Of a stretch of 33,257 nucleotides of DNA, positions 1 to 33,257 are shown piece after piece. Numbering within the stretch: position 1 is the first letter of the stretch; each line of letters opens with the position of its first letter. This DNA comes from Terriglobia bacterium. Its GTDB lineage: Bacteria; Acidobacteriota; Terriglobia; 20CM-2-55-15. A program made the position numbers and the translations under genes. The DNA lies in contig DASXLG010000146.1 in the NCBI GenBank assembly GCA_036496425.1, forward strand, positions 1 to 33,257, read 5' to 3'. The notes below the pieces were generated by a model, which saw only the letters and a program-made list of their open reading frames with translations, was not told the origin of the DNA and did not search any database.

Positions 1-30
1 AGCGGCCAAGAGCCTTTCTTCTATGCCTGA
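1..30 (+). CDS. 3' end of an upstream gene (possibly glgE)
   Basis: Frame 1 is open from the first base to a TGA at 28-30 and gives the tail SGQEPFFYA. Its stop overlaps the start region of the next gene, as at most junctions in this operon. Upstream of a trehalose synthase-maltokinase fusion the expected neighbour is the maltosyltransferase GlgE. The tail is too short to identify the gene, so that name is inferred from context only. Confidence 0.35.
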   Translation, partial: SGQEPFFYA

Positions 31-3000
31 ACGTTCCGAAGGTTTCCTCTTAGAAGACGATCCGCTCTGGTACAAGGATGCGATCATTTACGAACTCCAT
101 GTTCGCGCATTCTTCGACAGCAATGGCGACGGGATCGGTGATTTCGCCGGATTGACCCAGAAGCTGGACTACCTCCAGGATCTCGGGATCACCGCGGTAT
201 GGCTGCTTCCGTTTTATCCGTCGCCGCTCAAAGACGACGGCTACGACATCGCGGATTACACAAACGTTCATCCTTCATACGGAACGCTGCACGATTTCAA
301 ATCGTTCCTGCGTGAGGCGCACCGGCGCGGTATCCGCGTCATTTCCGAACTCGTGCTCAACCATACCTCGGACCAGCACGCCTGGTTTCAACGGGCGCGG
401 CGAGCGCGGCCGGGGAGTCCCGCGCGCAACTACTATGTCTGGAGCGATACCCCCAGCAGGTACAAGGATGCGCGCATCATTTTCAAAGATTTTGAAACCT
501 CCAACTGGACCTGGGACAGCATCGCCAATCAGTATTTCTGGCATCGCTTTTACCACCATCAGCCCGATTTGAATTTCGAGAGCCCGGACGTCATCCGCAG
601 CCTGATGAATGTCGTCAACTTCTGGATGGCGATGGGAGTGGACGGCATGCGTCTGGACGCGGTTCCGTACCTTTATGAGCGTGACGGAACAAATTGCGAG
701 AATCTGCCGGAAACGCATGCCTTTTTAAGGCAGCTTCGCAAGCAGATCGATGGCCGCTTCCGGAATCGCATGCTGCTCGCCGAGGCGAATCAGTGGCCTG
801 AAGACGCGGTGGCGTACTTCGGAAACGCGGACGAGTGTCACATGTGTTTTCACTTTCCCGTCATGCCGCGCATGTTCATGGCGTTGCGCATGGAAGACCG
901 CTTTCCGATCATCGATATCCTCGCCCAGACGCCGGGGCTCGCCGAAAATTGCCAGTGGGCGCTGTTTCTACGCAATCACGATGAACTGACCCTCGAGATG
1001 GTCACCGACGAAGAGCGCGATTACATGTACCGCGCCTACGCTCACGATCCGCAGATGCGGATCAATCTCGGTATCCGCCGCCGGCTGGCGTCACTGCTCG
1101 GGAAAGACTGGAACCGGATCGAGCTCATGAATGCTCTGCTGTTCTCGCTGCCCGGAACGCCCGTCATCTATTACGGCGATGAGATCGGAATGGGGGACAA
1201 TATTTATCTCGGCGACCGCAACGCCGTCCGTACGCCGATGCAGTGGAGCGCCGACCGCAACGCAGGCTTTTCGAAAACCAGTCCACACCGGCTTTATCTG
1301 CCGATCATCATCGATCCGGACTCCCACTACGAAGCGTTCAATGTGGAGGCGCAGCAGAACAATCAGTATTCGATGTTGTGGTGGACCAAACGCTTGATTG
1401 CCATGCGCAAGCGCTATAAAGCGTTCGGCCGGGGCTCGCTGGAGTTTTTGTATCCCGATAACCACCGTGTGCTTGCTTTCATCCGCCGCTATCAGGATGA
1501 GGTGATTCTCGTGATCGCCAACCTGTCGCGATTTGTGCAGTATGCGGCACTCGATCTGGCGCCCTTCAAAGGCACTTCTCCGATTGAGCTGTTCGGCCGC
1601 GCGCAATTCCCGCCGATCGGAGAATCTCCGTACGTTCTGACCCTCGGCGCGCATTCGTTTTACTGGTTCCTGCTCACACCCACCGGCAAACCGGCGGAGG
1701 GTGGTTCCGGCGCGTCAACGCTGGTACATATCACTGTTCAGGACCATTGGACGAATGTTCTGTCAGGCCGGGCGCAAGCGAGCCTGGAAGACCGGCTGAT
1801 CGGATATTTACAATCGCAGCGCTGGTTCGGAGGAAAAGGCAGGCAGATCAAGGCGGCCGGCTTCATCGAAAGCGCGCCGCTGCAGTTTGATTCGGCGCAA
1901 GCTGTGATGACGCAGATCCGTGTCGAATACACCGAGGAAGACCCTGAAATCTATATCGTGCCGCTCTCCTTTGCCGACGGCGAGCGCGCGCATCAAATCT
2001 GCGAATCGTCACCGAACAAAGTGCTTGCGAAGGTGACCGTCCACACCAGAAAAGGAGACCAGGACGGGTGTCTATATGACGCGGTCCTGGACAAAGATTT
2101 CTGCAAGGCGATCGTCAAGACAATGACGCGGCGCAAACGCCTTCGCGGCAGTTCCGGAGAATTCGTCCCGACAACAACTCGAGTGTTGAAGAATGGCGAA
2201 CTGGGCTCGATTACAAATCTCGAGGTTTCGTCGATGCGGGCCGAACAGACCAATTCCTCCATCGTGTATGGCGATAAATTCATCCTGAAGCTGTTCCGCC
2301 GCACCGAAGCCGGCATCAATCCGGATATCGAGATCGGATCTTTTTTGACGGAACGGGCTGGGTTTGAGCATACTCCACCAGTCGCGGGTGTCATCGAGTA
2401 CCGCCCTCTTAAAGGAGACAATATTGCCGTCGGGATACTTCAGAAGTTTGTGCCGAACGAAGGTGATGCGTGGCGGCACACCCTCGATGCGCTGAGCCAG
2501 TATTTCGACCGCGCTGTGGTACGGCCGGCGGATGAACTTCAAGATCTCCAGCAGGCCATGCCGTTTGTGGCTCGGCTGCAGCAGACCGTTCTGCCGCCGT
2601 TTGCTGGCGAACTGGTCGGTCCCTATCTCGAGAACGTGAAATTACTCGGGCAACGCACCGCGGAATTGCACGTTGCCCTGGCTTCGAACGCCACGGAGCA
2701 GGATTTTGCGCCGGAGCCGTTTTCAGTGTTGTATCAGAGGGCCCTGTATCAATCGATGCGAAATCATTCCGGACAGATGTTCCAGCTGCTCAAGAGCAAT
2801 CTCGGCGGCCTCCGCGGCAGCATCCTCGACGATGCGCTGAAAGTGCTCGACCTGCGGGGCGAAATACTGGTGCGGTTCCGCACCCTGTTGTCGCGGAGGA
2901 TTACCGCGCAGCGCACGCGCATACACGGTGACTATCACCTGGGCCAGGTGCTGTATACCGGAAAGGATTATACGATCATCGATTTCGAGGGTGAACCCGC

Positions 3001-3403
3001 CCGTCCGCTTACGGAACGGCGGATCAAGAAGTCGCCGATGCGTGACGTGGCGGGCATGCTCCGGTCATTTCATTACGCGGCATACACGTCGCTCTTCGGA
3101 CATCTGGGAAGCTCTGTGGTCCGCCCCGAAGACATGGCCGCGATGGAACCGTGGGCGCGTATCTGGAACGTGTGGGTTTCGGCGACATTTCTGAACTCCT
3201 ATCTGGAACACGCCGCTGCCGGCGGCTTCCTGCCGGCGAATCGCGACGAACTCAACATTCTCCTGAATACTTATCTGCTTGAAAAGGCCCTCTATGAACT
3301 TGGATATGAGCTCAACAACCGTCCGGATTGGGTAAGAATACCGCTCACCGGAATCCTCCAGCTGATGCAGACTGCCGAGGAGGCTCCCGAGGCGGCCGCA
3401 TGA
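23..3403 (+). CDS. treS: Trehalose synthase-maltokinase fusion (TreS-Mak/Pep2)
   Basis: The 1126-residue protein has two enzymes in one chain. Residues ~10-550 are a GH13 trehalose synthase that interconverts trehalose and maltose. It opens with WYKDAIIYELHVRAF and carries the nucleophile D212 (MRLDAV), acid/base E254 (LLAEANQ) and stabiliser D320 (NHDE). Residues ~575-1120 are a maltokinase, which uses ATP to make maltose-1-phosphate; its phosphotransferase-fold motifs are HGDYHLGQ (D970) and IIDFEGEP (D987), followed by RDVAGMLRSFHYA. Fusions of this kind feed maltose-1-phosphate to GlgE. The ATG overlaps the end of the previous frame. It is the first complete gene of the operon, and malQ follows after 16 bases. 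Family assignment is firm; the direction of flux in vivo is inferred. Confidence 0.95.
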   Translation: MPERSEGFLLEDDPLWYKDAIIYELHVRAFFDSNGDGIGDFAGLTQKLDYLQDLGITAVWLLPFYPSPLKDDGYDIADYTNVHPSYGTLHDFKSFLREAHRRGIRVISELVLNHTSDQHAWFQRARRARPGSPARNYYVWSDTPSRYKDARIIFKDFETSNWTWDSIANQYFWHRFYHHQPDLNFESPDVIRSLMNVVNFWMAMGVDGMRLDAVPYLYERDGTNCENLPETHAFLRQLRKQIDGRFRNRMLLAEANQWPEDAVAYFGNADECHMCFHFPVMPRMFMALRMEDRFPIIDILAQTPGLAENCQWALFLRNHDELTLEMVTDEERDYMYRAYAHDPQMRINLGIRRRLASLLGKDWNRIELMNALLFSLPGTPVIYYGDEIGMGDNIYLGDRNAVRTPMQWSADRNAGFSKTSPHRLYLPIIIDPDSHYEAFNVEAQQNNQYSMLWWTKRLIAMRKRYKAFGRGSLEFLYPDNHRVLAFIRRYQDEVILVIANLSRFVQYAALDLAPFKGTSPIELFGRAQFPPIGESPYVLTLGAHSFYWFLLTPTGKPAEGGSGASTLVHITVQDHWTNVLSGRAQASLEDRLIGYLQSQRWFGGKGRQIKAAGFIESAPLQFDSAQAVMTQIRVEYTEEDPEIYIVPLSFADGERAHQICESSPNKVLAKVTVHTRKGDQDGCLYDAVLDKDFCKAIVKTMTRRKRLRGSSGEFVPTTTRVLKNGELGSITNLEVSSMRAEQTNSSIVYGDKFILKLFRRTEAGINPDIEIGSFLTERAGFEHTPPVAGVIEYRPLKGDNIAVGILQKFVPNEGDAWRHTLDALSQYFDRAVVRPADELQDLQQAMPFVARLQQTVLPPFAGELVGPYLENVKLLGQRTAELHVALASNATEQDFAPEPFSVLYQRALYQSMRNHSGQMFQLLKSNLGGLRGSILDDALKVLDLRGEILVRFRTLLSRRITAQRTRIHGDYHLGQVLYTGKDYTIIDFEGEPARPLTERRIKKSPMRDVAGMLRSFHYAAYTSLFGHLGSSVVRPEDMAAMEPWARIWNVWVSATFLNSYLEHAAAGGFLPANRDELNILLNTYLLEKALYELGYELNNRPDWVRIPLTGILQLMQTAEEAPEAAA

Positions 3404-3419
3404 GAGCGCCGGGCAAGAT

Positions 3420-5258
3420 TTGAAAAATCCACAACTCCTCCAGCTCGCGCGGCTGTACGGCATTCAGACGTCCTATCTCGATATGCGGCAGCAGCGCAGA
3501 GACGCCGATCCGGAAGCACTTCTTCTCGTGCTGCGGGCGATGGGCGCCGGCGTGAATAAATTCAGCGATGTGGGGGATGCTCTTCTCCGCCGGAAGACGG
3601 AATTACAGAAGCGAACCGTCGAGCCGGTCATGGTTGCATGGAACGGAAAGCTCGGAACCCGCCGTTTCGACTTCGGCTATCACGACGTCGAAATCAAAGG
3701 ACAGCGCACCTTCGTGATTTCGGCGCCGGTTCAGGCTTACTTTCCGGCGGGCAGGACCTGGGGTTTATTCGTTCCGATCTACGCGCTGCATTCGAAACGT
3801 AATCGCAACGCCGGCGACCTGACGGATTTTGAAGATCTGATGAACTGGAGTCACCGTTTGGGCGGGACAGTCGTCGGAACTTTGCCTCTGCTCGGAGCAT
3901 TTCTCTCGGAACCGTTCGAGCCCAGTCCCTATTCGCCGGCGACCCGTCTGTTCTGGAACGAGTTCTATGTCGACGTTGAGCGGGTGCCCGAATTTTCAGG
4001 GCGTCATTCATCCAAGGAGCTGAAGCACAGCAAATACGTCGATTATCGCGCCGTCATGTCCGGGAAGAGGCGCGTTATCGAGCGCATGGCGAAACGATTT
4101 TTCTCGCGGGCCGAGCCTCAGCGCCGGGAGGAATTTGCCAGGTTCCTTCGTGAAAACACCGGTGTGGAAGATTACGCCAGATTCCGCGCCGTCACCGACC
4201 GCCAGCAGGAAGGTTGGCCGGCCTGGCCAGCGCCTCTTCGCGATGGAACGATTCGAAAAAACGATTACGACGAATCGACAAAGAATTACCACCTCTACGC
4301 GCAATGGATCATTCAAGAGCAGCTGAAAAATTTATCGACAGATGCTGCGGCGCGAGGACAATTACTTTACCTGGACCTCCCGCTCGGGCTTCATCCCGCC
4401 GGCTATGACATCTGGCGGAATCGCGATTTCTTTGTCGATGGCATCGCCGGTGGAGCGCCCCCGGATCCTGTATTCACCAAGGGGCAGAACTGGGGTTTTC
4501 CTCCGATGAATCCCGAGGCAATGCGCCTGAATCGATACCAATATGTGATCGCGTATCTTCGAAATCACTTCCGCTACGCAAAACTACTGCGCATCGATCA
4601 CGTGATGGGGTTGCACCGCCTTTACTGGATTCCGGATGAGTTGACCGGAGACAAGGGCGTTTATGTGGAGTATCCGGCCGAGGAGCTATGGGCGATTCTC
4701 TGTCTCGAGTCTCACCGGTACCGGGCCGGGATCGTCGGTGAAAATCTCGGCACGGTTCCGCCCGCAGTGAATACAGCTATGAAGCGTCACGGTATTCGTG
4801 AGATGTATGTCGTCCAATACGAAATCATGGGCGATCCGAGGAAGCCCACCCTCAGGGAGCCGCCGGCGAAGTCGGTCGCCACTCTCAATACGCACGACAT
4901 GCCGCCTTTCCGGGCTTTTCTTGATGGCACGGATATCGATGATCGGATCGATCTTGGTTTTCTCGATGAAAAGGATGCGCGTGAAGAGCGGAGACAGCGT
5001 ACTCTGATGCGCCGGAAGCTTCGTTCGTTTCGTGCTGCAATCCGGTTTCTGGCCGAAAGTATGGCCAATGTCGTGCTTATTAATGCGGAAGATCTCTGGG
5101 AGGAGACGCTTCCTCAAAATGTCCCAGCAACCAGTACAGAGCGGCCCAACTGGCGCCGCCGCGTCCGGCCAAGCGTTGAGCAGATCCGAAAGATGGCCGG
5201 AATTGCCGAGGAACTCTCCAATGTCTTTGCTCAGCGATCACGATCTTTACCTGTTTAA
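3420..5258 (+). CDS. malQ: 4-alpha-glucanotransferase (amylomaltase, GH77)
   Basis: This cytoplasmic disproportionating enzyme transfers alpha-1,4-glucan segments between maltooligosaccharides. The 612-residue protein has GH77 landmarks: [12 protein letters not shown] near residue 118, the GAPPD...GQNWGFPP loop, nucleophile D393 (LRIDHVMGL), acid/base E441 (GENLG) and stabiliser D493 (NTHDMP). An N-terminal extension of about 110 residues precedes the catalytic core and is not recognised. The start is TTG at 3420, 16 bases after the treS stop; no ATG fits the conserved N-terminal region better. The last 38 bases also encode the start of glgB, which suggests translational coupling. In this operon it could supply longer linear chains to GlgB and TreY or recycle the short ones. 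Confidence 0.9.
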
Positions 5259-7110
5259 CGAAGGCAGCCACGTGAAGTTGTACGAGCGGCTCGGCTCGCA
5301 CACCCGAACTGTCGACGGGGTGGAAGGAACGAATTTCGCCGTATGGGCTCCCGACGCGGAAAAAGTCTCCGTTATGGGCGGCTTCAACGGCTGGAACAAC
5401 ACCAGCCATTACCTTCATCCCCGGGGCTCCTCCGGTATCTGGGAGGGTTTTATCCCGGATGTCCGTCAGGGTGAATCCTACAAATATCATGTGGTATCGC
5501 GGTACCACGAGTACCGGATCGACAAGGCCGACCCGTTTGCGTTTCACAATGAGGTGGCGCCGCGGACCGCATCGATTGTCTGGGACCTCGATTACGAATG
5601 GCGCGACCGCGAGTGGATGGCCTCGCGCGCCGGCCGCAATACGTTGAGCGCTCCGGTTTCCATTTATGAAGTGCATCTCGGATCGTGGCGCCGGGTTCCG
5701 GAGGAAAACAATCGCTTCCTCACCTATCGCGAGCTGGCGCCGAAACTCGCCGAGTACGTCGAACAGATGGGATTCACTCACGTTGAGTTTCTGCCGCTGA
5801 CGGAGCATCCCTTTTACGGATCCTGGGGCTACCAGACCACCGGTTATTTTGCGGCGACGAGCAGGTACGGTACGCCGCAGGATCTGATGTATCTCATCGA
5901 CTACCTGCATCAGCATCGAATTGCCGTCATTCTGGACTGGGTGCCGTCGCACTTCCCTACGGATGATTGGGCTCTCGGATATTTCGACGGGACCCATCTT
6001 TATGAACATTCGGATCCGCGCCTGGGCATTCATAAAGACTGGGACAGTTACATCTTCAACTACGGCCGGCACGAAGTGCGCAGCTTCCTGCTCAGCAGCG
6101 CGATGTTCTGGCTGGACCAGTTTCACATCGACGGCCTGCGGGTGGACGCCGTCGCCTCCATGTTGTATCTCGATTATTCGAGGCAGGAGGGCGAATGGAT
6201 TCCGAATATGTTCGGCGGCCGCGAGAACCTCGAAGCGATCGAGTTTCTTCGTCGTTTCAATGCCGACATCTATCAGAACCATTCCGATGTCCAGACGATC
6301 GCGGAAGAGTCGACGGCGTGGCCGATGGTCTCGCGTCCTACATATGTCGGAGGACTTGGTTTCGGCCTCAAGTGGGATATGGGCTGGATGCACGACACGC
6401 TGAAATACTTCGGCCATGATCCCATCTACCGCAAATTCCATCACAATGAACTGACCTTCCGGATGATCTATGCGTGGCACGAAAACTTCGTCCTGCCCCT
6501 GTCTCACGACGAGGTGGTTCACGGCAAGGGTTCGATGCTGGGAAAGATGCCCGGGGATCTGTGGCAGAAGTTTGCCAACTTACGGCTCCTGTACGCCTAT
6601 ATGTACGCTCAACCCGCCAAGAAACTGCTGTTTATGGGCGGCGAGTTCGGCCAATGGGCGGAATGGTCGCACGACAGCAGTCTGGAATGGCACCTGCTCC
6701 AATATGATTCGCACCGCCAGCTGCAGCAGTGGGTGGCGGATTTGAATCGTGCGTACCGGGCAGAGCGGGCTCTGCACGAACTGGACTGCGACGCTTCAGG
6801 CTTTGAATGGATCGACGGCAGCGACTCGCAGCAGAGCATGTTGAGCTTTATGCGCAAGTCCCGGGGCGGCGATGAAATTGTCGTGGCGGTTTTCAACTTC
6901 ACTCCCCTCCCGCGCCACAACTACCGGGTCGGCGTTCCACGGAGCGGCTACTGGCAGGAGATTCTGAACAGTGATTCGCAGGCCTACGGCGGCGCGGACT
7001 TCGGCAACCTGGGCGGGTGTGAAGCTCAGGAAGTTGTCTCTCACGGCCGGCCGTATTCGCTGAATTTGATCATACCGCCGCTTGGCGCGGTCTTTTTGAA
7101 GAGTGGATAA
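5221..7110 (+). CDS. glgB: 1,4-alpha-glucan branching enzyme (GH13_9)
   Basis: GlgB cuts alpha-1,4 chains and rejoins them as alpha-1,6 branches, the last step of both classical and GlgE-type glycogen synthesis. The 629-residue protein has an N-terminal CBM48-like domain (residues ~25-110, including [21 protein letters not shown]). The GH13 barrel follows, with nucleophile D309 ([15 protein letters not shown]), E362 (IAEESTAWP) and D430 ([10 protein letters not shown]). A longer open frame exists upstream, but family alignment and a GAGGAA ribosome site 8-13 bases ahead favour the ATG at 5221, inside the 3' end of malQ. It lacks the extra N-terminal module of long GlgB forms. Its TAA shares one base with the treZ ATG. 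Confidence 0.93.
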
Positions 7111-8954
7111 TGTTTCAAAGCCTGGGTGCAGTTCTGTTGGAGGGCGGCAGGTGCCGGTTCCGGGTATGGGCGCCTCTGAGCGAAAGGGTTCAAGTGCAGA
7201 TTACTGCTCCCAGAGAGTCAGTAGTTTGCCTGCAGCCCAGGCCTCTCGGGTATCACACTTCCGTTGTTGAAGGTGTTTTACCGGGGACCCGCTATCGATA
7301 CCGGCTGTCCAACGGCAGGGAGCTTCCGGATCCGGCTTCACGCTATCAGCCGGAAGGTGTGCATGGACCTTCGGAAGTCGTCGATCCCCACTTCGAGTGG
7401 CACGACGATAAATGGTTCGGCATTCCGATCGAGAACTACATCATCTATGAACTGCACGTAGGCACATTTACACCTGAAGGCACGTTCGAGGCGGTGATTT
7501 CGCATCTGGATGAGCTGGCGGCAACCGGGTTCACTGCCATCGAATTGATGCCCGTTGCTCAGTTCCCGGGAGCCCGAAACTGGGGTTATGACGGAGTATA
7601 TCCGTTCGCCGTACAAGATTCGTACGGCGGTCCTGCGGGGCTCAAGAAGCTTGTCGATGCCTGTCATGTTCGGGGTATCGCAGCAATTCTCGACGTCGTT
7701 TATAACCACCTGGGTCCGGAAGGCAATTATCTTCCGCAGTTCGCTCCATACTTCACAGACCGCTATAAGACACCGTGGGGATCCGCGCTCAACTTCGATG
7801 ACGCTCACAGTGATGAGGTCCGGAACTTCTTCATCTCGAACGCCGTCGAGTGGATCCGGGACTATCACTTCGATGCGCTCCGCCTCGATGCCGTCCATGC
7901 CATCCTCGATCATTCCGCCCTCAACTTTCTCGAGGAACTCGCCGATGCCGTCCACGGACTGGGTACTTTACTCAATCGCCGTGTGTACGCGATCGCGGAG
8001 AGCGCGCTGAATGACACCAGGGTGACCCGGCCTGCAGAGCTTGGCGGTTATGGTCTCGACGCGCAATGGAACGACGATTTTCACCATTCATTGCACACCC
8101 TGCTGACCCGCGAGCGCGAAGGTTATTACATCGACTTCGGCGACTTTCAGCACATGGCGCAGGCTTTCTCCGAAGGCTTCGTCTACTCCGGACGCTATTC
8201 CGTGACGCGCGGCCGGCGGCACGGCAATTCCTCGAGAGGCGTGCCCTCGGTCAAGTTTGTCGTGTTCGCGCAGAACCACGACCAGATCGGAAACCGGATG
8301 ATGGGCGAACGCCTGGGGCAGCTCGTTTCTTTCGAGGCTTGCAAGCTGGCTTCGAGCATTGTGCTGCTTTCGCCGTTTGTGCCGCTGATGTTCATGGGCG
8401 ATGAGTACGGCGAAATCGCGCCTTTCCAGTATTTTGTCAGCCACTCCGATCCGCAGCTCATCGATGCCGTGCGCCGCGGCCGCAAAGGGGAATTTTCATC
8501 GTTCCAGTGGAAAGGCGAGCCGCCCGATCCGCAGGATGAAAATACCTTCAAACGATCGCGACTTGATCATCTGCTGAAGACCGGCGGAGAGCGTCACCGG
8601 GCCCTGCTTGAATTTCACAAGGAACTCATCCGGCTGCGCAAATCCTTGCCCGCCCTGTATAGCCTCAGCAAAGACAAGATGGACGTCATCAGTCTGGAGC
8701 GGGAGCGCGTACTGGCTGTGCGGCGCTGGAATGGCAGCAGCGAAACACTGGCGATTTTCAATTTCAATGATCATGAGACCCGGCCGTTTCAAAACATCCC
8801 CTATGGGATCTGGCGCAAACGGCTCGATTCCTCCGATTCGCGCTGGCTGGGGAATGGTGCAACCGTACCCGGCCGTTTCAGTACGAAAAACATACACGAA
8901 GTCATGCTTCAGCCGCAGACCGCGGTCTTATTCGAGAAGGAGATCGACGACTGA
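7110..8954 (+). CDS. treZ: Malto-oligosyltrehalose trehalohydrolase (GH13_10)
   Basis: TreZ hydrolyses the alpha-1,4 bond next to the terminal trehalose unit that TreY makes, releasing free trehalose. The 614-residue protein begins with a CBM48/E-set domain (CRFRVWAPLSERVQVQ). The GH13 core carries IIYELHVGTFTPEGTF, nucleophile D260 (LRLDAVHAI), E297 (AIAES) and D391 (QNHDQIGNR), the family's diagnostic combination. Length is normal for TreZ. The start ATG overlaps the glgB stop (TAATG) and the stop overlaps the next ATG (TGATG), so the three genes should be translationally coupled. Its partner TreY is two genes downstream, separated by a GH57 gene. Confidence 0.94.
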   Translation: MFQSLGAVLLEGGRCRFRVWAPLSERVQVQITAPRESVVCLQPRPLGYHTSVVEGVLPGTRYRYRLSNGRELPDPASRYQPEGVHGPSEVVDPHFEWHDDKWFGIPIENYIIYELHVGTFTPEGTFEAVISHLDELAATGFTAIELMPVAQFPGARNWGYDGVYPFAVQDSYGGPAGLKKLVDACHVRGIAAILDVVYNHLGPEGNYLPQFAPYFTDRYKTPWGSALNFDDAHSDEVRNFFISNAVEWIRDYHFDALRLDAVHAILDHSALNFLEELADAVHGLGTLLNRRVYAIAESALNDTRVTRPAELGGYGLDAQWNDDFHHSLHTLLTREREGYYIDFGDFQHMAQAFSEGFVYSGRYSVTRGRRHGNSSRGVPSVKFVVFAQNHDQIGNRMMGERLGQLVSFEACKLASSIVLLSPFVPLMFMGDEYGEIAPFQYFVSHSDPQLIDAVRRGRKGEFSSFQWKGEPPDPQDENTFKRSRLDHLLKTGGERHRALLEFHKELIRLRKSLPALYSLSKDKMDVISLERERVLAVRRWNGSSETLAIFNFNDHETRPFQNIPYGIWRKRLDSSDSRWLGNGATVPGRFSTKNIHEVMLQPQTAVLFEKEIDD

Positions 8955-11413
8955 TGGAACGGTATATCTGTATTCATGGACATTTTTATCAACCGCCGCG
9001 GGAAAACGCATGGCTCGAGTTCGTCGAGCTGCAGGACTCCGCCTATCCATACCATGACTGGAACGAGCGCATCAGCGCCGAGTGCTATGCGCCGAACGGG
9101 ATGTCGCGCATTATCGACGGTGACCAGAACATCCTGAAGATCACGAACAACTATGCGCATATCAGTTTCAACTTCGGTCCGACGCTTCTCGCCTGGATGG
9201 CTGAAAAAGCGGCGCGGGCGTACCAGGCCATTCTTGAGGCCGACAAGGACAGCCAGGAGCGCTTCTCCGGACATGGGAGCGCGATAGCGCAGGGCTACAA
9301 CCACGCAATCTTGCCGCTGTGTAACGCGCGGGATAAATACACACAGGTCATCTGGGGTATTCGCGACTTCGAGTACCGCTTCGGCCGTAAACCGGAAGGG
9401 ATGTGGCTGCCCGAGACGGCGGTCGACCTGGAGACGCTCGAAATCCTTGCGGGCCAGGGAATCCGATATACGATTTTGTCGCCCTACCAGGCTAAACGAA
9501 CCCGTAAAATTCGCGGCCGCGCATGGCGTGACGCGAGCGGCGGGAAAGTCGATCCATCGATGCCTTACGAGGTGCGCCTGCCTTCGGGGAAAACCATTGC
9601 GGTGTTCTTTTACGACGGTCCGATCTCTCAGGGGATTGCTTTCGAACATCTGCTCAATAAGGGTGAAAGCTTTGCGGCGCGCCTGCAGTCGGCGTTTTCG
9701 GATTCCCGGCCCTGGCCGCAGATTGTTCACATCGCGACCGACGGCGAAACTTACGGGCATCATCACCGGCAGGGAGATATGGCGCTTGCCTATGCACTGG
9801 ACCAGATCGAATCGAATAACCTGGCCAGGTTGACGAACTACGGAGAATATCTTTCGCTGCATCCGCCGGCCTACGAAGCGGAAATCTGGGAGCGCAGCGC
9901 CTGGAGTTGCTCGCACGGCGTGGAACGCTGGAACAGCAACTGCGGATGCAACTCCGGCGGCCATTCCAATTGGAATCAGGAATGGCGCGGCCCGCTGAGG
10001 CAGGCACTCGACTGGCTGAGAGATACGATCGCAGTGCCATTTGAAACCAAGGGGCGCGAAATATTTCGTGACCCCTGGGAGGCGCGCAACGATTACATCC
10101 AGGTTGTGCTCAACCGGAACGACGAAAATGTTAATTCGTTCTTCGGCCGGCAGGCGACACATGTTCTTTCTCAAGCCGAAAAGATTACCGCCTTGAAACT
10201 GATGGAAATGCAGCGCCACGCGATGCTCATGTACACGAGTTGCGGCTGGTTCTTCGATGAGCTCTCCGGTATCGAGACGACCCAGGTCATTCAGTACGCC
10301 GCTCGCACGCTTCAACTTTTTGAGGAGGTGTTCGGCGAACCAATCGAGCCTGCATTTCTGGATAAGCTCGAGGCTGCGAAAAGCAATATCCCCGAGAACA
10401 AGGACGGCCGCGTTATCTATAACAAGTTTGTCCGGCCGGCGATGGTCGATCGCAAGAAGGTGGCAATTCACTACGGTTTGACGGGCTTGTTCGAGCCTTA
10501 TCCGGAAGAGTCCAAAGTCTACTGCTTCAAAGTGCAGCTCGAAGATTCACAGCGCATCGAATCGGGCCGCTCCAAACTCGTTCTCGGCAAGATCCGGGTT
10601 TCGTCGGAAATCACGCAGGAGTCCGACTTGCTGAGTTTCGGAGCTTTGCATATCGGGGATCATTTGATGAACTGCGGTGTCGCGGAATTTTCAGAAGATG
10701 ACTATGCAGCATTGAAACAGGAAACGGCCGACCCGTTCAATCGCGCCGACTTCCCGGAAATCATCCGCATTCTCGACCGGCACTTCGGCGAATCGACGGA
10801 CTCCTTGCGATCGATCTTCCACGACGATCAACGACAGATCGTGAACATGATTCTCAAGGCCACTCTCTCGGAGGCCGAAGCGGGCTACCGCCATATTTAC
10901 GAAACGCACGCACCGATGATGCGGTTTGTGGCCGATTTGCGTATACCGTTGCCCGCAGCGTTTTCGATGGCTGCGGAATTTGCCCTCAACAGCAGTTTGC
11001 GGCAGGCGTTTCAGGGGTTGGAAACCGTCGATCTCAATCGAATCACCAGCTTGCTCGATGAGGCCCGTAATCAAAGCGTCACCCTGGACGGTACGACTTT
11101 AGGTTTCGCGCTCCGGCGGTCGATCAAGCGATTGTCTGAACAACTTGTCGAAGACAATTCGAACCTCGATTTGATCAAGCGGCTCGAAGCTGCGGCAGGC
11201 CTTGCCCTGAATCTGCCTTTCGAAGTGAACATCTGGCGCGCTCAAAACAACTACTACCAGATCCTGCAGAAGATGTTTCCGCATAAGGTCCAACAGGCAC
11301 AGGAAGGTGACGCCGCGGCGCGCGAATGGGTCGAGCATTTCGCGGCGCTCGGTGCGAATCTTTTAGTCAAGGTGGATGTGCCGGCCATGCCCGAACTGCA
11401 GATAGCGTCGTGA
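8954..11413 (+). CDS. Glycoside hydrolase family 57 protein with DUF3536 domain
   Basis: This 819-residue protein is a predicted alpha-glucan-active enzyme of GH57, a family that includes alpha-amylases, 4-alpha-glucanotransferases and branching enzymes. The N-terminal ~300 residues hold the GH57 motifs: HGHFYQPP near residue 7, the likely nucleophile E154 in GMWLPETAVD and the likely acid D263 in ATDGETYGHHH, equivalent to the DGEKFG motif of the archaeal glucanotransferase. The remaining ~500 residues match the DUF3536 type and are largely uncharacterised. A cysteine-bearing stretch, WSCSHGVERW...CGCNSGG, is distinctive. It sits between treZ and treY with a TGATG overlap at its start. No signal peptide is seen, so it should be cytoplasmic. 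The exact reaction (amylase, transferase or branching) cannot be read from sequence. Confidence 0.88.
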   Translation: MERYICIHGHFYQPPRENAWLEFVELQDSAYPYHDWNERISAECYAPNGMSRIIDGDQNILKITNNYAHISFNFGPTLLAWMAEKAARAYQAILEADKDSQERFSGHGSAIAQGYNHAILPLCNARDKYTQVIWGIRDFEYRFGRKPEGMWLPETAVDLETLEILAGQGIRYTILSPYQAKRTRKIRGRAWRDASGGKVDPSMPYEVRLPSGKTIAVFFYDGPISQGIAFEHLLNKGESFAARLQSAFSDSRPWPQIVHIATDGETYGHHHRQGDMALAYALDQIESNNLARLTNYGEYLSLHPPAYEAEIWERSAWSCSHGVERWNSNCGCNSGGHSNWNQEWRGPLRQALDWLRDTIAVPFETKGREIFRDPWEARNDYIQVVLNRNDENVNSFFGRQATHVLSQAEKITALKLMEMQRHAMLMYTSCGWFFDELSGIETTQVIQYAARTLQLFEEVFGEPIEPAFLDKLEAAKSNIPENKDGRVIYNKFVRPAMVDRKKVAIHYGLTGLFEPYPEESKVYCFKVQLEDSQRIESGRSKLVLGKIRVSSEITQESDLLSFGALHIGDHLMNCGVAEFSEDDYAALKQETADPFNRADFPEIIRILDRHFGESTDSLRSIFHDDQRQIVNMILKATLSEAEAGYRHIYETHAPMMRFVADLRIPLPAAFSMAAEFALNSSLRQAFQGLETVDLNRITSLLDEARNQSVTLDGTTLGFALRRSIKRLSEQLVEDNSNLDLIKRLEAAAGLALNLPFEVNIWRAQNNYYQILQKMFPHKVQQAQEGDAAAREWVEHFAALGANLLVKVDVPAMPELQIAS

Positions 11414-11419
11414 CGTACT

Positions 11420-13858
11420 ATGAGAGTTCCTGTTTCAACTTATCGGGTGCAGTTCAGCCGCAATTTCCGTTTCAGCGATGCGCTGAAGATCGTTGATTAT
11501 CTCTACGGCCTGGGGATCACGGATCTGTACGCGTCGCCGATTCTCAAAGCCAGGCCGGGCAGCACGCATGGCTATGACGTGACGGACCCGACCCAGCTCA
11601 ACCCGGAGGTCGGTACGCCTGAAGAGTTCGACGCGCTATGCCTTGCGCTTCAGGAACACGGGATGGGGCTGCTGCTGGACATCGTTCCGAACCACATGGC
11701 GGCAAGTGTCGAAAACCCGTGGTGGTTCGATTTGCTCGAGAAGGGAGAGGGGTCCTCTTACGCCGAATTCTTCGACGTGAATTGGGAATCGAAGAAGGTA
11801 CTGCTGCCGATCCTAGGCAAACCTTACGGCGAGGCTCTCGAGGATCAGGAACTCCAGATCCGAATCGTCAACGGGCGGCCCGTACTTCAGTACTATGAAC
11901 AGCGGTTGCCGATCGCTGCGGGCGCCGAGAACCTCAGCGGCGACGCCGTCGATCGCGTTCTTTCGCGCCAGCACTACCGGCTTGCCTATTGGCGCAAGGC
12001 TTCCGATGCGATCAACTATCGGCGTTTTTTCGACATTAACGACCTGGTTGCCTTACGGACCGAACGTGACGATGTGTTTCATGCCACACACGGGTTCGTA
12101 TTGAAGCTCGTCGCGCAAAAGAAAGTCACCGGCCTCCGCATCGATCATATCGACGGCTTGAAAGATCCGGAGGGATATCTCGAACGGCTGCCCGAGGTGT
12201 ATGTAAACGTCGAAAAAATCCTGTCCGCGAACGAAAGTCTTCCATGCGGCTGGCGGGCTTTTGGAACAACCGGCTACGACTTTACAAACTATGTGAACGG
12301 AGCGTTCGTCGATCGCAAGGGTTTTAACGAGCTCGAAAAGATTTATGCGCAACTGACCGGAACGGCCGCGAGCTTTACGGATGTGTTCCGCGAGCGCAAG
12401 CGGCAGGTCATGCGGGAGCTTTTTGCCGGAGAAGTGCGTACGCTCCTTGGCCTTCTCGCGGAACTTGCGGAGCAGGACCGGCATGCCAGAGATCTTCGAA
12501 GCGAAGATCTGCGGGAAGCCTTTGTGTCGGTTACCGCGTGTCTTCCGGTTTACCGGACGTACCTCCGCGATACAGACATTTCGCCAACCGACCGCGCCAC
12601 TATCGAAGACGCCGTTACAGCAGCAGGCCAGGGCGCCGCATTCGACTTCCTGCGCCGCGTTCTGCTGGTCGAGCCTGCGTGGTACCTGCAGCATCAGAAG
12701 CCCGAGTATCTCGACTTCGTGATGCGCTGGCAACAGTTCACGGGTCCAGTCATGGCGAAAGGTCTTGAGGACACGGCGTTTTATGTGCGGAATCCACTCG
12801 TCTCTTTGAACGAAGTCGGCGGCAATTCCAGTGGTCCGGAGCCCTATTTCGGTGTTGAAGAATTTCACCGCCGCAATTTAAAGCGCCATGCAGAGTGGCC
12901 CGATACGATGAATGCGACGTCCACGCACGATACGAAACGCAGCGAGGATGTGCGCGCCAGAATCAATGTGTTATCCGAGCTGCCGGAGGAATGGGCGGCC
13001 GCGGTGCGGCGCTGGATGCTGATGAATCCCAGCGAAACGGCGCCCGATCCTAACGAGCAGATCCTTATTTATCAATCGTTGCTTGGCGCGTGGCCGATCG
13101 AGTTGGAACGGATGAAGCAATACATGACGAAAGCGCTGCGCGAGGCGAAAACACATACAAGCTGGACCGGCATCAATGAAGAGTACGAGGGCCGGGTGTT
13201 CCGGTTCCTGGAGTCGCTTTACGCCCGTAAGGAGTTTTTTGCGGATTTCGCACAGCTGCATAAAAGGGTCGCATACTACGGCGCCCTGTCCTCGCTTTCG
13301 CAACTCGTTCTGAAGATCGCGTCGCCCGGCCTGCCGGACTTCTACCAGGGGACCGAGCTCTGGGACCTGAGTCTTGCCGATCCCGACAACCGTCGCGCCG
13401 TCGATTTCTCCTCGCGAACGAACTTGCTGCAGGAACTCCAGAAAAGCACCGACTGCAATGACTTGCTGAAACATTGGCAGGATGGACGCCTGAAGATGTA
13501 TGTCACACAGAAGCTGCTCCATTTTCGCCGGGAGCGGGCTGACTTGTTCCGCGAGGGTGAATACATTCCGCTGCATGTCAGCGGCGCTCGCGCCGAACAT
13601 GTCGTCGCTTTTGCCCGCCATCTGCATGACCGATGGTGCATCGTTGCTGTACCGAGACTCTATGCTTCACTGACCCCTGCCGGATCACCGCCGCTCGGAG
13701 AAGAAATCTGGAAGGACACGCAGATTGAAGTTCCGCAAGGCGCTCCGCCGTCCTGGACAGACGTGCTCGGCGGGAGCGCGCCCGTTTCCCAAACGACAGC
13801 ATCCGTCCTGTTCCGCAAATTGCCGCTAGCCCTGCTCAGCGCAACGGATTACAGCTAA
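11420..13858 (+). CDS. treY: Malto-oligosyltrehalose synthase (GH13_26)
   Basis: TreY isomerises the reducing-end alpha-1,4 bond of a maltooligosaccharide to alpha,alpha-1,1, making the substrate of TreZ. The 812-residue protein starts with the family signature VPVSTYRVQFSRNF, followed by LYASPILKARPGSTHGYDV. Catalytic residues are D242 (LRIDHIDGL), E265 (YVNVEKIL) and D504 (TSTHDTKRSED). FYQGTELWDLSLADPDNRR near the C-terminus is also typical of TreY. The gap to the preceding gene is only 6 bases and no strong ribosome site is visible, so translation is probably coupled. It is the last gene of the operon. Its stop overlaps by four bases the stop of the convergent gene that follows, and no hairpin terminator is visible between them. 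Confidence 0.95.
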   Translation: MRVPVSTYRVQFSRNFRFSDALKIVDYLYGLGITDLYASPILKARPGSTHGYDVTDPTQLNPEVGTPEEFDALCLALQEHGMGLLLDIVPNHMAASVENPWWFDLLEKGEGSSYAEFFDVNWESKKVLLPILGKPYGEALEDQELQIRIVNGRPVLQYYEQRLPIAAGAENLSGDAVDRVLSRQHYRLAYWRKASDAINYRRFFDINDLVALRTERDDVFHATHGFVLKLVAQKKVTGLRIDHIDGLKDPEGYLERLPEVYVNVEKILSANESLPCGWRAFGTTGYDFTNYVNGAFVDRKGFNELEKIYAQLTGTAASFTDVFRERKRQVMRELFAGEVRTLLGLLAELAEQDRHARDLRSEDLREAFVSVTACLPVYRTYLRDTDISPTDRATIEDAVTAAGQGAAFDFLRRVLLVEPAWYLQHQKPEYLDFVMRWQQFTGPVMAKGLEDTAFYVRNPLVSLNEVGGNSSGPEPYFGVEEFHRRNLKRHAEWPDTMNATSTHDTKRSEDVRARINVLSELPEEWAAAVRRWMLMNPSETAPDPNEQILIYQSLLGAWPIELERMKQYMTKALREAKTHTSWTGINEEYEGRVFRFLESLYARKEFFADFAQLHKRVAYYGALSSLSQLVLKIASPGLPDFYQGTELWDLSLADPDNRRAVDFSSRTNLLQELQKSTDCNDLLKHWQDGRLKMYVTQKLLHFRRERADLFREGEYIPLHVSGARAEHVVAFARHLHDRWCIVAVPRLYASLTPAGSPPLGEEIWKDTQIEVPQGAPPSWTDVLGGSAPVSQTTASVLFRKLPLALLSATDYS

Positions 13859-14796
13859 TTTAATCGATCAACCGGAAAGCTCGTTTGCGCCGCGCCTTCG
13901 AAGGCAAGCGCGATGGCGGCGAAGCACGACGAATCTGAATTGAATACGATGTATTCATAGTCCCGATCGGCGGTCTCATTCGAAAGCGAGAAGAATTGAT
14001 GGGCGAATAACGCCTGGTGCGTTCCGCCATTCATGATGATCGAGCGCGTCGCGATCGTGGTTCCATTTGCGGCCTTGAGCGTCGCCCGGATCGATGCCGG
14101 CTCGGTTCCCGTGTTCACAATAGCGAACGCGACATCGAGCCCGCCCTTGGTGTGAACCCGCGGTATCAGGAATCGCGAAAGATCGGGAGCACTGGCCGCA
14201 ATTCCGATACGAGACAGCAGGCCATCGGTTTTGCCGTCCCGCACTTCAAAGAATGTCGTGATGCTCACAGTTCCGGTCGCGATCAGCCTGCCCCATCCGA
14301 TCGACCCGGATGACGGTGTGGTCGCGGGACTGACGCCTCCGCTGATGACCAGCACATGACCGGCGGGTAATGTGATCGATGGCACCGTTCCGGTGAACTC
14401 CATCGCGGTTCCGAGGTCGGCGGCCATGGGTACGCTCCAAAGATCACCGTCTTCGTTGTAGAAGGCTCCAGTCAGCGCCGCAACCGACGCCCCGGTATTA
14501 ACGACCTCCACAATCGTTGAATATTTAGTGACACCGCCATCGAAACTGCCGATAGCGATTTGCGGAATCACTTTGGTGATGGAGTCTGTTGCATTCGATG
14601 GGGCTGCGGCGGCCGACAGGTCCACTTTCGACGATCTGGTCCATTCCGCGGCTTTGAACGCCGCGATAGCAAACACTAGAGTCGCGATCGCAGCGGCTGC
14701 AGCGGTCTTGTTTAGTGTCTTGCTATAAAGGATGGAGTCCCCCAATGGAAAAGCCGGTTGCTCTGTTCGATTTGTCGGATAAAGCCCTACCCGCAA
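13855..14796 (-). CDS. Secreted protein with two tandem beta-domains, function unknown
   Basis: This protein of about 313 residues has a hydrophobic N-terminal segment (AAAAAIATLVFAIAAFKAAEW), probably a signal peptide or anchor. Two similar segments follow. The first starts IPQIAIGSFDGGVTKYSTIVEVVNTG and continues with FYNEDGDLWSVP. The second starts with LIPRVHTKGGLDVAFAIVNTG. These resemble a repeated beta-sandwich-like module common in acidobacterial secreted proteins (family memory, not a search result). No catalytic motif is seen. The first codon is uncertain: TTG at 14796 gives the longest form, and TTG at 14745 gives a shorter one beginning closer to the hydrophobic segment. The gene converges on treY and overlaps its stop by four bases. 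It appears to be a single-gene unit. Confidence 0.7.
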   Translation of the reverse strand: MRVGLYPTNRTEQPAFPLGDSILYSKTLNKTAAAAAIATLVFAIAAFKAAEWTRSSKVDLSAAAAPSNATDSITKVIPQIAIGSFDGGVTKYSTIVEVVNTGASVAALTGAFYNEDGDLWSVPMAADLGTAMEFTGTVPSITLPAGHVLVISGGVSPATTPSSGSIGWGRLIATGTVSITTFFEVRDGKTDGLLSRIGIAASAPDLSRFLIPRVHTKGGLDVAFAIVNTGTEPASIRATLKAANGTTIATRSIIMNGGTHQALFAHQFFSLSNETADRDYEYIVFNSDSSCFAAIALAFEGAAQTSFPVDRLN

Positions 14797-14871
14797 AAAC
14801 GCAACTCACTGATGTAATTACTTTATTCCATTTTCTACACTTTCTCTTACATAGATCTGAAAGGGGACTGA

Positions 14872-15162
14872 ATGCCGAAAATATTCGTCGGAAATATTCC
14901 TCATGCTTCCTCGGATGCGGAGCTGCAACAATGGGTGGAGACGCAAGGATTCCAGGTTGAATCTGCCCAGATAATTCGCGATCGCTCAACAGGGCAATCC
15001 CGCGGATTTGGGTTCGTCGTTATCAACGAGGACTCGAAGATGAAGGACGCGATCTCGGCGCTCAACGGACAGCGCATGGGCGGGCGGGTTTTGACCGTGA
15101 ACGAGGCCTTGCCGCAAGCTACGCGCAGTGATGGTGGAGGCGGATATAGGGCGAGTCGGTAG
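14872..15162 (+). CDS. Small RRM-domain RNA-binding protein
   Basis: The 96-residue protein is almost entirely one RNA recognition motif. RNP2 is IFVGNI (residues 4-9) and RNP1 is RGFGFVVI (residues 44-51). A short Gly/Arg-containing tail (SDGGGGYRASR) follows. Bacterial and cyanobacterial proteins of this type bind single-stranded RNA in the cytoplasm and are often linked to cold or stress responses; the target here is unknown. The ATG has a good ribosome site (AAGGGGA, 5 bases upstream). It stands alone between divergent and convergent neighbours, with a hairpin behind it at 15186-15211. Confidence 0.92.
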   Translation: MPKIFVGNIPHASSDAELQQWVETQGFQVESAQIIRDRSTGQSRGFGFVVINEDSKMKDAISALNGQRMGGRVLTVNEALPQATRSDGGGGYRASR

Positions 15163-15185
15163 ACGGATCTTCCGCAACGCGATGC

Positions 15186-15211
15186 AGCCGTCCGGTTTCG
15201 GCCGGGCGGCT
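15186..15211. terminator. GC-rich hairpin between convergent genes
   Basis: AGCCGTCCGG at 15186-15195 pairs with CCGGGCGGCT at 15202-15211, with one G-T pair on the + transcript and a 6-base loop. It lies 24 bases after the RRM gene stop and overlaps the stop of the convergent HDAC-like gene. There is no clear T-run on either side, so its role as a shared terminator is inferred. Confidence 0.45.
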
Positions 15212-16142
15212 AAATCAGCGCGGCGATGTGACTTTTCGCGGACCCACCCAGCAGTTCCAGATTGTAGCCGCCTTCCAATAAGCCCACCACGCGGCCCGCA
15301 GCATGCTTCCCGGCGATTTCAAGAACTTCTTTCGTCATTTCCGAAAAATCGTCATCTTCAAGCATCAGCCCGCCCAGAGGATCGCCCCGCCTCGAATCAA
15401 ATCCAGCCGAAATGATAATCAGGTCCGGAGGAAATCTCTGTTCGATCTGGCGCAACGCATCCGAGAACGCATGACGGTGCTGGCGCGCGGGAGTGCCCGT
15501 CGGTAAAGGCACGTTCAACGTCGTTCCTTCGCCTTTGCCGCCGCCGCGCTCATCGGCCGAGCCTGTACCGGGATAGTACGGATATTGGTGCGTTGAAAAA
15601 TAGAAGACCGTCGGATCGTTCCAGAAAATGTCCTGCGTGCCGTTGCCGTGGTGCACGTCCCAGTCGATGATCAGCACCCGTTCAACGCCATATCTGGCCT
15701 GGGCGTACCTGGCCCCGATCGCCGCGTTGTTGAACAGACAGAATCCCATTGCGTTGGTGATCGTTGCGTGATGACCGGGAGGCCGGATAACACAGAATGC
15801 GCGGCCTCCCTCCTCAGCCATAACCGCATCGATTGCAGTGATGGCAGCTCCCGCCGCAAGTTTCGCGACTTCAAAAGACGCCGGGCTGATGCGGGTATCG
15901 ACGTCGACAAAGCTTTCGCCTCGCGCACAAAGTGATTCCAGGTGATAAACCAACTCTTCCCGATGGCACCGCGCAATCTCGTCGTTATTCGCCGGTCTTG
16001 GCGTGCGCCGGACGAGCCGTTTGGAAAGGCTTTCGTCCTTCTCGATCGCCTTGAGAATCGATTCGAGACGGCGCGCATTTTCCGGATGAGCGCCGGTTTC
16101 ATGCTGGAGGTACATGGAGTCGTAAATCAGGGAGACGGCCAT
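15210..16142 (-). CDS. Histone deacetylase-family amidohydrolase
   Basis: This 310-residue zinc-dependent deacetylase has the arginase/HDAC fold, of the bacterial class II-like type (acetoin-utilisation/acetylpolyamine amidohydrolase relatives). Visible motifs are HPENARRL near residue 19, the catalytic His pair in RPPGHHA (H124, H125), the zinc ligands D162 and H164 in DWDVHHGNGTQ, D249 in SAGFD, and the transition-state tyrosine Y293 in LLEGGY. All active-site residues are present, so it should be active. The substrate could be acetyl-lysine, an acetylpolyamine or another N-acyl amide; sequence does not decide. It starts 5 bases after the stop of the RND pump gene on the same strand and is probably co-transcribed with it. 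Confidence 0.92.
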   Translation of the reverse strand: MAVSLIYDSMYLQHETGAHPENARRLESILKAIEKDESLSKRLVRRTPRPANNDEIARCHREELVYHLESLCARGESFVDVDTRISPASFEVAKLAAGAAITAIDAVMAEEGGRAFCVIRPPGHHATITNAMGFCLFNNAAIGARYAQARYGVERVLIIDWDVHHGNGTQDIFWNDPTVFYFSTHQYPYYPGTGSADERGGGKGEGTTLNVPLPTGTPARQHRHAFSDALRQIEQRFPPDLIIISAGFDSRRGDPLGGLMLEDDDFSEMTKEVLEIAGKHAAGRVVGLLEGGYNLELLGGSAKSHIAALI

Positions 16143-16147
16143 ATGGA

Positions 16148-19100
16148 CTAAACGCCAGGGGCGGGCGCGGCACGTCCGTCGGCGCGCCCATTGCCGTCGA
16201 TCATCAGGTACACGACGGGCAGCACGAACAAGGTGAGCAGGGTTGCCGTGATGAGTCCTCCGATGATGACGACCGCAAGTGGCTTCTGAGTCTCCGAGCC
16301 GACGCCATGCGAAAGGGCCATCGGCAATAGTCCCAGCATGGCCAGCGTCCCGGTCATCAATACTGTCCGCAACCGGACAAGCGCCCCGTTCAGCACGGCT
16401 TCGTATGTTTTCATGCCTTCGTCGCGAAGCTGGTTGAAATAGCTGACCATGACCACGCCGTTCAGGACTGCCTGGCCAAACAGCGCGATGAAGCCGATTG
16501 CAGCGGACACGCTGAGGTTGATCCCTGTCGCTTTCAAGGCAAAGATGCCTCCGATCAGGGCGAAGGGCACATTCATCAGGATCAGGGTCGCGTTCCTGGC
16601 GGAGCCGAACGCGTTGAACAGCAGGGCGAAGATCAGCAATACGCTCACCGGTACAATTAAGGCCAGACGCCTCATCGCGCGCTGCTGATTTTCGAATTCG
16701 CCGCCCCAGGTGATGTAGTAACCGGCTGGAAGGTGGATGTCCCGCGCAACGCGGCTCTGCATTTCGGCTACGAGACTGCCCATGTCCCGGTTTTCGATAA
16801 ACACTCCGATGGCCATGACCCGCGTGCCCAACTCGCGGCTGATGTTCATGCTGCCCTGTTTTGACGAGATAGTCGCAAGCTCGTCAAGCGGAATCCGCGC
16901 GCCATCGGGGGTGTCCACCAGTATCTTTTTGATAGCGTCAATCCCGCGTTCCTCCTCCTTCAGCCGGACGGCGACGGCGAATCGTTTGTCGCCTTCCCAT
17001 ACTTCAGTAGCTTCTTTTCCGCCGAGCGCCGTCTCGATAACATCCTGAATATCGGCCACATTCAGGCCATACCGGGCGCATTTCGCCCGGTCCACTTCGA
17101 TCTGCAGTTGCGGAACCTGTCCCGCCCGGTCGATATAAGCCCGCCCGACGCCGCGGATATGGGCGATGGCGCGGAGCACATCTTCGGTTTGTGTACGCAA
17201 TTCGTCGCCATTCGGGCCGAATACTTTGATCACGATCTGTCCGTCGATCTGAGAGATGCTTTCAAGAACGTTGTCACGTATCGGCTGCGAAAATGAAGAT
17301 TCGACGCCCGGCAGCACGGACAGCTGGCGGGTGAAATCGTCGATCAGCGTTTCGCGCGTCACCCCTCGCGGCCATTCCTCCGGCGGTTTCAGGTCCACAA
17401 AGAACTCGGCCATATTGATTGGCTTCGGGTCGGTTCCATCCTCGGGCCGGCCGGCTTTAGAGGTGACGGTTCGGACGACTTCCGAGTTGTGCAGGATCTC
17501 GCGGACTTTTGCTGCGAGCCGCCTCGTCTCATTCATGGAAATGCCCGGAGGAAAGTTGATGTTCACCCACATCGTTCCTTCGTTCAGTTCGGGGAGGAAC
17601 TCACTCCCGAGCCCCGTCAGGGTCCAGATACTGACGCCGAGCAACACCACGGCTACCATCACGATGACTCCACGATTGACCAGCGCCCAGGTCAATGCCG
17701 GGCGATAGAACCGCTTGCAGGTACGGATGACGGCGTTTTCCTTTTCCGAGATGCCCTTGCGCAGGAAAAAGTAACAAAGCAGCGGAACCAGGGAGAGTGA
17801 GAACAACAGTGAACCGACCAGTGCCGACGTCACCGTCCATGCCATGGGCGCAAAAATACGGCCTTCATGACGTTGAAGCGTGAAAATCGGAATGTGAGCG
17901 GTAATGATGATCAGCATCGAAAAGAAGGTCGGTCGCCCCACTTCGATAGTGGCGTTGAGGATTACTTGTTTCAGAGCGCGCAGATCGCGTTTGAAATTCG
18001 GTTGATGGCTGGAATGTTCCGCCAGTTTACGGAAGACATTTTCGACGACGATCACCGCTCCATCCACGATAATTCCGAAATCCATTGCGCCTAATGAGAG
18101 CAGATTGGCGGGAATGCCGCGCAACGTCAGACCCGTGAATGTTGCCAGCAGAGACAGCGGAATCATCAACGCCACGATCAGCGCCGCCCGCATGCTTCCG
18201 AGGAAGACGAGCAGCACCGCTGTGACGAGGATCGCGCCTTCGAGGAGGTTTCTGAAGACGGTGTGGAGCGTCGTATTGATCAACCAGGTCCGGTCGTAAA
18301 TCGGCACGATCGCGACTCCCGTGGGCAGCACGCCGGAATTCAAGGTGTCGATCTTCGCTTTCAGGTCCGCGAGGACGACCGACGGATTCTCGCCTTTTCG
18401 CATCAGCACCAGGCCGGTGACCACATCATCTTCTTTGTCCTGGCCGGTGAGCCCCTGGCGGGGAACGCCGCCCGTTTCGATGGCGCTGATATCCCGGACC
18501 AGCAAAGGCGTTCCTCCGTGCTGGGCAACGACGATGTTGCCGATGTCGCCGGCGGACTGCAGCAGACCGATTCCTCGAATCAGGTACTGCTGTTCGCCTT
18601 TGTCCACGTACCCGCCGCCGGCGTTCGAGCTGCCACGGCCGAGCGCCGTGAAGAGTTGCTGCAGCGTGACTCCATATGCCTTCATTCTGGCAAGGTCCGG
18701 TTCGACCTGATACCGCTTGATGAAGCCGCCGTAAGTCACGACGTCGGCCACTCCGGCAACCGTTTTGAGCTGCCGTGCGATGGTCCAGTCTTGAATGGAT
18801 CGCAACTCCGTCGGCGACGTGTCACCCTGCAACCTGTACCTGTAAATCTCGCCGATCGGCGTCGCCAATGGGCCAAGGTCGGGCGAAACGCCCGGAGGCA
18901 GATCGACATCCCGGAGCCGTTCCAAAACCTGCTGCCGCGAAAAGTAGGCGTCGACAGCGTCGTCGAAGGTCACCGCGATGAAGGACAAGCCGAACTGCGT
19001 GTGGGAAAACAACCGGACCGAATGGGGAATTCCGCTGAGCCCGATCTCGATAGGTATGGTGACCTGTTTCTCCACTTCTTCCGCAGCGCGGCCGGGAAAA

Positions 19101-19255
19101 AGGCTGATCACCTGCACTTGTGTATCGGTTACATCCGGAAACGCCTCGACCGGGAGGGATCGGAATGCGGCCACGCCTCCGGCAATGAACAACGCGACAA
19201 GTAAAATAAGAAAGAACGGCTGATTCAGCGCGAACTCTGCAACACGCCGGATCAT
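16148..19255 (-). CDS. czcA: CzcA-like heavy-metal RND efflux pump
   Basis: This 1035-residue inner-membrane proton/metal antiporter is the energising subunit of a tripartite efflux pump. It has the RND layout: TM1 at ~13-32, a periplasmic porter domain from ~35 to 335, a TM bundle at ~337-560, a second porter domain, and a C-terminal TM bundle. The TM4 motif DFGIIVDGAVIVVEN, with D392, D398 and E405, is the form associated with divalent-cation (Co/Zn/Cd/Ni) exporters of the CzcA type rather than Cu/Ag CusA. Metal specificity is inferred from that motif only. The ATG overlaps the adaptor stop by four bases (ATGA). An HDAC-like gene follows 5 bases downstream. No outer-membrane CzcC-like gene is in the window. 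Confidence 0.9.
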   Translation of the reverse strand: MIRRVAEFALNQPFFLILLVALFIAGGVAAFRSLPVEAFPDVTDTQVQVISLFPGRAAEEVEKQVTIPIEIGLSGIPHSVRLFSHTQFGLSFIAVTFDDAVDAYFSRQQVLERLRDVDLPPGVSPDLGPLATPIGEIYRYRLQGDTSPTELRSIQDWTIARQLKTVAGVADVVTYGGFIKRYQVEPDLARMKAYGVTLQQLFTALGRGSSNAGGGYVDKGEQQYLIRGIGLLQSAGDIGNIVVAQHGGTPLLVRDISAIETGGVPRQGLTGQDKEDDVVTGLVLMRKGENPSVVLADLKAKIDTLNSGVLPTGVAIVPIYDRTWLINTTLHTVFRNLLEGAILVTAVLLVFLGSMRAALIVALMIPLSLLATFTGLTLRGIPANLLSLGAMDFGIIVDGAVIVVENVFRKLAEHSSHQPNFKRDLRALKQVILNATIEVGRPTFFSMLIIITAHIPIFTLQRHEGRIFAPMAWTVTSALVGSLLFSLSLVPLLCYFFLRKGISEKENAVIRTCKRFYRPALTWALVNRGVIVMVAVVLLGVSIWTLTGLGSEFLPELNEGTMWVNINFPPGISMNETRRLAAKVREILHNSEVVRTVTSKAGRPEDGTDPKPINMAEFFVDLKPPEEWPRGVTRETLIDDFTRQLSVLPGVESSFSQPIRDNVLESISQIDGQIVIKVFGPNGDELRTQTEDVLRAIAHIRGVGRAYIDRAGQVPQLQIEVDRAKCARYGLNVADIQDVIETALGGKEATEVWEGDKRFAVAVRLKEEERGIDAIKKILVDTPDGARIPLDELATISSKQGSMNISRELGTRVMAIGVFIENRDMGSLVAEMQSRVARDIHLPAGYYITWGGEFENQQRAMRRLALIVPVSVLLIFALLFNAFGSARNATLILMNVPFALIGGIFALKATGINLSVSAAIGFIALFGQAVLNGVVMVSYFNQLRDEGMKTYEAVLNGALVRLRTVLMTGTLAMLGLLPMALSHGVGSETQKPLAVVIIGGLITATLLTLFVLPVVYLMIDGNGRADGRAAPAPGV

Positions 19256-20478
19256 TGTTTGTTGCCTTCCGAGCTCAGCAACAACACGCCACTCGTGACG
19301 ACCCGCTCGTCTGGCCGAAGCCCCTCTCTTACCACGGTGTCGCCGCCGATTTCAGGACCTGCTTTCACTTCGCGCCGGCGGAATTGCCCGGCCGCTTCCT
19401 CCACAAGAACGAATGAGTGTTCACCTTCCGTGAGAACCGCCGGCGATGGGACCAATACGGCCTTTTCTTTTGCCGCACTTCCAACGCGGATTCGCGCGAA
19501 CATCTCGGGCTTCAGCAGGCCGTTGGGATTTGCGACAAGGCAGCGCACTTTGATCGTCCGGGCGGCTGGATCAACCGTCGGATTCACGGCCGAGATCCGG
19601 GCGGAAAAATCCATGGCGGGATATGCTGCAAGATGAATATTCACCGGAGCTCCCACTCGAATTCGCGGTAGATCGTTTTCATAGATCTCCGCTGTGATCC
19701 ACACGCTCGAAAGATCGCTGATCAGAAAGAGGGGGTCCGCCGCGTCCGGCTTAATATATTGTCCCATCCCGACCTTCCGATCGACGATGGTGCCGCCGAT
19801 CGGAGCGCGGATCACGATCCGCCGGTCCGTCTGATTTGCAGGCGAACTCTCGAGTCCTGCAATTTCGTCCGCGCTCTTGCCCAGAAGAACCAGACGATTC
19901 CGCGCCACATCCGCCGCAGATTGCGCGCGCCGGTACTCCTCCTGCGCCCGCGCAAGTTCGGACTCCGCCGCCTGGAGGTCCTTTGTGGATATTGCTTCCT
20001 GAGCGTGCAGTCTCCGTGCGCGTTCGGCCGACTTCTCTGCAATATCGACCGCAATTCCGGCCTTATCCGAATTCGTGTGCGCTTCGGCCAGATCGTTCAC
20101 GGATGCCACAAGATCCGGTGATTCGATGGCCAGCAGCGGCTGGCCTGTCTGCACCACATCCCCGGCACTTGCCAGAACCTCCAGCACCCGGCCGGGAAAT
20201 GGGGCAAGCACCGGCGTTACGCGGTCTTCATTGAAACCGACCTTCCCCGTCGCTTCCAGGTCGATATTGACTGTTTCCTCGCGCGCGCCTTCAACCCGAA
20301 TCTGCTTTTGTTGTTCAGGCGTGGCCTCGATGACACCGGACGCTACGGTATCGGCTTTTGCCGTTTGCGGCTCTTCGGCCGTGGCCGGCCGGTGTGTCGT
20401 GAGGAAAACTGCGGCCGAAATCGCAATGATTCCGGCCGCAATCCAAAAAGTCCGCCTTCGTTTAGCTCGAACGCCCAT
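19252..20478 (-). CDS. czcB: RND efflux periplasmic adaptor subunit
   Basis: This 408-residue membrane-fusion protein bridges the RND pump and an outer-membrane channel. An N-terminal anchor (TFWIAAGIIAISAAVFL) follows a basic MGVRAKRRR start. The lipoyl/barrel-sandwich halves are seen as FPGRVLEVLASAGDVVQTGQ and IRAPIGGTIVDRKVGMGQYI. They flank an alpha-helical hairpin (residues ~120-195) rich in A, E and R. A beta-barrel segment (SSVWITAEIYENDLPRI) and a membrane-proximal domain follow. No histidine-rich or CusF-like metal-binding extension is seen. It is first in the operon with czcA and the HDAC-like gene. The start is assigned to the ATG at 20478; no strong ribosome site is visible. Confidence 0.87.
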   Translation of the reverse strand: MGVRAKRRRTFWIAAGIIAISAAVFLTTHRPATAEEPQTAKADTVASGVIEATPEQQKQIRVEGAREETVNIDLEATGKVGFNEDRVTPVLAPFPGRVLEVLASAGDVVQTGQPLLAIESPDLVASVNDLAEAHTNSDKAGIAVDIAEKSAERARRLHAQEAISTKDLQAAESELARAQEEYRRAQSAADVARNRLVLLGKSADEIAGLESSPANQTDRRIVIRAPIGGTIVDRKVGMGQYIKPDAADPLFLISDLSSVWITAEIYENDLPRIRVGAPVNIHLAAYPAMDFSARISAVNPTVDPAARTIKVRCLVANPNGLLKPEMFARIRVGSAAKEKAVLVPSPAVLTEGEHSFVLVEEAAGQFRRREVKAGPEIGGDTVVREGLRPDERVVTSGVLLLSSEGNKQ

Positions 20479-20640
20479 GGGGTGTAGCTTTTACCATGAA
20501 TTCTTATGGAAGATTCACGGCTTTCTAACGGCGTTCGCATACATTTGAAAACACAACATTTGCCTGCGCGTGTCAGGCGCGGTCTATGACCGCACGATGT
20601 TTAAATTCGAGATCGCTGGGCGACATTCGTTCCTCAGATC

Positions 20641-20680
20641 AGCCGGGATCGGGGAGGAACGTTGTTCCTCCCCGACGGCT
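20641..20680 (-). terminator. Strong hairpin after the FN3 gene
   Basis: TCGGGGAGGAAC (20649-20660) pairs perfectly with GTTCCTCCCCGA (20664-20675) across a 3-base loop. Outer arms AGCCG (20641-20645) and CGGCT (20676-20680) extend the stem past a 3-base bulge. It begins 3 bases beyond the stop of the minus-strand FN3 gene. No T-run follows, so it may terminate weakly or protect the 3' end; the role is inferred. Confidence 0.6.
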
Positions 20681-20683
20681 AAG

Positions 20684-21322
20684 CTAGCCGCAGATGAACA
20701 TCACTGGGTCGCTCCAGTTGGTGTAACCCAACCGGCCCAGGGCGCGAACTTGAAATGCATAGTTCGCGCCTGGAGTCAGATTCGAAATGGTGACTTTCTT
20801 CGAACCCGGCAGCGTGAGCAGTGTCCACGTTGTGGGCAGCGTTCCCGGAGTGACCACCACGGCGTATTGCAAGCTGTAGTCGATCGCCTTCGGAAGACCC
20901 TTGACCTTCACCACCACCTCGCCCGTAACCGGACCACGGTCGATCCAGTCGATGGACGCGGGAGGCAGCGGCTGCGGAGGAACGCGCTGGGTCGGAGCAG
21001 CCACGAATCCGCTGGTGCTGAAGACCGCGGGATCGTTGTTCGACGCCGCCTCGACGGAGTGTCCGAGTTGCGTGTATTGGCCGATCATGACGTCACGTTG
21101 TTTGTTCTTCGCGGTGATGGCTTTCTTACCGCCATCGGCCGCGTCCGAAACCAGGGTCGCAAGGGTGTCGATACCGGACTTGAAGGTCACGAGATCGACG
21201 GTAGGAGTAGGGAATTTCGAATTGCCGTTCAGACCCTGGTACGCATTCAGGAGCTGCTGGATCAGATCGGTATCCGAAGTTCCATGGAAACCAAGCAAGG
21301 CTTTGAGCTTCTTAACTGTCAT
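20684..21322 (-). CDS. Fibronectin type III domain protein
   Basis: The protein is 212 residues long when started at the ATG at 21322, which has a good ribosome site (GGAG, 7 bases upstream). A longer in-frame ATG at 21343 lacks one. The N-terminal ~95 residues look helical, with FPTPTVDLVTFKSGIDTL, a DAADGGKKAITAKNK stretch and AVFSTSGF. This resembles a helical module found before FN3 domains in several bacterial phyla (from memory). A proline-rich linker (PTQRVPPQPLPP) leads to one FN3 fold at ~115-212, ending VTISNLTPGANYAFQVRAL. There is no signal peptide, so the location is unclear, and no enzyme motif is seen. It is probably a binding or structural protein. A strong hairpin follows the stop. 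Confidence 0.75.
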   Translation of the reverse strand: MTVKKLKALLGFHGTSDTDLIQQLLNAYQGLNGNSKFPTPTVDLVTFKSGIDTLATLVSDAADGGKKAITAKNKQRDVMIGQYTQLGHSVEAASNNDPAVFSTSGFVAAPTQRVPPQPLPPASIDWIDRGPVTGEVVVKVKGLPKAIDYSLQYAVVVTPGTLPTTWTLLTLPGSKKVTISNLTPGANYAFQVRALGRLGYTNWSDPVMFICG

Positions 21323-21634
21323 ATGTTTTCTCCAAAGTTTCAAATTACCGGCCCTTTACGACAGAACATCGGAAGAAAGCGGACCGGCAAAACTTTCTCC
21401 CCATCCTTTGAGGCTTCGCCCTATCGGGTTCGCGCTTCGCGTGCGCCAATTTTGCGCCTCTACTGATATAACGACGCAGAGCCCCCATTTACTGCACGCG
21501 AATTTGCATCGCCATTGCCTCATGACCGTATCGACCGGTATGTCAAGAGCTTGCGAATAAAAAAATATTTTCGATGGCGCCTTTTACGGTAAAGTGCCCT
21601 ACGCAGTCAACGTAGTCTCTATCAGGAGATCGGT
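21323..21634. other. Divergent intergenic region
   Basis: This stretch separates the minus-strand FN3 gene from the plus-strand XRE gene and must hold both promoters. No coding frame is convincing. The right half has an A/T tract (AATAAAAAAATATTTTCG, about 21556-21573). A short inverted repeat, CTACG-7-CGTAG, lies at 21599-21615, about 20 bases before the XRE start, and could be an autoregulatory operator. Only five bases per arm match, so this is weak. Confidence 0.4.
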
Positions 21635-21958
21635 ATGCCGCAAAGAATTTTCCGCCCGGTAACCCCGGCCGTGAAAGCACGGTTCGCCGAAGAAAAAATG
21701 CGCCACGAGTGGAACGCAATACGCGAGGCGCTCCCCGCAGTGGATGCGCAATTCGTGAAGGACACCCGCGAGGCACTGAACTGCTCCCGTGCCATATTCG
21801 CGCGCCGATTATGTATGAACGAGCGTACGCTCGAAAACTGGGAGCAGGGCAGGGCGAAGCCGAATTCTCAGGCCGCCGTCCTGCTGTTGCTCGTCCGCCA
21901 CTTCCCGGACACCTTGGAGCGATTACGCCGGATCGTAGCCGCGTCCATCACAAGCTAA
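21635..21958 (+). CDS. XRE/HigA-like helix-turn-helix protein (orphan antitoxin type)
   Basis: This 107-residue DNA-binding protein has a helix-turn-helix around residues 50-75 (CSRAIFARRLCMNERTLENW), followed by WEQGRAKPNSQAAVLLLLV. That is the pattern of HigA/RelB-type antitoxins and small XRE regulators, which repress their own promoter. A strong ribosome site (AGGAG, 7 bases upstream) supports the ATG. No toxin gene is found on either side: upstream is non-coding and downstream is a periodic repeat that begins on the base after the stop codon. It is either an orphan antitoxin or a solitary regulator. Confidence 0.8.
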   Translation: MPQRIFRPVTPAVKARFAEEKMRHEWNAIREALPAVDAQFVKDTREALNCSRAIFARRLCMNERTLENWEQGRAKPNSQAAVLLLLVRHFPDTLERLRRIVAASITS

Positions 21959-22372
21959 CGTGCAATTTTGAAATTTATTGCGGGATTTGTCGTTTTAATG
22001 TCCGATTCCAAAGAGCTCCGTGCAATTTCCAAATTGAAACGCCCAATTCGAAAATGTAGCGATGAATTTGGAGCCTTAAACGCTTAATCGCCGGACTTAA
22101 CATTCAATCCTGGAATTTACCGGCTGTTTTGCAAATGAAATGCCCAAACGATAAATTGGACGTTCAGTTTTGAAATTGCACGATCAAATCACAAATTGAA
22201 GGCTCAAACGTGAATTCTCTCGCTGCATCTTCAAATGTTTTGTCCACTCCGGGAATTGAGTGCCGCAAAAGACAAATGAAGCGCGAAAACGGGGAATTCA
22301 ACGCAACAAATCGGAAATGAAACGCAACAAACGCCGATTGAACCCTTAAATCGGCAAAGTGGACAGAAAATT
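21959..22372. repeat. Degenerate tandem repeat, period ~20.25 bp
   Basis: About 20 consecutive units of 19-22 bases fill the space between the XRE gene stop and the toxin remnant. Unit starts are near 21959, 21981, 22000, 22019, 22040, 22060, 22081, 22101, 22121, 22141, 22161, 22181, 22202, 22221, 22241, 22261, 22282, 22302, 22323, 22343 and 22364. Most units begin CG or TG, have an AAT/AAA patch at positions 5-8 and an AAATTGA-like patch at positions 13-19. AT patches therefore recur about every 10 bases. Individual units share only part of the consensus. The period is not a multiple of three, so it is not a protein repeat. No function is known to me. Confidence 0.85.
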
Positions 22373-22462
22373 TCAGATATGCACCGCCTCGACTTCGTGG
22401 TTTTTGGCGCGCAAACCTTGAACCAGTCTCCGAGGCACGTTTTCGTCGAGCAGAATTTTCAC
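22373..22462 (-). pseudogene. Truncated DUF5615 (PIN-like) toxin remnant
   Basis: A GTG at 22462, overlapping the DUF433 stop (GTGA), opens a frame of only 29 residues: it begins MKILLDENVPRRL, continues VQGLRAKNHEVEAVHI and then stops. This is the N-terminus of the DUF5615 PIN-like family, including the acidic D6 in LLDEN. Full members are about 110-120 residues. The homology ends where the periodic repeat begins, and no continuation is seen in other frames beyond it. The toxin is therefore broken, leaving its DUF433 partner without an active partner here. Full length in relatives is from family knowledge. Confidence 0.8.
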
Positions 22463-22668
22463 GCAGGTTGGAGATCCGGACGATGTGCGAGTTCAGCAAG
22501 AACGCCACGCACCGATTCCTCAGTGAGACTTGGATAAGCATCAACAATTTCGGCGATGCTCATCCCGGCAGCCAGCGACTCGAGAATAAGCGCGACCGAA
22601 ATGCGGGTGCCTCGAACTCGTGGGCTTCCGCCCAAGTGATCAGGGTCAGCAACGATCCAAGTCTCCAT
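22459..22668 (-). CDS. DUF433 antitoxin-like protein (VapB45 type)
   Basis: The 69-residue protein has the DUF433 signature: DPDHLGGSPRVRGTRISV followed by LAAGMSIAEIVDAYPSLTEESVRGVL. This is a small winged-helix-like DNA-binding fold. DUF433 genes usually sit just upstream of a DUF5615 toxin and act as antitoxin and repressor. Here the partner overlaps its stop by four bases but is cut to 29 residues. The protein itself looks intact. No clear ribosome site precedes the ATG. Confidence 0.88.
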   Translation of the reverse strand: METWIVADPDHLGGSPRVRGTRISVALILESLAAGMSIAEIVDAYPSLTEESVRGVLAELAHRPDLQPA

Positions 22669-22914
22669 GTAGTTAGCTTACGCCTGGTGCCTGGACCCCT
22701 CAAGAGAAGTTGGGATAAGGCCAGGTTTATCCGCAGCTTCGATTTCGGCAGAAGAGATTTACGCTCCGAAAACGCCGCAGGCTTTATCGATTCGTTCAAG
22801 CCGGCTTCTGTAACCTAACCTGCATGTCTCAAAGCATTGTTTATGAAGCGGTTCCCGGATTACCCTTTTCAAACCGGACCATTTTGCTCATGGGCTAAGC
22901 AATCGTCCGCGAGT

Positions 22915-22943
22915 TTTTGAATTTCAGCAGCGTTTTGTATAAA
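22915..22943 (+). promoter_or_regulatory. Candidate promoter for the DUF6152 operon
   Basis: TTTTGA at 22915-22920 and TATAAA at 22938-22943 are spaced 17 bases apart, 19 bases before the start codon at 22963. A GAGGTGG ribosome site lies between. The -35 match is poor, so this is only a candidate. Confidence 0.3.
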
Positions 22944-22962
22944 TTGAGCGCCGAGGTGGACT

Positions 22963-23394
22963 ATGACGAGGGGTATTCGGACATTTTCCGGGCTGCTGGG
23001 CATATTGCTGATGTCGATGCCGCTGCTGGCGCATCACTCGTTTGGAGCGGAATACGACGTCAACAAGCCGATCACCCTGACGGGCGTCATTACAAAAGTG
23101 GAATGGACGAATCCGCATAGCCACTTCTACCTCGACGTAACGGATGCCCAAGGCAAGGTTGTCAATTGGAAGTTCGAGGGCTACAACCCTGCCGTCCTCA
23201 TGAGAACCGGTTGGAAGAAAGACACCACGTTGAAGCCGGGCGACAAAATCACGGTATTCGGATGGCAGGCGCGCGATGGAGGCAACTGGGCTCACTCCCG
23301 CGAGATCACACTGCCGGGCGGCCGCAAGCTCTTCTTCGGACCTCCTGCCGGAACGGGCGATGGGGGAAATACTCCCGCAGTGGAGGTGCATTAG
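22963..23394 (+). CDS. DUF6152 family secreted protein
   Basis: The 143-residue protein has a clear signal peptide (GLLGILLMSMPLLA, cut before HHSF). The mature part carries the DUF6152 pattern HHSFGAEYDVNKPITLTGVI, TKVEWTNPHSHFYLDV and GDKITVFGWQARDG. It is probably a small periplasmic beta-barrel fold of the OB type; no activity is established. GAGGTGG upstream of the ATG is a good ribosome site. Its TAG is followed directly by the ATG of the next gene with no gap. DUF6152 genes often precede secreted LTGVW-type proteins, as here. Confidence 0.85.
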   Translation: MTRGIRTFSGLLGILLMSMPLLAHHSFGAEYDVNKPITLTGVITKVEWTNPHSHFYLDVTDAQGKVVNWKFEGYNPAVLMRTGWKKDTTLKPGDKITVFGWQARDGGNWAHSREITLPGGRKLFFGPPAGTGDGGNTPAVEVH

Positions 23395-24231
23395 ATGCGC
23401 GCCATGATCGCTGCAGCGATTCTGGGGTTTGCCCTTGCGCCTGCGTCATTGTATGCACAGGCCCCGAAGCCGAAGGCCGCTAAGAACGCCATTCCTCGTA
23501 TGCCCGATGGGAAACCGGATCTTACCGGTGTCTGGCAGGGTGGCAGCACGCAGCGTGGAAAATGGGAAGAAGCCAACACCGGAACCGGTGTCGGCGGCAG
23601 CGGCCGCGATCCTTCAGCACCCGTCACGCTCTCTTCAAACGACCGGCCCGCGGGACGCGAAGGCGCTCCATATCAGCCTTGGGCTGCGCAGAAGGTGCTT
23701 GAGGCTTTCAACCGCCGGGGCATCGACGATCCGACCGCTAAGTGCCTGCCCGCCGGTATTCCGCGGACAATCATGCTCGGCCTTTTTCCGCAACAGATCG
23801 TGCAGACTCCGACTCAGATCGTCATGCTCTATGAGTATATGAACGTATTCCGGGTCATTCCGCTGAACGCAAAGCATCCCGATGATGATCTGCTTCCGAG
23901 CTATCTGGGCAATTCCGTGGGTCACTTCGAAGGCGACACGCTGGTCGTCGATGTCGTCGGATTCAACGATAAAACATGGCTCGCCGGCACGGGAACGTTT
24001 CACTCCGATGCACTCCATATCACCGAGCGATTCACACGCGTCGACAAAGACCAGATCAACTACGACGTGACGATGGAAGATCCGAAGGTCCTGACGAAAC
24101 CCTGGACGCTCCACTCGACGCTGATGTTGCGTGAAGGCACCAGGCTCGAAGAGTACGTTTGCGCCGAGAACAATATCGATCTCGATCGTTACGAAAAGCT
24201 CCTTACCGACGGCGTCAAATTCACCAGGTAA
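23395..24231 (+). CDS. Secreted LTGVW-type protein of unknown function
   Basis: This 278-residue exported protein has a signal peptide, MIAAAILGFALAPASLYAQ. The mature start MPDGKPDLTGVWQGG is a hallmark of a large family in Acidobacteriota and some Proteobacteria. Other conserved features are KCLPAGIPR, QQIVQTPTQIVMLYEYMNVFRVIPLNA, GNSVGHFEGDTLVVDVVGFN and HITERFTRVD. These suggest a beta-rich fold with lipocalin-like strands, but no catalytic site is recognised. The start codon abuts the DUF6152 stop, so the pair is co-translated. A related but divergent protein lies at 30102-30851. Confidence 0.8.
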   Translation: MRAMIAAAILGFALAPASLYAQAPKPKAAKNAIPRMPDGKPDLTGVWQGGSTQRGKWEEANTGTGVGGSGRDPSAPVTLSSNDRPAGREGAPYQPWAAQKVLEAFNRRGIDDPTAKCLPAGIPRTIMLGLFPQQIVQTPTQIVMLYEYMNVFRVIPLNAKHPDDDLLPSYLGNSVGHFEGDTLVVDVVGFNDKTWLAGTGTFHSDALHITERFTRVDKDQINYDVTMEDPKVLTKPWTLHSTLMLREGTRLEEYVCAENNIDLDRYEKLLTDGVKFTR

Positions 24232-24276
24232 AAAGCGGAACCGGTTTTGCAGCTAGAAATAGCAGGGGGCAGAACC

Positions 24277-24807
24277 ATGCGAATTATCAACATAATTGCG
24301 CTTTGTGCGATGCTGATGATTTCAACCTTCGCCGTCGCGCAGGACATCAAGACCGACCATGACCATGCCATAGACTTTGCCAAGTACAGAACATTCAAGT
24401 GGATCAAGGAGCCAAACCCTGAGAATCCATTGATGAAGCAGCGGATTATGGAGGCAGTTAATGCTCAGCTCGAAGCAAAAGGTCTGACGCTTGCAGCCGG
24501 CAACGCGGATCTCGGCATCGCCGCAAATACCGCAACAAGACAGGAACAAACCCTGGATAGTTTCTACGGCGGATTTCCCGGCTGGGGTTGGCGCCGCTAC
24601 TGGGGCGGCCCGGTCGTCGTGGACACCTACGAAGTCGGGACACTGCTGGTCGACCTGTTTGACACCCAAAACAAGCAGGTGGTGTGGTGGGCTTCCGCCA
24701 GCGATACGGTTTCCGACAAACCGGAGACGAACAGCAAGAACCTGGACAAGGCGGTTGAAAAGATGTTCAAGGACTTCCCGCCGAAATCCGCGCGCAAAAC
24801 GGATTAG
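24277..24807 (+). CDS. DUF4136 domain secreted protein
   Basis: The protein is 176 residues from the ATG at 24277, which has an AGGGGGC ribosome site; an upstream TTG at 24247 is less likely. The signal peptide is IINIIALCAMLMISTFAVAQ. The DUF4136 pattern follows: DHAIDFAKYRTFKWIKEP, MKQRIMEAVNAQLEAKGL, ADLGIAANTATRQEQ and LLVDLFDTQNKQVVWWASAS. There is no lipobox cysteine, unlike many members of the family. It is probably periplasmic and its function is unknown. It follows the previous gene by 45 bases and ends just before a long inverted repeat. Confidence 0.87.
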   Translation: MRIINIIALCAMLMISTFAVAQDIKTDHDHAIDFAKYRTFKWIKEPNPENPLMKQRIMEAVNAQLEAKGLTLAAGNADLGIAANTATRQEQTLDSFYGGFPGWGWRRYWGGPVVVDTYEVGTLLVDLFDTQNKQVVWWASASDTVSDKPETNSKNLDKAVEKMFKDFPPKSARKTD

Positions 24808-24814
24808 ACAGATG

Positions 24815-24897
24815 TTTAGCCGCAGATGACGCAGATGATGCGGATGGAACGCAAAACAGTCTGTTGGTACGTTCCATCCGCGTCATCTGCGGCTAAA
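24815..24897. repeat. Long imperfect inverted repeat between convergent genes
   Basis: The left arm 24815-24851 starts TTTAGCCGCAGATGACG and ends CGGATGGAACG. The right arm 24870-24897 is its reverse complement except that the left arm carries an extra 9 bases (CAGATGATG) in the middle. An 18-base loop lies between. The arm sequence belongs to a GCCGCAGATGACGCAGATG-like dispersed repeat that I recall from several phyla. It ends 2 bases from the MFS gene stop and starts 8 bases after the DUF4136 stop, so it may also act as a two-way terminator. Confidence 0.8.
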
Positions 24898-24898
24898 C

Positions 24899-26062
24899 CT
24901 AGCGCATCAATATGATGAATGCCCAGCCGGTGGCGCAAAAGACGCCGCCGGCCAGGGCCCACATCGCCAGCAGCTCGCCCTGAATCAAAAATCCGGCAAT
25001 CACCGGTGCAATGATCTGGGCAATCGCCATCAGCGATTGCATAAGACCAATCACCATTCCCTGTTGATGGCGCTCAGCGCGCATCGTGATCAGGCTAGTG
25101 AGGCTGGGACGCAGGACTGCGCTGCCGAATGTCAGCAACCCGATAGCGGCAAGCAACAGGGGAACGCCGTGCACGCCTGACAGTAACGCGAAGCTCACAG
25201 CCATCGTGGCGAAGCCGAGCTGAACGAGCCGGCTCTCTCCGAACATTTTTACGAGTCTTCCCATTCCGCCGCCCTGGATCAAGGCTCCGACCAGTCCGGA
25301 GAAGGCAAACAAATATCCGACTTCCTTTGTACCGAACGGCATTCCGTTATGCATGAATCGACGCTCGGCGAATAGAGCAAAGCCGGAGAAAAACGTACTG
25401 AACGCGAAGGTGAACGCGAAGAACTGCCAGAGCAGTGGACCAAGCTGGCGGTCCTTGAAGGAATTCATGGCGGCGGTCCATCTCGAGACATTGCTTGCAA
25501 GTTCGGGATGGGGGTGGGGTATGACGGAAGGAAGAAGAAAGTACGTGCACATGATGCTCGTGAACGACAACGCTGCCGCGGCAAAAATGGGATAGGTGTT
25601 GTTGAACTGCGCGAGATAACCGGACACTCCCGGGCCGATCAGGAAACCAATGCCGAAGGCGATGCCGATAAGGCCGAATGCTTTTGCCCGGTTTTCCGGC
25701 TCTGTCACGTCGGCAATATAGGCCTGGGCGACGGTCAGGTTTCCCGCAGTCAGGCCATCGATGATGCGCGCAAGGAAGACGAGCCACAGGACACGCGCAA
25801 ATCCCAGAATCAGAAATGCGATGCAGGTGCCGATCTGGCTCACCAGCAGCACGGGCCGCCGCCCGATCCGATCCGAGAGATGGCCTAACGGCGGTCCGGC
25901 GATCAACTGGCATAGCGCATACGTCGCAACCAGCAGACCGACGACTCCGGCGGTGGCTCCCATCGATTCGGCGTAGAAGGGCAGCAGCGGCAGAATGATG
26001 GTCAACCCGAGAACGTCAACCAGAACAATTAAAAAGATGGGAAGCAGAGGAGATTTTTTCAT
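24899..26062 (-). CDS. MFS efflux transporter (TetA-like)
   Basis: The protein is 387 residues with about 12 TM helices. The first is LLPIFLIVLVDVLGLTIILP. Motif A between TM2 and TM3 is GPPLGHLSDRIGRRPVLL, and FLARIIDGLTAGNLTVAQAYIADVT is typical of TetA/Bcr-type drug:H+ antiporters. GIAFGIGFLIGPGVSGYLA is the antiporter motif C region. The substrate is unknown; multidrug or metabolite export is the usual role. An in-frame start 81 bases upstream exists, but the ATG at 26062 forms an ATGA overlap with the preceding gene's stop and fits the family start. It is the last gene of a five-gene minus-strand run and ends beside an inverted repeat. Confidence 0.87.
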   Translation of the reverse strand: MKKSPLLPIFLIVLVDVLGLTIILPLLPFYAESMGATAGVVGLLVATYALCQLIAGPPLGHLSDRIGRRPVLLVSQIGTCIAFLILGFARVLWLVFLARIIDGLTAGNLTVAQAYIADVTEPENRAKAFGLIGIAFGIGFLIGPGVSGYLAQFNNTYPIFAAAALSFTSIMCTYFLLPSVIPHPHPELASNVSRWTAAMNSFKDRQLGPLLWQFFAFTFAFSTFFSGFALFAERRFMHNGMPFGTKEVGYLFAFSGLVGALIQGGGMGRLVKMFGESRLVQLGFATMAVSFALLSGVHGVPLLLAAIGLLTFGSAVLRPSLTSLITMRAERHQQGMVIGLMQSLMAIAQIIAPVIAGFLIQGELLAMWALAGGVFCATGWAFIILMR

Positions 26063-26931
26063 CGTGGAGGCAAGTTGGTTCTTTTGCGGGCCAGGAACCC
26101 CATCCAGGGATATCGTGCTGTTTCGCTTGCGAGAAACGCGCAACCCAGCAGCACGAAGGTTTCGAAATACACGAGCAACAGGAATGTTACGGATATCGCG
26201 AAAGGTCCCTGCGTCGGTTCGAGTTCCGGCACGACCTTGATATAAGCGATGCGGACCACTTCAGCCATGATTCCAGCCAGAATAGCTGCTGGAAGCACCT
26301 GACGCGCATCAATTTTCCGGTTTGGTAAAAATTTATAAAGCGCAAAGATCGCAACGACGAAGAAACATGTCATGGTCGTGCGAATCACAATGAAACTCAT
26401 TGCGGCTCTGACGAGCTCAAACGGCAGATATGTGATCAGAGAATGCAGAGCAGTCGAAATGGATAAGAAGAACAGGCCCAGCGCCGCGCAAACTACCGTA
26501 AGCGTGAAACCCATGAGCTGGTTCATCCAGTAAGGGCGGTCTTCCTGAATCTTCCAGAGCCTGTTCAGCCCGGTTTCGAGAGGTATGAAAACGCCGGCGG
26601 CACCCAGCAGAACCCAAAGCAATGACGTCAGCTGAGTGCGGTGACCCATACGCTTGGCATAAACGTCCAGGTTGTGGACGACAAAAACCTGGTGTACAGG
26701 AAAGTACTCTCGCAGGGTATTCAGCAATACATCATAGGCCCTACCCCATTTGAGGACGTTCCTGAAAATCGCGAGCATGACAAGGCACGCTGGAAAGAAC
26801 CCAAGCAACGCCGCGGCCGCGAGCGCAAGACAGAAGGCGTGTGTTTCGGTTTGAAGCAGCAGATAGCGGAACAGCGGGATCAGATTCCTGATTTCGCCGT
26901 AGAGCCGCTGCCGGAAGTCGCGGTCGATCAT
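26059..26931 (-). CDS. YihY/BrkB-family membrane protein
   Basis: This 290-residue integral membrane protein has about six hydrophobic segments. Family landmarks are ALAAAALLGFFPACLVML (first TM, matching the usual 'alalaysalfaifPll' region), LLWVLLGAAGVFIPLETGLNRLW, and FLPNRKIDARQVLPAAILAGIMAEV. Members were once called ribonuclease BN or virulence factor BrkB; the true role is unsettled. It lies 30 bases after the BON gene and overlaps the MFS start by four bases, so the three genes are probably one transcript. Confidence 0.85.
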   Translation of the reverse strand: MIDRDFRQRLYGEIRNLIPLFRYLLLQTETHAFCLALAAAALLGFFPACLVMLAIFRNVLKWGRAYDVLLNTLREYFPVHQVFVVHNLDVYAKRMGHRTQLTSLLWVLLGAAGVFIPLETGLNRLWKIQEDRPYWMNQLMGFTLTVVCAALGLFFLSISTALHSLITYLPFELVRAAMSFIVIRTTMTCFFVVAIFALYKFLPNRKIDARQVLPAAILAGIMAEVVRIAYIKVVPELEPTQGPFAISVTFLLLVYFETFVLLGCAFLASETARYPWMGFLARKRTNLPPR

Positions 26932-26961
26932 GCGACCTTAGTGTACCTTGGACAGCCGCCC

Positions 26962-27579
26962 TTATCTCTCGGAGATCCGTTCGTCGGTGCTGCCTTCGAT
27001 CTGTAATTCGTTCCTGACGCTGAACACTCCGGGTACCTGATTTGCCGCCAGGTTGGCCAGATCACTGTCCGCCTGATTCGCCACAATCCCTTTCAGAGTG
27101 ACGTCACCGTTCTTCACGATGATGTGGATTGGCGGAAGCGATTGCGTTGCATACCGGAACAACGGCGAATTGAACGAGTACACCGACCGGTATACGGCAA
27201 TTCTCAGCTGATCGTCCATGTTCGAAAGCGGCAGGACTTCAATTTTGTCCGTTACCGTACCGGCGCCCTCGATGCGCCTGACACGGGTTACCGCGTCATC
27301 CTTGAGCGTCGGACGAGTCACCTCACCCATCAGAGTAATGCTCCCATTCCCTTTGACCTCGGCTTGCAGCCAATCAAAGACGCTGTAATAGGGCAGCATG
27401 ACCAGCTGATGGCGGACTTCTTCGCTCAAGCTCTTTATATTGTTTGGGTTTCTATCGGTTGATCCATTAAGAGACGGACTGGGCTTCATGCGTTGCGCGG
27501 CCCGGGCGTTTGGTGCGGATGTGATCAAAATGCCAACCATCACGGCCACCAAAGCCTTTAGAAAAGACTTGGTTCGCAT
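26962..27579 (-). CDS. Secreted protein with two BON domains
   Basis: The protein is 205 residues, with a signal peptide (ALVAVMVGILITSAPNARA). Two BON modules, known to bind membranes or lipids in the periplasm (as in OsmY), are visible. The first is SEEVRHQLVMLPYYSVFDWL ... GSITLMGEVTRP ... RRIEGAGTVTDKIEVLP. The second is LRIAVYRSVY ... IHIIVKNGDVTLKGIVANQADS ... NQVPGVFSVRNELQI. A strong ribosome site (GGAGGGGA, 7 bases upstream) supports the ATG. It is followed by the YihY-like and MFS genes. A role in envelope stress is inferred from the family. Confidence 0.9.
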   Translation of the reverse strand: MRTKSFLKALVAVMVGILITSAPNARAAQRMKPSPSLNGSTDRNPNNIKSLSEEVRHQLVMLPYYSVFDWLQAEVKGNGSITLMGEVTRPTLKDDAVTRVRRIEGAGTVTDKIEVLPLSNMDDQLRIAVYRSVYSFNSPLFRYATQSLPPIHIIVKNGDVTLKGIVANQADSDLANLAANQVPGVFSVRNELQIEGSTDERISER

Positions 27580-27597
27580 CGTCTTCCCCTCCAGACG

Positions 27598-27629
27598 AAT
27601 TTAAGAGGCTTCTAATTTAAGAGGCTTCT
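27598..27629. repeat. 16-bp exact tandem duplication
   Basis: AATTTAAGAGGCTTCT occurs twice in a row at 27598-27613 and 27614-27629. The second copy contains the last codons and stop of the small membrane protein gene (27617-28063), so the duplication reproduced the end of the gene in its 3' flank. It looks like a simple slippage event. Confidence 0.9.
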
Positions 27630-28063
27630 ACGGAATCAGAGACCTCTACTGTATTAGATGGAGGGATTTCCAAACGGTTTTGAGATTTTCTGGCAAGACG
27701 GGGAAGCAGTACTCCAACCATCAACAGGGCGATCACCACAATCGTCAGGCCGGTCCTGTCCCAGCGGTTCCGTTGGAACACCGGATGTGACCACATGCCG
27801 AATTCATCGAATGTGAACCCGATGCCCAGTCCGTAGAGCATCGCGATCCATGGCCTCGCGCCATCGCCCCGGAAGATCAGTGCCAGGTAGCCTGCAATTG
27901 CAAGAATAAATATTCCGTAGACGTAGTGATGAATATGAATCCCGTTCACGTTGAAGTGGAACCCGGGATCAACAAGGCTCACAATGCGCGCAGATAAGAC
28001 TGTCAACGTAAATGCGACTGCAATGCCGGCAGCTGGAGCTTTGGAGGTCAAACGAAGCAACAT
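27617..28063 (-). CDS. Small integral membrane protein, function unknown
   Basis: The 148-residue protein has about four hydrophobic segments: AAGIAVAFTLTVLSARIVSLV, YGIFILAIAGYLALIF, WIAMLYGLGIGFTFDEF and TGLTIVVIALLMVGVLLP. Conserved-looking polar residues sit in the membrane region: GIHIHHYVYGI and FDEFGMW. An IHH(F/Y)xxG plus DEFxxW pattern occurs in a family of small bacterial membrane proteins that I recall but cannot name. The His pair and acidic pair could form a metal site, which is speculation. It lies 17 bases downstream of the YqaA-like gene and 37 bases upstream of the BON gene on the same strand. Confidence 0.7.
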   Translation of the reverse strand: MLLRLTSKAPAAGIAVAFTLTVLSARIVSLVDPGFHFNVNGIHIHHYVYGIFILAIAGYLALIFRGDGARPWIAMLYGLGIGFTFDEFGMWSHPVFQRNRWDRTGLTIVVIALLMVGVLLPRLARKSQNRLEIPPSNTVEVSDSVEAS

Positions 28064-28080
28064 GCGAAGTTCCGATTATA

Positions 28081-28710
28081 TCAAGCTGCAGGCTGCGAGC
28101 GCGAGGGGCCTCGATGGGCGCGGGTCTTTTTTACAAGTCCGATCACCCCGATGGTGGTGGCCAGGATGGCAATAACGAACAGGCCGATACCAATGTACTC
28201 AAGGGTGGTTGACTGGAGCCAGCCGATGATCTGCCGGCCGTAGAAAAAGGCCAGCACTGCTTCAATTCCGAAGCGCAACAGCCGGGTCAGCCCCAGCGTC
28301 ACGAAAAATATCGGCGTACTGACCTCCAGTGCACCGGCGGCCAGGATGCATGCCGTAAACGGGAAGGGCGGCGGCAGCAGGTCCAGCACCGCCAGCGCCA
28401 CCGCGCCCTTATCCTCCAGGCGCCGGCGGATGCGATCCAGGCGTCCTTTTGGAACAAAGTGTTCCAACCCCGGTTCGCCGAGGCGCCGGCCGATGTAGAA
28501 AGTGAGGGCGGCTCCACAGATCGAACCCAGGGCTCCTATAATCGGGTAGAGCCAGAACAGATCGCGGGTCCGGGAGGCCAGAACAATTACGGCAATATCC
28601 ACCGCGAGCGGAATCACGACCACCAGGGTCGAGTCCAGCGCGGCGAGTAACCCCAGTCCCCACCACGACATAAGGCCGCCGAAAATCGATATGAAAAAGG
28701 CCCGTGTCAT
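28081..28710 (-). CDS. YqaA-like VTT-domain membrane protein
   Basis: This 209-residue membrane protein belongs to the SNARE-associated/VTT (DedA) superfamily, YqaA branch. It shows the re-entrant-loop region LYPIIGALGSICGAALTFYIGRRLGE, then DLLPPPFPFTACILAAGALEVS, where DedA proteins have FxPGxR. A final TM is YIGIGLFVIAILATTIGVIGL. VTT proteins move or scramble lipids, or transport undecaprenyl phosphate, across membranes; the exact cargo is unknown. It is first in the minus-strand run, divergent from a DedA gene 82 bases away, so promoters for both must lie at 28711-28792. Confidence 0.85.
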   Translation of the reverse strand: MTRAFFISIFGGLMSWWGLGLLAALDSTLVVVIPLAVDIAVIVLASRTRDLFWLYPIIGALGSICGAALTFYIGRRLGEPGLEHFVPKGRLDRIRRRLEDKGAVALAVLDLLPPPFPFTACILAAGALEVSTPIFFVTLGLTRLLRFGIEAVLAFFYGRQIIGWLQSTTLEYIGIGLFVIAILATTIGVIGLVKKTRAHRGPSRSQPAA

Positions 28711-28792
28711 CGGTTAAACTGGTCTTACCGTTGCCCAGAACCAGGGCACAGTTAGCATTTCAGATCATTCCTGTAAAGGACGCTTTCTTCTA

Positions 28793-29416
28793 ATGCTTCA
28801 GCAATCCATGGCCCTTTGGATCAGCCAGTACGGTTATCCGGCGATCTTCTTCATTCTTATCGGCGGTATCGTCGGAGTTCCGGTGCCCGATCAGCTTCTG
28901 TTGGTCATTTCCGGATACCTCGTCTTAACACATGCCTTAAACCTGTTGCCGACCCTTGTGGCAGCGATATTGGGCAGTGTCGTTGGTATCACCTTGAGCT
29001 ATGCACTCGGCCGTGGATCGGGTTCGTACCTTTCGAAAGTGCCGTTTGCCGCCACGCGGCTTCAAACGGCACGCCATTGGTTCGAACGATTTGGCGGCTG
29101 GACTCTGGTTTTTGGTTATTTCATTCCGGGAATCCGGAATTTGATCGGTTTCACGTCCGGGATGATGCGGCTCAAAGTGCGCCATTTTGCGCCTTATGCC
29201 TATGCGGGAGCGACCGTATCGTCCGTGACATGCGTTCTGGCCGGCTATTTTCTCGGCGAGCAAGCGGGCTGGGCACTCGCTTCGGCGAGCCGGCTGGCCG
29301 TTGTTGCGGCTGCCGGCGCCAGTTTGTTTTTGATCCGAAAGGCGATTCGCAATGGAGCCCCGGAAGCTGTGAAGACGACACCGGCCGCAATTGCGATCAG
29401 CGGAAGCCTCGAATAA
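28793..29416 (+). CDS. DedA-family membrane protein (copy 1)
   Basis: The 207-residue protein has the DedA core: QYGYPAIFFILIGGIVGVPV with PVPDQLLLVISGYL, a first re-entrant hairpin VVGITLSYALGRGSGS, and FGYFIPGIRNLIGFTSGMM with the conserved PGxRN arginine. A last TM is RLAVVAAAGASLFLIRKAI. Family members are inner-membrane lipid-carrier translocases (UptA/DedA type) needed for envelope integrity. An in-frame ATG at 28811 is an alternative start. The last 172 bases lie antisense to a second DedA gene, and the overlap covers the final TM helix. Both frames look intact. Confidence 0.9.
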   Translation: MLQQSMALWISQYGYPAIFFILIGGIVGVPVPDQLLLVISGYLVLTHALNLLPTLVAAILGSVVGITLSYALGRGSGSYLSKVPFAATRLQTARHWFERFGGWTLVFGYFIPGIRNLIGFTSGMMRLKVRHFAPYAYAGATVSSVTCVLAGYFLGEQAGWALASASRLAVVAAAGASLFLIRKAIRNGAPEAVKTTPAAIAISGSLE

Positions 29417-29913
29417 TTCCAATGCACGTGGCGTCCGGCGAAGTATCCGAACGTTACGAAACTGGTCGAAGAAATCAAAGCGCCGGCGTACGCGAAACGC
29501 ATGAAGACACGGACACCCAGTTTCGAAGCGCCGGCCACATAGCCCATCAGGTTCCGCACCCCGGGAATGAACGGACCCACCACGAGCACCCAGCGGCCCA
29601 GGTTCTGAAACCAGTGCTGGACGCGTTGAATCTTCTGGTCATCGATCGATAGCCAGCGTCCATATCGCCGTATAACGAAATCACCCGATGTCCTGCCGAG
29701 CACATAACTCACCGTCAGGCCGCCCGCGCTGCCTATTGCCGCGATCGCCAGCGTCGGAAAAAGGCCCAGAACATTTCTAAAAGCCAGATACCCGGAGATG
29801 ACCAGAAGCCATTCATCCGGCACCGGAAGGCCGATGATTCCGAAAATCAGGAGAAAGAACATACCAAAGTAGCCGTAATTGGTAATCCACTGGACGACTG
29901 CGTGTTCCGTCAT
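29245..29913 (-). CDS. DedA-family membrane protein (copy 2)
   Basis: The 222-residue paralogue of the facing gene shares NYGYFGMFFLLIFGIIGLPV with PVPDEWLLVISGYL, GGLTVSYVLGRTSGD, and GPFIPGVRNLMGYVAGASK (PGxRN). The last TM is LPLIAIAAGVVFTASGAPL. A polar tail of about 24 residues (KLAPAAATTASRLAEAS and on) has no counterpart in typical DedA proteins and may reflect read-through into the opposite gene. A ribosome site (GGAAAGG) lies 7 bases ahead of the ATG. The two genes could have arisen by inverted duplication. The PGxRN motif suggests function is kept. Confidence 0.9.
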   Translation of the reverse strand: MTEHAVVQWITNYGYFGMFFLLIFGIIGLPVPDEWLLVISGYLAFRNVLGLFPTLAIAAIGSAGGLTVSYVLGRTSGDFVIRRYGRWLSIDDQKIQRVQHWFQNLGRWVLVVGPFIPGVRNLMGYVAGASKLGVRVFMRFAYAGALISSTSFVTFGYFAGRHVHWNYSRLPLIAIAAGVVFTASGAPLRIAFRIKNKLAPAAATTASRLAEASAQPACSPRK

Positions 29914-29990
29914 TAAACGCCTTTCCGCTTTTGAAGACGTCTAAGTACTTGCAGGCGGAATTCCAATCAAACCACGCGGGAAGATTCGAA

Positions 29991-30081
29991 ACAAAAATGG
30001 GGACAGATCACTTTTCGCGTCAAAATGTGTTTCGTTCGGAAACAACTTTTGACGCGAAAAGTGATCTGTCCCCATTTTTGT
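29991..30081. repeat. Perfect 35-bp inverted repeat (REP/MITE-like hairpin)
   Basis: The arm 29991-30025 (ACAAAAATGGGGACAGATCA onward) is the exact reverse complement of 30047-30081, with no mismatch. The 21-base loop contains its own small stem, GTTTC (30029-30033) with GAAAC (30039-30043). The tips carry ATGGGGACAGATCAC, a sequence I recall from dispersed GGGGACAG/CTGTCCCC palindromes. It lies 77 bases upstream of the divergent DedA start and 20 bases before the secreted-protein start. No transposase is in the window. Confidence 0.95.
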
Positions 30082-30101
30082 GTTAATTTGTGCCCACACT
30101 C

Positions 30102-30851
30102 ATGCGGTTGATGAAGTTCGTTGTTTTTTGCATTGGAATGGCGGGGACCCTGTTCGCACAAGGCCAGCGTGGCGGACGAGGGCAAGCACCCCAAGCGCCG
30201 CGCGCGGCTGCGCCGATCGATTTGACGGGTAATTGGGTTTCGATCGTCACTGAAGACTGGCGCTGGCGCATGGTCACGCCGGCAAAAGGCGATTTCGCGA
30301 GCATACCGACGAATCCCGCCGGCGTTGCCGAAGGTCAGAAATGGGATCCGGCAAAAGACGAGGCAGCTGGCGAGCAGTGCAAATCCTACGGCGCTCCCGC
30401 CATCATGCGCGTGCCGACGCGCTTACATATCACCTGGGATAACGACGCCACTCTGAAAATCGAAACCGACGCCGGCCGACAGACGCGCGTGTTCCATTTT
30501 GGCGAGTACCAGTCTGCTTCCACGGCCCCGTCGCTTCAAGGCAACTCCCGCGCCAATTGGGAAGGCGGCGGCGGGCGACGCGGCGGTCCTCCGGCCGGAG
30601 GTTCGCTCAAAGTCGTGACGACCGGACTCAAACCGGGGTATTTGCGCAAGAATGGATATCCGTACAGTGAGAAAACAACCGTGACGGAATTCTACGATCG
30701 CACCAACGAACCGGCTGGAGATACCTGGCTGATCATAACCACCGTTGTTAACGACCCCGTCTACCTGAATCAGGAATTCATCACGAGCACGCACTTCAAA
30801 AAGGAACCGGATGAAAAGGGCTGGAATCCACAGCCCTGCGCCGCCCGTTAG
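30102..30851 (+). CDS. Secreted LTGNW-type protein, function unknown
   Basis: The protein is about 249 residues from the ATG at 30102. GTG at 30090 and ATG at 30111 are also possible, and none has a visible ribosome site. The signal peptide is FVVFCIGMAGTLFAQ, followed by a low-complexity GQRGGRGQAPQAPRAAAP linker. IDLTGNWVSIVTEDWRWRM marks it as a relative of the LTGVW proteins. Later features are CKSYGAPAIMRVPTRLHITW, LKIETDAGRQTR and YLRKNGYPYSEKTTVTEFYDR. It shows no enzymatic motif. It lies 14 bases upstream of the molybdenum hydroxylase genes, so it may share their transcript. A large hairpin occupies the place where its promoter or leader would be. Confidence 0.78.
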   Translation: MRLMKFVVFCIGMAGTLFAQGQRGGRGQAPQAPRAAAPIDLTGNWVSIVTEDWRWRMVTPAKGDFASIPTNPAGVAEGQKWDPAKDEAAGEQCKSYGAPAIMRVPTRLHITWDNDATLKIETDAGRQTRVFHFGEYQSASTAPSLQGNSRANWEGGGGRRGGPPAGGSLKVVTTGLKPGYLRKNGYPYSEKTTVTEFYDRTNEPAGDTWLIITTVVNDPVYLNQEFITSTHFKKEPDEKGWNPQPCAAR

Positions 30852-30865
30852 CTGGAGCCGACAAT

Positions 30866-31333
30866 ATGAGTACGCTCACCCTGAAAGTGAACGGCAAGTC
30901 CCACACCCTCGACATCGATCCGGCGACGCCGTTGCTCTATGTCCTCTCCGATGATCTTGCCCTTCGAGGGCCGAAATTCGGATGCGGCCTCGGACAGTGT
31001 GGGTGCTGCACGGTAATCGTCAAAGGACAAGCCGTTCGATCATGCGTCACGCCGGTATCGAGTGTGGCGGGCGCGGAGATCACGACACTCGAGGGGCTGG
31101 GTTCAAGCGACAAGCCGCATCCCATCCAGAAGGCGTTCATCGATGAGCAGGCGATGCAATGTGGCTTCTGTGTCAATGGCGTCATCATGACCGCCAAGGC
31201 TTACCTCGACCGCCACCCCAAGGCTACAGATGCTGATCTTCAACAGGCCATGTCGGGAATCCTCTGCCGTTGCCACGCGCATACCCGGATGGTGCGCGCG
31301 ATCAAGAAATATCAGCAGGGAGCGAAGGCGTGA
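30866..31333 (+). CDS. 2Fe-2S subunit of a molybdenum hydroxylase (IorA/NdhS-like)
   Basis: This 155-residue electron-transfer subunit has two iron-sulfur clusters. The plant-ferredoxin type cluster uses C40, C45, C48 and C60 (FGCGLGQCGCC...RSC). The second uses C99, C102, C134 and C136 (QCGFC ... CRCH). This layout is that of xanthine-oxidase family small subunits such as isoquinoline 1-oxidoreductase alpha, nicotinate dehydrogenase and periplasmic aldehyde oxidases. There is no signal peptide; such subunits are usually exported folded with their Tat-signal partner. Its stop overlaps the next gene's GTG by four bases (GTGA). Confidence 0.93.
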   Translation: MSTLTLKVNGKSHTLDIDPATPLLYVLSDDLALRGPKFGCGLGQCGCCTVIVKGQAVRSCVTPVSSVAGAEITTLEGLGSSDKPHPIQKAFIDEQAMQCGFCVNGVIMTAKAYLDRHPKATDADLQQAMSGILCRCHAHTRMVRAIKKYQQGAKA

Positions 31334-33257
31334 GTGTATCCAGAAGGAGTTTTCTAAAGACTTCGGGCGCGCTCATCGTCAGCTTCACCATGATGCCGGA
31401 GGACGTCTTTTCGCAGCGGCTCGACGGGGCGAGCAGCAATCAGCTCGATGCCTGGTTGTCGATCAATGCGGACGGCAGCGTGACCGCTTTTACCGGTAAA
31501 TGTGAACTGGGTCACGGTCTCTATACCGCCCAGATGCAACTGGTCGCGGAAGAATTATCAGTTCCTTTCCAGCGCGTGAAGTTGATTCAGTGCGACACGG
31601 CCCTGACGCCGGATCAGGGCACGACCTCCGGAGCCCAATCCCATCCGACCAACTTCAATCAGGGTGCGCTCGCGCTCGCCGGCGCCACCGCCCGTGAAGC
31701 GCTCCTGCAAATGGCATCGGTCCGGCTGGCTGTGCCGGCAGATCAGTTGATCGTGAAGGACGGCGTGATCACTGCCAAATCCGATGCGTCGAAAAAAGTC
31801 AGTTACACCGATTTGATCGGCGATAAGAAGTTCAATCTGACGCTGAACAAAAACGCGAAGCGGAAGAGTCCGGGCGAATGGACGGTTCTCGGCACGCCGG
31901 TGCCGCGCATCGAGATTCCGGCAATGGCTACAGGCGAATTCGAATACGTCCATAACGTTCGTGTGCCGGGCATGCTGTATGGACAAGTGGTACGTCCCCC
32001 GGCGGTCGGCTCGAATGTCATGAATGTCGACGAGAGTTCCGTTTCGGGTCTTCCCGGTGTCGTGAAGGTTGTCGTCAAAAAGAATTTCGTGGGCGTCGTG
32101 GCAGAGAAGCCCTGGCGGGCGATTCAAGCAGCAAACAAGCTGAAGATCACCTGGACTTCCGGGACGGGCCTTCCTAAACAGACCGAGATTCACAATTACC
32201 TGCGAAGCCGGAAGCCCACTCGTGACACCTGGCTGGTGAACTCGAAGGACGTTGACGCCAGGTTTGCCCAGGCCGCCAAGGTCGTCGAGGCGACCTACCT
32301 TTATCCATACCAGATGCACGGTTCGATGGGAACGTCGTGCGCCGTAGCGGACGTCCAGGGTGGTAAAGCGACCGTCTATTCCCCGACGCAGGCGGTTTAT
32401 CCCCTTCGAAGCACGCTCGCGATGCTGCTCGGCATGCAAGCTGAGAATGTCCACGTCATATTCAAAATGGGCGCCGGTTGTTACGGCATTAACGGAGCGG
32501 ATACTGTCTCGTACGATGCCGCGCTGTTGTCTCAAGCTGTCGGGAAACCTGTACGGATTCAACTGACCCGAAAAGACGAAATGGGGTGGGAAAACTACGG
32601 TCTGGCTTTCGTCATCGATCAGCGCGCGGCCCTCGACAAGGACGGCACGATCCTGGCGTGGGATTATGAAGGCTGGTCGCCGACACTCGGCGGACGTCCC
32701 GGAAACAACAGTCCAGGAAACGTCGTCACCGGCTTTCTCGCTGGTTTCCCTCCTGCTCCCTTTGCCGCACGAACACCGGCCCCGGACCCGGCCAATTACG
32801 GTAACAACAGCAATGCGGTCCCATCGTATGTTGCGGGCGCCGTGAACGGCCGCAGCGGCGGCACGGGCGTGATCCGCAGTGAGCGAGTGCTGTCGCACGA
32901 TGTTCCCTCGCCGTTGTTTACCGGACCACTGCGGTCTCCGGCCCGTCTTCAGAACACGTTTGCGCACGAGTCGTTCATAGACGAGATCGCCGCGCAGGCA
33001 AAGGCCGACCCGGTGGAATTCCGGCTCCGCCATCTCAGCGATACCCGTTTGATGGATGTGGTCAAAGGAGCGGCGAAGGCGGCCAACTGGGACACGCGGC
33101 CGTCACCGCGGAATGCCGCTCCTCGCCGGACCGGCACTGTCAGCGGTCGTGGGATTTCCTGCGTCTTGTATGAGGGCGACAACGGCTATTGCTCCGCGGT
33201 CGCCGAGGTCGAAGTGAACCAGGATACGGGGCGCATCGCGGTTAAGCGGCTTGTCAT
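31330..33257 (+). CDS. Molybdopterin-binding subunit of a molybdenum hydroxylase (partial)
   Basis: The gene runs off the right edge; about 642 residues are visible. The start is GTG at 31330, overlapping the previous stop. A Tat signal, SRRSFLKTSGALIVSF, puts the complex in the periplasm. Then come LSINADGSVTAFTGKCELGHG, the hammerhead domain with VRVPGMLYGQVVRPPAV (from ~residue 200), and the cofactor-binding region HVIFKMGAGCYGINGAD with M380. The GCYG(I/H)NGAD form resembles nicotinate dehydrogenase B-type subunits rather than the GGGFGRR form of isoquinoline oxidoreductase. DPVEFRLRHL near the end is typical. It oxidises a carbon centre, probably an N-heterocycle or aldehyde; the substrate is not known. 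A cytochrome c subunit may follow outside the window. Confidence 0.92.
   Translation, partial: MSVSRRSFLKTSGALIVSFTMMPEDVFSQRLDGASSNQLDAWLSINADGSVTAFTGKCELGHGLYTAQMQLVAEELSVPFQRVKLIQCDTALTPDQGTTSGAQSHPTNFNQGALALAGATAREALLQMASVRLAVPADQLIVKDGVITAKSDASKKVSYTDLIGDKKFNLTLNKNAKRKSPGEWTVLGTPVPRIEIPAMATGEFEYVHNVRVPGMLYGQVVRPPAVGSNVMNVDESSVSGLPGVVKVVVKKNFVGVVAEKPWRAIQAANKLKITWTSGTGLPKQTEIHNYLRSRKPTRDTWLVNSKDVDARFAQAAKVVEATYLYPYQMHGSMGTSCAVADVQGGKATVYSPTQAVYPLRSTLAMLLGMQAENVHVIFKMGAGCYGINGADTVSYDAALLSQAVGKPVRIQLTRKDEMGWENYGLAFVIDQRAALDKDGTILAWDYEGWSPTLGGRPGNNSPGNVVTGFLAGFPPAPFAARTPAPDPANYGNNSNAVPSYVAGAVNGRSGGTGVIRSERVLSHDVPSPLFTGPLRSPARLQNTFAHESFIDEIAAQAKADPVEFRLRHLSDTRLMDVVKGAAKAANWDTRPSPRNAAPRRTGTVSGRGISCVLYEGDNGYCSAVAEVEVNQDTGRIAVKRLV

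Follow-up and report, generated by a model that had tools for sequence, protein, structure and literature searches.

A 91-base palindrome with TIRYT-like ends between divergent genes of a soil acidobacterium

The hairpin and its neighbours

The window, that is, the whole stretch of 33,257 nucleotides analysed here, is contig C146 of a soil acidobacterium whose genome is assembled as 6.16 Mb in 407 contigs. It holds, in an intergenic gap, a hairpin of 91 bases at 29991-30081. The gap is bounded by two divergent genes: on the left (29245-29913, - strand) one encoding a VTT-domain (DedA-type) membrane protein according to Pfam, and on the right (30102-30851, + strand) one without a Pfam match, whose product starts with what looks, judging by its residues, like an export signal. 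Downstream of the latter come a gene for a 2Fe-2S protein (Pfam) and a gene that reads as the large subunit of a molybdenum hydroxylase. This last gene, on the + strand, runs past the end of the window, and a listed open reading frame without a Pfam match (31558-33033, - strand) lies antisense to it.

The left arm (29991-30025) and the right arm (30047-30081) are perfect reverse complements over 35 bp and enclose a loop of 21 nt. Both carry a tip of 17 nt, GGGGACAGATCACTTTT, at 29999-30015 on the left and at 30057-30073 (- strand) on the right. Inside the loop, a nested GTTTC/GAAAC stem forms the central stem-loop GTTTCGTTCGGAAAC (30029-30043), which contains the motif GTTTCGTTYSGAAAC, called here the centre; when this stem is included, the arms reach 43 nt, are 95% complementary and stand 5 nt apart. 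Folded as single-stranded DNA, positions 29985-30090 gave -48.1 kcal/mol, against a mean of -12.0 in shuffled sequences (z -12.85, with 0 of 200 shuffles equalling it), and in 20 first-order Markov sequences as long as the window, perfect arms reached 14 at most. The mismatch-free arms and the nested stem that the first-pass annotation had pointed out are therefore exact, and far beyond what chance would produce.

Just one other inverted repeat in the window has arms of at least 13, a perfect repeat of 19 bp (24814-24832 and 24880-24898), which makes it the second longest. It lies between the end of a + strand open reading frame (24807) and the low end of a - strand MFS gene (24899), and is perhaps a bidirectional terminator.

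Rfam returned seven matches to the hairpin at E up to 1, every one under its gathering score. Four of these were to microRNA models, which accept long hairpins, and we rejected all seven. The plasmid and phage collections gave 0 matches at E 1e-5.

The hairpin ends 20 bases before the ATG at 30102, for which, as had been remarked earlier, no ribosome site is visible. Other possible starts of this gene are the GTG at 30090 and the ATG at 30111, and the alignment to its orthologue in G004, a genome of the same genus, starts at 30105. On the other side of the gap, DNA homology along the DedA gene ends at 29923 for G004 and at 29962 for G005. The promoter scan found no sigma-70-like promoter near the hairpin, and the terminator scan found no terminator-like site, with loop and stem limits that are ill-suited to a hairpin of 35 bp.

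Related palindromes in this and other genomes

The tip GGGGACAGATCACTTTT, the centre GTTTCGTTYSGAAAC or both occur at six places of the genome besides the one in the window, seven in all. The exact tip is found in both arms at the window and once in C374; with up to three mismatches it has 16 sites on 13 contigs (the window's two counted), against 2 for the reversed pattern. Nine of these contigs, the window among them, were inspected (C35, C36, C72 and C112 were left out). The repeat is dispersed among them: outside C146 it is paired in C192, C68 (imperfect palindrome) and C22 (short), single in C374 (one arm) and decayed in C251, and visual inspection revealed no palindrome at the three-mismatch sites in C129, C19 and C24. 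The exact centre is present in C68, C146, C192 and C253; we counted exact matches only, because with up to two mismatches there are 71 sites against 24. The five one-mismatch sites of the centre that we inspected were without the tip, the exception being C24:10709, which has GGGACAG alongside.

Aligning the seven places shows that tip and centre are common to them, while the stretches in between have diverged or are absent. None of the six other places is a close copy. Since the best other match by DNA similarity in the genome is a stretch of 31 bp at 90% (C192), and none of 199 other relatives has a match, the palindromes are a small and diverged set, local to one genome at this level of similarity. 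The dispersed palindrome that had been proposed thus exists as a set once the arm copies are counted, and it is far from the single-copy sequence, kept at its site in distant relatives, that had been named as an argument against a mobile element. The recent insertion proposed along with it is doubtful, because we found no near-identical sister. No empty site was found.

Mechanically called reading frames of at least 80 residues overlap six of the seven places. After a Pfam search of ten neighbouring frames, with two starts placed by hand, the copies in C192, C251, C68 and C374 are likely intergenic; these four lie between same-strand genes, and the one in C22 possibly between convergent ones. 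The C192 copy (L006, about 1890-1960) stands 15 bases before the ATG of a frame with the Pfam peptidase domain M13, and the C251 copy (L009, about 1866-1940) stands 21 bases before that of a frame with the peptidase domain M23. The C68 copy (L007, about 1920-2050) is enclosed by an outer palindrome of greater length (ACATCCGGCACGAAAGGGGCCCAA...) and looks as though it had been put into an existing hairpin.

These settings bear on two functions that a hairpin might have at such a site. It could be a cis-regulatory site of the following gene, either an operator or a 5' leader hairpin, given how close it stands to the start codon and how close the C192 and C251 copies stand to ATGs on the other strand. 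Yet the copies adjoin unrelated genes, the scan found no sigma-70-like promoter, and the hairpin is absent upstream of the G004 orthologue, where a gene for an M28-type peptidase ends 22 bases before the start; we give this role little credence. Alternatively, the palindrome could be a bidirectional transcription terminator or an insulator whose resemblance to terminal inverted repeats (TIRs) is secondary. An A-tract, a G+C-rich stem foot and a T-tract occur on both strands (the ends read AAAATGGGGAC and GTCCCCATTTTT) and would halt transcripts coming either way, the arms of several copies continue into A/T tracts outside the tip, and the same-strand and possibly convergent neighbours of the other copies are compatible with termination. 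However, the window's site, between divergent genes and just ahead of a start codon, is the last place to expect a terminator, the scan, within its ill-suited limits, reported none, and the conservation of tip and centre exceeds what a terminator needs, all of which makes this function improbable.

Beyond this genome, the palindrome pattern GGGGACNGNTCAC...GTGANCNGTCCCC was found in 2 of 61 relatives, the genome itself and G001 of the same genus (0/61 for the reversed control), and in 1 of 396 genomes of the phylum, again the genome itself. In the named collection, a scan without reversed control found it in 53 stretches from 37 genomes of several phyla, and 52 of these loci were examined singly (L136 was left out). 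The two palindromes of G001 bear the tip GGGGACAGGTCAC, and their arms are unlike the window's. In G001, L085 and L086 have equal arms with loops in opposite orientation, and their outer flanks are different yet also pair.

We also considered that the conserved core might always be the looped-out part of a smaller hairpin whose stem varies, and rejected this as a general rule: the window's element does not fit, and stems of at least 6 occur in 10 of 42 palindromes, where 1.6 are expected and the highest number in 1000 re-pairings was 7, these ten not being independent because several share one genome. The 42 palindromes derive from 57 inputs (the 53 scan loci, the window, L006, L007 and L008) after dropping those that were shorter than 48 nt or lacked a match on the + strand. 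In the ten (L096, L098, L099, L109, L114, L118, L120, L122, L125 and L141), seven of which come from Coriobacteriia judging by their record titles, a small hairpin with a stem that varies by genome has the GGGGACNGNTCAC core as its loop.

TIRYT genes and their ends

The outer part of the window's repeat carries GGGGACAG at 29999-30006, mirrored at 30066-30073, which fits GGGGWSAS. According to the text of Di Nocera 2013 (PMC3733652), TIRYT genes are flanked by TIRs sharing GGGGWSAS, such TIRs are also dispersed as single, dimeric or grouped copies, and the most sharply defined group of transposases is acidobacterial. As that text describes them, the dispersed TIRs of TIRtrons and TIRYT genes share with the window's element the GGGGWSAS tip, the occurrence as pairs away from the gene, the modest copy number and the acidobacterial carriers. 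They differ from it in that neither the window's TIR sequence nor its GTTTCGTTYSGAAAC centre is among the sequences given in the passages of that paper considered here, and in that we found no autonomous copy with the window's TIR.

Genes of this kind with comparable ends are present in the genus and in the family. In the genus, the TIRYT of G002 is flanked by TIRs TAATTCGGGGACAGACGTATAAATCACC that match at 28/28 positions and include GGGGACAG, the right one standing about 750 bp behind the gene. G004 has TIRs AATTCGGGGTCAGAC... that match at 32/32 with GGGGTCAG, around a gene truncated of its first 44 profile positions, the left TIR overlapping the transposase profile match. In the family, the TIRYT of G008 has TIRs TGGGGACAGTCCCCGAACTC (20/20, including GGGGACAG), and the ends are AGGGACAG in G009 and GGGGACGG/AGGGACGG in G006. 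Counting more broadly, GGGGWSAS lies in both arms of an inverted repeat within 700 bp of the profile matches at 9/30 and 4/30 loci, and the reversed motif at 0/60; the genus locus L180 falls outside this count because its right TIR is beyond the limit.

The genome itself has four TIRYT profile matches, of which those listed are in C15, C133 and C390. The one in C15 has a long frame and the TIR AGGGGGCGCACACCTGAATTCC, and reads NHTH where the HUH motif (NHVH) is expected. C133 has a piece of a TIRYT beside an end resembling that of C15, and C390 has a 3' piece followed by GTGTCTGTCCCCTGAATTTT, a GGGGACAG end, with no visible left end. The agreement of the C390 end with the window's tip is limited to GGGGACAGA, and none of the TIRYTs found in this genome has the complete end GGGGACAGATCACTTTT.

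In four other organisms, TIRs of TIRYT genes resemble palindromes of the same genome. The TIRs of L166 (Atopobiaceae RGIG5826, 34/34) are nearly the left arm of L098, those of L147 (Gammaproteobacteria Ve_Sed_34, in which the gene has one stop) are like L124, those of L162 (Coriobacteriales OH1046) are like L120 and L125, and those of L146 (Aminicenantes) are like L128. In several other genomes, for example at L151, L153, L154, L169 and L170, the TIRs are unlike the palindromes of the same genome. The presence of TIRYTs is not enriched along with palindromes, as 25 of the 37 genomes with palindromes gave a profile match, compared with 49 of the 61 relatives; G001, with its two palindromes, has 0 such matches, and the profile search found no transposase within any of the 53 scan loci.

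The genes found here also allow us to weigh the more familiar palindromes that are associated with tyrosine transposases. Bertels and Rainey reportedly described, in 2011, GTAG REPs/REPINs together with their RAYTs. Such elements, as presented in the text of Nunvar 2010 (PMC2817692), are like the window's in being short dispersed palindromes thought to be moved by a Y1 transposase in trans, and differ from it by the GTAG foot, which the window's element lacks, and by having far more copies. A GTAG- or CGTC-tagged REP or REPIN with a RAYT partner would account for a dispersed palindrome with further copies in the genome; yet no GTAG/GTGG or CGTC tetranucleotide was seen by eye at the foot of the hairpin, the copies are few, and the transposase genes of the genus and the family have GGGG-type TIRs, so that we regard this identity as highly improbable. 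The REP-like character suggested at first, with a tyrosine transposase as partner, thus stands as far as the palindrome belongs to a kind tied to tyrosine transposases, and fails as to the enzymes, which are TIRYTs with GGGGWSAS ends and not those of the GTAG-REP/RAYT system, the set being small (seven places).

Quentin 2018 (PMC6006769) places, in the text we cite, 20 of 26 TIRYT examples in subclass 2.1 of TnpA-REP. The transposases of G006, G008 and G009 have NH[VI]H and YVERNP, which come near the motifs in that paper's table, and may be placed in this subclass by these motifs; the NHTH of C15 departs from them. Around genes of subclass 2.1 those authors found no REP-like hairpins, whereas the TIRs of L162, L165 and L166 are self-complementary by eye.

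A probable stranded pair of transposon ends

The hairpin is quite likely a MITE-like, non-autonomous element in which two TIRs of the TIRYT kind stand back to back, and which has been left stranded between two genes as a remnant. We take it for a pair of transposon ends of a known kind because its tip fits GGGGWSAS and because there are TIRYT genes with matching ends or palindrome-like TIRs. In IS200/IS605 and REP systems the enzyme acts on single-stranded hairpins. By analogy, the tip would be the target of a TIRYT (HUH/Y1 tyrosine transposase) provided in trans, which would recognise it and cut it on single-stranded DNA, and such cutting would spread the TIR pairs; the partner of the window's element would since have been lost. 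Perfect arms in an element with no close sister seem better explained by arm-to-arm copying, which would keep the arms identical, than by a very recent insertion.

The site itself may have had a more eventful past. In G005 two genes come after the DedA gene, one apparently of the DUF1992 type and the other apparently for an M28-type peptidase, and in G004 the peptidase gene precedes the orthologue of the 30102 gene, as described above. Because these two genes occupy the junction in relatives, the palindrome may mark a deletion joint. Peptidase identity to that of G004 is 73% in G001, 72/68% in G005 and 61% in G006; the best match in the window's own genome, a single frame, is made of three pieces of 57, 37 and 46%, for which reason it is probably a paralogue, and the gene seems patchy in the genus, since the matches in G002 and G003 are also weak. 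Gene order appears fluid as well, because the DedA gene of G004 adjoins a transporter-like gene and the peptidase gene of G001 adjoins a similar one (both as read from sequence). We find it rather unlikely that the TIR system deleted a DUF1992/M28 block which would ancestrally have separated the 30102 operon from the DedA gene, with the TIR pair becoming the operon's new 5' region. If this were true, TIRYT ends would act as agents of deletion and rewiring that reshape operons.

The window's element as a non-autonomous pair of TIRs is probably an ordinary member of a known, little-studied kind. With it, a small set from Acidobacteriota joins a little-studied class of miniature elements, and the GGGGACAG palindromes of four other organisms are tied to TIRYT genes with look-alike ends.
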